Shown here: one piece after another, positions 1 to 64,000 of the stretch | Layout: each line of letters starts with the position of its first letter | Position numbering within the stretch: position 1 is the stretch's first letter | From: Scytonematopsis contorta HA4267-MV1 | GTDB taxonomy: Bacteria > Cyanobacteriota > Cyanobacteriia > Cyanobacteriales > Nostocaceae | DNA length: 64,000 nucleotides | Reading direction: 5' to 3' | Assembly (NCBI GenBank): GCA_019359035.1 | Contig: JAHHIC010000066.1 | Span: forward strand, 186,001 to 250,000 | Translations under genes and position numbers: made by a program | Notes under the pieces: generated by a model | What the model saw: only the letters and a program-made list of their open reading frames with translations | Told to the model about the DNA's origin: nothing | Database searches by the model: none

Positions 1-1138
1 GGAAAGCAAGAACTTCCGGCTTTTTGGTCCCGATGAAACCGCTTCTAATCGTTTGGGTGATGTACTGCAAGCAACCGATAAAGTTTGGATAGATGATATA
101 CGTCCAGAAGATGAAAATTTATCTCCCAATGGACGAATTATGGAGATGCTGAGCGAAACCAATTGTCAAGGTTGGTTAGAGGGATATTTGCTCACAGGTC
201 GTCACGGGTTCTTTTCCTGCTATGAAGCATTTATCCATATTGTGGACTCGATGTTTAACCAACATGCAAAATGGTTAAAAACGACACGTCACATTCCTTG
301 GCGTAGGCAAATTGCATCGTTGAATTACTTATTAACTTCTCACGTTTGGCGACAAGACCACAACGGTTTTAGCCACCAAGACCCAGGTTTTATTGACCAT
401 GTAATGAATAAAAAACCTGAGATAATTCGGGTATATTTACCACCAGATGCGAATACTTTGTTATCAGTGACAGACCATTGTTTGAGAAGTCGTCAATATA
501 TTAATGTGATTGTTGCAGGAAAACAGCCCGCTTTACAATACTTAGATATGGATGCGGCTGTTAAGCACTGTACCAAAGGTATTGGTATTTGGGAATGGGC
601 TAGCAATGACCAAGGTAGAGAACCTGATGTGGTTATGGTTTGTGCTGGAGATGTTCCTACTTTAGAAACTTTGGCTGCGGTTGATATATTGCGTCAAGAA
701 TTTCCAGAGTTAAAAGTGCGGGTGGTAAATGTGGTGAATTTAATGAAACTACAGCCACAAAGCGAACATCCTCATGGTTTGTCTGACAAAGATTTTGACA
801 CCATATTCACTACCGACAAGCCAGTTATTTTTGCTTATCATGGCTACCCTTGGTTGATACACCGTCTCACCTATCGTCGCACTAATCACCATAATCTTCA
901 TGTCCGGGGTTATAAGGAAGAAGGAACGACGACGACTCCTTTTGATATGGTGGTGTTGAACGACTTAGACCGCTTTCATCTAGTTATGGACGTGATTGAC
1001 CGTGTGCCAAAACTAACATCGTATGGCGCGGCATACGTTAAACAAAAAATGCAAGATAAGTTAATTGAACACAAGTGTTACATTGAGGAACGCGGGGAAG
1101 ATATGCCGGAAATTAGGGATTGGAAGTGGCACTATTAA
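1..1138 (+). CDS. xfp: Phosphoketolase (xylulose-5-P/fructose-6-P), C-terminal part; 5' end lies outside the window
   Basis: Frame is open to the window edge ([18 protein letters not shown]..). Motifs such as [23 protein letters not shown] and [15 protein letters not shown] are typical of phosphoketolase. Confidence 0.95.
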
Positions 1139-1152
1139 ATTACAACATTACA

Positions 1153-1199
1153 CAGACCTAACCCCCCTACCCCCCTTCCCTGCGAGGGAAGGGGGGAAA
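1153..1199. repeat. C-run/G-run palindrome (CCCCCCTACCCCCCTTCCC..GGGAAGGGGGGAAA) downstream of xfp; possible terminator
   Basis: Inverted C-rich and G-rich arms just after the stop codon. Confidence 0.5.
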
Positions 1200-1284
1200 T
1201 AAAAGATAAGATTTTGCTTGTATTAAGTTTAAAAAGAGACCATAAGTGTGGTGCATTCACCTGAAAATTCCTGTAAGTAACCTG

Positions 1285-1321
1285 TTGTGGGGTGGGCATC
1301 CTTGCCCGCCCTTGCCCTTCC
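1285..1321. repeat. Family-1 palindromic element (TTGTGGGGTGGGCATCCTTGCCCGCCC) with two GCCCTT units
   Basis: Matches the ends of the elements at 6117-6329 and 37776-37993 and the copy at 58869-58896. Confidence 0.75.
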
Positions 1322-1391
1322 TTATACCCCTTAAATCATAATCTTCTTTTTGCTTTATTTTGGTCGTAAATATTGCCCAATTATTTGTATT

Positions 1392-1682
1392 TTAATCTCT
1401 TAATTTATTTGCTGCACCAACTCTCAGGCTGTGATACCAAATATCCTTAACATTCCAAACGTAGAAGGTGTCATATTTTTCATTTTTCATATATTTAAAT
1501 CTCATCCAGTGTTTATCATCCCTTGCTTGTAAAAATAATGCAGCTTTGACTCTAATGTCATCATGCCAAGTATTATCTGTTTTCCATACTTGTAAACAAT
1601 GGTGATTGGCTCCGTCTAATTTACGAAATCGCATCCAATGCTTATCAACCCCAGCAAACTTAGCGCTTTGTGGCATCAGCAA
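1392..1682 (-). CDS. Hypothetical protein with two internal about 40-aa repeats (DKHWMRF..VW..W..RV.AA)
   Basis: 96-aa ORF with internal protein duplication. Its start overlaps the end of the upstream 55-aa ORF. Confidence 0.5.
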   Translation of the reverse strand: MLMPQSAKFAGVDKHWMRFRKLDGANHHCLQVWKTDNTWHDDIRVKAALFLQARDDKHWMRFKYMKNEKYDTFYVWNVKDIWYHSLRVGAANKLRD

Positions 1683-1827
1683 TCTTGTTTCGACGAGCGG
1701 CTATTCTTTTGGCTGTTGCAATTGCTGCTTCGTTTGCGACATAACCACCTGATTGAAGAACACGAGCCAAATGTTCAGCTTCCCGTCCTACAACAGGTTT
1801 TGAAATAGTGTGTAGAGGATATTGCAT
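1660..1827 (-). CDS. Small hypothetical protein (55 aa, MQYPLHTISKPVVGREAEHLARVLQSGGYVANEAAIATAKRIAARRNKIADATKR)
   Basis: Manual reverse-strand translation; overlaps the next ORF out of frame. Confidence 0.35.
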   Translation of the reverse strand: MQYPLHTISKPVVGREAEHLARVLQSGGYVANEAAIATAKRIAARRNKIADATKR

Positions 1828-2030
1828 AACAATATATTATTATAAGGATTACTCTATTATACATTATCTAAACATGATTTTACTTTGTAAATAGGTAATA
1901 ATTGTAAGTGTTTTCCTCTACTAAGCGAGTGCCATAGTTTTTATGCTCAAGCGGATATGTCTCATATAGATTTGCACTAATAACAATATCGATTTTTTTG
2001 GTATCAGTCATTTAATTTTGCTGCTGTTTA

Positions 2031-2792
2031 TTATGCAACCTTGTTGAATATTTCTAAACTCACACCTTGCAAAAGCGACGAATCATAAACACGGGTACAA
2101 CGATGTAAAAGGTGAGGATTAATCAGCCAATCTACCGCAGCAATAAAATCTTTTTCCGATTCCAATTTTTGCGGACAAGTTACGACCACACCCTCAGGAA
2201 AACTTAATTGCTGATAATCTTCGCTGAAATTTTTTATTTTATCCCAAGATGTTTCTTGTAATGAAGATACCATCCAATAAGGCGTCATTATTTTACCAAG
2301 TCCTTGCCAGCCATCACTCGAATAATGAGCTTGTAAATTTAATTTTTCATTACTTTCTTCTGGGTAACTACCGAGTTTTTCCGAAATCACTAAAATTTTT
2401 TGTAAAAAACCTTCATTATCATAAACTACAGGCACACTTAAACGCTTTTCTTCATATCTAAAGCCTGTTTCAAAAGCAAAAGAAGCACCTATTTCAACCC
2501 TCTCAGAACCCCAAGAAAAACAACTATCTAAAAACAAACTCCTCGTTTCTGGCTTTTTGTAGGGACCAAAATTTTTTGTCTCAGTTTTTCCATCGCTATA
2601 AGTATAAGAATTTGTATGGTAAATTTCACTACCCTCTTGGTTGAGATGAAAACTGCGGATGCATTTAAAAGAATTGATTAACTGACCATCAGGTGCATAG
2701 GTATTCCAAGTACCATACCAATCACAGTTAACATGATATTGACAAAAATTATCCCAATTTTTTATTTGCTCTTCTGCAACACCCTGACTCAT
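2031..2792 (-). CDS. DUF3598-like family protein
   Basis: 253 aa; WDNFCQYHVNCDWYGTWNTYAPDGQ.. pattern resembles cyanobacterial DUF3598 proteins. Confidence 0.6.
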   Translation of the reverse strand: MSQGVAEEQIKNWDNFCQYHVNCDWYGTWNTYAPDGQLINSFKCIRSFHLNQEGSEIYHTNSYTYSDGKTETKNFGPYKKPETRSLFLDSCFSWGSERVEIGASFAFETGFRYEEKRLSVPVVYDNEGFLQKILVISEKLGSYPEESNEKLNLQAHYSSDGWQGLGKIMTPYWMVSSLQETSWDKIKNFSEDYQQLSFPEGVVVTCPQKLESEKDFIAAVDWLINPHLLHRCTRVYDSSLLQGVSLEIFNKVA

Positions 2793-3063
2793 AATTTACC
2801 ATCCTATGGGGATAACGTGGTAATCCTTTTTTGTACTTCTCTGGTATAACTTCAAATTCTATTTTATTCATTCTAATTGAGTAATAACCAGCAACAACTT
2901 TGTCACCGGACTCTGGGATTACTACAAAGGTTTTTGTTATGCCTTTTTTATCATTCTGTCTAGCATATTTTTTAAGGTAATCATTTAACTCAGGAATACC
3001 GCAGTCAAAATTTTCTTTGATGAAACTCCCATCTATTGGGCAAAAAATCCATTTCACATCCAT
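2749..3063 (-). pseudogene. Truncated GNAT toxin (TacT-like), lacking its C-terminal half
   Basis: The N-terminal half (FDCGIPELNDYLKKYARQNDKKGITKTFVV..AGYYSIRMNKIEF..GLPRYP) is TacT-like. The sequence then runs into unrelated HRMVNYESGCCRRANKKLG and overlaps the next gene. Confidence 0.7.
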
Positions 3064-3071
3064 TTTTCAAC

Positions 3072-3365
3072 TTATAGCTTTCCATATTCTTCACAGTGTT
3101 CTTTTATCGCAGCTTTCAACGCTTCATTTGGTAATGGAGGATTTTCCAAAGCTGCAAGAAATATTTCACTATCGCGTTCGCTCAATACCATTTTCCCGTA
3201 GGATTCAATATGCTCTATAGCTGCATTTAGGGCTTGATGAATAACGTAATTATTTAAACTCAGTCCTGTAATTGCAGCCGCTTTTTCCAACCTTTCTTTG
3301 TGTTCTTTACTTATTTTAAGTTCAAGAGTGGTTTCAGGATTAGGTGATGGCAACATGATTATCAA
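3072..3365 (-). CDS. DUF1778/TacA-family antitoxin
   Basis: LELKISKEHKERLEKAAAITGLSLNNYVIHQAL is an RHH-type DUF1778 signature. Located directly upstream of the TacT-like fragment. Confidence 0.85.
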   Translation of the reverse strand: MIIMLPSPNPETTLELKISKEHKERLEKAAAITGLSLNNYVIHQALNAAIEHIESYGKMVLSERDSEIFLAALENPPLPNEALKAAIKEHCEEYGKL

Positions 3366-3563
3366 ATTATCTCATATGCTCAATGGCTTTTATCATAGCA
3401 AGAAAATTTGGTATCTCATTTAGCTAAACCAAGTATATTTACTTGCTAGCAACTAACCTCACCACGCTAATTATTAAAATAACCCAAGTAAATTAGTGTT
3501 ACCTTGCTCAACCTGTCACGATGTAATACGTCAGAATAAATTTTGGAGAGTGCAAGAGCGTGA

Positions 3564-4655
<1,092 letters not shown>

Positions 4656-4806
4656 GAATTGGGAATGGGTAATGGGTAATGGGTAATGGGTAATGGGTAA
4701 TGGGTAATGGGTAATGGAAGAAAACCAATCCCCAATTACCAATCCCCAATTACCAATCCCCAATTACCAATCCCCAATTACCAATCCCCAATTACCAATT
4801 ACCCAT
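4656..4806. repeat. Inverted tandem-repeat block: (GGGTAAT)n followed by (CCAATTACCAATCC)n
   Basis: Opposite arms are complementary (GGTAATGG / CCATTACC-type), so the block can fold. Confidence 0.9.
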
Positions 4807-5069
4807 TAGCAACCTTAAAAAATACGAAATGATTTAACAAAAGTGCATAGGAACACACAGCCAATTTCGGTTTTTGCCTCCTAGAATAGGGCTGAGACCG
4901 AAAAACAGGACTTTTTGTTTTATAGGCGACGTATAATTGGGAATAGGTACTTTTAGCTGCTATTTCAAGATATTTAGCAACCTCTCACCAATTATCGTGA
5001 ATTCAAGTTGGAGAAGGATTCGACGCAAGTTACATAAGTCCTGCGAAAAGAATCTTAACGAGGTGTTAT

Positions 5070-6068
5070 ATGTCTAAAAATTTACTTGAACAACTACGAG
5101 AAATGACCGTTGTAGTTGCGGATACAGGAGATATTCAAGCAATCGGCAAGTACAAGCCACGTGACGCGACAACTAACCCCAGTTTGATTACTGCTGCGGC
5201 AAAAATGCCTGAATATCAAGGCATTGTAGATGAAACTTTGTTAACAGCAAGAAAAGATTTAGGTGCTGGTGCATCAGAAAAAGAAATTCTTTCTTTAGCT
5301 TTCGACCGTTTAGCGGTTTCCTTTGGTTTGAAAATTTTGGAAATCATCCCCGGTCGAGTCTCTACAGAAGTTGATGCTCGTCTTTCCTACGATACAGAAG
5401 CAACTGTTGCTAAAGCACGGCAAATTATTTCCCAGTATGATAAGGCTGGTATTTCCAAGGAACGTATTTTAATTAAAATCGCTTCTACTTGGGAAGGTAT
5501 TCGTGCAGCAGAAATACTGGAAAAAGAAGGTATTCACTGTAACTTGACTTTGTTATTCGGTCTTCACCAAGCTATTGCTTGTGCTGAAGCAGGAGCGACT
5601 TTAATTTCTCCCTTCGTTGGACGGATTCTTGACTGGTACAAAAAGGAAACCGGACGCGATAGCTACCCCAGTGCGGAAGACCCTGGTGTATTTTCTGTAA
5701 CTAAAATTTATAACTACTACAAAAAGTTTGGTTATAAGACTGAAGTTATGGGTGCTAGCTTCCGTAATCTAGGCGAAATTACTGAACTTGCTGGTAGTGA
5801 TTTGTTGACTATCGCTCCTTCCTTGTTATCAGAATTGCAAGCTGGTACTGGGGAACTACCTCGCAAACTTGATGCTGCGAAAGCTGCAACAATGTCTATT
5901 GAAAAAATCACAATGGATAAAGCTACCTACGATAAGATGCACACTGAAGACCGTATGGCATCTGAAAAATTAGATGAGGGTATTAAAGGCTTTACTAAAG
6001 CTTTAGAAGACCTGGAGAAATTATTGGCTGAGCGATTGGCTACTTTGGGAGCTGTTTCTGCTGCATAA
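5070..6068 (+). CDS. tal: Transaldolase
   Basis: [40 protein letters not shown] and [11 protein letters not shown] motifs. Confidence 0.95.
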
Positions 6069-6116
6069 AAGTAGAGATGTTAAAGACCTGCAAATGAAAA
6101 AAAGCTCTAATTACTT

Positions 6117-6329
6117 CTTGTGGGATGGGCTTCCAGCCCGTCCGTTGCAGAAGGGCAGGCTTCCAGCCCGTCCGTTGCAGAAGGGCAGGCTTCCAGCCCG
6201 TCCGTTGCAGAAGGGCAGGCTTCCAGCCCGTCCGTTGCAGAAGGGCAGGCTTCCAGCCCGTCCACAGAACAAGGGCGGTTCCCAGCCCCTCTGTTGAACG
6301 AGGGCGGGCAAGGATGCCCACCCCACAAG
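6117..6329. repeat. Family-1 palindromic composite element with inverted ends CTTGTGGGATGGGC / GCCCACCCCACAAG
   Basis: Terminal inverted repeats; inner hairpins GGGCTTCCAGCCC and GGGCAAGGATGCCC. Confidence 0.85.
6131..6263. repeat. 30-bp tandem repeat (TTCCAGCCCGTCCGTTGCAGAAGGGCAGGC), four perfect units plus degenerate continuation
   Basis: Direct reading; frames through it give repetitive ORFs only. Confidence 0.95.
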
Positions 6330-6364
6330 AGAATAGTGTTTTCATTGGTAGAACAAGAAACAAT

Positions 6365-6757
6365 TTACCGACGTAAGTTTCCCTGAGTTTGTCGTTGTTG
6401 TCGTCTTAAGCGAAGTCTTTGAAAAAAGCCGGGTCGCTTATTAGAACGTTGTCTGAATCTAAACCCGCGAATAATGCCACGTCTGTTGGTGTTTTTGCGG
6501 GTTTGTGTTTTTCTGTCCCGTCGTCGGAAAAAGTTAAAGAATCCTCTTCTGGAACGACGTGCTTTTGGTTTTTCTCTTTGAGCGAGTAAAATTCCTTCGG
6601 TTTCACTGGTTTGACTTGGAGCTAGTGTTTTGGGACTTTTTTCATTCAGAGCGTTATTGGTGGGATTATCAATTGTTTCTGCTAATGAAAAAGGTATAGG
6701 ACAAGCTAAGGCAAACAGCAATATAACTATTAAAGATACTTTCTGAATATTTTTCAC
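6365..6757 (-). CDS. Secreted, strongly Arg-rich small protein
   Basis: Signal-peptide-like N-terminus (MKNIQKVSLIVILLFALACPIPFSLA) followed by an Arg-rich basic tail. Confidence 0.6.
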   Translation of the reverse strand: MKNIQKVSLIVILLFALACPIPFSLAETIDNPTNNALNEKSPKTLAPSQTSETEGILLAQREKPKARRSRRGFFNFFRRRDRKTQTRKNTNRRGIIRGFRFRQRSNKRPGFFQRLRLRRQQRQTQGNLRR

Positions 6758-6919
6758 TTTTTTGTTTGGATAATTACAATTTTAAGCATTCCGCGAAATT
6801 GTTAAACTTGCGCTCGGTTTTTCCAGATTATCCCCGGTTTTCCCGTTTACCTCCCCCATATTAAATACAAAATCAAAAATCGAAAATCGTATATTTCTGC
6901 AAATTCATAGGAAAAAATT

Positions 6920-8137
6920 ATGAAAATACTTGTACTTAATGCCGGTTCTAGCAGTCAGAAAAGTTGTTTGTACGAGATTACGGGTGAAACTATTCCTTCT
7001 ATTGCACCTCAAGCTCTTTGGTTCGCTAAGGTCGATTGGACGCATCATCAAGGTTTCGCGGAGATTGAGGTAAAAACTGTTGCAGGTGGAATGCTGCAAA
7101 AAGAAGTTTCTGCTTCCTCTCGTTCTGCTGTTATCAGTGATTTACTTGATACGTTGACTCAAGGTTCCACCAAAGTTATTAATGATTTCTCTGAAATAGA
7201 CGTGGTGGGACATCGAATTGTTCATGGTGGAAGAGATTATCGTCAAAGTGTCATAATTACTGAGGAAGTAAAACAGGCAATTTCTCAGTTAAGTAGTCTC
7301 GCTCCGGCTCATAATCCTGCAAATTTGGAAGGAATTGAAGCGATTGAGCAAGTTTTAGGTTCGGTTAAACAAGTCGCAGTTTTTGATACTGCGTTTCATT
7401 CGCAAATTCCTGATGCTGCTGCTATTTATCCCGGTTCATATGATTGGGTGGAACAGGGTATTCGTCGCTACGGATTTCACGGTATTAGTCACCAATATTG
7501 TGCTCAACGTGCAGCTAGTATATTGGGTAAAGATTTAAATGAGGTACGATTAATTACCTGTCATTTAGGTAATGGCTGTTCGTTAGCGGCTATTCAAAAT
7601 GGTCATAGTATTGATACTACGATGGGATTTACGCCTTTGGATGGGCTGATGATGGGTAGTCGTTCCGGTGCGGTTGACCCTGGCATATTAATACATTTGT
7701 TGCGTCAACCTGGTTATACAGTAGAGAAATTGGATAATTTGCTTAATAAAGAGTCTGGATTATTAGGTATATCTGGAGAATCTGGGGATGTTCGTGGGGT
7801 GATGCAGGCTATTTCTCAAGGTAAAGAACGCGCTCAGTTGGCTTGGGATATTTATGTACATCGTTTGCGTTCTTATATTGGGGCTATGCTTGCTAGTCTG
7901 GGTGGTTTGGATGCTTTGGTTTTTACTGCTGGTGTGGGTGAAAATTCTGCGGAAATTCGTCAAGCTGCTTGTGAAAGTTTTGCTTTTTTAGGGTTGAAAT
8001 TAGATTTAGAAAAAAATATTCGCAAACCTGTGGATATGGATATTGCTACTCCTGATTCTAAGGTGCGGGTGTTGGTGATACATACTCAGGAAGATTGGGC
8101 TATTGGTTGTGAGTGTTGGAGGTTGTTGCAACATTAG
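6920..8137 (+). CDS. ackA: Acetate kinase
   Basis: MKILVLNAGSSSQK, GHRIVHGG, AVFDTAFHSQIP and HLGNGCSLAAI motifs. Confidence 0.97.
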   Translation: MKILVLNAGSSSQKSCLYEITGETIPSIAPQALWFAKVDWTHHQGFAEIEVKTVAGGMLQKEVSASSRSAVISDLLDTLTQGSTKVINDFSEIDVVGHRIVHGGRDYRQSVIITEEVKQAISQLSSLAPAHNPANLEGIEAIEQVLGSVKQVAVFDTAFHSQIPDAAAIYPGSYDWVEQGIRRYGFHGISHQYCAQRAASILGKDLNEVRLITCHLGNGCSLAAIQNGHSIDTTMGFTPLDGLMMGSRSGAVDPGILIHLLRQPGYTVEKLDNLLNKESGLLGISGESGDVRGVMQAISQGKERAQLAWDIYVHRLRSYIGAMLASLGGLDALVFTAGVGENSAEIRQAACESFAFLGLKLDLEKNIRKPVDMDIATPDSKVRVLVIHTQEDWAIGCECWRLLQH

Positions 8138-8140
8138 TAG

Positions 8141-8496
8141 ATAAGCCACACAAGCTACACAAGCTACATAAGCCACACGAGCTACACAAGCCACACGAGC
8201 CACACAAGTCAAACAAGTCACACGAGGCACACAAGTCACACGAGGCACACAAGTCACACAAGTCACACAAGTCACACAAGTCACACAAGTCACACGAGCT
8301 ACACAAGTTACACAAGCCACACGAGCTAAACAAGTCACACAAGTCACACAAGTCACACAAGTCACACAAGTCACACAAGCCACACAAGTCACACAAGCCA
8401 CACAAGCCACACAAGTCATACAAGTCACACAAGCCACACAAGCCACACAAGCCACACAAGTCACACAAGTCACACAAGTCACACAAGTCACACAAG
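8141..8496. repeat. 9-bp tandem repeat (CACACAAGT), about 39 units, ending at a family-2 element
   Basis: Starts just after the ackA stop and ends CACAAGCCA|GGGAATAAATTCCCTG. Confidence 0.95.
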
Positions 8497-8545
8497 CCAG
8501 GGAATAAATTCCCTGTCTAAAAGCTCAAGTCCTCTGAAGAGGACT
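8495..8545. repeat. Family-2 palindromic element, copy A (CCAGGGAATAAATTCCCTGTCTAAAAGCTCAAGTCCTCTGAAGAGGACT)
   Basis: Two palindromes, AGGGAATAAATTCCCT and AGTCCTCTGAAGAGGACT; also found at 8611, 46393 and 48439. Confidence 0.9.
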
Positions 8546-8610
8546 ATAAAAAAGGAGATTTTTGGGAATATTCTAAATTTTGTAAAAATATCTTTTTTTG
8601 GTGTATTTTT

Positions 8611-8661
8611 TAGTCCTCTTCCAGAGGACTTGAGCTTTTAGACAGGGAATTTATTCCCTGG
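8611..8661. repeat. Family-2 palindromic element, copy B (inverted relative to copy A)
   Basis: AGTCCTCTTCCAGAGGACTTGAGCTTTTAGACAGGGAATTTATTCCCTGG. Confidence 0.9.
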
Positions 8662-8717
8662 CTATTGTCTGGCTATTGTCTGGCTATTGTCTGGCTATTG
8701 TCTGGCTATTGTCTGGC
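8658..8717. repeat. 11-bp tandem repeat (CTGGCTATTGT), 5 units, abutting copy B
   Basis: CCCTGGCTATTGTCTGGCTATTGTCTGG.. by direct reading. Confidence 0.95.
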
Positions 8718-8828
8718 TCGCTTGTGACCTAGCCCGCTTTGTATAAACAATTGCCACTTGCTGTGAAGTTAAGTTACGGTATTGGTTAACTTGATTACCA
8801 TCATTACTTAGTTCTTTCGCAAGCAAGG

Positions 8829-9665
8829 GTGAAAATGAGTGAACAAATACTGGAATCCAAAGAAAATGGGATTCCGAAAATAGTCTCTGCGTCTTTTCCA
8901 ACGCTGATAAAACTTTTATTCATATTGTTATGTGTATCAGGAATTGGTTTGCTGCAATTCCCTCGACTACAAACAGTTTTAAGAACCAACCAAACAGTAA
9001 CCAAGGAAACTTTAGAAAAAGACGTTCAAGCTGAACAAGCTCGTTTAAAATTACTTAAAAAAATACCGGGTTTTGGCTACGATAATATCATATCCAATTG
9101 GACATATCTAAGTTTTTTACAATATTTTGGAGACGACGAAGCTAGAGTCAAAACTGGTTTCCACATTAGTCCTGACTATTTTGAGATAATTTTGACAAAA
9201 GACCCGCGCTTTTTAACTGCATATTTTTCTCTTTCTAGCAGCACGTCTTTGTTTGCCGGGAAGCCTGAAAGGTCTATAAAAATAATTGAGCAAGGACTGA
9301 AATCTGTAAATCCTTGGGTTCCTGAAAGGTCTTATTATATATGGCGATACAAAGGAACAGATGAACTATTGTTTTTAGGTGATTCTCAGGCTGCGAAAAA
9401 ATCATTTGCAAAAGCTGCTGATTGGGCAAGCAATCATTCTGATGAAGAAAGTAAAGCCGTGGCTAGTATATCCCAGCAAACTGCTAACTTTCTCGCTCAA
9501 AATCCTGACAGTAAATATGCTCAAATTTCTACTTGGGCAATGGTTTTAAATAATCGAGTTGACGAGAAAACCCAAAAAAGAGCAATTGATGCAATTAAAG
9601 CTTTGGGAGGAGAAGTAATTAGTACTCCAAAAGGTAATCAAATTAAATTTCCGCCGAAAGATTAA
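8829..9665 (+). CDS. Membrane-anchored TPR-like hypothetical protein
   Basis: One N-terminal TM segment (FPTLIKLLFILLCVSGIGLLQF) followed by a helical repeat-like region. Confidence 0.6.
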   Translation: MKMSEQILESKENGIPKIVSASFPTLIKLLFILLCVSGIGLLQFPRLQTVLRTNQTVTKETLEKDVQAEQARLKLLKKIPGFGYDNIISNWTYLSFLQYFGDDEARVKTGFHISPDYFEIILTKDPRFLTAYFSLSSSTSLFAGKPERSIKIIEQGLKSVNPWVPERSYYIWRYKGTDELLFLGDSQAAKKSFAKAADWASNHSDEESKAVASISQQTANFLAQNPDSKYAQISTWAMVLNNRVDEKTQKRAIDAIKALGGEVISTPKGNQIKFPPKD

Positions 9666-9679
9666 TTTGTCAACAACTA

Positions 9680-10045
9680 TTACATATTTTCACAAGCAGA
9701 AGCTGGTAATATTGGAGCAAAGTGGCGAAATTCTGCTAGATACTGCTCTAAGACAGTAAACTGAGCTTGATTCAGGCTATAGTAAATCCAACGTCCTTCT
9801 TGACGGGAATGTACTAAACCAGCCTCTTTTAAGGTTTTCAGATGAAAAGACAGTTTCGACTGATTCACTCCTAAAGTATTACACAAGTCACAAACACACA
9901 GTTCCTTCTGTCGCAACAGTTCTAGTACGCTAATCCGTAATGGCTCAGAAAGAGCATGGAAACCCGCAACAATTAAATCTGAAGTTTCGCTGGTAGAAAT
10001 TTGCATCAGTTTTTTTGATGTATTCTTATTAATGTCATAACTCAT
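9680..10045 (-). CDS. ArsR/SmtB-family transcriptional regulator
   Basis: ALSEPLRISVLELLRQKELCVCDLCNTLGVNQSKLSFHLKTLKEAGLV; the ELCVCDL motif matches ArsR-type metal/arsenite sites. Confidence 0.9.
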   Translation of the reverse strand: MSYDINKNTSKKLMQISTSETSDLIVAGFHALSEPLRISVLELLRQKELCVCDLCNTLGVNQSKLSFHLKTLKEAGLVHSRQEGRWIYYSLNQAQFTVLEQYLAEFRHFAPILPASACENM

Positions 10046-10069
10046 TATGAACTACGCCTGTTAGAGAAT

Positions 10070-10903
10070 TTGTATAACCAAACCGACCCCATATACTGGT
10101 ACAACGGTGAATTAATTCAATCCCAAACCCTGAAATTACCGATAGACGAACCAGGGTTACTCTACGGAGCTACTGTTTTTACTACCCTCCGCGTTTATGG
10201 CAACTCCCTTGACACACCCTTAACTCACTTCCAACCACATTGCGATCGCCTGCGTTTTAGCTTAGAAACTTTTGGCTGGCAATTACCAAACTGGGAAAGC
10301 CTGCGTCAGGGAGCGTCCATTCTCATAAAACATTACCCAATTCTCAGAATTACCATTTTTCCGGATGGTCGAGAATGGATAACGGGTAGATTTTTGCCGC
10401 CAAGCTTGACAGAAAAACAAATTAATGGAATAATATCGGCTACTTCACACCAAAAAATATTTCGTAGTTTACCAGAACATAAAACAGGAAATTACCTAAG
10501 TCCTTGGTTAGCAAGGAATAGAGCTATAAATTCAACAGTTGAAATAAAAGCAGAAGAAGCAATTTTGGTAGACACCAACTCAAATTGGTTAGAAACAAGC
10601 ACTGGTAACCTTTGGGGATGGAGTAATGGTTGTTGGTATACACCAGCAATAGAAGCAAAAATACTACCAGGGATAATCAGAAACCAACTCATCAACTACT
10701 TAAAATTACAAGAGCAACAAGTGCAAGAAAAAGCCTGGACACCAGAACTAGTCAAGAGTTTTGACGCGCTCGGCTATAGTAATTGCGTGGTGGAAATTAT
10801 TCCTATCCATACCGTCATAGACTCTAATGAAACGCTAGAATATAATCCCTGCCACAGTAGCTTTGAGCAAATAAGGCGGTTTTTTCGACTACCACAAGCG
10901 TAG
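10070..10903 (+). CDS. Class IV aminotransferase (aminodeoxychorismate lyase/BCAT-like)
   Basis: DEPGLLYGATVFTTLRVYG, NWLETSTGNLWGW and LPGIIRNQL motifs; TTG start. Confidence 0.85.
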   Translation: MYNQTDPIYWYNGELIQSQTLKLPIDEPGLLYGATVFTTLRVYGNSLDTPLTHFQPHCDRLRFSLETFGWQLPNWESLRQGASILIKHYPILRITIFPDGREWITGRFLPPSLTEKQINGIISATSHQKIFRSLPEHKTGNYLSPWLARNRAINSTVEIKAEEAILVDTNSNWLETSTGNLWGWSNGCWYTPAIEAKILPGIIRNQLINYLKLQEQQVQEKAWTPELVKSFDALGYSNCVVEIIPIHTVIDSNETLEYNPCHSSFEQIRRFFRLPQA

Positions 10904-11025
10904 CAATTTGATATATCTTAAGATAAGTTAACATAATTCTTAAATACGCCTATCTCATCTAGAGACGCGATGCCCAAAAAAAGGGCACACTGCGTGAAAG
11001 CGCATAGGGAAAAAAAGTAGGAGGA

Positions 11026-12879
11026 ATGGCATCGGTGAATAAGAGATGGAGAAATGCGGGACTATACGCGCTACTGTTTATTGTTGTCATCGCTTTAGGG
11101 ACAGCATTTTTTGATAAACAACCCCCAAGTAGAGAAACATGGCGATATAGCCAATTTATTCAAGAAGTTGAAAAAGGTAATGTAGAAAAAGTCAGCTTGA
11201 GTGCAGACCGCTCAACTGCAGTTATTCAACCCAAAGACGACCCCAGCAGAAAAGTTGTCACCTTGGTTAATGACCCAGAATTAATTAATACACTAACTAA
11301 AAAAGGTGTTGATATTAGTGTTTTGCCACAAACCGACGAAGGATTTTGGGTAAAGGCAGTTAGCAGCCTATTCTTCCCAGTCTTATTACTCGTAGGTTTG
11401 TTCTTCTTGCTACGTCGTGCCCAAAATGGACCGGGTAGTCAAGCGATGAACTTTGGCAAATCAAAAGCGAGAGTTCAAATGGAACCTCAAACCCAAGTTA
11501 CCTTCGGTGACGTTGCGGGTATTGACCAAGCCAAATTAGAACTTAACGAAGTTGTAGACTTCCTGAAAAACGCCGACCGTTTCACAGCAGTCGGAGCAAA
11601 AATTCCCAAAGGCGTATTATTAGTTGGACCTCCTGGAACAGGTAAAACCCTACTAGCGCGTGCAGTTGCAGGTGAAGCAGGTGTACCATTCTTCTCCATC
11701 TCTGGTTCTGAGTTTGTGGAAATGTTTGTCGGTGTGGGTGCTTCCCGCGTTCGCGACTTATTTGAACAAGCAAAAACCAACGCTCCTTGTATCGTATTCA
11801 TCGATGAAATCGACGCAGTGGGTCGTCAACGTGGAGCTGGTTTAGGCGGTGGTAACGACGAACGTGAACAAACCTTGAACCAGTTGCTTACCGAAATGGA
11901 CGGTTTTGAAGGTAACACAGGTATTATTATTATCGCCGCTACCAACCGTCCTGACGTGTTAGATGCAGCATTATTGCGTCCTGGTCGTTTCGACCGTCAA
12001 ATTGTCGTAGACCGTCCCGACTACGGTGGACGTGTAGAAATTCTGACAGTACACGCTCGTGGCAAAACATTATCCAAAGACGTGGACTTAGAAAGAATTG
12101 CTCGTCGTACACCAGGATTCACAGGTGCGGATTTATCTAACCTGTTAAACGAAGCAGCTATTTTGGCAGCACGACGGAATTTGACTGAAATTTCGATGGA
12201 TGAAATCAACGACGCTATCGACCGCGTGTTGGCTGGTCCAGAGAAGAAAGACCGCGTAATGAGCGAAAAACGCAAACAGTTGGTAGCTTACCACGAAGCG
12301 GGTCACGCCTTAGTTGGAGCATTAATGCCTGACTACGACCCAGTACAAAAAATTAGCATTATTCCTCGCGGTAGAGCAGGTGGTTTAACTTGGTTTACCC
12401 CCAGCGAAGACCGTATGGACAGTGGTTTGTACAGCCGTGCGTATTTAGAAAACCAAATGTCTGTAGCATTAGGTGGACGCATCGCAGAAGAAATAATCTT
12501 CGGCGAAGAAGAAGTAACCACCGGTGCATCTGGAGACTTGCAACAGGTTGCACGTGTTGCTCGTCAAATGGTGACAAGATTTGGTATGAGTGAAAAACTC
12601 GGACCAGTAGCCCTTGGTCGCCAACAAGGTAACATGTTCCTCGGACGCGACATTATGTCAGAGCGTGACTTCTCAGAAGAAACCGCTTCTACCATTGATG
12701 AAGAAGTTCGTAAACTGGTAGATACAGCTTATGACCGTGCTAAAAAAGTACTGGAAGAAAACAAACACATTCTCGACCAATTAGCCGACATGCTAGTTGA
12801 AAAAGAAACCGTAGATGCCGAAGAACTCCAAGAAGTTCTGGCAAGAAATGACGTAAGAACAGCAGCATTTAGCTCTTAG
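11026..12879 (+). CDS. ftsH: ATP-dependent zinc metalloprotease FtsH
   Basis: [51 protein letters not shown] zinc motif. Confidence 0.98.
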
Positions 12880-12929
12880 AATTTAGACTAATTTTCTGCG
12901 ATAAACATTAAATAACCATATTTACTAAC

Positions 12930-12959
12930 ACCTGCTTTTTTGTAAAAGCAGGTTTTTTT
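12930..12959 (+). terminator. Rho-independent terminator after ftsH
   Basis: CCTGCTTTTTTGTAAAAGCAGG followed by TTTTTTT. Confidence 0.85.
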
Positions 12960-12970
12960 GACTAAAGATT

Positions 12971-13066
12971 CGTAGGTTGGGTTGAGGAACGAAACCCAAC
13001 AAAAGCTGCAAATGTTGGTTTATCCGAAGCGGACGCTACGCGAACGTTCCTCAACCCAACCTACAA
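12971..13066. repeat. Inverted repeat GTAGGTTGGGTTGAGGAACG .. CGTTCCTCAACCCAACCTAC
   Basis: About 20-bp matching arms with an about 55-bp loop. Confidence 0.8.
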
Positions 13067-13239
13067 CTAGAGATGTTAATTTATTCTTAATTATTAGTTA
13101 ATTAATAAAATCTCTATTATTAATGTAACTACTTGTACAAATATTTGTACTTATTATTAAAATAATTATGTAATATTGTTATTATCAATTTCTCAAAAAT
13201 GAGATATTTTTTGAGTCATTATACTTAGCAAGGAAGATT

Positions 13240-14559
13240 ATGGGAAATCCAGACTGTTGCGACTTATCCTCTCCGCAAGAACTGGAAGTTTGTAGTCCCA
13301 GTCTAAGTTTAGAAGCAAGGCTTCAAGACTTACCACTGTGTGAGATGCAAATAAAAACTTGCTGTTCAACTTCTTTGTTAGCCACTAAATTTGAATCTAA
13401 CCCTCTAATACCTGGTATAACACTGATAGAAAAAGATGAGTTTGTAGGTATGATATCGCGAAGAAGATTTTTTGAATTTATGAGTAGTCATAAAAAATAT
13501 CATACCTATGATAATCAATCAATTAAAAATCTTTACAGTGACATACAACCAGAGAATTTCATACTACCAGAAGAAACTTTAATTGTTACTGCAGTCCAAA
13601 AAGTTTTAAGCCGTCCTCAAGAAGAGCGCTATGAACCAATAATTGTCAAATCTAAATCTAACAAATACTATGTATTAGATGTATATAGATTACTAGTTGC
13701 CCAAAATAAAATTCATGAATTAGCAACAAAATTATTGCGAGAGAAAACGCAGTCTTTGTTAATACAAACAGAAAAAATGACAAGCCTGGGTAAGATGGTA
13801 ACAGGGGTTGCTCATGAAATCAAAAATCCAGTTAACTGTATTGCTGGTAATTTTAATTTTCTCTCAAATTATTTTAAAAATTTATTAGAGTTGATAGTCG
13901 CATATGGTGAAGAATGTATAGACCCTTCAGAAAAAATAACAGAAATAAAGGAAAGAATAGAATTTGATTTTTTAATCCAAGATTTAGCGAAAATTTTAGA
14001 AAGTATTAATGTCAGTTCCAATAGACTAACCCAAGTAACCACAAGTTTACGAAATTTTTCTAGAATTGATGACAAAAAACGTCAGAAAGTAGATATACAT
14101 GAATGCATCGACAGTACATTACTAATTTTATCTAGTCAGATAAAGCGAGGTATTAAAGTAATTAAAAATTATGGTCAATTGCCAAAAATAAAATGTTACC
14201 CAGGTCAACTAAGCCAAGTATTTATGAACCTTTTAAGTAATGCGATTGATGCCTTAATAGAAAGTAAAGTCAACTCACAAGATTGGCAACCTTGGATTGA
14301 AATTACCACACAACTCATAGAAGAAGAAAACGAACAAAGTATAATTATAAAAATAGCTGATAACGGTACAGGTATACCAACTGAAATTCAAAAAAATATT
14401 TTTGAAGATTTCTTTACCACTAAACCCGTGGGTAAAGGTACAGGTTTAGGTTTAGCAATAAGCTATGAAATAGTCACAAAAAAACATGGGGGAAAAATGC
14501 AAGTATTTTCCCAACCAAATATCGGTAGTGAATTTCAAATAATATTGCCAATTGGCTAA
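13240..14559 (+). CDS. Sensor histidine kinase with CBS-like N-terminal region
   Basis: H-box GVAHEIKNPVNCIAGN, N-box NLLSNAIDAL, G1 DNGTGIP, G2 GKGTGLGLAIS. Confidence 0.9.
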   Translation: MGNPDCCDLSSPQELEVCSPSLSLEARLQDLPLCEMQIKTCCSTSLLATKFESNPLIPGITLIEKDEFVGMISRRRFFEFMSSHKKYHTYDNQSIKNLYSDIQPENFILPEETLIVTAVQKVLSRPQEERYEPIIVKSKSNKYYVLDVYRLLVAQNKIHELATKLLREKTQSLLIQTEKMTSLGKMVTGVAHEIKNPVNCIAGNFNFLSNYFKNLLELIVAYGEECIDPSEKITEIKERIEFDFLIQDLAKILESINVSSNRLTQVTTSLRNFSRIDDKKRQKVDIHECIDSTLLILSSQIKRGIKVIKNYGQLPKIKCYPGQLSQVFMNLLSNAIDALIESKVNSQDWQPWIEITTQLIEEENEQSIIIKIADNGTGIPTEIQKNIFEDFFTTKPVGKGTGLGLAISYEIVTKKHGGKMQVFSQPNIGSEFQIILPIG

Positions 14560-14622
14560 TGGGGAGTAGAGATGTTAGGTTAGTGGATACCTTACTTATA
14601 TATTTCGAGTCCAGGGTGTCCC

Positions 14623-15999
14623 GTGATACAAGAAATCAGTCCGGATATTTTACAGGCAAGTTTTCCAGAAGGTAGCAATAGCGACCTAGAGCTAGATTCT
14701 ACCCTTAAAGAATTGCCTTTGTATAACTTCTCTATGGAAATAGGGGAGAAAGAGCATAAAGTGCATACAGGTGGGGATTTAGCCAAAGTTTTGGAAAAAT
14801 ACCCTATTTTGCCAGGAGTTATTTTGCTGGAGTCTGGAAAGTACATCGGCATGATTTCCCGAAGACGGTTGCTGGAATTTTTAATACGTCCATACGGACA
14901 AGAGTTATTTTTCAACCAACCCTTAGCAGTACTTTATAGTTACGCACGTACCCCAATTTTGGAACTTGCTGAAACAACTCCAATTTTGAACGCGATGCAA
15001 ATAGTATTGAGACGAGAACATGAACTCTTGGGAGAACCAATAGTAGTAAAAGTTGCACCGGATATCTATAGATTGTTAGATGTACAAGAATTAAGTATTG
15101 CTTCTTGGCAAATTCGGGGGATAGAAACCCAAGTACGCTACGAACGTAGTCAAGCCCAAATAATTCAAAATGATAAAATGGCAAGTCTAGGACGTTTGGT
15201 AGACGGACTTGCTCACGAGATTTTAGACCCAGTAGGTTTTATCTGGGGTAACTTAAGCTATGTCTCCACATACAGTCAAGACTTGCTTCGTTTGATAGCA
15301 GCTTATTCTCGACGTTTACCTGAAAATTTTCCAGAAATTGAAAATCTTAAAGAAGAGATGGAATTTGAATTTTTAGAAGATGATTTAAAAAAATCCCTTT
15401 TAAGTATCCGTAACGGAGCAGAAAGATTAAAAAAACTTGTTTCTAGTTTACAAAATTTTTGTTATATCGATGAAGTTTATAGTAAACCTGTAGATTTACA
15501 TGCTTGTCTGGATAGTATTGTTTTATTAATGAATAGTAGAATAAAAGGTGAAATAGAAATAGTCAAAAATTATGGTAAACTTCCACCTGTTCATTGCTAT
15601 CTTGGTCAGCTGAATCAGGTCTTTATGAATATCTTAAGCCAAGCTGTAGATACTTTGATTAACGAAGCTGTACGACAACAGTTTAATCAAGAATCTACAC
15701 AAAAGCGTAAAAAACCTCAAATTAAAATTACAACAGAAGTAATTTCCCGAGAAGCTACCAATCCAGATGTTTCAGATTCCCGTTGGGTAGTTATTCGCTT
15801 TGTGGATAATGGACCAGGTATGTCTCAAGAATTACTCCAACAAATTATAGAGTCTTTTTCTGTAGAAAAAAGAGCAGATAAAGAGACAAGTTTAGCAGTT
15901 AGCTATCGTATTATTACTGCAAGACACGGAGGCGAATTTCATTTATTTTCAGAACTTACTAAAGGTACTGAATTTAAAATTATCTTACCACTTGTTTAA
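14623..15999 (+). CDS. Histidine-kinase-like paralogue with degenerate ATPase motifs
   Basis: Homologous to 13240..14559 over its full length, but N-box reads NILSQAVDTL and G2 reads DKETSLAVS. Confidence 0.85.
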   Translation: MIQEISPDILQASFPEGSNSDLELDSTLKELPLYNFSMEIGEKEHKVHTGGDLAKVLEKYPILPGVILLESGKYIGMISRRRLLEFLIRPYGQELFFNQPLAVLYSYARTPILELAETTPILNAMQIVLRREHELLGEPIVVKVAPDIYRLLDVQELSIASWQIRGIETQVRYERSQAQIIQNDKMASLGRLVDGLAHEILDPVGFIWGNLSYVSTYSQDLLRLIAAYSRRLPENFPEIENLKEEMEFEFLEDDLKKSLLSIRNGAERLKKLVSSLQNFCYIDEVYSKPVDLHACLDSIVLLMNSRIKGEIEIVKNYGKLPPVHCYLGQLNQVFMNILSQAVDTLINEAVRQQFNQESTQKRKKPQIKITTEVISREATNPDVSDSRWVVIRFVDNGPGMSQELLQQIIESFSVEKRADKETSLAVSYRIITARHGGEFHLFSELTKGTEFKIILPLV

Positions 16000-16014
16000 T
16001 CTAAATTTTCCCTT

Positions 16015-16042
16015 GTAGAGACGTTACATGTAACCTCTCTAC
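16015..16042. repeat. Family-3 palindrome GTAGAGACGTTACATGTAACCTCTCTAC
   Basis: Near-perfect inverted repeat. Confidence 0.85.
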
Positions 16043-16332
16043 ATTGTTATACCTATAGCTATAAGATAAGTGTTTCGACTTACAATTTAAACCTAAAAAC
16101 TTACAAAAGTTGATGCTTTCTAGTTATATATGTTAGCGTGTAGGTGTAAAGAATTATGTTTGTAGTATTTTAAACAAAAATCTCAGTGGTGCAAAGTAAG
16201 CAGGGATGCAAAAACTGGGATAAAAGCCATAATTTAGTTCTAATCAAAAGGTTCTTGATTATTTTAAGTATTTTGACTGTAAGTAATTAATCTAAAAATT
16301 ATCCAGTAAAATTTATATTTGGAACTTGCTAA

Positions 16333-16752
16333 ATGATACCATTTGAATTTGTTGTCATTGGTAAACCAATTTCCCACCAAGCTAAAGACCGCAAGCGTCT
16401 GAAAGATTGGAAAGAAAAAGTTCGTAAGACTGCTGAGGCTTATTGGCAAGGGAAATTACCTATTGGCGATTTGATAACAGTTGTAATTACACATTATTAT
16501 GATGCAATACCTGGTGATGAGTCATCAGTCCCCGATAGTGACAATATTGTAAAGCCCGTTAGAGATGCATTGAATGGTTTAATTTATGTTGATGACTATC
16601 AAATTACTGATTTTATCAGTCGTCGGCGTAATTTGAATGCTTCTTTTAGAATAAAAGGATTAACTCCCGCTTTAGCTGAAGGTTTTACTAAGGGGGAAGA
16701 ATTTTTGCACATTAAAATTGAAGCAGCACCAGACCCAGAAAATTTGTTTTAA
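16333..16752 (+). CDS. RusA-family Holliday junction resolvase-like endonuclease
   Basis: PDSDNIVKPVRDALNGLIYVDDYQITD is the RusA-type acidic motif. Confidence 0.85.
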   Translation: MIPFEFVVIGKPISHQAKDRKRLKDWKEKVRKTAEAYWQGKLPIGDLITVVITHYYDAIPGDESSVPDSDNIVKPVRDALNGLIYVDDYQITDFISRRRNLNASFRIKGLTPALAEGFTKGEEFLHIKIEAAPDPENLF

Positions 16753-16983
16753 AAAGTAGAAATATAAGGTATAGTGGGATACTACGAGGATTCACTTATG
16801 CTAATAAAATAAGTTAGAAGACAGGGCCGATTAGCAAATAATAATGCTGCTAGCGACAATTATTAATTTTCTCACCAGGCAATATTTTTCCTTAATTTAA
16901 AGATTAACAATCTATAATTTCCAAAATTAGACTCTGTATTCTTATCCATAATTTAGTTATGGTTGTTGATTATTAGTGCTTGG

Positions 16984-17030
16984 CAGTCAACAGTTAACAG
17001 TCAACAGTCAACAGTCAAAAGTCAACAGTT
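16984..17030. repeat. Heptameric STRR (CAGTCAA)n
   Basis: CAGTCAACAGTTAACAGTCAACAGTCAACAGTC. Confidence 0.85.
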
Positions 17031-17052
17031 ATAGTTGAACACCTTAATAATC

Positions 17053-17388
17053 ATGAACTTCCAGAATAATACAAATTCTTTACTAGAACACCGTAGACTA
17101 CTGCAGCTTGCTAATGAGTATCTTCGTAAGGGTTATTCAGTTAGTATCTACCCTTCTTCAGAGAAATTACCCCCAAAATTAGCAGGATTATCTCTTGATT
17201 TAATCGCTGAGAACGGAAGTGAAGTTGTTGCAGCGAAAGTCCGTACACGGGAGACACTTTCGTTAAATGGTTCGGAGGATTTACTTCGCATTAGTAAATT
17301 AGTTGAGCAACTTCCTGGCTGGGAATTTGAACTAGTTGTCACCAATCCACGCAAATTCACATCAGCGTTGGTGGGGAGTAGGGAGTAG
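17053..17388 (+). CDS. REase_AHJR-like (archaeal Holliday junction resolvase-like nuclease fold) protein
   Basis: ANEYLRKGYSVSIYPSSEKLPPKLAGLSLDLIAENGSEVVAAKVRTRETL..WEFELVVTNPR. ATG at 17053 is preferred over the TTG at 17035. Confidence 0.6.
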   Translation: MNFQNNTNSLLEHRRLLQLANEYLRKGYSVSIYPSSEKLPPKLAGLSLDLIAENGSEVVAAKVRTRETLSLNGSEDLLRISKLVEQLPGWEFELVVTNPRKFTSALVGSRE

Positions 17389-17430
17389 GGAGTGGGGAGT
17401 AGAGAGTGGAGTAGGGAGTGGGAGTAGTCC
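17371..17430. repeat. Heptameric STRR (GGGGAGT/AGGGAGT)n
   Basis: GTGGGGAGTAGGGAGTAGGGAGTGGGGAGTAG; the stop codon of the preceding ORF lies within it. Confidence 0.9.
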
Positions 17431-17974
17431 ATGCATAACCGCAAGGTCGTCCTCTGGACTTACAACCCTACCTACAGACAGCGAAAAGAATTAGTATAAA
17501 TTAAAACATCTATATGCCAATTAAAGTTTGAGTTTCACTTTTTAAGAGAATAGTATTTTTTAATTTTTAGCTAAAAGAGCTTAATTTAAGGGGCTGCTTA
17601 GTCAAACATCTGTAACAACCTTTGTATTGAAGAGCTACTAGCCCCATTGCCTATAGTAGGGCTTAGGTTAAGTAGATGTGAAACTACTGGGATTATTATG
17701 AAGATATAGTGATTTTTGTTGCGAATTTTAATAGTAAAAATGCTGATATTTCCTTAGTCTACGGGGGTTTTGACAATTACGGCTATTACTGAAGGCAGAG
17801 GTATTCGAGTTGTATTTTGTGATAGTCTATCAGAAGTCTTACTTATTATTGTTAACACTACCATCTCTGGGAAAGTTTATGTAGACAATATTAGAACTTT
17901 TGTTCTAATGCTTCAAAGACAGTTCCCAATTTATTTGTAAATTTATTTTTCTTTATAAAAGGGTAAAACGGGGT

Positions 17975-18571
17975 ATGATGGCAGAGCAAGCTAGTCTCCA
18001 ATCTCATAAAATTAAATTACAAGCTTCTGAAGAAACTAAATTTGTTTTTAGTGATTTTAATATACAAAAGCAAGCTGTAATTTCAGCTGCATTAGAAGAC
18101 GTATCTGTGATAAAAAATCCTCCCAGCATGGAGGCTTTATCCTGTGTATGTCTAAACTTAGAAGATTTAAAGTGTTTTGAATCTGTTAAAAACCAGTATG
18201 AGAAGTTTGGCGTAATTTTTCACAATTGTATAGCTATACAGCCTTCTAATCCAGCTTTTCCAAGTCATTCAGGGCTTATGGTATTGATGGGAGCTCCCAA
18301 AAGTGGATTTTTGGAAGCGAGTTTTGTACGTCCCGTTCACTCGGTGAGTACCTATGTAACTAGTTCTCAACGTTTAGTGCTTTCCGCTTACGACGGCAAT
18401 CGTCAATTACTTACCCAAGAAATATTACCGGGAGCTAATCTGGCTAACACAGACTCTGCTATACCTCCCAATAAATTATTAACAGTCAGAGCCAATAATA
18501 TTCATAGCGTTACCTTCTGCGCTTTTGATGGTCAGTTCACACTGGATGATTTTACTTTCGTCTTAAGTTAG
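17975..18571 (+). CDS. Hypothetical protein (198 aa)
   Basis: Intact ORF; beta-rich C-terminal half (VRPVHSVSTYVTSSQRLVLSAYDGNRQLLTQEILPGAN). Confidence 0.6.
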   Translation: MMAEQASLQSHKIKLQASEETKFVFSDFNIQKQAVISAALEDVSVIKNPPSMEALSCVCLNLEDLKCFESVKNQYEKFGVIFHNCIAIQPSNPAFPSHSGLMVLMGAPKSGFLEASFVRPVHSVSTYVTSSQRLVLSAYDGNRQLLTQEILPGANLANTDSAIPPNKLLTVRANNIHSVTFCAFDGQFTLDDFTFVLS

Positions 18572-18708
18572 AAGTTATCCTAGTAAATCGTTTTTTTTTG
18601 CCAATACCCAGTTATCCTAGTAAGGGAATTTTTATCAAAGGTTGACTGTTGAGTGTTGACTGTTGAGAGATAAATTATTCACTTTAGTAATTTATTAGGT
18701 AAACCACT

Positions 18709-19485
18709 GTGGTTAAGGCTTCGTCTTCTTGGCAGCAAATAAAAAGCGAGCTTTCCAATTGGACGCAAACCAAGTCAAAGAGCAGTAAAACAATAAAGCG
18801 GAGTCTGAAGCGTTTTCAAGAACCGGGAAGCGCTTTAGGGTTTCTGACAATAGTTATTGCTATGCTGTTGTGGAATTGGAAACTGCTATTGGCAAGTAGC
18901 GTCGGCATTGGGGCGATGGTATCAGTTTACTCAATGTACAAATGGGATGTTCGGGTACGTTGGTCTGAAATTCATAATTTTTTCAATAGTCCAAACAGTA
19001 GATTCGCTGTAGCGGTTATTAGCGGAGGTATTGCCACCGTCAGTACTTACACGGCTGCTGCTATTTGGGTTGACTCTAACAGCCATTGGATAGCTGCTGG
19101 TGCGATATTACAGGGTTTTGGAACTTTAATGACCTTAGCTCTGTTAGTTTGGCAGATGGTTAGCTTTTACAAGAACCAACAAGAGAATCAATTAGATGAA
19201 TTATTGGTCAATTTGACCGAAGAAGACCCTCTTAAGCGATTAATTGCTTTACGTCAAATTAGTAAATTAGTCAGCCGCAAATCTATCGAGGATTCTGCAC
19301 AACACAGCGTAGCCGAATGTTTAAAACTACTACTGTGTCGTGAAGATGAACAAGCTGTTAGAGATGCAGCTTTCGATACTCTACAGATGTTAGAGGAACT
19401 GTACGAAGTAGAGCAAAAACCACTATCTAATACGGGTATACCCCTAGCACCATTACCAACAAGAGTTAAGGAACGGGTCTATTAA
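18709..19485 (+). CDS. Membrane protein with HEAT/armadillo-like C-terminal helices
   Basis: Several TM segments, then ALRQISKLVSRKSIEDSAQHSVAECLKLLLCREDEQAVRDAAFDTLQMLEEL; GTG start. Confidence 0.6.
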   Translation: MVKASSSWQQIKSELSNWTQTKSKSSKTIKRSLKRFQEPGSALGFLTIVIAMLLWNWKLLLASSVGIGAMVSVYSMYKWDVRVRWSEIHNFFNSPNSRFAVAVISGGIATVSTYTAAAIWVDSNSHWIAAGAILQGFGTLMTLALLVWQMVSFYKNQQENQLDELLVNLTEEDPLKRLIALRQISKLVSRKSIEDSAQHSVAECLKLLLCREDEQAVRDAAFDTLQMLEELYEVEQKPLSNTGIPLAPLPTRVKERVY

Positions 19486-19516
19486 CAATTCGCAATTCGC
19501 AATTCGCAATTCGCAA
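19486..19516. repeat. (CAATTCG)n STRR ending in palindrome AATTCGCAATTGCGAATT between convergent genes
   Basis: Direct reading. Confidence 0.8.
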
Positions 19517-19523
19517 TTGCGAA

Positions 19524-20264
19524 TTATTTTACCCACCTCCCCGAATGAATTTGCAGCACTTTTTGGTTACATCTTCGGACTAAATTTTCGTCGTGGGTGG
19601 TTACGATTACTGTTGCTCCGAATGAGTTTAACTTTTGCAAAATGTCAATTACCTGCCAAGAATTATCTGGGTCTAAGTTACCTGTTGGCTCATCTGCTAA
19701 AATTAGCGGTGGAGTTCCGACTATGGCTCTTGCAATACTTACTCGCTGTTGCTCTCCCCCGGAAAGTTTATCTGGAAAGCTGTTGGCTTTGTTTACTAAC
19801 CCGACCAATTTTAAAGCTGGTTCTAATCGTCGTTGAATTTCCTTACGGGTATAACCTTGTGCTTGCAACACCAAACTGACGTTTTCGGCTACCGTCCGCT
19901 GAGGAATGAGTTTGTAGTCTTGGAATACTATCCCAATACGTCTTCGTAATTTCGATAGATGGTCACCTTTAGTGGTGTTTAGGTTATACCCATCAACAAT
20001 AACTTCTCCCTGAGTTGCTAACTCCTCACCATAAATTAGTTTCAGCAGAGTAGACTTTCCAGAACCACTGGGACCTGTGATAAATAAAAACTCTCCTTTT
20101 GTCAGTTCTAAATTGATATCCAACAATGCATGACAACCGTTTGGGTAACTTTTTGTTACAGAACGTAATTGCACTATGGCATTAGTACCACTTGCTTCTT
20201 GAGTTTTACTCTCATTAATATAAACTTTATTTGACGCTGATTCTTTAGGTGTTAATACAGGCAT
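19524..20264 (-). CDS. ftsE: FtsE-like ABC transporter ATP-binding protein
   Basis: [51 protein letters not shown]. Confidence 0.85.
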
Positions 20265-20447
20265 TGCAAAATTGTTAGGAATGGGTGAAGTTTAAAAAAG
20301 TCCATACAAAATTAATGATTCCCAAGAAAACTTAGGAATCTCACATAAAAGTTAATTTTTTTATTTATGACTTTACTTGTATTTTTTCAATCCTTATCCA
20401 ATTGCAATACTGCTCCGGTTTTGTAAATTGCGAAGCGTGAAACCCCT

Positions 20448-20493
20448 GTAGAGACGTTACATATCGAGACGTTACATATCGAGACGTTACATG
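20448..20493. repeat. Family-3 half-palindrome with tandem 15-bp GAGACGTTACATATC units
   Basis: GTAGAGACGTTACATATCGAGACGTTACATATCGAGACGTTACATG. Confidence 0.85.
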
Positions 20494-21266
20494 CTTCCTT
20501 GTGCCTTCTGCCTTCTGCCCGCTGCCTTCCCCCGATAAACTAAGGATTTAATTGCAAACTCAGGTAAGGACAACATTCTTCGCCAGCGCCAAGGTTCTTT
20601 ATATAATCGGTATAACCATTCCAAATTATTATTTGCCAACCATTGTGGGGCACGAGTTTTATTTCCAGACCAAATATCAAAACTACCACCGACACCAACC
20701 CAAATCGCTTGGGGACATAAATGGCGGTTTTGGGCAATCCATAATTCTTGACGTGGTACTCCTAAGCCAACAAAAATCACTTGTGGGTTGCTTTGAGCTA
20801 GAGTTTGTCGCAATTCTTCTTCTTGTTCTGGAGAGTGGAAGCCAGAATGAACACCGCTAACTTCCAAACCTGGAAGTTGGGAACACCAATAATCAGCTGC
20901 TTTTTGCGCTACTCCGGGTGCTCCCCCATAGAAAAATACTTTTATACCCTCTGCACGTCGCCCAATTTCTTGCAACAGTGTTTCTGCTAGTTCAATACCC
21001 GGACAACGTTGCACTTTTTGCCGCAACAGAAGTTGTAAATATAACACCACCCCTGCTCCATCTGGCACTACTAGTTCAGCACCTTGAATTACCTGGGCTA
21101 AAGAGTCATTCTGTTCCGCTTGCATCGTCATTTCTGCATTTAGGGTTACCACATGAGTCCCTTTACCCTCTTGCAGTTGCTCTAGCAGCCAGTCCCCATA
21201 GTTAGATACAACATGAACTGGCATACTTAATACCGAAAACGCTTGCTTGTCTATAGACATAGCCAA
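20487..21266 (-). CDS. WecG/TagA/CpsF-family glycosyltransferase
   Basis: VVTLNAEMTMQAEQNDSLAQVIQGAELVVPDGAGVV..VFVGLGVPRQELWI..IWVGVGGSFDIWSG. Confidence 0.92.
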   Translation of the reverse strand: MAMSIDKQAFSVLSMPVHVVSNYGDWLLEQLQEGKGTHVVTLNAEMTMQAEQNDSLAQVIQGAELVVPDGAGVVLYLQLLLRQKVQRCPGIELAETLLQEIGRRAEGIKVFFYGGAPGVAQKAADYWCSQLPGLEVSGVHSGFHSPEQEEELRQTLAQSNPQVIFVGLGVPRQELWIAQNRHLCPQAIWVGVGGSFDIWSGNKTRAPQWLANNNLEWLYRLYKEPWRWRRMLSLPEFAIKSLVYRGKAAGRRQKAQGSM

Positions 21267-21820
21267 TTTTACTTTCGCCTCACACCAAACGTCCAGACCG
21301 ATAGTTTATCAAATTAGTTCCATATATTGTCTGTCTCGCTGTTAGCAAAACCCAAGATTAACTCCCAAACTTAACAAAATTCAGTAAATTTACCTTAGAG
21401 AATCAATCACACAGACTTATATGGTCCCATACCTACTTAAAAATAATAGTATCTACTTGTATTATATTTTTGTTAACCAACAGTATTTTTTATTACCATC
21501 CAATTATATCAATAGTTGTGACCAGGCTTATACCTTATTCTGTCTAGAGATAGCAGTTTCCTGATAATTTTCCAAAATTGTTACGCTCAAAGGTACAAAA
21601 AAGCCTAAATTTGATGTAATGTAATTCTTTTCAGGGAGTCGAACTTGTTTTGGGCACAACTACTCCTCCTACATGCTAGTTTTAAGTAAAACCAGCAATT
21701 AAAATGCCTTCATAAGCAAATGGTTCACCAAATCGTTTCCAACTCAGGAAACAGCATATTTCAAAAGTTTTTAGTAAACTCAATTTTACAATCATTGAGT
21801 GCAACGGGTGGAAGTTAACC

Positions 21821-22543
21821 ATGAGTAAAATTCGCGTGGCTCTGATTGAAGACCATGATTTAACCCGTGTGGGTATTCGGACTGCTTTAATGCAAAAGTC
21901 CGAATTCGAGGTAGTGGGAGAAGCTGCCAATGCCGCTGATGGGTTAAAAATGTTAAAGGCATCACATCCAGATATTGCGATTGTAGATATTGGTTTACCC
22001 GATAAAGACGGCATCGAACTCACTAAAGAGTTAAAGTCATCTGAAGTTGGCAATAATTCCAGTACTAAAGTATTGATACTGACATTGCAGGATAATAAAG
22101 AAGCCGTCTTAGCTGCTTTTGCAGCTGGGGCAGACTCTTACTGCATGAAAGATGATACATTTGAAAATTTGCTGGAAGCGGTTCGAGTGACTTACAATGG
22201 CTACGCTTGGATAGACCCTTCTATCGCACGAATTGTACTACAGCAGGCAAAAGCTAATCCATCACAGCCGGACTCAAACCAAGCTGTGGATAAAGCTGTA
22301 GTGCAAATTGCTAAGGAGACCAGTGAAAATCAGGAGGCAATTGACCCTTATACCTTGACAGAGAGGGAATTAGAAGTATTACAGTTGATAGTAGAAGGTT
22401 GTAGCAATGCTGTCATAGCAGAAAGATTGTATATAACAGTCGGAACAGTTAAGACTCATGTGCGAAATATCTTAAACAAACTATGTGCCGATGACCGTAC
22501 CCAAGCAGCAGTTCGCGCTTTGCGTTCCGGTTTGGTGGGATAA
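21821..22543 (+). CDS. NarL/FixJ (LuxR-type) response regulator
   Basis: REC domain (VALIEDHDLTRVGIR..VDIGLPDKDG) and HTH LTERELEVLQLIVEGCSNAVIAERLYITVGTVKTHVRNIL. Confidence 0.95.
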   Translation: MSKIRVALIEDHDLTRVGIRTALMQKSEFEVVGEAANAADGLKMLKASHPDIAIVDIGLPDKDGIELTKELKSSEVGNNSSTKVLILTLQDNKEAVLAAFAAGADSYCMKDDTFENLLEAVRVTYNGYAWIDPSIARIVLQQAKANPSQPDSNQAVDKAVVQIAKETSENQEAIDPYTLTERELEVLQLIVEGCSNAVIAERLYITVGTVKTHVRNILNKLCADDRTQAAVRALRSGLVG

Positions 22544-22716
22544 CCTGACCTAAAAAGGTATAGCGACTTTAAACAGCACTCACAAAATGCATTAATTTAA
22601 TGCATTTTGATGACTTGTTGCTGTTTGATTTTGTGTCGCTATGATTTGTTGATTGTTGGGTGAGATGAGCCTGTCTTCATCTCGTCATATAAAGTATTGA
22701 AAAAGCAAAGTCCAAT

Positions 22717-24390
22717 ATGACTGAGAGTGAGGCTAGTAAACTAAAACTAATGGTGGTAGATGACGAGGCTGATAACCTAGATTTACTCTACCGCACTTTT
22801 AGGAGAGATTTTCAAGTATTTAAGGCGAGTGATGCTCGTGGTGCATTGGAAATTTTAGACCAAGCAGGTGAGATGGCAGTAATTATTACTGACCAACGAA
22901 TGCCTGAGATGAATGGTACAGAATTTCTCAGTCTGACAGTTGAGCGTTTCCCAGATACTATACGTATCCTACTCACAGGTTTTACGGATGTTGAAGATTT
23001 AGTCGATGCAATTAACTCTGGTCAAGTTTTTAAGTATATTACCAAACCTTGGAAGCCTGACCGTCTTAAGGCAATCGTCGAACAAGCCGCAGATACTTAT
23101 CAAGTGCTAAAAAAGCGCACTTTAGAGTTACGTCGTGCTTTACGGCGAGAATCTTTGTTTAATGCTGTGACTACTGCAATCCGTGAATCATTAGACTACA
23201 ACAGTATGCTGCAAAAAATAGTAGCAAAAATTGGCGAAAGCTTTGAAGCTACTTGCTGCTTACTGCGACCTGTGGAAGGGGATAAGTTGACATTAGACCA
23301 TTTTTCTTACGAAGATGCAAACGCGAATCTAAGCAGTTATTGTTTTGACCCAACGGTGCTAATTCAAGCAGTCTTAGAAACTCGGGAATGTCAACTCAAT
23401 CAAGGTATAGAAGACTATAAACCTTATTGCGAATTGGTAGTTCCACTGACGTACCAGCAAAAATTGCAAGCAGTTCTTGCGCTTTATCAACGCGGACGCG
23501 AGCATCCTTGGGACTCGGAGGACATTGAGCTAATTACAGGAGTGGCCGAACAAGCAGCCTTAGCTCTTTCGCAAGCAAAACTTTATCAAAGTTTACAAGA
23601 AAAGCAAGAGCAAATCCACGCGGAATTGGAAGTTGCTCGTCAAATCCAAAACAACCTCTTGCGTCAAAGCTTACCAGATGTTCAAGGTGCTAGGGTACAA
23701 GCTTGCTGCTTTCCTGCTCGGGAAGTAGGGGGGGACTTTTTTGAAGTTTTTGTCCATCCCAAAGGCGATTTGTGGTTAGCGGTGGGTGACGTTTCTGGAA
23801 AAGGAGTTCCAGCCGCGTTATTTATGGCTAGTGCAATTTCAGTTTTACGTCGGGAATTATCTTTAGAAACTCCGGCCGAACCGAACATAGTCATGAAAAA
23901 TCTTAACCATGCTCTTAGCGATGACTTAGTTAGTAACAACTGCTTTATTACCCTCGTTTTAGCAAAATATACACCGAGCACTAAGGAATTCGTTTACGCT
24001 AACGCTGGTCACATTTACCCCCTATTGTGGTCAAAAACAGCGGTTACGCAAACAATTCCTAATTATCTGAAAGTACGTGGCGTTCCCCTGGGTATTTTGC
24101 CTCAGTGGCAAGCAAAATCGGAAAGCTTAAGCCTCAATTCTGGAGATATTTTGTTAATCACCAGTGATGGAATTACTGAAGCTAAGGTCTTTGATAGCAC
24201 ACCTAGTTGCGTTAAATCCGAGGGAGGCGCTAAGGATATTAATCATCCTATGCTGAATCAAGACGGTCTTTGGCGGCTCCTACAAACTGAGATACAGCCA
24301 CTCTCTCTGACTCGTTTATTAGCTCGCATCCAGGCTGACGGCCAAGTACAAGAAGACGACCAAACTATACTTTCACTGGAGGTTTTGTAG
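22717..24390 (+). CDS. REC-GAF-PP2C (SpoIIE-type) serine phosphatase
   Basis: REC (VVDDEADNLDLLYRTF), GAF, and PP2C motifs (REVGGDFFEV, DVSGKGVPAALFMA, NAGHIYPLLW, TSDGITEA). Confidence 0.95.
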   Translation: MTESEASKLKLMVVDDEADNLDLLYRTFRRDFQVFKASDARGALEILDQAGEMAVIITDQRMPEMNGTEFLSLTVERFPDTIRILLTGFTDVEDLVDAINSGQVFKYITKPWKPDRLKAIVEQAADTYQVLKKRTLELRRALRRESLFNAVTTAIRESLDYNSMLQKIVAKIGESFEATCCLLRPVEGDKLTLDHFSYEDANANLSSYCFDPTVLIQAVLETRECQLNQGIEDYKPYCELVVPLTYQQKLQAVLALYQRGREHPWDSEDIELITGVAEQAALALSQAKLYQSLQEKQEQIHAELEVARQIQNNLLRQSLPDVQGARVQACCFPAREVGGDFFEVFVHPKGDLWLAVGDVSGKGVPAALFMASAISVLRRELSLETPAEPNIVMKNLNHALSDDLVSNNCFITLVLAKYTPSTKEFVYANAGHIYPLLWSKTAVTQTIPNYLKVRGVPLGILPQWQAKSESLSLNSGDILLITSDGITEAKVFDSTPSCVKSEGGAKDINHPMLNQDGLWRLLQTEIQPLSLTRLLARIQADGQVQEDDQTILSLEVL

Positions 24391-24393
24391 ATA

Positions 24394-24819
24394 ATGAAAA
24401 GTGAGCTTCATGTACCAAGTGACTTGAAGTTTTTAGCGATAGTAGAAGGCTGGTTGCTAGGATGTTTAGAAGTAGAGCTAAAAAAATCAGTTGATTGGGC
24501 ACGACAGTCAAGTCGCTTACGCTTAGCTTTAGTGGAAGCCTACTCTAATGTGGTACGTCACGCCCACAAAGAACAACCAAATTTGCCAGTTTTATTACGC
24601 TTAGAACTAAAAGACCGCGACCTTGCTATCGAAATTTGGGACTACGGTGATGGTTACGATATCTCTGATTATTTTCCCCCTGAACCAACGGAAAAACAAG
24701 AAGGTGGTTACGGTTGGCTGATTATGAAACGTTTGATGGATAATGTTGAATATCAGCTACAAGTTGATGGGGGTAATTGTCTTAAATTAGAAGCAAAATT
24801 ACCCGAATCTAAAAATTAG
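24394..24819 (+). CDS. Anti-sigma regulatory factor (RsbW-like serine kinase)
   Basis: LRLALVEAYSNVVRHAHKEQ..IEIWDYGDGYD..GGYGWLIMKRLMDNVEY; 3 bp downstream of the phosphatase. Confidence 0.9.
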   Translation: MKSELHVPSDLKFLAIVEGWLLGCLEVELKKSVDWARQSSRLRLALVEAYSNVVRHAHKEQPNLPVLLRLELKDRDLAIEIWDYGDGYDISDYFPPEPTEKQEGGYGWLIMKRLMDNVEYQLQVDGGNCLKLEAKLPESKN

Positions 24820-24921
24820 TGTTGACTGTTGACTGTTGAGTGTTGAGTGTTCCCTCTTTCCCGGCTTAGGCTGGGAATGAGTTCTACATTTAGATTCTCA
24901 GCTAAGTTTATTACCTAATAA

Positions 24922-25350
24922 TTACTGTTTACGCAAGTTTAGTAATTCTTTGGGAGACGCTAAGAGTTTAACTCTTGTGTAGACTATTTGCTTTTGTGAG
25001 TTAAGTGTAAACAGCCACATAACATTAACACCACACCAAGAAGTTTCTGCTTTACCTGTTACTTCAACTTGGATTTGGTCAAATTCTTTCGTACTAATAA
25101 TTCCTCGTTGGGGAAAAGCTTTTATACCTTGGGCTTCTTTTTGTAAGTAAGCGACAATAGCGTCTTCTCCAACAACATGGGATTCAAAAGGTGGATGCAT
25201 CACACCGTCATCGGCAAACAATTTTGCTGTGGCTGAAAAATTACCGGAATTTAAGGTTTCAAAATAACGTAATATATTTTCTTCATTTATGCCCTCAATC
25301 GTAACTTTTTCTTGAGGAGCATCTGTGACAGTAGCATTAACGGTTGACAT
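24922..25350 (-). CDS. OCP C-terminal-domain homologue (CTDH; NTF2-like carotenoid-binding protein)
   Basis: VTIEGINEENILRYFETLNSGNFSATAKLFADDGVMHPPFESHVVGEDAIVAYLQKEAQGIKAFP..LASPKELLNLRKQ matches the OCP CTD pattern; internal Met start preferred. Confidence 0.85.
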   Translation of the reverse strand: MSTVNATVTDAPQEKVTIEGINEENILRYFETLNSGNFSATAKLFADDGVMHPPFESHVVGEDAIVAYLQKEAQGIKAFPQRGIISTKEFDQIQVEVTGKAETSWCGVNVMWLFTLNSQKQIVYTRVKLLASPKELLNLRKQ

Positions 25351-25637
25351 AGCGGTAATTAGAGGCTCTTTTAAAAATTTTGCATAAAAATTTAGGTACA
25401 AAATTTAGATTAAATAAAAAAGCGATAGAAAGCTTACTGCGGACGGAGGATTTTTTAAAACTTAAATCATTCTAATTAAGTATTCCTGAAAACTTGAACT
25501 ACATTAAATATCTTTATCCAAGTAAAGAATTAATCGCGTTTCTACGAAAACACCATGTAAAAATATTGGGATTGACTATGTAATGTATAATAGTGAAGCC
25601 AATTTTTAGGCAAAATTGAGATAATATATTAAAATTA

Positions 25638-26603
25638 ATGGATAAGTTGACCTTGGTTAACAGCAGCAAAATTAAGGAAAAGGCTTTAGAATTGGGGTTC
25701 CACAAGGTAGGGATTGCTGCTGTAGATGGAGAAATGCAAGTGAAAAAACAGCAATTGGAAGCTTGGCTAGCACTCGGTTATCATGCGGATATGGAATGGA
25801 TGGCTTCCCCCAAGCGCCAAGATATTCGCCTAGTGATGCCAGAGGTGCGAAGTATAATTTGTGTCGCCCTTAATTATTATACAGCCTATCAGCGTCCGTC
25901 TGGCAAAGAATATGCCAAAATTTCTCGTTATGCCTGGGGAAGGGATTACCACAAAGTGATGCATAAAAAACTTAAAGCTTTATGTTCTTGGTTGCAAACC
26001 CAAAAACATAACAGTTCAGAGAGCATCCAAGCGCGTTACTATGCAGATACTGGACCAGTACAAGACAAGGTTTGGGCGCAAGAAGCGGGGATTGGTTGGG
26101 TTGCTAAAAATGGTAATGTGATTACACGAGAGTACGGCTCTTGGGTATTTTTGGGTGAAGTCTTGACTAATTTACAGTTAGCACCTGATAAACCCCATGC
26201 ACAACATTGTGGAACATGTACCCGTTGTCTAGAAGCATGTCCTACGAGTGCTATTACTCAGCCTTTTGTAGTTGATGCAAACCGCTGTATTGCTTACCAC
26301 ACTATCGAAAATCGAGCAGAAAAATTACCTTCAGATATCGCAAACCATTTAGAAGGTTGGGTCGCAGGTTGTGATATTTGTCAAGATGTCTGTCCGTGGA
26401 ACCAACGTTTTGCCTGCGCTACGGATGTGTCCGAGTTTCATCCTTATCCACAGAATCTGGCTCCCAAGCTGGTAGAATTATCGCAATTGCCAGACAAGGA
26501 GTGGGATAAAAGATTTCCGGCATCGGCGTTACGGCGAATAAAGCCTGAAATGTTGCGACGGAATGCCCGTGCTAACCTTGAAGCATTCCAGAGAGAAGAA
26601 TGA
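25638..26603 (+). CDS. queG: Epoxyqueuosine reductase
   Basis: CGTCTRCLEACPTSAI and CDICQDVCPWNQRF 4Fe-4S motifs; YYADTGPVQDKVWAQEAGIGWVAKN. Confidence 0.95.
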   Translation: MDKLTLVNSSKIKEKALELGFHKVGIAAVDGEMQVKKQQLEAWLALGYHADMEWMASPKRQDIRLVMPEVRSIICVALNYYTAYQRPSGKEYAKISRYAWGRDYHKVMHKKLKALCSWLQTQKHNSSESIQARYYADTGPVQDKVWAQEAGIGWVAKNGNVITREYGSWVFLGEVLTNLQLAPDKPHAQHCGTCTRCLEACPTSAITQPFVVDANRCIAYHTIENRAEKLPSDIANHLEGWVAGCDICQDVCPWNQRFACATDVSEFHPYPQNLAPKLVELSQLPDKEWDKRFPASALRRIKPEMLRRNARANLEAFQREE

Positions 26604-27235
26604 CCCAGAAAGTAATTATTTTTGATTTTGACGGCACTATTGCTGATACAGTTGATGCTCTTGTTAGTATTACGAATAGTTTAGCCAAACAGTTTGGTTA
26701 TATACCTATTTCCCGTGACGAATTATCGATATTAAGAAATTTAACATCTCGGGAGATTTTAAAATATTCTGGTATTTCGGCTTTCAAAGTGCCTTTTTTA
26801 GTCAAGAGGGTGAAATCAGAATTAAAAAATAAAATTAAAGATTTAAAGCCAATCCCTGATATTAGAGAGGCTTTGATAGCACTGAAAGATGATGGTCACA
26901 GGTTAGGGATTATTACTTCTAACTCTAAAGAAAATGTTACGGAATTTTTGCAGGTTAATGAATTGGATAATTTGTTTGAGTTTATCCATTCAGGGGTAAC
27001 TATTTTTGGTAAGACTACAATAATTAATAATTTGTTACGGCAGAAACAACTTAAAACTCAAGAAGTTATTTATGTTGGTGATGAGACTAGAGATATCGAA
27101 TCTTCTAAAAAAGCAAATATCAAAGTCGTTGCTGTGACTTGGGGTTTTAATTCCCAAGAAGCTTTAGCTAAGGAGAAGCCTGACTTTTTAATCCACGAAC
27201 CACAGGAGTTGGTGGAGGTTGTGAAAAATATCTAA
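26600..27235 (+). CDS. HAD-superfamily hydrolase
   Basis: IIFDFDGTIADTVDALV, LGIITSNSKENV and YVGDETRDIESSKKANI; 4-bp overlap with queG. Confidence 0.92.
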   Translation: MTQKVIIFDFDGTIADTVDALVSITNSLAKQFGYIPISRDELSILRNLTSREILKYSGISAFKVPFLVKRVKSELKNKIKDLKPIPDIREALIALKDDGHRLGIITSNSKENVTEFLQVNELDNLFEFIHSGVTIFGKTTIINNLLRQKQLKTQEVIYVGDETRDIESSKKANIKVVAVTWGFNSQEALAKEKPDFLIHEPQELVEVVKNI

Positions 27236-27396
27236 TTTAACCCAACCTGCGAAAATACACAACTCACTTAGGTTTGATAAACAAGTCATTAAATAGGGAA
27301 AAATCGGCTAACAAACTTGGTATATTGACTTTTGCATTTGAAATTGTTGAGAATCTTATGTAGTTGGACTACTGTTGATTCTCTTTTGGAGTTATC

Positions 27397-27537
27397 TTAT
27401 TTGCTTTCTTTTTTCTTCTTGACGACTACCAATTCATACTCGTCATCGGATTTTTTGTTCTCTTCTCCCTTCTCTTCTTGTTTTGGAGAGTGGATGAAGA
27501 ATACCATCATCAACAGGAATAAAGCTAGTAATTCCAT
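27397..27537 (-). CDS. Small single-TM protein with charged tail (46 aa)
   Basis: MELLALFLLMMVFFIHSPKQEEKGEENKKSDDEYELVVVKKKKESK; GAGG RBS upstream. Below the ORF-track length cut-off. Confidence 0.5.
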   Translation of the reverse strand: MELLALFLLMMVFFIHSPKQEEKGEENKKSDDEYELVVVKKKKESK

Positions 27538-27781
27538 CTTGATTTACCTCTCTATAAAAAATTCAGATACCAGCATAAATGCTGTAGTTTTTAGATACAT
27601 TACACAATGTTTTAATTCCGGATAAGATTGGAAAAAATGAGAATATCTTGATAAATTTTGTTGTTTAAAATACATTTTTCAAAACATAACATCAACCGAT
27701 TGCAAGTGGAAAGCCTTTGATTGAAAAGGTTTTCCAGATTAATGAGACATGTTTTGAGTCCATTTATCCTTCCTCTGGAGG

Positions 27782-28282
27782 TTATTTTATTTTATCGGTG
27801 TTGTTGAAACACTGAGTTGTTCCTTTCCATATGTCATTATCCTCGACTATTTCTTGAAATTTGCCTGCTGTATATTCTCTAATCACACTTCTCCAGAATT
27901 TTTGAGCAGTAGTATTAGTGATTATTTGCTGTACTTCCCATTTTCCGTAGAATAAATCAAAGACGTGAAAGGCTACCTTTTTACCAATTCCCTTTTGTCG
28001 ATATTTTCGCAAAATAAAGAACTCACCTATTGAATATTGATTTCCCGGTATGTATACGTACCGATTTACCAAAACAAATCCAGCTAACTTTCCATCAACA
28101 CGCACAATGAAGGGATGACGGTCTTTTTCAACCCAATAATAATCAAGGTACAGGTATCCAAACAAACCATGCTCGTTGAGGTCGCTTCTTTCAAATTCCG
28201 ACATGTCATATTGATAAAGCTCCATCATCTGCTGAATCAGCGGTTTATCTTTTAATGGAGCTGCTAAAATTTCTACATGCAT
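27782..28282 (-). CDS. GNAT-family N-acetyltransferase
   Basis: FFILRKYRQKGIGKKVAFHVFDLF is an acetyl-CoA-binding motif. Confidence 0.85.
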   Translation of the reverse strand: MHVEILAAPLKDKPLIQQMMELYQYDMSEFERSDLNEHGLFGYLYLDYYWVEKDRHPFIVRVDGKLAGFVLVNRYVYIPGNQYSIGEFFILRKYRQKGIGKKVAFHVFDLFYGKWEVQQIITNTTAQKFWRSVIREYTAGKFQEIVEDNDIWKGTTQCFNNTDKIK

Positions 28283-28306
28283 TATTATTAATTAAATCAT
28301 TAGCAC

Positions 28307-29713
28307 CTAAACAGCATGAAACTTAAGCTGACCAATAAAGTCAACTTTTTGTCCACGACTGACTACAATAACTTGATAATTACCTGGTTTAGGGAACTGA
28401 CAAAAAATTTGCGTTTCCCCAGATAAATTTCTTTTACTTTCGCACTTCTGCAATTTATCTTGGGAGACTTTACTCGCTTCTGGTAATTTCCAAAATGAAG
28501 GTTTATCTTCTTTTATTTTGGTAAAAGCCGCTAAAATATCTTTGTTGTAACCTTGAGGACTTTGAATTTTAATGGAAGCAGTTTTCCGAACAGTTGTTTG
28601 ATATTTATTTGGTGAAATTAGTGTTAAATCTTCGATAAAAAATTGTGGTGTTAAAATTGGATTTTCTTCAAAATTATTTTTGCTTTTAGGATGGTCTAAA
28701 AGTTGCCAAACCTCTTGGTGAGGAAAATGACTCATAATCATTACCTTTGCAGGAGGCAAAAAATAATCTGCACTATAAGAAGAATCTCCATCATCCCAAG
28801 TCGTATCAACTAATTGCCAATTATCGTAGATTTTAACTGCATTCCAAGCATGGAGAGTCCAATCATAATCAGAATTTAGAACTCGTAAATATTGAGAAAT
28901 TAGCTCTTTAGGAACCAAGTCTCGACGAATTGTTCCTTCAACATAAGCAACATCAATACCCATAGCTCTTCCCAATGCTTTGAAAAGATTTGCATAACCC
29001 TCACAAACTGCTTTGTGACTAAAAAAAACAGTTTCAGCGTCTTGAGCAGGTCTTGTTCCCGTTTTTAGCACTTCTAAATCATAACTAGTTCGACTGACAA
29101 CATAGTCATGCAGAGCTTTAACTCTTAAGTATGGGTTTGGTTCCTTGGAAACCACATATTTCGCAACAGATTTAATACTCGTTTCAACCTCGGATGGCAT
29201 ATTGGCAATAATTGGATGAATCGTTGCATTATTTTTCCACGGCCAAGGTGAATTTAAGACAGGAGCTTTTGGTTTATATATTATATTAACTATGATATTA
29301 TTAATTGGATTAGTAAATAAAGGTGGATTAGCTTGGTAAATAATAGCTATTAACAGTAAAGTGTAACCTAGTAAGTATTTATACTTTATACTTCCAATAT
29401 GCCTTAATATGGGTATTTGTAACTTAAGCAACAAAGACTCATAATTTTTTCTAGATGGCTTATTTTTAATAAGATAAAAAATTAAACCGAAAATACAAAT
29501 CAATGCAACAATACTGAGTAAAAGTATTATTGAACTCCAATCTAAGTAGCTGATTCTAAAATTTGGATTACTTTGGTGCAAAAAATATGCAACCCCTTTA
29601 AAAATAATCCCTATCAGCAAAAGCGCTCCAATTATCCACACTATACGCTTTCTCTTCTTTTGCCTCCGTTGATGAAGTTCTTCACGAAAAAGTTTTTCAA
29701 AATTTCTACGCAT
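28307..29713 (-). CDS. Membrane-anchored transglutaminase-like (TGc) domain protein
   Basis: AVCEGYANLFKALGRAMGIDVAYVEG..LHAWNAVKIYDNWQLVDTTWDDGD (Cys-His-Asp triad); several TM segments. Confidence 0.85.
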   Translation of the reverse strand: MRRNFEKLFREELHQRRQKKRKRIVWIIGALLLIGIIFKGVAYFLHQSNPNFRISYLDWSSIILLLSIVALICIFGLIFYLIKNKPSRKNYESLLLKLQIPILRHIGSIKYKYLLGYTLLLIAIIYQANPPLFTNPINNIIVNIIYKPKAPVLNSPWPWKNNATIHPIIANMPSEVETSIKSVAKYVVSKEPNPYLRVKALHDYVVSRTSYDLEVLKTGTRPAQDAETVFFSHKAVCEGYANLFKALGRAMGIDVAYVEGTIRRDLVPKELISQYLRVLNSDYDWTLHAWNAVKIYDNWQLVDTTWDDGDSSYSADYFLPPAKVMIMSHFPHQEVWQLLDHPKSKNNFEENPILTPQFFIEDLTLISPNKYQTTVRKTASIKIQSPQGYNKDILAAFTKIKEDKPSFWKLPEASKVSQDKLQKCESKRNLSGETQIFCQFPKPGNYQVIVVSRGQKVDFIGQLKFHAV

Positions 29714-29937
29714 AAAAAAACTTTGTGAACAGATATAGTTTGGATATAAAAATGGAATATTTTAAAGCAAATAAGAAAAACAGCTGCTTGCCTTTTCCCA
29801 CCTCCAAGTGGAAACCCTTAGAAACTCAATACAACTAGATTAGGCTATTATACAGTATTTCCGTATATTTACCATTGTTTTATTGATGGCATAAAGATAG
29901 TACCCCTTACAACAGAAGCTCAAACGTCTTTCTCGTC

Positions 29938-29998
29938 CCCACTCCCCACTCCCCACTCCCCACTCCCCACTCCCAACTCCCAACTCCCAACTCCCCAT
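29938..29998. repeat. Heptameric STRR (CCCCACT/CCCAACT)n
   Basis: Direct reading. Confidence 0.9.
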
Positions 29999-30000
29999 CT

Positions 30001-31218
30001 TCAAGCACTTCTCAAAGCAACAATTGGGTCGAGTTTAGCTGCTCGACGTGCAGGTACGACACCGAAAAATAAACCTATTGCACCTGAAATACTTACGGCT
30101 AAAGTAACTGCGACTGGTGAAATTCCTGCTTGTAAAGGTGTAAAAGCTCCTACTAACATGATGCCGCTAAGACCTACTGCTGTACCAACTACACCACCTG
30201 CGACAGATACAATTACTGATTCAATTACAAACTGTAACAAAATATCTTGCTCTGTTGCTCCTATTGCTTTTCTTAATCCGATTTCTTGGGTGCGTTCGGT
30301 AACGGAAACCAGCATAATATTCATAATGCCGATACCTCCTACAAATAAGGATATTCCGGCTATTGCTGCTAATAAAATTGTTAATGCACCTGTAATTTGA
30401 CCAACAATTTGTAGAGCGTCTTTTTGCGTACGCACAGTAAAATCATCTTCGCTAATAATTTTGTGTCGTAAGCGCAATAAATTAGAGATTTGAAAAACTG
30501 CTGCATCAACTGTTGTTGGGTCTTTGGCTGCTGCAACTAAGTAGGTTAATTCTAAACCGTAGGGTGATGTTCTCCCAACAATGCGGTTTGCGGAAGTAGT
30601 AATTGGTATCAGTGCAGCTTCATCATAGTTGACACCCAAACCTGAGCCTTTTCCCTCTAATATGCCAATCACTTGAAAGCTACTATTTTTTATCCGTAAT
30701 TGTTGCCCAATAGGGTTAGTACTACCAAATAATTTTTCAGATAAGTCTGGGCCCAACACCGCAACTTGATTATTGCGCTTCATGTCGATGTCAGTAAAAA
30801 ATCTGCCTTTGGAAGTTTCATAGCTTCTGACAGCCAAAAAGCTGGGTGTTGTCCCAATAATATTTACATCTGTGTTGCGATTGCGGAAGGTTACTACTTG
30901 TCTGCTATTAAACTCCGCAGTTACTCCCGATACTGTTGGTACTTGAGTCGCGATAGCTTCAGCATCAGACAACACAAGGGTTTTTGGTGATTCGCGAGAA
31001 ATACGTTGTGTTTCTTGATTTCCAGGTAAAACAAATATTACATTCGGTCCCAATGATTCTAATTGTTGGTTGATATAATTTTGTGCCCCTTCCCCAACAC
31101 CAATCATGGCAATTACCGAAGAATTACCAATTACAATTCCTAGCATTGTCAGAGCACTACGCAATTTATTTGATAGCAGGGTTTTCCCCGCCATTTGTAT
31201 ACTTTCGAGAAAATTCAT
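30001..31218 (-). CDS. MacB-like ABC transporter permease (FtsX domain)
   Basis: LSNKLRSALTMLGIVIGNSSVIAMIGVGEGA..GGIGIMNIMLVSVTERTQEIGLRKAIGA. Confidence 0.93.
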   Translation of the reverse strand: MNFLESIQMAGKTLLSNKLRSALTMLGIVIGNSSVIAMIGVGEGAQNYINQQLESLGPNVIFVLPGNQETQRISRESPKTLVLSDAEAIATQVPTVSGVTAEFNSRQVVTFRNRNTDVNIIGTTPSFLAVRSYETSKGRFFTDIDMKRNNQVAVLGPDLSEKLFGSTNPIGQQLRIKNSSFQVIGILEGKGSGLGVNYDEAALIPITTSANRIVGRTSPYGLELTYLVAAAKDPTTVDAAVFQISNLLRLRHKIISEDDFTVRTQKDALQIVGQITGALTILLAAIAGISLFVGGIGIMNIMLVSVTERTQEIGLRKAIGATEQDILLQFVIESVIVSVAGGVVGTAVGLSGIMLVGAFTPLQAGISPVAVTLAVSISGAIGLFFGVVPARRAAKLDPIVALRSA

Positions 31219-31243
31219 ATTTTTTTATTTAATGGTTTTTATA

Positions 31244-32704
31244 TTAATTATTACCCTGTTGCTGACGTTTAAAATCTTTGGGTGGGTTGATAAATATTCT
31301 TTCTCCCGCTTTTATTCCTTCTAAGATTTGAGTTTGGTCTTTTATTTGCGCTCCAATTGTCACAGAACGAAACTGCGGTTTACCTTCCGCGTCTGGGACT
31401 AAAACTCCTGTGCTACCTTTTTCTGTAACAATTGTCACTGTTGGGACGACCAAAGCATTATTAACTTCATCCCCCAGGAAAGTTAAATCAACGTTTAAGC
31501 CAGACCGTAATTTATCTTTGCCAGTATCAATCGTCATTCGTATTTGAAAGGAAGTTACCCCTTGTTCTACCACAGCTTCTGGAGCAATCAGACGAACACG
31601 ACCGTTAAAAATTTGGTCAGGATAAGCATCGGCAACTATTTCTACTTGTTGTCCGATACGAACTCTACCAATATCAGCTTCGGGGACATTTGCCAGAATT
31701 TCTATTCCTCGTGCGACTGCGACAATTGAGCTAGAAGTTGCGGAAGCACTGGTGGAAGCGGAGGTTGTTGGTGTGACAAAAGCCCCTGCGTTCGCGTACT
31801 TTTGGGTAACAATTCCAGAAAAGGGAGCACGAATAATTGTGTCGTTAAGTTTGATTTGTGCTGATTTTAGTTGTGCTTGGGAAGATTTTACCCCTGCTTC
31901 CCGTTGGGCAATTTCCTCTGGACGAGAACCACTTTGCAATAGTCGCACTTGCGCTTGTGCTTCTTGAACTGCTGCTTGAAGTCGAGCAATATCTTCTGTT
32001 CGACTACCACTTTGTTGAAGGGATAATCGTTTTTGCGCTTCTTGTAAAGCAGCTTGTGCCCTTCTTTCTTCGCTGATGAACTGGTCTAACTGGTCTCGTG
32101 ATGTAGCTCCTTGCTCTGCTGTAACCCGAAATCGTTTGACCCGCACTCTTGCTAAGTCTAGTTGGGCTTTTGCTGATTCCACCTGTGCTTGTGCCTGTTC
32201 AATTTCTTGAGAACGATTACCAGTCCGTGCTTCTCTTAATTGTTCTTGTGCTTGTGCTAAACGGGCTTTAGCTTGGTCTATTTCTTGGGGACGGCTACCC
32301 GCACGTGCTTGGGCTAATTGTGCTTGAGACTGTGCTAAGTTCGCACGCGCTTGTAGGATTTGTGCCTCAATATCTGATGCGTCCATCCGTGCCAAAATTT
32401 GCCCTTGTTGTACTTTATCGCCCTGTTCTACGTACAATTGTGTGACGACACCGGGCTGTTTTGGGCTAATATTAACACTTTGGATAGGTACTACCTTACC
32501 ACTAGCAGAGATTCTTAAGGTGACATTTTTGGCTTGCACTGGGACAGTTAGCTGAGCAATATCGTCTGGTTTTGTTCTCTGGTTAACTGTTCTGTAAGCT
32601 GTTGTGCCGGAAGCAGCCAAGACACCAGCAGCTATTAATCCAATTAGCCAACGAGATGGATTTTTAACTTTACCAATTACCGGAATTTTTATATAACTAG
32701 CCAT
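31244..32704 (-). CDS. HlyD/MacA-like membrane fusion (periplasmic adaptor) protein
   Basis: PKQPGVVTQLYVEQGDKVQQGQILARMDASDIEAQ lipoyl motif plus long coiled-coil repeats. Confidence 0.92.
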   Translation of the reverse strand: MASYIKIPVIGKVKNPSRWLIGLIAAGVLAASGTTAYRTVNQRTKPDDIAQLTVPVQAKNVTLRISASGKVVPIQSVNISPKQPGVVTQLYVEQGDKVQQGQILARMDASDIEAQILQARANLAQSQAQLAQARAGSRPQEIDQAKARLAQAQEQLREARTGNRSQEIEQAQAQVESAKAQLDLARVRVKRFRVTAEQGATSRDQLDQFISEERRAQAALQEAQKRLSLQQSGSRTEDIARLQAAVQEAQAQVRLLQSGSRPEEIAQREAGVKSSQAQLKSAQIKLNDTIIRAPFSGIVTQKYANAGAFVTPTTSASTSASATSSSIVAVARGIEILANVPEADIGRVRIGQQVEIVADAYPDQIFNGRVRLIAPEAVVEQGVTSFQIRMTIDTGKDKLRSGLNVDLTFLGDEVNNALVVPTVTIVTEKGSTGVLVPDAEGKPQFRSVTIGAQIKDQTQILEGIKAGERIFINPPKDFKRQQQGNN

Positions 32705-32930
32705 AAATAGGGGAGTGAGGGAGTGGGGAGTGGGGAGTAAGGGAGTGAGGGAGTGAGGAGTAAGGGAGTGGGAGATGCTGGAGATTAGGAGGATGAGGGA
32801 GATTAGGGGATGAGAAAGAAAAATAGAATATTAATTAAACTCGTCTTTTTACTTAATTCTTATTCCCCACTCCCCACTCCCCACTCCCCACTCCCTATTC
32901 CCCACTCCCCACTCCCTACTCCCGAAGAGT
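32705..32930. repeat. Inverted STRR block: (GGGGAGT/GGGAGTGA)n .. (CCCCACT)n
   Basis: G-rich heptamers at 32705-32780 face complementary C-rich heptamers at 32865-32928. Confidence 0.85.
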
Positions 32931-33303
32931 TAAAAAAAATTTACTTATACTTATTTAATGTTTTTTCATGGTAGCCTTTTCAACGGTAATTTTGCTTCAC
33001 CTGAACGGGTGAGTTTTCCGCCCTTTTTATACTCGATAACCCTTACTCACGTGTTGTTTCATTATTTCGTGCTGCTTTTCTTAATACCCGTAAAAATAAT
33101 GCTCTGCTATTACTCAATCCCTTGGTCGCATTCAAAAATACAAAATTATATCAAATATTTCAGTCAACAGCTATTTAACTCTTGACAAATAACCGATGAT
33201 TTATCAGAAATTTCCCTGTCTGTAAAATTCCGCGTTCGCATATGACCTAAAGATGGTTTAAGCTATCTGAAAGAATCTCTGATTTGTGGTAAGAGGCTGT
33301 ATT

Positions 33304-34197
33304 GTGCCGAAATGCAATCGTTTTATATCCCTTTTAATTGCTTTTAGTTTTTGGAGTGTCCCAAAAGCTACTTTTGCACAGGCACTTTTGCCCCATACTC
33401 TCCAACTTGATGCTGCGCGGTTGGAAAGACAAGGCTTAACCCTGGCACAGGAGGCTGCTTCTCTTGGGCAGTTTCAACAGTTTGAACTAGCTGTTCCACG
33501 GGCACGGTTAGCTACTCAACTAGCTCCGAAAAATCATAAAGTCTGGTTTCTTTTGGGTGGATTGTATTTGCAAACCAAAGAATTAGATAAAGCCATTACC
33601 GCTTTAAATAAGGCACAATCTCTCAATCCAAAGGATGCTGACGTTCAATTTGCTCTCGGTTCGGCTCATTTCCATCAGAAAAAATATCAAGAAGCGTCGG
33701 CTTTTTACCAAGCTGGTTTACGCTTAAAACCTAATGACCCTGAGGGGTTATTTGATTTGGGAAATGCTTTCTACATGATGAGTCGCAAGCCTGAAGCCCT
33801 CGCGCAATACAATAAAGCTGTTGCTCAAGATAAAAAATTCTGGCCTGCGATTAATAACATAGGCTTAATTTTATATGAGCAAGGTGATGTCCCTGGTGCT
33901 ATTAAAAGATGGCAAGATTCTGTTGCTATCGATAAACAAGCTGCGGAACCTATGTTGGCTTTGGCTGTCGCGCTTTATGCTAAGGGTGACCAAAAACAAG
34001 GTCTTGCTTTGGGTGAAAAAGCAATCGGTATTGATGACCGCTACGCTGATTTAGATTTCCTTAAAGAAAATCTCTGGGGCGATCGCCTATTAGCGGATAC
34101 TAAAAAATTCTTGCAGCAACCTCGGATTCAATCAGCTTTGCAACGTCGAGGGACTCCAGAAGCTCCGGCTTCAAGGCAACAACAGCCTACACAGTAG
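33304..34197 (+). CDS. Secreted TPR protein
   Basis: Signal-like N-terminus and TPR motifs (AITALNKAQSLNPKDADVQFALGSAHFHQKKYQEASAFYQAGLRLKPNDPEG). GTG at 33304 preferred over 33286. Confidence 0.8.
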   Translation: MPKCNRFISLLIAFSFWSVPKATFAQALLPHTLQLDAARLERQGLTLAQEAASLGQFQQFELAVPRARLATQLAPKNHKVWFLLGGLYLQTKELDKAITALNKAQSLNPKDADVQFALGSAHFHQKKYQEASAFYQAGLRLKPNDPEGLFDLGNAFYMMSRKPEALAQYNKAVAQDKKFWPAINNIGLILYEQGDVPGAIKRWQDSVAIDKQAAEPMLALAVALYAKGDQKQGLALGEKAIGIDDRYADLDFLKENLWGDRLLADTKKFLQQPRIQSALQRRGTPEAPASRQQQPTQ

Positions 34198-34503
34198 TGC
34201 TTTGCGGAATTTTATTATTGCTTTTATTAGGGGGCTTTACTTGGCAATGTTGGTGGCATCTTTAATGGGAACATTAAAACTACTTGCCTAAAAGCACTAT
34301 TTCGTAGTACTTGTATACTAAGGAAGTGTAGGAAGCAATCGCCCAAATTTAATTAGGGGCGAATGATTCCTAGGGTTGGTTTTGAGGATGGTTATGAAAT
34401 CTCATAGCATTTTGGGTTTGGGTGTAATATTTGATTAAGCAAAATCCTTACACAAAGAAAGATTTCTTTCGTCAAAATCCCAAATCAAAAATCCAAAATG
34501 ATA

Positions 34504-34908
34504 TCAGGGGTTATCTTTGGGTAGTAGTGCCACAATTTGGTCAACAAACTGTTGATGGTCTACAACTGGTTTAGAGATGTAGCCATCGGCACCACTTTGT
34601 TTAAGAAAATTCTCGCGGTCGCCTTCCATAGCGTGGGCTGTTACGAGAATAATAGGCAAAGAAGAAGTTTGTGGGTCAGATTTCAACATTTGTGTAATTT
34701 TGATACCATCCACTGACTGCCCTTGATAAACGCTACGCGAGAGCGAAACGTCCATCAAAATAATGTCAACTTCTTTTGCTTGGGCAAATTGCATGACCTC
34801 TTCCACATTTTCAGTGTGTTTAACATCCAAACCAGCGCGTTTGGTAAGAATTTTGGAAAAAACGCGAGCGTTAATCAGGTCGTCTTCTACAATCAAAACG
34901 GTTTTCAT
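34504..34908 (-). CDS. Single-domain response regulator (CheY-like)
   Basis: MKTVLIVEDDLINARVFSKIL..DIILMDVSLS..PIILVTAHA..GADGYISKPV; internal Met preferred. Confidence 0.92.
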   Translation of the reverse strand: MKTVLIVEDDLINARVFSKILTKRAGLDVKHTENVEEVMQFAQAKEVDIILMDVSLSRSVYQGQSVDGIKITQMLKSDPQTSSLPIILVTAHAMEGDRENFLKQSGADGYISKPVVDHQQFVDQIVALLPKDNP

Positions 34909-35238
34909 GAGAATTTGACTTGTGGGAGTAAGGGGGAATACCACCTTAGCAAAATGGTCCGCCTCCTTTTTTTTACCAACGTGCATCCCCGTCATCAAGG
35001 ATAATACTACCCCCCCAAGAAAGAATGACCAAGCGATTTGAGATTAAAGAATTGAGAAAAATGGAAAAAACCCATGTAAAAAAGTCATAGAAAAAATCCA
35101 AGTGACTCAATCCAAAATCGCAAATCATTTGACCATCAGTATTTTATGATGAAAACCATTGCATTCATTTTGCTTTGATTGCTGTAATCTTCAGTAACAG
35201 CCACTTTTGTGTAGTGACATTTCAGGGAAAAAAAACTC

Positions 35239-37752
35239 ATGGCAAAACAGTTAAACCTTCTCTCATCGGGACAGGTCATCACAACAGCCTTACACACGGA
35301 GATGCAAAGGTCTTATTTGGAATATGCCATGAGTGTGATTGTTGGACGTGCGTTACCAGACGTGCGCGACGGTCTCAAACCAGTACATAGGCGTATTCTT
35401 TATGCGATGCATGAGTTGGGCTTAAGTCCCGACAGACCTTTCAGAAAATGCGCCCGTGTTGTAGGGGATGTATTGGGTAAATATCACCCTCACGGTGACC
35501 AATCGGTTTATGATGCTTTGGTGAGATTGGTACAGGAATTTTCTAGCCGCTATCCCCTTTTAGCGGGACATGGAAATTTTGGCAGTGTGGATAATGACCC
35601 ACCAGCGGCAATGCGTTATACCGAGACCCGGCTCTCACCAGTTAGCTACGAGGGGATGCTGTCAGAAATTGGTGAAGAAACGGTGGAATTTACCCCAAAC
35701 TTCGACAATTCCCAGCAAGAACCAGCAGTATTACCAGCGCAATTACCGTTTTTATTACTTAACGGTTGTGCCGGAATTGCTGTGGGGATGGCAACAAATA
35801 TTCCACCCCATAACTTAGGGGAAGTCGTAGATGGGTTAATTGCTTTAATCGATAACCCAGACTTAGCAGACGAAGAATTATTTAAATTAATTCCAGGCCC
35901 AGATTTTCCCACAGGGGGAGAAATAGTTGGCGACACAGGTATTCGGGAAGCCTACACCACGGGTCGGGGTAGTATTGTGTTGCGAGGGGTTGCCCAAATA
36001 GAGGAAATAACACCAACTCGTGGGACAAAACGCCGTTTTGCAATTGTGATAACGGAATTACCCTTTCAAGTAAACAAAGCCGCTTGGATTGAAAAAGTTG
36101 CTGATTTAGTCAACCAAGGTCGCTTGCAAGGAATTTCTGACCTCCGGGATGAAAGTGACCGTGAGGGGATGAGAGTAGTAATTGAACTGAAACGGGACAC
36201 TAATCCCCAAGAAGTTTTAGGAAATATTTATCATCAAACAGCACTACAAACAAACTTTGGTGCAATTTTTCTCGCGATAGTAGAAGGACAACCGCGTCAG
36301 TTGAGCTTGCGGAACCTGTTGTTAGAATTTTTAAGTTTCCGCGAACACACTCTAAATCGCCGTTACAGTTACGAATTAGGCAAAGCAGAAAATCGCTCGC
36401 ATTTGCTGGAAGGATTATTAAAAGCGCTCTCGCAGTTAGACCAAGTGATTGAAATTTTGCGTCGCTCTGCTGATGGTAGCACCGCCAAAATGACCTTACA
36501 AAATCAGTTAGAGTTAACCGAAGTGCAAGCCGATGCTATTTTAGCGATGCCGTTGCGACGTTTGACAAGCTTAGAACAGCAAAATTTACAAAAAGAATTC
36601 CAAGAACTAGCCGAGCAAATTACTCTACTGCGACGCTTGCTGAGCGATAGAAAAGAATTACTCAAAGTACTCAAAAAAGATTTACGCGCACAAAAACGTA
36701 AATTTGGTGACGAACGCAGGACTAAAATTCTCGGAGCTATAACGTCCATTCAGAAAGCAACGGGAGCAGGAGCAACAAAAATTGGAGCAGAGGAAGAAGA
36801 ATTAAAATCCAAAGTTCTCACCCCCAAAGCGGAAGCTCCCGTAGAAGATGCAGTACTAGAATTTACTCAAAGAGGATACGTACGCCGTATCCAGCCCAAC
36901 AAGAAATCTAAGGTTGACAATGGAATTCCAGATAATGACTTTATCAATCAAACTGTAGTAACAGACACAGGTAAAGATATCTTAGTCTTAACTACAGGGG
37001 GTAAAGTTTACCCAGTAAGGATAGGGGATATTCCCGTTATATCGCCACGTTCTTCCAGGGGGACACCATTAATTACTTTACTTTCCAACGCTGCCCGAGA
37101 AACCCAAGAAGGAATTCTAACCCGCTTTTTATTGCCAGAAAACTTAGAAGGCAATGAAATGATTATTCTTAGCAAGCAAGGAAGAGTTAAACGATTGTCG
37201 CTAACTGAATTTGCTGGTATGTCCCGTCGCGGAATTACTATAGCCAAACTCAAAGAAGACGACGAATTATTGATTACACAATTAACTCAACCCGGTCAAC
37301 AGTTAATTTTAGCCACATCAGGTGGACGATTGTTACGTTTTACCATAAACGACGAACAATTATCCGTAATGGGACGCGCTGCAGTTGGTCTCCAAGGAAT
37401 ACGGCTAGGTAAACAACAAGAAATGGCTGGTGCTCTTTGTGCTGCGATTAATCAAAACTTATTGTTGGTTACACAAGATGGATACGCTAAGCAAATGCCT
37501 ATCAACCAACTACCAAAAGGTAATCGGGGTGATTTGGGTGCTCAAATGATTAAATTTAATAGCCCAACCGACTTGGTTGCTTCTATCACACTCGCGACTC
37601 CAAAGGCTGAGGTGGCGCTGGTTACCAATCGAGAACGGGTGATGCGCCTAAATATCGATACAGTACCTGTTTCAAATAAGGATAGTAAAGGCTCTAATGT
37701 TCTCAAGCTCAACCGCGATGAGAAAATTATCAGTGTTTCCGAAATTTATTAA
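35239..37752 (+). CDS. gyrA: DNA gyrase/topoisomerase IV subunit A
   Basis: [54 protein letters not shown]; GyrA C-terminal beta-propeller repeats. Confidence 0.93.
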
Positions 37753-37775
37753 TTGTAAAAAAATCCCCATCTTTT

Positions 37776-37993
37776 CTTGTGGGATGGGCTTCTAGCCCGT
37801 CCATAAGCAAGGAACTTAAGCAAAGAACTAGCAAGGGCAAGGGCAAGGGCAAGGGTAAGGGCAAGGGCAAGGGCAAGGGCAAGGGCAAGGGCAAGGGCAA
37901 GGGCAAGGGCAAGGGCAAGGGCAAGGGCAAGGGCAAGGGCAAGGGCAAGGGCAAGGGCAAGGGCAAGGGCGGGCAAGGATGCCCACCCCACAA
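37776..37993. repeat. Family-1 palindromic composite element with expanded core
   Basis: Inverted ends CTTGTGGGATGGGC / GCCCACCCCACAA, same architecture as 6117-6329. Confidence 0.9.
37833..37970. repeat. Hexanucleotide tandem repeat (AAGGGC), 23 units, one AAGGGT variant
   Basis: Direct count; overlapping ORFs are low-complexity artefacts. Confidence 0.97.
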
Positions 37994-38000
37994 TATTGAA

Positions 38001-38028
38001 GTAGAGGCTAAACATGTTTAGTCTCTAC
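38001..38028. repeat. Family-3 palindrome GTAGAGGCTAAACATGTTTAGTCTCTAC
   Basis: Inverted repeat next to the family-1 element. Confidence 0.8.
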
Positions 38029-38246
38029 ATTGTTGTGTTTACCACAGGTAACCGAGCAGTGCTATATGAGAAGACTTAACACACCGTAAACATTAGATTA
38101 AATTTTTGTAAACATAAGTAGGTGTTATCACACGATATTGCGCTAATAAAAATACAAAAAGGTGTTGCATTGTTGAAAATATTTGTTATATTGGTTTACA
38201 TAAGGTTACAAAACTTAGCAAACACATTCAGTTTGGAGCGCGAACC

Positions 38247-38429
38247 ATGACTTCTAGCACAACAAAAGTAACAACACCAGTAGTAGAAGACCGTAACGCT
38301 TGGCGTTGGGGCTTTACACCTCAAGCAGAAATCTGGAACGGTCGTTTAGCAATGATTGGCTTTTTATCAGCTGCTTTGATTGAATTGTTCTCCGGTCAAG
38401 GATTCCTACACTTCTGGGGTATTCTTTAA
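38247..38429 (+). CDS. High light-inducible protein (CAB/ELIP/HLIP)
   Basis: [41 protein letters not shown]. Confidence 0.95.
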
Positions 38430-38547
38430 TCCTTGGTTGATTATTTTATCGATTCAGTTCAGCATTAAATGGCTGAAAAGTTAAAGTGTATTTTGAAGCT
38501 GGACTAACCCCAGCAAGTGCAATTTTTAAAATCTAAACAAAATGAAA

Positions 38548-38580
38548 CCTGAAGTGATTTAACATTTCAGGTTTTATTTT
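38548..38580 (+). terminator. Terminator hairpin after the HLIP gene
   Basis: CCTGAAGTGATTTAACATTTCAGG followed by TTTTATTTT. Confidence 0.75.
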
Positions 38581-38611
38581 TTATATTAGTTCGTAGAGTG
38601 ATAAAAAAATA

Positions 38612-38645
38612 AAAACCTGAGGTGTTATTATCCACTTCAGGTTTT
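38612..38645. terminator. Second, similar hairpin facing sigA; possibly bidirectional terminator
   Basis: AAAACCTGAGGTGTTATTATCCACTTCAGGTTTT. Confidence 0.6.
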
Positions 38646-38724
38646 GTTTGTATTGTTTTTTATTTGTCAGTTGTCAAATGCTTTTAAAATTTTAAATTTT
38701 AAACAAATGACAAATGAAAAATGA

Positions 38725-39897
38725 TTAACGAATATATTCTTTCAAAACGCTATTACGATTGGGGTGACGTAACTTACGGAGCGCTTTCGCTTCAATTTGA
38801 CGAATACGTTCGCGGGTAACGTTGAAAATTTGTCCGATTTCTTCGAGGGTCTTCATCCGACCGTCGTCTAAACCATAGCGCAGTCTTAATACATCGCGTT
38901 CGCGAGGACTGAGACTATCGAGGACTTTTTCTAGGTCTTCACGCAATAAGTTCTTGGAAACTTGGTCTTCTGGTGTTTCGCCATCGGACTCAATAAAATC
39001 ACCTAATCGTGAGTCTTCTTCTTTACCAATAGGAGTTTCCAAAGAAATCGGTAACTGAGCAGACTTAGCAATAAATCTCAGCTTCTCGATGGTCATTTCC
39101 ATGCGAGTTGCGATTTCTTCTTCTGTGGGTTTGCGACCCATTTCTTGAGATAATAGTTTGGTGGTTTTCTTTATCCGAGAAATTGTCTCGTACAAGTGAA
39201 CCGGTAGGCGGATAGTGCGTGATTGGTCAGCAATTGCGCGTGTAATTGCTTGACGAATCCACCAAGTTGCATAAGTGGAGAACTTGTATCCTTTTTCGTG
39301 GTCAAACTTTTCAGCAGCGCGAATCAAGCCAAGACTACCTTCTTGAATGAGGTCTTGGAATGACAAGCCACGATTCATGTACTTCTTGGCAATTGAAACT
39401 ACAAGACGCAAGTTCGACTGAACCATTTTGTCTTTTGCCCTACGACCCATGTGCAGACGATAACGGAACGCCGGCAAAGGTATTTGTGCAGCCTCTGCCC
39501 ATTCACTGTCTCTGGGTTCTCGTGACAGTTGTTGTGACAGTTTTTCGCGTACTCGTTCTAACTCTAGAAGGTCAGCAATTTTGCGTGCTAGTTCAATTTC
39601 TTCGTCAGCTCGCAATAAACGAATACGACCTATCTCTTGCAAGTAAAGCCTGATAGAATCTTCTGTATAATGCTTTTTCTTGCTCTGGGTTCGACGACGC
39701 GATTTAGCGGCCTTCCCAGACTTGCCATCTTCCTCATCAGACTGAGCCTCTAAAAGCTCGTCTTCTTCGCCTTCATCATCGATTAGTAGGTCTTCTTCTT
39801 CCTGAATAAGAAGTTCGTCCAAACCTATATCAGGCTCACTAATCATCTCTAGGTCAGGCTGATAAATACTGTCTAGTACGGTGTTAGCCTGGTTCAT
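38725..39897 (-). CDS. sigA: Group 1 RNA polymerase sigma factor SigA (RpoD)
   Basis: [59 protein letters not shown]-terminal [17 protein letters not shown]. Confidence 0.97.
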
Positions 39898-41271
39898 GCC
39901 GCGTTCCTCATGCTCCTTGCAGAATCAATTACCAAGATTATATGTTTCCGCATTTAGTATGTTTGCTCTATTCAAGCATTCCATTGCGGGGTAGATGTTA
40001 AGCGAATTTACTTAGACAGTCGATTTTGTAAAAGAGTTTCCTTTATATATAGCGACTCTAAAATTCGTCAACCCACGGAAAACTCCTATAGGTCAATGAA
40101 ATTCACGTAGTGGTGAGTTTTCGAGTTGCCTCAATTGCTGGTAACTTTTTTACTTTATTCAATGCCATTGGTATCGCCTTCGCACACAACCTTTGACAGA
40201 CTCGTCTTCAAAAGGAAGACTCATCTTGCTTAAAAACTTACTACTCCACAAACTGCGAATATCGCTTTTGGGAGATGTTTCAGTAAAGACTGTACCGATT
40301 GTAGCCTGTTTCACAGAAAATGCACTCTTTTTGTGTGGTAACCATAAATTCCTTAAGAGCGGTAAAATTTGTTTTACCAAAAATACACGCAAAACGGAAG
40401 TCATACAGTGAAATTTCTGATAAATTTTTACTGTCGGGGTGGTATGCACATTAGCTTCACAATTAAGTAATCGGTAGATGTCCGATTTCTGCTGCGAATA
40501 CAAGTGTTTGGTTACCATGACAAAATGCATTTCCAGTTTCAAAAGCTAAAAAGTTACATTACGAACATTTTTCACTTACTTAATTAATTAAGTGAGCGAT
40601 AGTTTGCATTTAGTTCCAGTCGGGTGATACTTTAAGACCAAATGATTAAGCCCGGTTATGGAATCGCAAACCTAATTGAGATTTCCTAATTCTAACCAAA
40701 CTTGTTTCTTATGGTAGAGAAATTTCACCGTTAAGGAGCTTGACAAACTCTTTCTATTGTATACATCGATATTTTAATCAATTCAGAAAGGTTTTGGCAT
40801 TGTATTTGAACGAATATTAATCAAATTTCCCAACTTATCCATGAGAAGAATACAATTCGCTCTTGGCTATGGTTATCAGAATTAATACTCTAATGGGCTT
40901 CTAAGCTTTATAACAAAGGTGTTACATCGCTTTGTTGAAGTTGGTTAACTACAATTATGAACTGATATTTCGCAGCTTATATTATGAAGTCCTATAGGCT
41001 TCTTTTTATTTACTGGAATAAAATAATACTGACCACGTACTGTGAAAAAACCTCGTTATATTGCTATGTAGTAAACTTTTGCTAAAGTAAATCATAAAAA
41101 TGATAAAAAAATGAAAATTAATTTGTGATTTGTCTGGATATGGAGAAGTAAAAAGTGAATGAAGTATTCTTTCAAGTTTTTTACCTATTTTTAGATGGTA
41201 TCCTTGTTTGTTTATTTGTGCCATGAGGTGTTGGGGGTCTGCCAAGGTAATTTTGGTGGGTTGTCAGACGT

Positions 41272-41299
41272 GTAGAGACGTTACATGTAACGTCTCTAC
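41272..41299. repeat. Family-3 perfect palindrome GTAGAGACGTTACATGTAACGTCTCTAC
   Basis: Direct reading. Confidence 0.95.
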
Positions 41300-42009
41300 A
41301 TTTTGTTGTACCCATCAAAGTATCTATGGGGGATGGTTGGTGAAAATTTGGAAAAAATTTATTGATAATCGAAATCGAAACTTTTAAAGAAGGGTTCGTA
41401 AATTTAGCTAAGTTGTTGTGCTTCTGATTTGTTCTGGAGGGTGAATTTACGAAAGTCTGAAATGTCGAAATGTTGTTTTATTTTCTCTAGGGAAAGTAAA
41501 ATTTATGGATGTGCTAAATAAAACTCCTGATGTGGATGTTGTTATTGGTCATCTGTGTTGCTACAGTCTTTCTTTTAGGAAGAATGACGGTTGGATAATA
41601 GAGATTTGTGGAGATAAAATTTGATTTTTACAGTTAATTACTTTTGGTTGTTATTAGCAAACATTTGGATGATTGAGATTTATTTGGTTACGTAAATTGA
41701 ATAAGATAAATATCATGGGATTTACTTTTTTCTTTAGATAAATATTGGGCTAGGGTTGGGGATGATTTTGATTATCTTTATGAATTTTTGATACCGTCTG
41801 TGTGTTATTACTTAAGTATATATGGGGATATAAGATTTTTTAGAATTGCTCTGGTTGCGGATTATAAGGTAACCCCCTCACAATTTCTTGCAGCAAATAG
41901 ATATTCGTTTATGTATGGTCGTCCCTGCACGTGAAACCCCACCCCCAACCCCCTCCCCCCTGGGGGGGAGGGGGCTACGATTTACACACAAGCTTTGATA
42001 TTACTTCTC

Positions 42010-42215
42010 CCTCATTTTCCTAATCCCACTCATCCTCACTCATCATCACTCATCCTCACTCATCTTCCTAATCCCCTCATCTTCCTAATCCTCACTCATC
42101 TTCCTAATCCCACTCATCCTCACTCATCATCACTCATCTTCCTAATCCCACTCATTCTCACTCATCATCACTCATCCTCGCTCATCTTCCTAATCCCCTC
42201 ATCTCCCTAATCCTC
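42010..42215. repeat. Pyrimidine-rich tandem repeat (ACTCATCMTC / CTTCCTAATCCC)
   Basis: Repeated blocks; next to a decayed family-1-like end (GGGGCAAGAGAAAGACCACCCCACAAG). Confidence 0.85.
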
Positions 42216-42289
42216 CTCATCTTAAGAACTGAGCGGGGCAAGAGAAAGACCACCCCACAAGAGAAGAAGTTATTGTGCTTCTTTTTTAG

Positions 42290-42604
42290 TTAGCTGGCAA
42301 TAGCAATATCGTTATCACTATCATCCTCGTCTAAGCCAAATTTTTCGTACAATTGGTTAACGGATTGAGGCTCGATAGTTTTTTGTTTGGCACGTTGCAA
42401 AGCTGCGAATAAGCGAGTTGAATTTGCTGGAAAACGAAGTAAATAAAGGGTTTCCAGTAAACTATCGAGTTCCGTCTCAGAAATCAATACAACATTTTTT
42501 CCATCTGGTCGGTTAATTATAACTACTTCGCTATTTTCAATAACTTGATTGCAAATGCTCTCTAAATTTTTGGTGGCTTCTTCTGATGTAATTTTTATCG
42601 ACAT
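42290..42604 (-). CDS. Phd/YefM-family antitoxin
   Basis: MSIKITSEEATKNLESICNQVIENSEVVIINRPDGKNVVLISETELDSLLETLYLLR. Confidence 0.9.
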   Translation of the reverse strand: MSIKITSEEATKNLESICNQVIENSEVVIINRPDGKNVVLISETELDSLLETLYLLRFPANSTRLFAALQRAKQKTIEPQSVNQLYEKFGLDEDDSDNDIAIAS

Positions 42605-42641
42605 AATAAATCCCCAGCTAATTTTTATAGTTTTTAATATC

Positions 42642-42929
42642 TTATTCGTAGTGATATCGGGCTTTAAGAAAATCAATTCGGTTATCGTAAACTAAATAAA
42701 CGAGTCGATGTTCTTGATTGATACGACGCGACCAGCACCCAGAATACTCATATTTTAACTGCTCTGGCTTACCGATGCCTTCAAGCGGTTGTCGTAAAGT
42801 TTCTTTGACTATTTTAAGTATACGAAGTGCGATTTTTCGGTCTTTGTCAACCCAATATTCTAAGTCTTCTAGAAACTCTGGCTGAAATACAGCTTCGCGT
42901 TCTTGTTTAATGTCATCCTCAGCACCCAT
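42642..42929 (-). CDS. Txe/YoeB-family mRNA interferase toxin
   Basis: FLEDLEYWVDKDRKIALRILKIVKETLRQPLEGIGKPEQLKYEYSGCWSRRINQEHRLVYLVYDN..KARYHYE. Confidence 0.92.
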   Translation of the reverse strand: MGAEDDIKQEREAVFQPEFLEDLEYWVDKDRKIALRILKIVKETLRQPLEGIGKPEQLKYEYSGCWSRRINQEHRLVYLVYDNRIDFLKARYHYE

Positions 42930-43066
42930 AGATTTAGAACTTTTCGAGCATATTTTCAATTTAATGCTCAATTTACAAATCAGTAAAGTCAATTTGTATA
43001 AATCCTAACCTAATATAACCAAACTTTCTGTCCAAAGTATCTACTCAAATTGGAATTTTTCCTGCA

Positions 43067-43140
43067 CTCTGAGTGCTCGACATCAATATAAAATATAAAA
43101 ACAAACAGTTTGTCTACCAGGAGGATGGTTTACATAGGTT
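43067..43140 (-). pseudogene. Relic of a second SF2 helicase copy
   Basis: CTCTGAGTGCTCGACATCAATAT..AAAAACAAACAGTTTGTCTACCAGGAGGATGGTTTACATAGG aligns with 45105-45172 inside the intact helicase. Confidence 0.75.
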
Positions 43141-43173
43141 TAAATTTTCTTTTAAGTAATATCGATAGCTGCT

Positions 43174-43884
43174 TTATAAATACAAAGCCTTGCGTGTTGA
43201 GCTAACAGATGAAGAGAGAATTTCTGATGCTAATTCTATTTCTTCTAAAGTTGTGAATTTTCCGATACCAATACGTAATGCTCCTTCGATTAATTCTGGT
43301 GTTAAATTCATTGCAGTAAGAACATGAGAAGGGGTTTCGACACCTGACGAGCAAGCAGAACTCGTAGAAATAGCTAGAGAGTGACGAACTCTAGCAATAA
43401 TCGCGCTGTTGGGAACATCAGGGATAGAGATATGTAGATTTCCTACTAGGCGGCAATTAACATCACCATTGACTACTAAACCAGGAATTTTCTCGAAAAG
43501 TAAGCTTTGTAATTTATCTCGAAGCTTGGTGATCGCTTTTTCATCTTCTTCCATTTCCAGTAACCGCAAGCGACAAGCTTCTCCTAAACCAACGATACCA
43601 GGGACGTTAAGAGTTCCAGACCTTAACCCTTTTTGATGACCGCCACCAAATAAAATAGGCTTTAGGTGATGTCCTTTTCTTACAATTAACGCACCTGAGC
43701 CTTTTGCTGCATATAATTTATGGGCAGAAATCGCTAGGTAAGTAATTCCCCATTCTTCAAAATTAACAGGGATTTTCCCCACGGCTTGGGAAGCGTCACA
43801 CAAAAAAGGGGTGTTATACTTTTTCGCAATTTGTCCAGCTTCTGCGATTGGGTAAATATTTCCAATTTCGTTATTAGCTGCCAT
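43174..43884 (-). pseudogene. 5'-truncated cysteine desulfurase (IscS/NifS/DndA-like)
   Basis: Homology begins at LLCVMAANNEIGNIYPIAE. PLP-Lys ISAHK and active-site SSACSSG are retained; the N-terminal third is missing and an in-frame TGA lies just upstream. Confidence 0.8.
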
Positions 43885-43983
43885 TACGCAAAGCAGTGAT
43901 AATCCAGATGCACATCACATACTTTTTCTAAGTGTTCTAAGTCTAACTACCTTTTGAATCAACTTGGAGGCTGATAATTTGAG

Positions 43984-46275
43984 CTAAACTTTAGTAAAAT
44001 TTTGACGAGAATAGTATTTTAGTAAGGCTGATGAGGCTAGTTTTTCCAATTGTTGTTTGTCTTGGTCACTGAGGCTTTTCCACAAAGATTTTTCAAATTG
44101 TAGGACGGTTATTTCTTTAAGACGGTTGACGAATTTGCGACGCTCAAATTTTTCAAATGGTTTTGCGAGCATAATGCTTTCAATTTGATTTTCTGAAAGC
44201 TCGGTTACGCGAGACATTTGTTTTCGTTCACCTTCTGGTACTAAACCTTGTTCAAGTCTTTGTCGGTAAAAATCTCCAAAATAGGTGGTGAGTTCTTTTA
44301 TCTGGATTCGACCTGCGGAGTCAGCAAGTTTTAATAAGCCTAAGAGTAAAACGGGTTTGTAGGATGTGTTCATGTCCATTTGTTCTACAAACTCAAAAAA
44401 ACGTTTTTTAATGTTTTCGTTGGTGATGGGAGCGATATTAAAGGTTGTTCTGATTTCTTCTAAACGCTCCTTTTTAAAATAGTGATAAACTCGTGTACCC
44501 AGTTGGATACTGTGGTCTGGGGTGATACGCTGGGATTCTATCCATCGTCTGACAACACTTTCACCAATACCTAATGCTGCTTCTAATTCGCTTGCTTGGT
44601 ACATTTCTTTTACTTCATCTTGCCATCGAAAAATATCAATTGGTTCATAGCGATTGACCCAGAGGTTTAGGGTTAGCATGACTACTGGTTTTTCCCCTTT
44701 GGCAATTTGTTGTTGCTCTTGTTCTATCATTTCTGGAGGTGCTGCAATTAATGCACCAGGACGATAATTGTTTTTACCAAATAACTGGTGAGCGCTCATT
44801 GCTTGAGCATAACGAGTTGTATTATCTATAAAGTCAAAAACTAATAAATATTCTTTACCTGAAGCTGGACGAGTTCCACGTCCTAATTGTTGAACGTATA
44901 CAACTTTGCTGAGGGTTGGACGTGCCATTAATAAAACTTCTGTTTCTGGGGAATCCCAACCTTCGTTTAAAATGTCGCAAGCACACAGTACTTGAATATT
45001 TCTTGTTTGATAAGCTTCAAGAATTTCTTGTCTTTGGTTATGTCCCATTCTCCCAGAAACATGAGCAGCTTGAACTCCATGTCGCAGAAATTCGCTAGCC
45101 ATACGTTCTGAGTGTTCGACATCGATACAAAAACAAACTGCTTGTTTTCCAAGAGCATGGTTTACATAGGTCTGGGCAATTAATTCATCTCGACTAGGAA
45201 CGAAGAGATATTTACCTAAATCATTACTACGGTAATCTACTCCGTTGAAACGGATATTAGTTAAATCAATGTTGGTCTGAACTCTTACACAGCGAATTGG
45301 TACTAATAAACCACGAGCTATTGCATCTTCTAAATCTAGCCTATGAGCATAATTTTCAAATATCTCAGTTAAAGATTGCCCATCATGTCTTTCGGGTGTA
45401 GCAGTTAGTCCTAAAATAAATTTAGCTTGAAAATAACCAATGACTTTCCGATAAGTTTCTGCTGCTGCGTGATGAGCTTCATCAATAATTATATAACCAA
45501 ACTCCCGCTTATCAAAGTTGCTCAGAGATGTTGCCATTGCTTGAATTGTTGATAAGACAATCTGTGTATTTGGTTTCAGGTGACGCGGACGATATATTGC
45601 AGAATTGTCATTGCTCCAAATTTTTGTAAATCTGTCTTGCGTTTGTGACAGAAGAGGTGTTCTGTGAGCTAAGTATAATGTCCTCAGTCCCATATTTTTG
45701 GCATCAGATAAGGCAATATGAGTTTTACCTGTACCTGTTGCATGGGTGAGTAAAGCAATTGTTTTGCCTTGGTTTCTGAGATTTTCTAACTGTTGCAGTG
45801 CGTCTGTTTGATGGGAGCGTAGAGAAATTTCGCTTGCTTGTTGACGAGGTAAAAAACCATCGAGTGTTCCTTCTATAATTTCACGTTCTAGGAAAAGCAA
45901 TAGTTGTTCTTTTATGCGCTCTTTGTCTACAGCTAGCTGAACATCTGTCCATCTGTAAACTTTCCATCCCTGATAAACAAGGCTATTTTGACGTAACAGT
46001 TCATCGCGGTAAGTTTGTGGGTCTACCATCGCACCCCCAGGAGCGTGCCATGCTTCTCCATCAATTTCAAATGCGTATTTATCTAGTCGCGAAATAAAAG
46101 CGAAGTCTATAAATCTGCCTGTACTGTAAATATCTGAAACTGGATATTGAGGAATTAGTAATTGGGTGCGCTCGAATCCTAATGCTTCCTGAAAAATATC
46201 AACAAATAAGTCTTCGCTAGAACTACTTTCTGCGGCTCTTTGTGTGTTAATCAGTTCATTAGGTTGAGGTTCCAT
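43984..46275 (-). CDS. SF2 DEAD/DEAH helicase with N-terminal Vsr/DUF559-like nuclease fold
   Basis: THATGTGKTHIAL, IIIDEAHHAAAETYR, LTATPER and QQLGRGTRP; N-terminal FIDFAFISRLDKYAFEIDGEAWH..YRDELLRQNSLVYQGWKVYRWT. Confidence 0.9.
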   Translation of the reverse strand: MEPQPNELINTQRAAESSSSEDLFVDIFQEALGFERTQLLIPQYPVSDIYSTGRFIDFAFISRLDKYAFEIDGEAWHAPGGAMVDPQTYRDELLRQNSLVYQGWKVYRWTDVQLAVDKERIKEQLLLFLEREIIEGTLDGFLPRQQASEISLRSHQTDALQQLENLRNQGKTIALLTHATGTGKTHIALSDAKNMGLRTLYLAHRTPLLSQTQDRFTKIWSNDNSAIYRPRHLKPNTQIVLSTIQAMATSLSNFDKREFGYIIIDEAHHAAAETYRKVIGYFQAKFILGLTATPERHDGQSLTEIFENYAHRLDLEDAIARGLLVPIRCVRVQTNIDLTNIRFNGVDYRSNDLGKYLFVPSRDELIAQTYVNHALGKQAVCFCIDVEHSERMASEFLRHGVQAAHVSGRMGHNQRQEILEAYQTRNIQVLCACDILNEGWDSPETEVLLMARPTLSKVVYVQQLGRGTRPASGKEYLLVFDFIDNTTRYAQAMSAHQLFGKNNYRPGALIAAPPEMIEQEQQQIAKGEKPVVMLTLNLWVNRYEPIDIFRWQDEVKEMYQASELEAALGIGESVVRRWIESQRITPDHSIQLGTRVYHYFKKERLEEIRTTFNIAPITNENIKKRFFEFVEQMDMNTSYKPVLLLGLLKLADSAGRIQIKELTTYFGDFYRQRLEQGLVPEGERKQMSRVTELSENQIESIMLAKPFEKFERRKFVNRLKEITVLQFEKSLWKSLSDQDKQQLEKLASSALLKYYSRQNFTKV

Positions 46276-46320
46276 AGTAAAATGAGTAGTAAAAAACTAT
46301 TCGGGTTTGTTGGGTTGAGT

Positions 46321-46390
46321 CAAGCAGATTTGACCAGATTTAGCCAGATTCAGCCAAATTCAGCCAGATTCAGCCAGATTCAGCCAGATT
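46321..46390. repeat. 10-bp tandem repeat (CAGCCAGATT), 7 units, abutting a family-2 element
   Basis: Distal units degenerate (CAAGCAGATT, TGACCAGATT, TAGCCAGATT, CAGCCAAATT), proximal three perfect. Confidence 0.95.
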
Positions 46391-46392
46391 CA

Positions 46393-46442
46393 GCCAGGGA
46401 ATAAATTCCCTGTCTTAAAGCTAAAGTCCTCTGAAAGAGGAC
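46393..46442. repeat. Family-2 palindromic element, copy C
   Basis: GCCAGGGAATAAATTCCCTGTCTTAAAGCTAAAGTCCTCTGAAAGAGGACT. Confidence 0.9.
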
Positions 46443-46562
46443 TGAAAGAGTTTATTTATCAGTATTTATGACAATTAGGATACTACCTTTTAGTTAGTTT
46501 TAGTCATCTGCTAACCCCCACAATAAAAAATCCAGTCAAATAAATTTAGTAATTATAGAAAA

Positions 46563-46856
46563 ATGGAAAAGCCAAGAGTATTTGTTGATTTCCATAATGC
46601 TGACGTTCAAGGTCATTTACGCCTCAACTGTACTGGAACCCTTACGGATTTAGCAAATCAAAAAATACGGTTGCGGTTGCATGACGGTAAAAAATTAACA
46701 CTTTACAGCGAAGATTTAGAAGTAGAGGGAATTGTTAAATACTCTACAGAAGAAAATCTGTGGGTTGCTGTCATTGATTGGGATAAAATTGTCGAAAAAC
46801 AAGCTAATTTATTTCCACAGAGTAGAGAGTTGGAAATTCCTACATCTTCTGGCTAA
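46563..46856 (+). CDS. Hypothetical protein (97 aa)
   Basis: Intact ORF with plausible composition. Confidence 0.6.
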   Translation: MEKPRVFVDFHNADVQGHLRLNCTGTLTDLANQKIRLRLHDGKKLTLYSEDLEVEGIVKYSTEENLWVAVIDWDKIVEKQANLFPQSRELEIPTSSG

Positions 46857-46902
46857 TGAATGCGATGGTTAATTTGAAAATTATCAAGTTGAATTATCTC
46901 CG

Positions 46903-47481
46903 TTATCCCCAAATTTTTTGCATATTAAGTACAAAACCAGGCAAAACATTTTCTCCAGAAATAGTTTGAGGTAACTTTAAAACTTCCACTTCCTGTCCAA
47001 GACGATAAATTTCCACTTCCTGTTTTTTCCTGTTAATCAACCAACCCAAACGACAACCATTTTCCATATACTCTTGCATTTTATTCTGAGTTTTTGTCAA
47101 ACTGTCATTCGGTGACATAATCTCAATCACAAAATCCGGACATAAAGGAATAAATTTTTCTTTTTGTTCTTTACTCAAAGCATCCCAACGAGATTTTTCT
47201 ACCCACGAAACATCTGGAGAGCGGTCAGCACCATTTGGTAAAGTAAATCCAGTTGATGAATCAAAAACTTCACCTAGTTGATTTTGTTCGTTCCATAACC
47301 ATGTTTGACCGTTAATACTAGAATTGCTTTTTCCCGTTTCCCCTCCCGTCGGTGGCATTATAATCAACTCTCCCTGAGCATTACGTTCTAATTTTAAATC
47401 CGGGTTGTCTTCACATAATTGGTAAAACTGCTCTCTGGTCAGTTTAATTAGAGAATTAAGGTTTAATGTAAGCGCTGTCAT
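46903..47481 (-). CDS. Uma2-family (PD-(D/E)XK) protein
   Basis: LIKLTREQFYQLCEDNPDLKLERNAQGELIIMPPTGG..PDVSWV..CPDFVIEIMSPNDS. Confidence 0.93.
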   Translation of the reverse strand: MTALTLNLNSLIKLTREQFYQLCEDNPDLKLERNAQGELIIMPPTGGETGKSNSSINGQTWLWNEQNQLGEVFDSSTGFTLPNGADRSPDVSWVEKSRWDALSKEQKEKFIPLCPDFVIEIMSPNDSLTKTQNKMQEYMENGCRLGWLINRKKQEVEIYRLGQEVEVLKLPQTISGENVLPGFVLNMQKIWG

Positions 47482-47705
47482 AGGAATATTTCCGATTTTT
47501 TCTTCACTGATTGGGTTATGAACCTATATCCATTTTGTTCCACACCTCAACAAAAGTGAATGACTATCCTTAGTCTCCATAATAAACGCAGCCTTTAAAA
47601 TTATTCACAAAATTTATTAACCACTTGATTTACAGAACCAAGTACTTACATTTATCGAGTGAGTGAACTTAGGTTATCTCAACTCACATTAGTTTTTTAA
47701 CCAGT

Positions 47706-48335
47706 TCAGGAAATCACTAATAGACTAAGGCGTTTTAAAATACTTAAAACATCATACAATTCGTTATCAGGGTTTCGGAGTTCAAAAACTTTAGAAGTAG
47801 CGTATTGTATAGTTTCTCCCTTAACCAGTTTAAGAAATACAAAACTTCCTCCTGTGGTAATCATCCCAAAACTAGGCTTTTCTGGGTAAGGGTTTGCTAG
47901 CATATAAGCTATGATTTGAGCTAGTCCAGCTTCTATAGAAAAAGTCGCTTGTTTGGATTCAATCACCATAACCCAGAATTGTTCTTTTAAGACCAAAGCA
48001 TCCAAACTACCCTTGATGAGAATATCTTCATCAACTGCGGAAATTTCTATAGATTTTTCCGACTTCACATAAAACGCAGATAAATAAAAATCACCAATAA
48101 ATAAAAGTGGGTCTAATACTGACATTTTGACCACATTTTCAAGCATAGGTGGGTATCTTAGTAAATTAAAATATCCAGCTTGAACTTTGTCTAATTGTTG
48201 TTTTTCTAAATCAGTAATATCTGGTAAATTATCTTGCCATTCTCTAAAAAATTGCTTATCCCGAATTAGCCGTAGTCCAAATAAAGTTTCTAATTCTACT
48301 AACGTAATATCCTTCGCTTGGATTGTTTGCACCAT
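47706..48335 (-). CDS. Restriction-endonuclease-like protein (HsdR-N-like)
   Basis: FIGDFYLSAFYVKSEKSIEISAVDEDILIKGSLDALVLKEQFWVMVIESKQATFSIEAGLAQIIAYM: D..ExK-type core. Confidence 0.7.
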   Translation of the reverse strand: MVQTIQAKDITLVELETLFGLRLIRDKQFFREWQDNLPDITDLEKQQLDKVQAGYFNLLRYPPMLENVVKMSVLDPLLFIGDFYLSAFYVKSEKSIEISAVDEDILIKGSLDALVLKEQFWVMVIESKQATFSIEAGLAQIIAYMLANPYPEKPSFGMITTGGSFVFLKLVKGETIQYATSKVFELRNPDNELYDVLSILKRLSLLVIS

Positions 48336-48438
48336 AATTACTATTAAGCAGCGAATACATGGGTATTATATAATTATTTCTCAACATCTACAGTTCATGC
48401 CAATTTGAAAAAATATTTATTAAATTCATTTACTCCTC

Positions 48439-48488
48439 CAGTCCTCTTTAGAGGACTTTAGCTTTAAGACAGGGAATTTATTCCCTGG
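48439..48488. repeat. Family-2 palindromic element, copy D (inverted)
   Basis: AGTCCTCTTTAGAGGACTTTAGCTTTAAGACAGGGAATTTATTCCCTGG followed by two TGGCAAACCT units. Confidence 0.9.
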
Positions 48489-48652
48489 CAAACCTTGGCA
48501 AACCTCTCGTGCTTGTATTGTTCTTACCATAAATCATAGGTAAATTAAAAACACACTATTACGCCTAAATAACTAATTTATTTATGTAGTTAAACTTGAT
48601 ATCTCAAAAATTGTAAGCATAATCTATTATACCTCTTTAAAAAGGTAACAGC

Positions 48653-48910
48653 TTACGATACAATCTTTGCCAGAGAGCGCACAGAAAGAACGGCATCGTT
48701 AGGTAATTTTTCTACAGATGAAATGGGAACGGTAAAAACTGCGATAGAATCACCTGCCGCATTAAACACTTCCAACACATAACCATCTTCCCCACCACTA
48801 GGATGTGTCACATAATCAATTAACATAGCAACATCTCCAAATTTGAGATTATACTCTGGAATATCATGACAAAGAGCAACATATTGATAAAGTTCTAATT
48901 GTAATTTCAT
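48653..48910 (-). CDS. DUF4926-like protein
   Basis: MKLQLELYQYVALCHDIPEYNLKFGDVAMLIDYVTHPSGGEDGYVLEVF. Confidence 0.75.
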   Translation of the reverse strand: MKLQLELYQYVALCHDIPEYNLKFGDVAMLIDYVTHPSGGEDGYVLEVFNAAGDSIAVFTVPISSVEKLPNDAVLSVRSLAKIVS

Positions 48911-49242
48911 GATGATTTTTCCTTCTTAGGTTTGAGAGTAATAAAACGAATACTCCCGTCATTCTTTGATTGTAGCCAAACAGTTATAACAAATAAATTA
49001 AAACCATTTACACCTTGGAGATAACCTTCTGCAATGTAAAATGTTCCGTACTCATTGGTATTATCTTCTATAGCTTCGGCTGTGGCCGCAAGTTGTCGGA
49101 TAGCGGTGAGTAATTCTTCTGGGTTATCTTGTGTAAACCCCGCTTGACCTAGAAATTTGGATTTATCATCTTTAATGCGTGGAATTAGAAGATAAAGCGT
49201 GATTTTTTCTTCTGGAATTACAGCATCCTCTAGTATTTTCAT
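48907..49242 (-). CDS. DUF6883-like protein
   Basis: EEKITLYLLIPRIKDDKSKFLGQAGFTQDNPEELLTAIRQLA; 4-bp overlap with the DUF4926-like gene. Confidence 0.6.
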   Translation of the reverse strand: MKILEDAVIPEEKITLYLLIPRIKDDKSKFLGQAGFTQDNPEELLTAIRQLAATAEAIEDNTNEYGTFYIAEGYLQGVNGFNLFVITVWLQSKNDGSIRFITLKPKKEKSS

Positions 49243-49350
49243 TTTGTTTGATACACCCTAGTTAGAAATCCCCTCCGAAGTCAGCCACGCCGTACACACA
49301 ACCCGAAAAATAGCAGGATTTATTAAAGTGCTGTTGTAGTAGTCAGATAT

Positions 49351-49429
49351 CTTGTGGGGTGGCACGTCCCGTGCCACCCCGAATATACAACTCAAAAGCC
49401 CCGAATATACAACTCAAACGCGGGATAGC
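49351..49429. repeat. Perfect hairpin GGGGTGGCACGTCCCGTGCCACCCC with two tandem CCCCGAATATACAACTCAAA units
   Basis: The first tandem unit begins in the CCCC end of the hairpin. Confidence 0.85.
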
Positions 49430-49453
49430 TTAGCTCCCTAATTTGGTACGTCT

Positions 49454-52400
49454 TTAAATATCTAAATCATTCAGATTCAGCTTAGACCCATAAGTCTCAA
49501 TAAACTCACGACGAGGAGCCACCCTATCACCCATTAAAATCGTGAAAATCCGGTCAGCTTCCGCAGCATCCTCAATTTCCACCTGTTTAAGTGTCCGAGT
49601 TTCCGGGTTCATCGTCGTTACCCAAAGTTGTTCCGGCATCATTTCACCCAAACCTTTGAATCGTTGAATATTGTAATTAGCGTTCGCAGGTAAGGTAGCC
49701 AAATGCTGACTTAACTCCCTTTCGCTATAACAATACTGGTAATTTTTACCCCGTTCCACCTTAAAAAGTGGCGGACAAGCAATATATATATATCCTTGTT
49801 CAATCAGTCCTCGTTGATATCGATAGAAGAAAGTTAACAACAGCGTACGGATATGCGCCCCATCAACGTCAGCGTCAGTCATAATAATGATACGATGATA
49901 CCGAAGTTGAGAAACATCAAATTCTTCACCCTTAACACCCAAACCCAGTGCTGTGATTAGCGATTGGACTTCATTGTTTTTATAGATTTTAGAATCGTCC
50001 GTCTTTTCAATGTTAAGAATTTTACCTCTCAAAGGTAGAATTGCTTGAAAACGTCGGTCACGTCCTTGCTTAGCGCTGTTATGGATAAATACACCACTTG
50101 CCAAAGCAAAATTATGGCTGTTAGGCACCTCGATGTCATAAACATCCCTCACTCCATCTAGCCGCTCAATAGAGACCGCTCGGTGGTTATAGTTAGTAAC
50201 AGCTTTCTTTGCTTTAAGCTCTTGGTCATTAAAATAGCGTTTGCAAAAGGTATCCCAACGCAACAAGGAGTTATCTTTCAAGCGCCGACGGTAGGATTCA
50301 TATACCTCAGGGTCTAGCCAGCCTGTTTGAATTTGTACCTCTTTCAAAGCAGCAATTGTTTTCCAGTAGTAGGTACGTTCCAGTTTTTCGCGGCGTTTGT
50401 CACGAAACTCCCAAGTCCATTGCTCTTTTGTCTTTTCACTTCGCCATGCTAACAAATCCTTGTCTTCCCATTGCTTTTTCGCAAGAATTGAATTCCGCTC
50501 GCGTGCTTCTGGGTTATTAGCAAAATAATTACGAACTCGTTCCGACTGCGCTAATCGATTTTCCTCATCACTCCAATATTCTTGCTGAATACGATTTAGC
50601 TGTTCGTTGTTTTCTTGGCGGTAAGCTTCATTATTTTCATAAAACTCACGCCATTTTTGCGTCATGTAAGCCTTGTAAGTTTCATCCTCCCATTGTGCCT
50701 GAGCCTGCTTAGAAAGAATTTGCCTTGTGTCTTCTCTCCGCATCCTTTCGCTCATAAAAGCGCGAAATTCTTCAGTCATATGACCTTGACGGATTTTTTC
50801 AACTACATCTGGTCTACGCAAGGTTTTTTCAACGTTTTTGCGGTGTAATTCCAGATGTGCTTCCGCAGGCAAGCGCTGGATATTGGTGGGATTATTATTA
50901 CGTTTATCGAAGTCCACATGATGCCTGTGATTACCATCCTCAGCTTGGTAAACACCATGCTCCAAATTGTAGAAATCCGCTAACAAGTGAGTATAAATCC
51001 ACTTATCGTTCTTGGGATTCCACGCCATCTCGTAGCCATCAAGTCCAGTACCTCGTTCATTTTTTGCAGATACTTTGCGGTGTATCGGCATCAACGAGTC
51101 TTCTGGAGTTAGCAACGCAGCAGCCTTAAAAGTGCCGTCCCTCAACATAAAGGGGTGGTCTGGGGTACAAATTATTGTTTCCCCATTATCCAACGTCACT
51201 TTGATAACTTCTGCATTAGATTTAGTTTTACGTGCATGAAGGATAGGTTCTATACCAATATTTCCGCTTTCCCTGATGGTATAACAGAAGTTTTGTTTTC
51301 CCTGCTCCTGCTCTTCGATAATCTCTTTGAGTGTTAATGTACGTCCATCAGCAAGTAGAATCTGCGTGTATAAATCACAACAGCCTCCAGCACTATCCCC
51401 TTCCACCAAATATATCTCCGATTCGCTAGGGTCTCTGGTAGAGCAATCAGCCAATTTACCAGGTAAAGGAGAGGATTCCAAAACGGATTTGCGTCGTACC
51501 AACTCCCGTGCGTGACGAGCAGCTTCAGCCGCTTTAAAAGCTTGAATAGCCTTATCTAAAATAGAGTCAGCAACACCAGGATGAAACTCCAGGTACTCAG
51601 TAAGAACTTCTCCCACCAGGGATTCTACGATACCTCTTACTTCCGTATTCCCCAACTTAGTTTTAGTTTGTCCTTCAAACTCAGGGTCAGGAACTTTTAC
51701 AGAAATAACAGCAGTTAAACCCTCGCGGACATGTTCCCCACTCAAATTAGATTCGTTCTCTTTTATTTTGTTTCGTTTACGGGCGAGAGTATTCATCGTC
51801 CGAGTCAAAACAGCCTTTAAACCTTCGAGGTGCGTACCACCATCAACAGTACGGATATTATTAGCAAAGCCCAAAACGTTATCAGAATAAGCATCGCTAC
51901 ACCATTGCAGCGCTACTTCTACCTGTACGTTACTGCGTTCCCCTTGCACGAAAATAATTTCTTCGTGTTGAGGTTGCTTATCTACGTTCATGTAGGCTAC
52001 ATATTCGCGGATACCACCTTTGTACTCATAAGTTTCAACCTTAGGCGTCTCACTTTTAATTACTTCTAGACGGTTATCAGTAAAAGTAATTTTAACGCCG
52101 CCATTTAGATAAGCTAATTCCCGTAAGCGACCAGATAAGGTAATATAATCAAATTCCGTACCAGTACTAAAAATTTGGTCATCCGGTTTAAATTTTACGG
52201 CAGTACCAGTAAGTTCAGGTTCTTTAGAAGATTGAATTTTTAATTCAGCCTGAGGAATACCGCGTTCAAAGCGTTGGGTATGTACTTTTTTGTCACGCCA
52301 AACAGTAACTTCCAACCATTCCGACAAAGCATTAACAACCGAAACACCAACCCCGTGGAGACCACCAGAAACTTTGTAACCGCCGCCACCAAACTTACCA

Positions 52401-52699
52401 CCAGCTCCTAGCACGGTAAGTACAGTTTCCAGCGCCGATTTTCCCGTCTTAGTATGAGTATCAACAGGAATTCCGCGACCATTATCTTGTACCCCACAAG
52501 ACCCATCGGGATTAAGCTCAATCTCCACACTAGTACAATAACCCGCCAAAGCTTCATCAATTGAGTTATCCACTACCTCATAAACTAGATGATGTAGTCC
52601 TCTTGTACCAGTTGTACCAATGTACATACCCGGTCGTTTACGGACGTGTTCCAGACCTTCCAGAACTTGAATCTGTTCAGCGCTGTAACTGTTCGTCAT
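49454..52699 (-). CDS. gyrB: DNA gyrase subunit B, interrupted by an intein
   Basis: GyrB motifs ([29 protein letters not shown]|..|[22 protein letters not shown]). Confidence 0.97.
   Translation of the reverse strand: [1081 protein letters not shown]
50078..51382 (-). mobile_element. GyrB intein (435 aa) with HNH-type homing endonuclease region
   Basis: N-terminal [13 protein letters not shown] after EGDSAGG; C-terminal [13 protein letters not shown] before SAKQG; [32 protein letters not shown] is HNH-like. Confidence 0.95.
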
Positions 52700-52955
52700 G
52701 AAGAATCTCCTGATGCATTGGGGGTGAAATCGCCCGAAGGCTTAAAAAGAAAAAACACCCCAAAATTGTAGCACAAAAGCCTTAACGGCGACTGTAGGGC
52801 AATTTTAAAAGAAGTTTATACCGGGACTTGGGATGGGGAGTGGGGAGTGGGGAGTGGGCAATTAGCGCTATCATCAATTCTTGTTCAGTTTACCGTGAAT
52901 TTGATATCGATTCTTTGAAAGCAACACAAACGAAACAAAGACTTTTACTATAATT

Positions 52956-53606
52956 TTGGCAGGCTGGATGCAGACAGACGCAAAGCAAGGACTTGACCCC
53001 ACTCCCGATACAATCCGTGAAGGTTCCGTCAAAATGGAACTCCATCCAAACTACGCACAAACTGTTGCAGAGCTTAGAAATTTGGGATTTGAACTCGAAT
53101 TTACTAATGGTGACCCTTATGTGGAAGTTAAAAAAGTCTTAAATCCAGAAGGAGAAATTATTAAAGTAGAAAAAAAAGTTTATGTTTGTCTGGGTATGAG
53201 ATTTCTAGATTTAGAACATGAAATTGGACATGTACGACAATTAATAGAGCGCTTTAGTGACAAACCTCTAGCAACCAAGTGCGTTATTGAGTATCCCGAT
53301 GGACGAGTTAAAGACATTAGCGACCGGGGAGGTGTTTTAAATAATTGGCAAAATACTGTAACTGAATATCATAACCGTCTAGATGAATTTCTTCGGCTTC
53401 ATAAACGCGGAGCAAATACCCAATTATTGAGAGAACATGCTCAAGGAATTAGAGAGTGGAGAGGGCTGTATCAAGACAAAGGACTAAAAGTCGGTAGAAG
53501 TCCCAGTCGTAAATCCTGGGTGCAAGAATATTTTCCAGACATACCTAAATTGGAACAAGGCTATCAGGATGCTGGTGGTTATGAGCTAGAAGAAAATAGC
53601 AGCTAA
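52956..53606 (+). CDS. Hypothetical protein with HExxH-type motif (EHEIGHVRQ)
   Basis: 216-aa ORF; MRFLDLEHEIGHVRQLIERF; alternative ATG at 52968. Confidence 0.65.
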   Translation: MAGWMQTDAKQGLDPTPDTIREGSVKMELHPNYAQTVAELRNLGFELEFTNGDPYVEVKKVLNPEGEIIKVEKKVYVCLGMRFLDLEHEIGHVRQLIERFSDKPLATKCVIEYPDGRVKDISDRGGVLNNWQNTVTEYHNRLDEFLRLHKRGANTQLLREHAQGIREWRGLYQDKGLKVGRSPSRKSWVQEYFPDIPKLEQGYQDAGGYELEENSS

Positions 53607-53683
53607 AATAAAAGGTACAGAAGTAAAGCGTCTTATAGAAATACCACTATATTTATTTTCACTAATTTTGAAGCTTAAACACT

Positions 53684-54220
53684 ATGAAACCATCAACAAA
53701 TTATGATTTTTCCGTTTCCGTAAGATGTCAAACTTGGGAAGAAGAACCTGAAGTCGCTGAACTTTATCAAGGAATTTTTGAAGTTATCTTAAATCACACC
53801 CTTAGTATTATGTTTGTGCCTGATGTTGGTATTAATATTGATAATTTACCTCCGATGTTGCCTGAAAATGTTGATAATATATTTACAGAAATACAAGCGC
53901 GACAAATTACTATTGCTCTTTCAAAGTACAGCATTACTCCAAATCCTTTGCTAGCAGGACAAGAAAAAGTATTTTCACATAATGATACACTCTCGTCTCA
54001 GACAGGAGTAATCTTTTTCATTACCACCGAGGAATTCCAAGCTTTTAGCTCGGAATTATTGACCTTAGCTCAAGAGATTCCATCTGTATATAGCTCCAAA
54101 CGAGTATCTCAAATAAAAGATTTAAAATTTTCTCAATTCTTACTTTCCCGTGTTATTGAATCTAAAAATTTTGATGACAAAGATTTACAACTAGTAGGCA
54201 GGAAGAAAGTATATTTCTGA
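53684..54220 (+). CDS. Hypothetical protein (178 aa)
   Basis: Intact ORF directly downstream of the HEIGH protein. Confidence 0.6.
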   Translation: MKPSTNYDFSVSVRCQTWEEEPEVAELYQGIFEVILNHTLSIMFVPDVGINIDNLPPMLPENVDNIFTEIQARQITIALSKYSITPNPLLAGQEKVFSHNDTLSSQTGVIFFITTEEFQAFSSELLTLAQEIPSVYSSKRVSQIKDLKFSQFLLSRVIESKNFDDKDLQLVGRKKVYF

Positions 54221-54285
54221 ATTGGGGAGTGGGGAGTTGAGAGTTGAGAGTCGGCAATTACCAATTACCAATTACCAATTACCAA

Positions 54286-55245
54286 ATGAAATTAATCGTT
54301 ATTTGTGGAGCCACAGCAACAGGAAAATCAGGATTAGCTTTGGAGTTAGCCCAGCGTTTAGATACTGGAATTATTAGTGCTGACTCCCGACAAGTGTACC
54401 GCGAATTTGACATCGGTACAGCAAAACCCACAAAAACAGAACAACAATTAGTAACACATTATTTGATTGATATCTGCGACCCAACAGAAACTATGACAGT
54501 GGGAGACTTTCAAGAACAAGCACAAACATTGTTAAACAACAGCGAAAAAAAACCTCAAAATAATTATTCCTCCCCCCCATCCCCCTTATCTCCCCCTCCC
54601 CCCCTCTCCCCCTCCCCCCCTCTCCTAGTAGGTGGTACAGGTTTATATATAAAGTCCATAGTTCAGGGTATGAAAATTCCCAAGGTGGCTCCCCAGCTAG
54701 AACTTAGAACACAGTTGGAGTCTCTTGGACAAAATCAACTTTATAATATGTTGCGTTCAGTAGACCCTTTAGCTACACAAAAAATTCATTCTAACGACCA
54801 GGTAAGAACTTTAAGGGCTTTAGAGGTATTTTATATAACTGGTCAACCGATTACTGAACTGCAAGCAGAAAATCCTCCCAGTTATCCAATATTGCAAATA
54901 GGTTTGGATAGCGATGTCGCAAGTTCAACAAATCGTATCGCAGTTAGAATAGAAAAAATGATTGCTGACGGTTTGGTGGCTGAAGTGGAATATCTTTGCC
55001 AAAAATATGGTGTCGATTTACCTTTGTTGAACACTTTAGGGTATCAAGAAATAAAGCAATATTTAGCTGGAGAAATTTCTTTAGACACAGCCAAAGAATT
55101 AACAGTTGTGCATACGCGACAATTTGCCAAACGTCAGCGCACTTGGTTTAAAGCATATCCACAAATTGAGTGGTTTGATGTGAATAACCCTGATTTACTA
55201 GAAAAAGTTTGGTTACGAGTACAGCAGTTTATAGATAATTTGTAG
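54286..55245 (+). CDS. miaA: tRNA dimethylallyltransferase
   Basis: MKLIVICGATATGKSGLALELAQRL, ISADSRQVYREFDIGTAKP, LLVGGTGLYIKS. The ORF-track N-terminal extension is repeat-derived. Confidence 0.93.
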   Translation: MKLIVICGATATGKSGLALELAQRLDTGIISADSRQVYREFDIGTAKPTKTEQQLVTHYLIDICDPTETMTVGDFQEQAQTLLNNSEKKPQNNYSSPPSPLSPPPPLSPSPPLLVGGTGLYIKSIVQGMKIPKVAPQLELRTQLESLGQNQLYNMLRSVDPLATQKIHSNDQVRTLRALEVFYITGQPITELQAENPPSYPILQIGLDSDVASSTNRIAVRIEKMIADGLVAEVEYLCQKYGVDLPLLNTLGYQEIKQYLAGEISLDTAKELTVVHTRQFAKRQRTWFKAYPQIEWFDVNNPDLLEKVWLRVQQFIDNL

Positions 55246-55302
55246 AGACGCGATAAATCGCGTCTCTACCTAATGTTTAGACGCGATTTATCGCGTCTCT
55301 AC
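55242..55302. repeat. Two adjacent family-3 palindromes (GTAGAGACGCGATAAATCGCGTCTCTAC and shortened second copy)
   Basis: Direct reading; between miaA and Uma2 3' ends. Confidence 0.95.
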
Positions 55303-55314
55303 AATTAAAATTGC

Positions 55315-56073
55315 CTACAAACTATCTGGGTCAATTCCCATTTCTCGCAGTCTTTCTGCTAATAATTCAGCGCGTTGCTGTGCTTCTTCAGCGCGTTGCT
55401 GTGCTTCTTCCTTTTCTTGACGTACTTGCTCAGTAGCGATTTCAGCTTGTGATGCTCGTTCGTCTCCCGTTGGTAAAACAGTACCATCCTCGTAGCACCA
55501 GCGTAACCAAGTATCCTGCCTTCCTTCAAATTCTCCAGTCCAAATAGTTAAACCTAAACCTACTTGTTCTAACCAGTTCTCTGAAGTTTCAGAATAGAGG
55601 AGCGGATTTAGTTTATAAATACGCAGTTGTTTTTCCCCCAATTGTTGAGTAGGGTCGTATACAACATAATAACTAACTCGCATTTGCTGATAAATATCCA
55701 GCTTTTTGCCTAATTCATCTCCTTTTTTATTGGAAACAATTTCAATTGCGACCTCTGGAGGTTTACCAAAACGCCAAATCATATAACAGCGATTTTGTTT
55801 CTCCCACCATTTTTCAGGTGTTTGAACATCTAAACTCAAGAATACATCGGGTATAATAGGCGGTTCAAGGTCTGTATAAAAAATGCCCACATTCGCTGCG
55901 GCTAAAAAAAGTTGATTTTGTAAAGAACTGTAAAGCGTACCAACTAAGAGACGTTGTTGTTTTTCAGATGCAAAATTATCCACTGGTGTATCATCTTCTG
56001 TGACTAGCAGGTTGGCATCTGGGATATAAAAACCATCATCATCATAATCTTCAACCAATACTTGCTCAATCAT
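55315..56073 (-). CDS. Uma2-family protein, copy 1
   Basis: PDVFLSLDVQTPEKWWEKQNRCYMIWRFGKPPEVAIEIVSNKKGDELGKKLDIYQQMRVSYYVVYDP; C-terminal EEAQQRA repeats. Confidence 0.92.
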   Translation of the reverse strand: MIEQVLVEDYDDDGFYIPDANLLVTEDDTPVDNFASEKQQRLLVGTLYSSLQNQLFLAAANVGIFYTDLEPPIIPDVFLSLDVQTPEKWWEKQNRCYMIWRFGKPPEVAIEIVSNKKGDELGKKLDIYQQMRVSYYVVYDPTQQLGEKQLRIYKLNPLLYSETSENWLEQVGLGLTIWTGEFEGRQDTWLRWCYEDGTVLPTGDERASQAEIATEQVRQEKEEAQQRAEEAQQRAELLAERLREMGIDPDSL

Positions 56074-56160
56074 GAGTTTTCTTCCACTTGCCAGTAATAC
56101 TTATATATTATTTTAATTTTTCATCACCTAGTTTGTTGAGAATATTTACCTGAACATTAG

Positions 56161-56188
56161 GTAGAGACGCGATTTATCGCGTCTCTAC
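56161..56188. repeat. Family-3 palindrome GTAGAGACGCGATTTATCGCGTCTCTAC
   Basis: Direct reading; immediately after Uma2 copy 2 (minus strand). Confidence 0.95.
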
Positions 56189-56199
56189 ATCAAAATTGC

Positions 56200-56958
56200 C
56201 TACAAACTATCTGGGTCAATTCCCATTTCTCGTAGTCTTTCCGCTAGTAATTGAGCACGTTGTTCTGCATTATCAGCACGTTGTTCTGCATTATCAGCCC
56301 GTTGTTCTGCATTATCAGCACGTTGTTCTGCTTGTAATGCTTTTTCATCTCCTGTTGGCAAAACTACACCATTCCGGTCACACCAACGCAACCAAGTATC
56401 GTCTCTTTCTTCAAATGTACCAGACCAAATGGTTAAACCTAAGCCGACTTGTTCTAACCAAGTTTCTGTTGCTTCAAAGTAACGAGCACCTCGTAGTTCA
56501 TAGATGTTTAATACTTTTTCCCCCAATTGCCGAGTAGGGTCGTATACAACATAATAACTAACTCGCATTTGCTGATAAATATCTAGCTTTTTGCCTAATT
56601 CATCTCCTTTTTTATTGGAAACGATTTCAATTGCTACCTCTGGGGGTTTACCAAAACGCCAAATCATATAACAGCGATTTTGTTTCTCCCACCATTTTTC
56701 AGGTGTTTGAACATCTAAACTCAAGAAAAAATCAGGTACAATTTGCGGCTCAAGGTCTGTATAATAAATACCAACATTGGCTTCAGCTAAAAAAAGTTGA
56801 TTCTGTAAAGAACTGTAAAGTGTAGCAACTAACAGGCGTTGTTGTTTGGCAGATGCAAAATTATCCACTGGTGTATCATCTTCTGTGACTAGCAGGTTGG
56901 CATCTGGGATATAAAAACCATCATCATCGTAATCTTCAACCAATACTTGCTCAATCAT
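56200..56958 (-). CDS. Uma2-family protein, copy 2 (near-identical to copy 1)
   Basis: Same length as copy 1; C-terminal NAEQRAD heptad repeats encoded by a 21-bp tandem repeat. Confidence 0.92.
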   Translation of the reverse strand: MIEQVLVEDYDDDGFYIPDANLLVTEDDTPVDNFASAKQQRLLVATLYSSLQNQLFLAEANVGIYYTDLEPQIVPDFFLSLDVQTPEKWWEKQNRCYMIWRFGKPPEVAIEIVSNKKGDELGKKLDIYQQMRVSYYVVYDPTRQLGEKVLNIYELRGARYFEATETWLEQVGLGLTIWSGTFEERDDTWLRWCDRNGVVLPTGDEKALQAEQRADNAEQRADNAEQRADNAEQRAQLLAERLREMGIDPDSL

Positions 56959-57045
56959 GAGTTTTCTTCCACTTGCCAGTAATACTTATATATTATTTTA
57001 ATTTTTCATCACCTAGTTCGTTGAGAATATTTACCTGAACATTAG

Positions 57046-57073
57046 GTAGAGACACGATTAATCGTGTCTCTAC
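57046..57073. repeat. Family-3 palindrome GTAGAGACACGATTAATCGTGTCTCTAC
   Basis: Direct reading; changes relative to other copies are matched in both arms. Confidence 0.95.
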
Positions 57074-57077
57074 AATC

Positions 57078-57290
57078 AAAATTGTCTACAAACTATCTGG
57101 GTCAATTCCCAGTTCGTTGAAAATATTTACCTGAACATTAGGTAGAGACGCGATTTATCGCGTCTCTACAATTAAAATTATCTACAAACTATTTGGGTCA
57201 ATTCCCATTTCTCGCAATTTCTGTGCTAATAATTCAGCGCATTGTTCTGCTTGCGTTGCTATGCTCCCAGTTTTGCTCAGCCCCTGTGCC
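57078..57290 (-). pseudogene. Relics of further Uma2 3' ends, with a family-3 palindrome at 57142-57169
   Basis: CTACAAACTATCTGGGTCAATTCCCA (57087-) and CTACAAACTATTTGGGTCAATTCCCATTTCTCGCAATTTC (57182-) repeat the 3' ends of copies 1 and 2. Confidence 0.8.
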
Positions 57291-57343
57291 ACAATATATG
57301 TAAGAGTTGTGTAGCCTCTGGTGCTGACCCATAAATAAAACCT

Positions 57344-58822
57344 ATGCTTACCCAAGATAAAAAACAGCGTAACTGGAAACCCATAATAAAAGAATTAGAA
57401 GCAGTCTTTGATAAAAAAAGCATTATCCAGCGTCGTGAAGAACTGCTCACCTATGAGTGTGACGGGTTACCCAGTTATAAAGAGCGTCCAGCTTTAGTTG
57501 TGTTACCCAGAACCACAGAGCAAGTCGCTAAAGCTGTGAAAATATTTAATAAATATAATGTTCCCTTTATAGCTCGTGGTTCCGGTACAGGTTTATCGGG
57601 TGGTGCTTTACCTGTGGAAGACTGCGCTTTGATTGTCACCTCTTTAATGCGGCAAATAATTAATGTCGATTTAGAAAATCAAAGAGTCGTCGTGCAACCA
57701 GGGGTAATTAACAATTGGGTAACACAAGCAGTAAGTGGGGCTGGTTTTTATTATGCTCCTGACCCTTCCAGTCAAATTATCTGTTCTATTGGTGGCAATG
57801 TGGCAGAAAATTCCGGTGGGGTGCATTGTTTGAAATATGGGGTCACTACTAACCACGTTTTAGGAGTCAAGATTGTCACTCCTGAAGGAGATATCTTAGA
57901 TTTGGGTGGGCAAATTCCAGAAATGCCCGGTTATGATTTAACTGGTTTATTTGTCGGTTCCGAAGGAACTTTAGGTGTTGCAACAGAAATTACGCTACGA
58001 ATTCTCAAAACCGCTGAGTCAATTTGCGTACTTTTAGCTGATTTTGATAGTGTTGAAGCCGCAGGTGCTAGTGTGGCTGATATTATTAGTGCGGGGATTA
58101 TTCCTGGTGGTATGGAAATTATGGATAATCTCAGTATTAATGCGGTGGAAGATGTTGTGAAAACGAATTGTTATCCCCGCGATGCTGTTTCTATTTTATT
58201 GGTAGAAATTGATGGTTTAGAGGTTGAAGTCAAAGCCAATAAAGAACGAGTTGCCGAAATTTGTAAGCAAAATGGAGCTCGTAATATTACCACTGCTTCT
58301 GACCCAGAGCAGCGTTTAAAATTATGGAAAGGTAGAAAAGCTGCTTTTGCTGCTGCTGGACATTTAAGTCCGGATTATTTTGTGCAGGATGGGGTAATTC
58401 CACGTACACAGTTACCTTATGTTTTGAAAGAGATTGAAGCGTTAAGCGAAAAATTTGGTTATCGTATTGCGAACGTTTTCCATGCTGGGGATGGTAATTT
58501 ACACCCATTGATTCTTTACGATAATTCCCTACCTGGTGCGTTAGAAAAAGTCGAAGAATGTGGCGGAGAAATACTTAAGCTTTGTGTTAAAGTTGGTGGT
58601 AGTATTTCCGGAGAACATGGCATCGGTGCTGACAAAAAATGCTTTATGCCCGACATGTTTAGCGAAGCCGATTTAGAAACTATGACATGGGTTCGTGATG
58701 TTTTTAACCCCAAAGGTTTATCCAATCCTGGTAAAATTTTCCCCACCCCTCGTACTTGTGGTGAAGCTGCTAGAGCAAAAATAGAAGTCGCTAGAAATTC
58801 ACCAGATGTAGAACTGTATTAA
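57344..58822 (+). CDS. glcD: FAD-linked oxidase, glycolate oxidase subunit GlcD-like
   Basis: RGSGTGLSGGALP, NVAENSGGVHCLKYGVTTNHVLGV, HAGDGNLHPLILYD, GEHGIGADKKCFM. Confidence 0.95.
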   Translation: MLTQDKKQRNWKPIIKELEAVFDKKSIIQRREELLTYECDGLPSYKERPALVVLPRTTEQVAKAVKIFNKYNVPFIARGSGTGLSGGALPVEDCALIVTSLMRQIINVDLENQRVVVQPGVINNWVTQAVSGAGFYYAPDPSSQIICSIGGNVAENSGGVHCLKYGVTTNHVLGVKIVTPEGDILDLGGQIPEMPGYDLTGLFVGSEGTLGVATEITLRILKTAESICVLLADFDSVEAAGASVADIISAGIIPGGMEIMDNLSINAVEDVVKTNCYPRDAVSILLVEIDGLEVEVKANKERVAEICKQNGARNITTASDPEQRLKLWKGRKAAFAAAGHLSPDYFVQDGVIPRTQLPYVLKEIEALSEKFGYRIANVFHAGDGNLHPLILYDNSLPGALEKVEECGGEILKLCVKVGGSISGEHGIGADKKCFMPDMFSEADLETMTWVRDVFNPKGLSNPGKIFPTPRTCGEAARAKIEVARNSPDVELY

Positions 58823-58868
58823 TTATTAACCCACCCCACATTATTTTTGTGGACTATTCCACACTACT

Positions 58869-58896
58869 CTTGTGGGGTGGGCATCCTTGCCCGCCC
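58869..58896. repeat. Family-1 palindromic element (CTTGTGGGGTGGGCATCCTTGCCCGCCC)
   Basis: Pairs with CCCACCCCACA at about 58832 to form a hairpin after glcD. Confidence 0.85.
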
Positions 58897-59017
58897 AGTC
58901 CTAACTAAAGTTTTATGATTTATTTTCGATTTGTCAAAATTTGATGGCATCTTCCGGAGACAACTAACTTATTTTTGTAGTTATTAATATTCCTAGAAGA
59001 ATAAGTTAAACTAATAA

Positions 59018-60238
59018 ATGAATCGTTGGATACGCCGTTGTTTTGTATACTTGTTGTTTTTGGGATTGATACTTAGTATTACAGTATTTCCACTCTTGAC
59101 AACTCCTGTCTCATCCCAAACTACAAGACCCATCAAACACGAAATTCGCGGCGTTTGGCTAACTAATGTAAATAGTGGGGTGTTATTTGTTCCTTGGGGA
59201 ATTGAACGTGCTTTAAAACAGCTTTCCTCATTGAATTTTAACACTATTTATCCTGTTGTTTGGAATCGAGGTTATACTTTTTACAACAGTAATGTAGCAA
59301 AAAAGGTGATAGGTAAAGAAAGTGAACCTTTTTTAAGATTTATGCATGGTGGAAAGGATGTTTTAAATCAAATAATTAAACTTTCTACCAAAAAAGGTAT
59401 AACTGTTATTCCTTGGTTTGAATATGGATTTATGACTCCTCCTAATTCGGAGTTGGCTTTGTTACACCCAGATTGGTTAACAAAAGGAAGAGTAAATAAT
59501 AAATCTATTCAAGAAACTGCTTTGGATAAACAGTTTTTGGGGAATCGTTATATAAGTAAGCAAGCTTGGTTAAATCCTTTGCATCCAGAAGTTCAGAAGT
59601 TGATTAAATCTCTTATTTTAGAAGTCGTTAGTAAATATAATGTAAATGGTTTTCAAGTTGATGACCATTTTGGAATGCCTGTACAATTTGGCTATGACCC
59701 TTTTACTATTAAGCTTTATCAGTTAGAGCATCAAGGTAAAACTCCACCCGATGACCCTTATAATTCAGAGTGGATGCGTTGGCGTTCTGATAAAATTACT
59801 GCTTTTATGCGAGATATAAACAGAGCAGTAAAGGCTGTTAAACCCAAAGCGAAAATATCCCTTTCACCCAATCCCCAGAATTTTGCCTATAAGTATTATT
59901 TGCAAGACTGGGATACTTGGGTGAAGACTGGTTTAGTTGATGAGTTGATTTTACAGGTCTATCGAGACGACACTAAAAGTTTTTTTACGGAATTACAACA
60001 ACCTGCTGTCCAATTTGCACTGGGTAAAATTCCCGTCGCTGTGGGAATATCTAGTGGAACGTGGGGTAACCCTGTGGAAATCAAACAGATTAAAAAGCAA
60101 GTGGAAACTGTACGTCAGCACCAATTTTCCGGTGTCTCTTTTTTCTATTGGGAAAGTTTGTGGGGTTATATTGCACCGGAATCTCCACAAAAACGTCGTC
60201 GGGTTTTGAGTCGGTTGTTTACTGAAGGTGCTTCATGA
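59018..60238 (+). CDS. Glycoside hydrolase-like family 10 (GHL10/DUF187) protein, secreted
   Basis: EIRGVWLTNVNSGVLF..LNFNTIYPVVWNRGYTFY..NGFQVDDHFGMP..KAKISLSPNPQNFAYKYYLQDW. Confidence 0.9.
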   Translation: MNRWIRRCFVYLLFLGLILSITVFPLLTTPVSSQTTRPIKHEIRGVWLTNVNSGVLFVPWGIERALKQLSSLNFNTIYPVVWNRGYTFYNSNVAKKVIGKESEPFLRFMHGGKDVLNQIIKLSTKKGITVIPWFEYGFMTPPNSELALLHPDWLTKGRVNNKSIQETALDKQFLGNRYISKQAWLNPLHPEVQKLIKSLILEVVSKYNVNGFQVDDHFGMPVQFGYDPFTIKLYQLEHQGKTPPDDPYNSEWMRWRSDKITAFMRDINRAVKAVKPKAKISLSPNPQNFAYKYYLQDWDTWVKTGLVDELILQVYRDDTKSFFTELQQPAVQFALGKIPVAVGISSGTWGNPVEIKQIKKQVETVRQHQFSGVSFFYWESLWGYIAPESPQKRRRVLSRLFTEGAS

Positions 60239-60801
60239 AAATATTAGACGCTCGATTGCAGTTTACATTAACATGGACTTTTGCCACTTTTAGCGCTTTT
60301 CTGCTCAGTTTAACGTTTATCGAAATTGGCGAAATTCCTGATGTGGGTATCTTACAAGCTGCTATTGGTTCATTTATTATCGCTTTTGCTCAAGCCTTTG
60401 TTCTTAGATACCGTGTTGTTCCTGGATGGTGGATGGTCTCTATTCCTATCGCTTGGGTTGTGATTACTGTTATAGGTATTGGTGCTATTGGTTGGGTTGT
60501 ACCTAGTACTGATATTTTTCTATTTCGTATTTCAAAAAGCCTGATTCAAGGTACTTTGGGTGGAATAGCTATTGGATTTGCACAGTGGTTAGCTATTCGT
60601 AAGCGATACCCTTATTCGTCGTATCAGTGGATACAAGTTAATTGTGTCGTTTGGGCTGTGGCAATGCCTATTGGGTCTGCTATTGGTATGTTTTTACATG
60701 AAATTACTCAGATATTCTTTGCGGAAATACTCGGTTTGGCTGTGACTTGGTTACTGGTCGCTTTCTTCACTGGCTTTCATGCATACAGGTTGTTAGATTA
60801 A
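60235..60801 (+). CDS. Hypothetical multi-pass membrane protein
   Basis: Several hydrophobic segments; ATGA overlap with the upstream gene. Confidence 0.75.
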   Translation: MKILDARLQFTLTWTFATFSAFLLSLTFIEIGEIPDVGILQAAIGSFIIAFAQAFVLRYRVVPGWWMVSIPIAWVVITVIGIGAIGWVVPSTDIFLFRISKSLIQGTLGGIAIGFAQWLAIRKRYPYSSYQWIQVNCVVWAVAMPIGSAIGMFLHEITQIFFAEILGLAVTWLLVAFFTGFHAYRLLD

Positions 60802-61247
60802 AATTACCCTATGCTTTATAAAAAATTGTAATCTTTAACTTTAATATACATATTTTTACTTAAGTATATGCAAAACTATTAAAAATTTGTTAAGGTAAAT
60901 GTAAGTTAAATTGGTATACACCAATCACCAAAGAAGGCAGAGGGCATTTAGCAGAGGGCAGAAGGTAAGAATTTAATTTCCCTTTGTCTTCATAGTAGAA
61001 GCCCCTAAATTTATTCATGGGGATTCCTTCTGCCCTCTGCCTCTAGCATAGATGCCTTCTTAACGTATTTTGCCTCCAAGAAAGAAAATTGATGGGTATT
61101 AGCTAAGGCATCTGTTTTTAGTTGGTGCTTGAGCGTATTTAAAGCCATTGGTAGAGTTAAGTAAGCATTTAGTGTGCAATGATTACCTTGCTTTCGTAAT
61201 ACTTTTGACTGCAATCAGGGTTAAAATACCCATAATCAGGGTCTTGC

Positions 61248-62642
61248 ATGAATATGAATCGACACGAATCCGCAACAGAGTTCGCACAGTCATCTCTAAC
61301 CAGGCTTAAAGAGGTTATGGAGGTGGGTGATGATAGTAGTGAAGAATTCCTACGCAGTATTTTTGATTCGGTGCAGGCGTCTATATTTGTTGTAGATGTA
61401 CTGAAAAATGGCGACTTTTGCTATGTAGCGCTTAACCCTGCTCATGAACAGTGGACTGGTATTCTTTCTGAAGACATTAAGGGTAAAAAGCCAGAGGATA
61501 TTCTTTGTCTGAGTGATGCGGTGAAAGTGCGTAAGCATTATAGTGATTGCGTGCGTTTTGGTAAAAAGATTTCTTACGAGCAGTGTTTGCAGTTCCAAGG
61601 GGTTCCGACGTGGTGGAAAACCAGTTTAACTCCTTTGTTTAATAGTGAATCTCGGATTTATCGTTTAGTTGGTATCAGTACTAACATTAACCAGCAGAAG
61701 GAGACGGAAGAAGCACTCCGCAAACAAGGGGAAAGGGAGCATCTGTTGGAAAGAGTTGCTACTTCTATTCGTCAGGGTTCTGCCAACGATGTCTTGTTGA
61801 ATCAGACTGTGAACGATGTTCGACAATTTTTGAATTGCGATCGCGTTTTAATTTATAGATTTGCAGCGGACTGGTCTGGAGAAGTAATAGTAGAATCAAG
61901 CGCAAGACCTTGGGCTAAAGTATTGGGTAGTCAGGTAAAAGACTCGTGTTTTAGTGAAAAACAGGTTGAAGCCTATAAAAAAGGTCGAATCCAAGCTGTG
62001 GAAGATATCTATTCAGGTGGATTACATCCCTGTTATAGAGATTTATTAGCACAATTTGAAGTACGAGCAAATATGGTGGTGCCAATTTTAGCTAATTCCG
62101 ATTTATGGGGATTATTGATTATTCACCATTGCCAGGAAGCACGTCAATGGCATAGCTGGGAAAGTGATTTACTAAAACAACTGACAATTCAACTGGGAAT
62201 CGCAGTACAACAATCTCTTGAGGTTTCTTCACTACACTGTCAACTTAAAGAATTAGAATTACGTTTTCAAAGCCAATCAGTTCAATTAGAACAGGCTCTC
62301 AATAGGGAAAAGATAGCAATAAATATAACTGAAGAACTCCGCAATGGTAAGGATGAGCATTTAGCGTTAGAAAGTGCTGTAACTCAGTTAGCTATGATAT
62401 TACAGCTCACAGGTTGCCATGTTGAACTTTACAACAGCAACTACCAAAAAGCTACTATTGTTTGCGAGTATGGAAATATCACAGCATCACAGGGAATAAC
62501 ACGAGATGTAGCGGACTATCCAAAAATTTACCAGCCGCTATTGCGAAAAAAACACTTACAATTTGGGGAAATCGTTTCTGGATGGAACCCAAAATTAAAT
62601 GTTGCCATGCAATTAGCTTACCCAATTTATGACGCACTGTGA
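61248..62642 (+). CDS. PAS-GAF sensor protein with incomplete second GAF and no kinase output domain
   Basis: PAS (SIFVVDVLKNGDFCYVALNPAHEQWTG); GAF (NCDRVLIYRFAADWSGEVIVES..GGLHPCYRDLLAQFEVRANMVVPIL); ends LAYPIYDAL. Confidence 0.85.
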   Translation: MNMNRHESATEFAQSSLTRLKEVMEVGDDSSEEFLRSIFDSVQASIFVVDVLKNGDFCYVALNPAHEQWTGILSEDIKGKKPEDILCLSDAVKVRKHYSDCVRFGKKISYEQCLQFQGVPTWWKTSLTPLFNSESRIYRLVGISTNINQQKETEEALRKQGEREHLLERVATSIRQGSANDVLLNQTVNDVRQFLNCDRVLIYRFAADWSGEVIVESSARPWAKVLGSQVKDSCFSEKQVEAYKKGRIQAVEDIYSGGLHPCYRDLLAQFEVRANMVVPILANSDLWGLLIIHHCQEARQWHSWESDLLKQLTIQLGIAVQQSLEVSSLHCQLKELELRFQSQSVQLEQALNREKIAINITEELRNGKDEHLALESAVTQLAMILQLTGCHVELYNSNYQKATIVCEYGNITASQGITRDVADYPKIYQPLLRKKHLQFGEIVSGWNPKLNVAMQLAYPIYDAL

Positions 62643-62967
62643 TAATATTTATATTAGTATTTATACTTGTGATTAATTTAAATCGGAATAAGAATTTTTG
62701 TATCTTGTATGTCACTATCTTAATGTGATGGAGGTAGATTTTACTTGTGTAGATGCGATTTAAATCGCTAGGAGCAAAAGACTAAATTATAATAATTGGA
62801 AGCCAGTAATTTGACACATAAATTATCATTCAGCACAAAACGCCACAGTTTATGCTAGAGTTGTGTACAGATGATTGAATTCGGCTGGTAAAGTTTGTTG
62901 TTGTCTACACCTATTACAGACCTCTCCGAATCGAAATCTCTACACTTTCTGATTTTGGAGAAGTTCT

Positions 62968-63297
62968 ATGTCAATTTATGTCGGTAACCTGTCTTATGAA
63001 GTTCAAGAGGACGATATTAGACGGGTTTTTAATGAGTACGGCACAGTAAAAAGAGTTCAACTACCTGTAGACCGGGAAACTGGTAGGGTAAGAGGTTTTG
63101 CATTTGTAGAGATGGATTCGGAAGCGGAGGAAACAGCAGCTATCGAAGCACTTGACGGTGCTGAGTGGATGGGTCGTAACTTAAAAGTTAACAAAGCGAA
63201 GCCCAAACCAGATTCCGGTGGTGGTTCATTCGGTGGTGGTGGTAGACGAGGAGGAAATAATAGCGGTGGGGGTGGATACTCCTCCAGACGTTACTAA
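62968..63297 (+). CDS. RRM-type RNA-binding protein with Gly-rich tail
   Basis: MSIYVGNLSYEVQEDDIRRVFNEYG..RGFAFVEM; GGGSFGGGGRRGG tail. Confidence 0.95.
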   Translation: MSIYVGNLSYEVQEDDIRRVFNEYGTVKRVQLPVDRETGRVRGFAFVEMDSEAEETAAIEALDGAEWMGRNLKVNKAKPKPDSGGGSFGGGGRRGGNNSGGGGYSSRRY

Positions 63298-63344
63298 AGT
63301 AATTTATTTGCTATAAGAGTACCGAACTCTAAGCGTCGTATAAT

Positions 63345-63371
63345 AGGCGGACAAGGAGTCTGCCTTTTTTA
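63345..63371 (+). terminator. Hairpin/T-tract between rbp and rpsU
   Basis: AGGCGGACAAGGAGTCTGCCTTTTTT. Confidence 0.7.
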
Positions 63372-63410
63372 TTGCATACAAAGTTCACCGTAGTTTAGTA
63401 GGAATATAGA

Positions 63411-63599
63411 ATGACCCAAATCGTAGTAGGCGAAAACGAAGGTATTGAATCAGCCATTCGTAGATTTAAACGGGAAGTATCCAAAGCGGAAATTTTCCCT
63501 GACTTCAAAAAGCACCGCCATTTTGAAACTCCTTTACAAAAACGTAAGCGTAAAGCGCTTGCTAAACACAAACAACGTAAAAGACGTTTCCGTACCTAA
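63411..63599 (+). CDS. rpsU: 30S ribosomal protein S21
   Basis: [48 protein letters not shown]. Confidence 0.97.
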
Positions 63600-63609
63600 A
63601 AGCAACAAA

Positions 63610-63637
63610 AAGGACTTCCTTGTCCTTGTTTTTTTAT
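63610..63637 (+). terminator. Terminator after rpsU
   Basis: AAAGGACTTCCTTGTCCTTGTTTTTTT. Confidence 0.8.
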
Positions 63638-63702
63638 GGCAGTTTTTTCATTAAAGGTGCTGGGTGCGTTACGAGTGAGGTATTAAATAAATTTCCTCAC
63701 GA

Positions 63703-64000
63703 CTAACGCAAAACGGAAATTACCCGGATTAAATAATGCGTCAAAGTAAACGCATCCACACCTAACTCGGTTCTTTCCTGCGCTGCCAAAATTCCAGCTT
63801 CTGCGTGCCACCAAGCAGCAGTGGTAATTATTTTTTCTAATGGAATCTGCTTAATAGCTCCTTGTGCCAATAATCCAGCTAGTAAACCAGTCAATACATC
63901 TCCACTTCCACCCCGTGCCAATGCTGGTGTGCTTTCAGGTATAATCCATACTGAACCTTGGGGATTAGCAATTGCAGTACGCGACCCTTTTAATAATACA
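63703..64000 (-). CDS. nnrD: NAD(P)H-hydrate dehydratase (ADP/ATP-dependent), C-terminal part; continues beyond the window
   Basis: GSRTAIANPQGSVWIIPESTPALARGGSGDVLTGLLAGLLAQ; open to the window edge. Confidence 0.92.
   Translation of the reverse strand, partial: VLLKGSRTAIANPQGSVWIIPESTPALARGGSGDVLTGLLAGLLAQGAIKQIPLEKIITTAAWWHAEAGILAAQERTELGVDAFTLTHYLIRVISVLR

Follow-up and report, generated by a model that had tools for sequence, protein, structure and literature searches.

The window analysed here is a 64,000-nucleotide stretch of the 10.66-Mb genome of Scytonematopsis contorta HA4267-MV1 (C66:186001-250000). As the initial annotation had described, it contains an intact gene for an SF2 helicase, whose reading frame is free of stop codons, together with a truncated cysteine desulfurase gene (sspA) and a relic of a second helicase gene. 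Ssp denotes single-strand DNA phosphorothioation systems and Dnd the double-strand phosphorothioation systems. The features of the locus, all on the minus strand, are as follows:

43984..46275 (-), nuclease-SF2 helicase, intact, 763 aa, candidate Ssp restriction effector (profile matches and relatives)
45841..46224 (-), helicase residues ~18-145, putative N-terminal PD-(D/E)XK-like nuclease domain (weak MTES_1575/DUF559 matches and conservation)
44806..45840 (-), helicase residues ~146-490, SF2 helicase/translocase core (ResIII, Helicase_C, PDB 7clg)
44431..44610 (-), helicase residues ~556-615, possible MerR-like helix-turn-helix (weak MerR_1/HTH_17 and weak Foldseek matches)
44005..44430 (-), helicase residues ~616-757, conserved C-terminal domain, proposed target or modification reader (column conservation and model)
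43882..43984 (-), frameshifted stretch of sspA, codons ~115-147, running up to the helicase stop codon (homology in other frames)
43174..43884 (-), sspA remnant (cysteine desulfurase), C-terminal 236 codons in a single open frame (PF00266 and relatives)
43067..43140 (-), second-copy fragment of the helicase gene, 74 bp, residues ~369-390, with a 7-bp insertion (blastn)
42290-42992 (-), YefM-like antitoxin and YoeB-like toxin pair, immediately downstream of the sspA remnant (profile matches)

The desulfurase open reading frame (236 aa) covers positions 146-369 of the 371 in PF00266, and the alignment bears out the earlier observation that the N-terminal part is missing and that the PLP lysine (SAHK) and the SSACSSG cysteine are kept. 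Upstream of this frame, homology to sspA continues in two other frames at 43882-43984 (codons ~115-126, 128-145 and 137-147 of the intact gene) and reaches the helicase stop codon, which implies that ~115 codons were deleted and ~33 more frameshifted; so one deletion took the intergenic DNA together with the ~115 sspA codons, and two frameshifts came after. The gene is classed as an SspA-family pseudogene, being less than full-length with both the catalytic lysine and the catalytic cysteine present.

The remnant is 72-73% identical to the Ssp-linked SspA of two relatives (G048 and G431), and a maximum-likelihood tree places it inside the Ssp-linked clade with 100/99 support, a split that separates it from the genome's own NifS (encoded in the nif operon), its own IscS and the paralogues. 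The window desulfurase is not a housekeeping IscS or NifS. Desulfurases that share 50-78% identity with it cluster separately from the IscS-type paralogues, which share 40-46%. Genes for SspB/C/D/F/G/H lie at 24 of the 35 clade loci within the stretch read (at most about 10 kb either side), and three further loci carry other modules of the same slot; at the control loci of IscS-type paralogues, Ssp genes were found in none of three. PADLOC scores of the partners are exemplified by one locus with SspB, SspC and SspD (L098; 392, 1472 and 381 bits) and one with SspF, SspG and SspH (L087; 800, 681 and 2374 bits). Association with sspBCD holds for the desulfurase orthologues (24/35 loci), not for the window copy itself. 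An IscS-like desulfurase whose orthologues never lie near this helicase, the pattern that the initial annotation had set against its own proposal, is therefore not what was found.

By sequence the window desulfurase is no nearer to the structure of Vibrio SspA (6m4j) than to IscS, and because sequence alone does not favour 6m4j the name SspA rests on clade membership and gene neighbourhood. The profile comparison suggested earlier was run, and it does not tell DndA and SspA apart (PADLOC SspA 263.7 versus DndA 262.6 bits); since a truncated protein scores alike against both, we dropped profile scores as a discriminator between the two. NCBIfam scores (NifS 228, IscS 196-200, DndA 189 bits) all fall below their cut-offs because the protein is truncated.

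The 74-bp fragment at 43067-43140 matches helicase positions 45105-45172 on the same strand. Blastn against the 64-kb window gives this match E = 1e-11, with 56 of 65 aligned bases identical and an insertion of 7 bp. The identity of the fragment is 86% to the window helicase versus 79% to the closest relative, the helicase of G431. Because the fragment is about as distant from the window helicase as the G431 helicase is in the same stretch, a second copy is plausible; the match is real and a former copy is supported, the 74 bp being compatible with a partial as well as a complete one.

The helicase retains all of its motifs (Walker A GTGKT, DEAH, TATP and QxxGRGTR) and a core recognized by ResIII (1.2e-37) and Helicase_C (9e-14) in Pfam, and the closest solved relative of its motor is SauUSI (PDB 7clg, E 6e-52 over 357 residues). 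The N-terminal domain gives weak, consistent matches below the curated cut-offs to MTES_1575 (E 4e-5) and to DUF559, a PD-(D/E)XK family; 90 of its 128 columns are invariant in six proteins, including D57, E70, D72 and Q96. The sub-threshold matches and the motif conservation hint that this domain may be a PD-(D/E)XK-like nuclease. Residues ~556-615 weakly match the MerR_1/HTH_17 profiles, and MerR-type DNA-binding proteins are among the weak Foldseek matches. In the C-terminal domain, 60 of 142 columns are invariant in the six proteins; its structure model (pLDDT 80) found no PDB match below E 0.2 in Foldseek, leaving the fold unrecognized, and a full-length model, for which three sequences were used, was too poor to be of use (pLDDT 43). 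A YKP...LLL...PF motif in this domain resembles the sulfur-binding domain (SBD) of ScoMcrA-type readers, a resemblance of motif only: the SBD comparison gave P 0.03 in hhalign, and no SBD is among the Foldseek matches listed. The SBD reading stays unproven because it draws on the motif, the profile and fold comparisons not being significant.

Profile searches of the helicase returned no SspE/F/G/H match and no system-specific match in PADLOC 2.0, no PLD or SRA match in Pfam, and 76 bits against TIGR04095 (PbeA), whose curated cut-off is 600. A scan of the contig collection recovered only L054; the plasmid collection yielded matches to the helicase core only, none spanning 80% of the protein, and the viral contigs yielded none. 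The six intact proteins (window, G431, L054, G762, G888 and G679) are 67-89% identical, the window helicase sharing 80% identity with G431 and 67-69% with the other four. Between window and G431, dN is 0.13 and dS is saturated; lineage-specific changes number 26 versus 18 (p = 0.29), so the rate is not raised and the window helicase evolves at a normal rate.

All seven genomes with this helicase, which comprise those of the six intact proteins (L054 being taken as G818) and G048, where the gene is cut by insertion sequences, carry it beside Ssp genes (7/7). The closed genome G762 holds the whole locus, with sspB, sspC, sspD and sspA together with the helicase, all on the plus strand of L149:

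2879-3817 (+), SspB
3814-7338 (+), SspC
8080-8892 (+), SspD
10547-11488 (+), second, divergent DUF4007 protein
11768-12004 (+), Xre
12033-14321 (+), helicase
16276-17457 (+), SspA (Uma2 genes lie in between)

G048 has the same gene set interrupted by insertion sequences. G431 (L131) carries SspB, SspC with its 3' end lost, the helicase, a toxin-antitoxin-like pair and SspA, with SspD absent at the locus; L054 carries a second DUF4007 protein, the helicase and a frameshifted SspA with an inserted gene pair; G888 has Xre, an intact helicase and a 5'-truncated SspA that starts 24 bp past it; and G679 has SspC, DUF4007 pieces, Xre and the helicase, with no sspA found in 17 kb. The second DUF4007 protein is absent in G431 and the window. 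The consensus order in the relatives is sspB, sspC, sspD, [divergent DUF4007 gene, xre], nuclease-helicase, sspA, and the synteny comparison proposed in the initial annotation thus places the helicase between SspBC(D) and SspA. Elsewhere in G048 (L047, L048), more partial helicase copies occur with transposases.

Other modules occupy the same slot in related loci. G321 encodes SspF, SspG and SspH, the restriction module already known for Ssp, between SspD and SspA, and about a dozen other loci have a PbeA-like helicase and a GHKL ATPase there, often with a PLD protein. In L098, L095, L108, L096 and L105 the slot is filled by DndB-like proteins, either by themselves or paired with a protein of 221-227 aa. 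In G834 and G772 a 3'-terminal scrap of the nuclease-helicase gene (its last ~55-85 codons) stands between SspFGH and the Uma2 and SspA genes, and in G691 a DndB-like module precedes the same type of 3'-end scar, again ahead of sspA. Such scars beside other modules are the leftover expected of a cassette swap, which supports the view that the helicase module and SspFGH are alternatives and suggests that Ssp effectors are exchanged as cassettes between sspD and sspA. Position in the slot is association rather than function, as Uma2 and toxin-antitoxin genes occupy it without being effectors. Two minor observations concern these loci: the PbeA-like helicase (~540 aa) with the GHKL ATPase, often with the PLD protein, was noted in L088, L090, L096, L097, L101, L102, L105, L110 and L116; and partial 5' copies of sspA, which may mark cassette insertion, lie at 3190-3366 in L054, 8469-8612 in L094 and 11030-11182 in L154, each with a further sspA copy just downstream and genes between.

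The initial annotation had recommended a search of the genome for dnd and ssp genes. SspC and SspD were not found in the window genome in searches with working positive controls, nor was DUF4007/SspB in a search run without one; lacking sspB, sspC and sspD genome-wide, the window locus is a remnant rather than an Ssp system. A dndC-dndD locus lies on another contig (L043, C47:27000-46000) with a TIGR04095 PbeA-like helicase and a PbeC-type ATPase, and no desulfurase is among the open reading frames listed there. The 64-kb window holds no dnd gene, so no dndBCDE accompanies the desulfurase. In another genome (G035; L129/L121), a truncated sspA has part of sspC on one side and dndC/dndD on the other, so that an Ssp remnant adjoins a Dnd locus, and a Dnd-like locus of G198 (L128) carries an SBD-HNH gene (PDB 8h0l, 1e-11) and a second SBD-like gene at 11988-12965 and 12969-13541 (-).

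We consider it probable that the stretch represents the remains of an Ssp phosphorothioation locus of an undescribed subtype, with the nuclease-helicase as its restriction effector. The initial annotation, which had proposed a decayed Dnd-like or other sulfur-linked defence locus, had the kind of system right, and the system is Ssp rather than Dnd, the desulfurase orthologues being neighbours of SspB/C/D and the helicase lying, in relatives, between SspBC(D) and SspA. We infer an undescribed restriction effector of Ssp because a PD-(D/E)XK-like nuclease, a SauUSI-like motor, a MerR-like helix-turn-helix and a conserved C-terminal domain appear combined in the slot of SspFGH. In an intact locus, SspA would mobilize sulfur from cysteine and SspB, SspC and SspD would insert it into the backbone of host DNA; the C-terminal helix-turn-helix and conserved domain of the helicase would bind DNA or read its modification state, the SF2 motor would translocate on DNA, and the N-terminal domain would cut invading DNA much as SauUSI or a type I restriction subunit does. 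In the window genome the sulfur-writing half would have decayed and the motor-nuclease persisted, possibly under selection of its own.

The competing account that survives best, possible though not the one we would choose, is that the helicase is ordinary debris, an intact but unused leftover of Ssp that will decay as sspA has. The absence of sspB, sspC and sspD, the broken sspA and the frequency of helicase scars in other genomes accord with it, and after a recent loss of its partners a helicase would remain intact for a time. However, the helicase keeps its full 763 codons and every catalytic motif, with no rate increase relative to G431, and in G888, which separately lost the 5' part of sspA, the helicase is likewise intact, as it is in G679 with no sspA in 17 kb. 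Retention of the helicase in two lineages (window and G888) whose sspA was independently truncated from the 5' side suggests that the helicase may have a role of its own. It is unlikely that the protein acts alone as a modification-dependent (type IV-like) restriction enzyme and merely shares a defence island with Ssp: its motor is closest to SauUSI and it persists without SspBCD in the window genome, yet it is Ssp-linked in 7/7 genomes at a fixed place between sspC/D and sspA. That the locus is a Dnd relic is very improbable, since, although the DndA and SspA profiles score alike and the window genome has dndC and dndD, the orthologues occur with SspB/C/D, the helicase lies in Ssp loci, the 64-kb window has no dnd gene and dndC/dndD accompany just one of the clade members seen, the truncated G035 copy next to an sspC piece. 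As an extension of the restriction-effector reading, the helicase could be a single-protein phosphorothioation-sensing restriction motor that reads the backbone through its C-terminal domain, the orphan still protecting its host by exploiting marks that the separate Dnd system makes, an idea that we regard as doubtful.

Compared with SspABCD-SspFGH (PMC8092258), the locus type shares homologues of SspB, SspC, SspD and SspA and, in cyanobacterial loci (L126/L087), the placement of an effector module between SspD and SspA; it differs in having one nuclease-SF2 helicase in place of SspFGH, to which an Xre regulator and a second DUF4007 protein are usually added, and the window locus has lost the writer genes. 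SauUSI, an ATP-dependent type IV enzyme (PMC7913695; 7CLG), is similarly a single chain with an N-terminal nuclease, an SF2 translocase of the same family and a C-terminal recognition part; its nuclease is of the PLD type and its reader an SRA domain, whereas the window helicase has the PD-(D/E)XK-like domain, the MerR-like helix-turn-helix and the unrecognized C-terminal domain. PbeABCD (dnd_restrict_1, TIGR04095) likewise links an SF2 helicase to DNA phosphorothioation, and one such helicase is encoded at the dnd locus of the window genome, but identity to the window helicase is just 24% over the motor, and architecture and locus type are different. Type 4 BREX (PMC12839542) has DUF4007, a BrxC/SspC-type ATPase and a PAPS reductase in common, unlike which no PglZ- or BrxL-like gene is seen among the locus ORFs of G762, G431 and G048, judged by size and order.

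According to PMC8092258, most of 2,678 surveyed sspBCD loci lack both sspE and sspFGH, and its authors raised the possibility of unknown restriction partners. The nuclease-helicase module is not described in the accessible parts of the literature on Ssp and phosphorothioate neighbourhoods (PMC8092258, PMC10853773, PMC12839542 and others), and within that literature the nuclease-helicase Ssp locus is an undescribed subtype. Given its fixed slot, the replacement scars and the closed genome in which the whole locus is present, the helicase is a concrete and testable candidate for one of the missing restriction partners of sspBCD.

The window neighbours (Uma2, PD-(D/E)XK and a 97-aa ORF) were considered as Ssp leftovers and rejected, having no match to the Uma2 or divergent DUF4007 proteins of Ssp loci. 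Simple tandem repeats occur at 37831-37978 (6-bp unit), 42023-42221 (10-bp) and 46334-46397 (10-bp), the last just upstream of the helicase start, and the gyrB frame (1081 aa, 49454-52699, minus strand) apparently contains an intein with an HNH-like segment.
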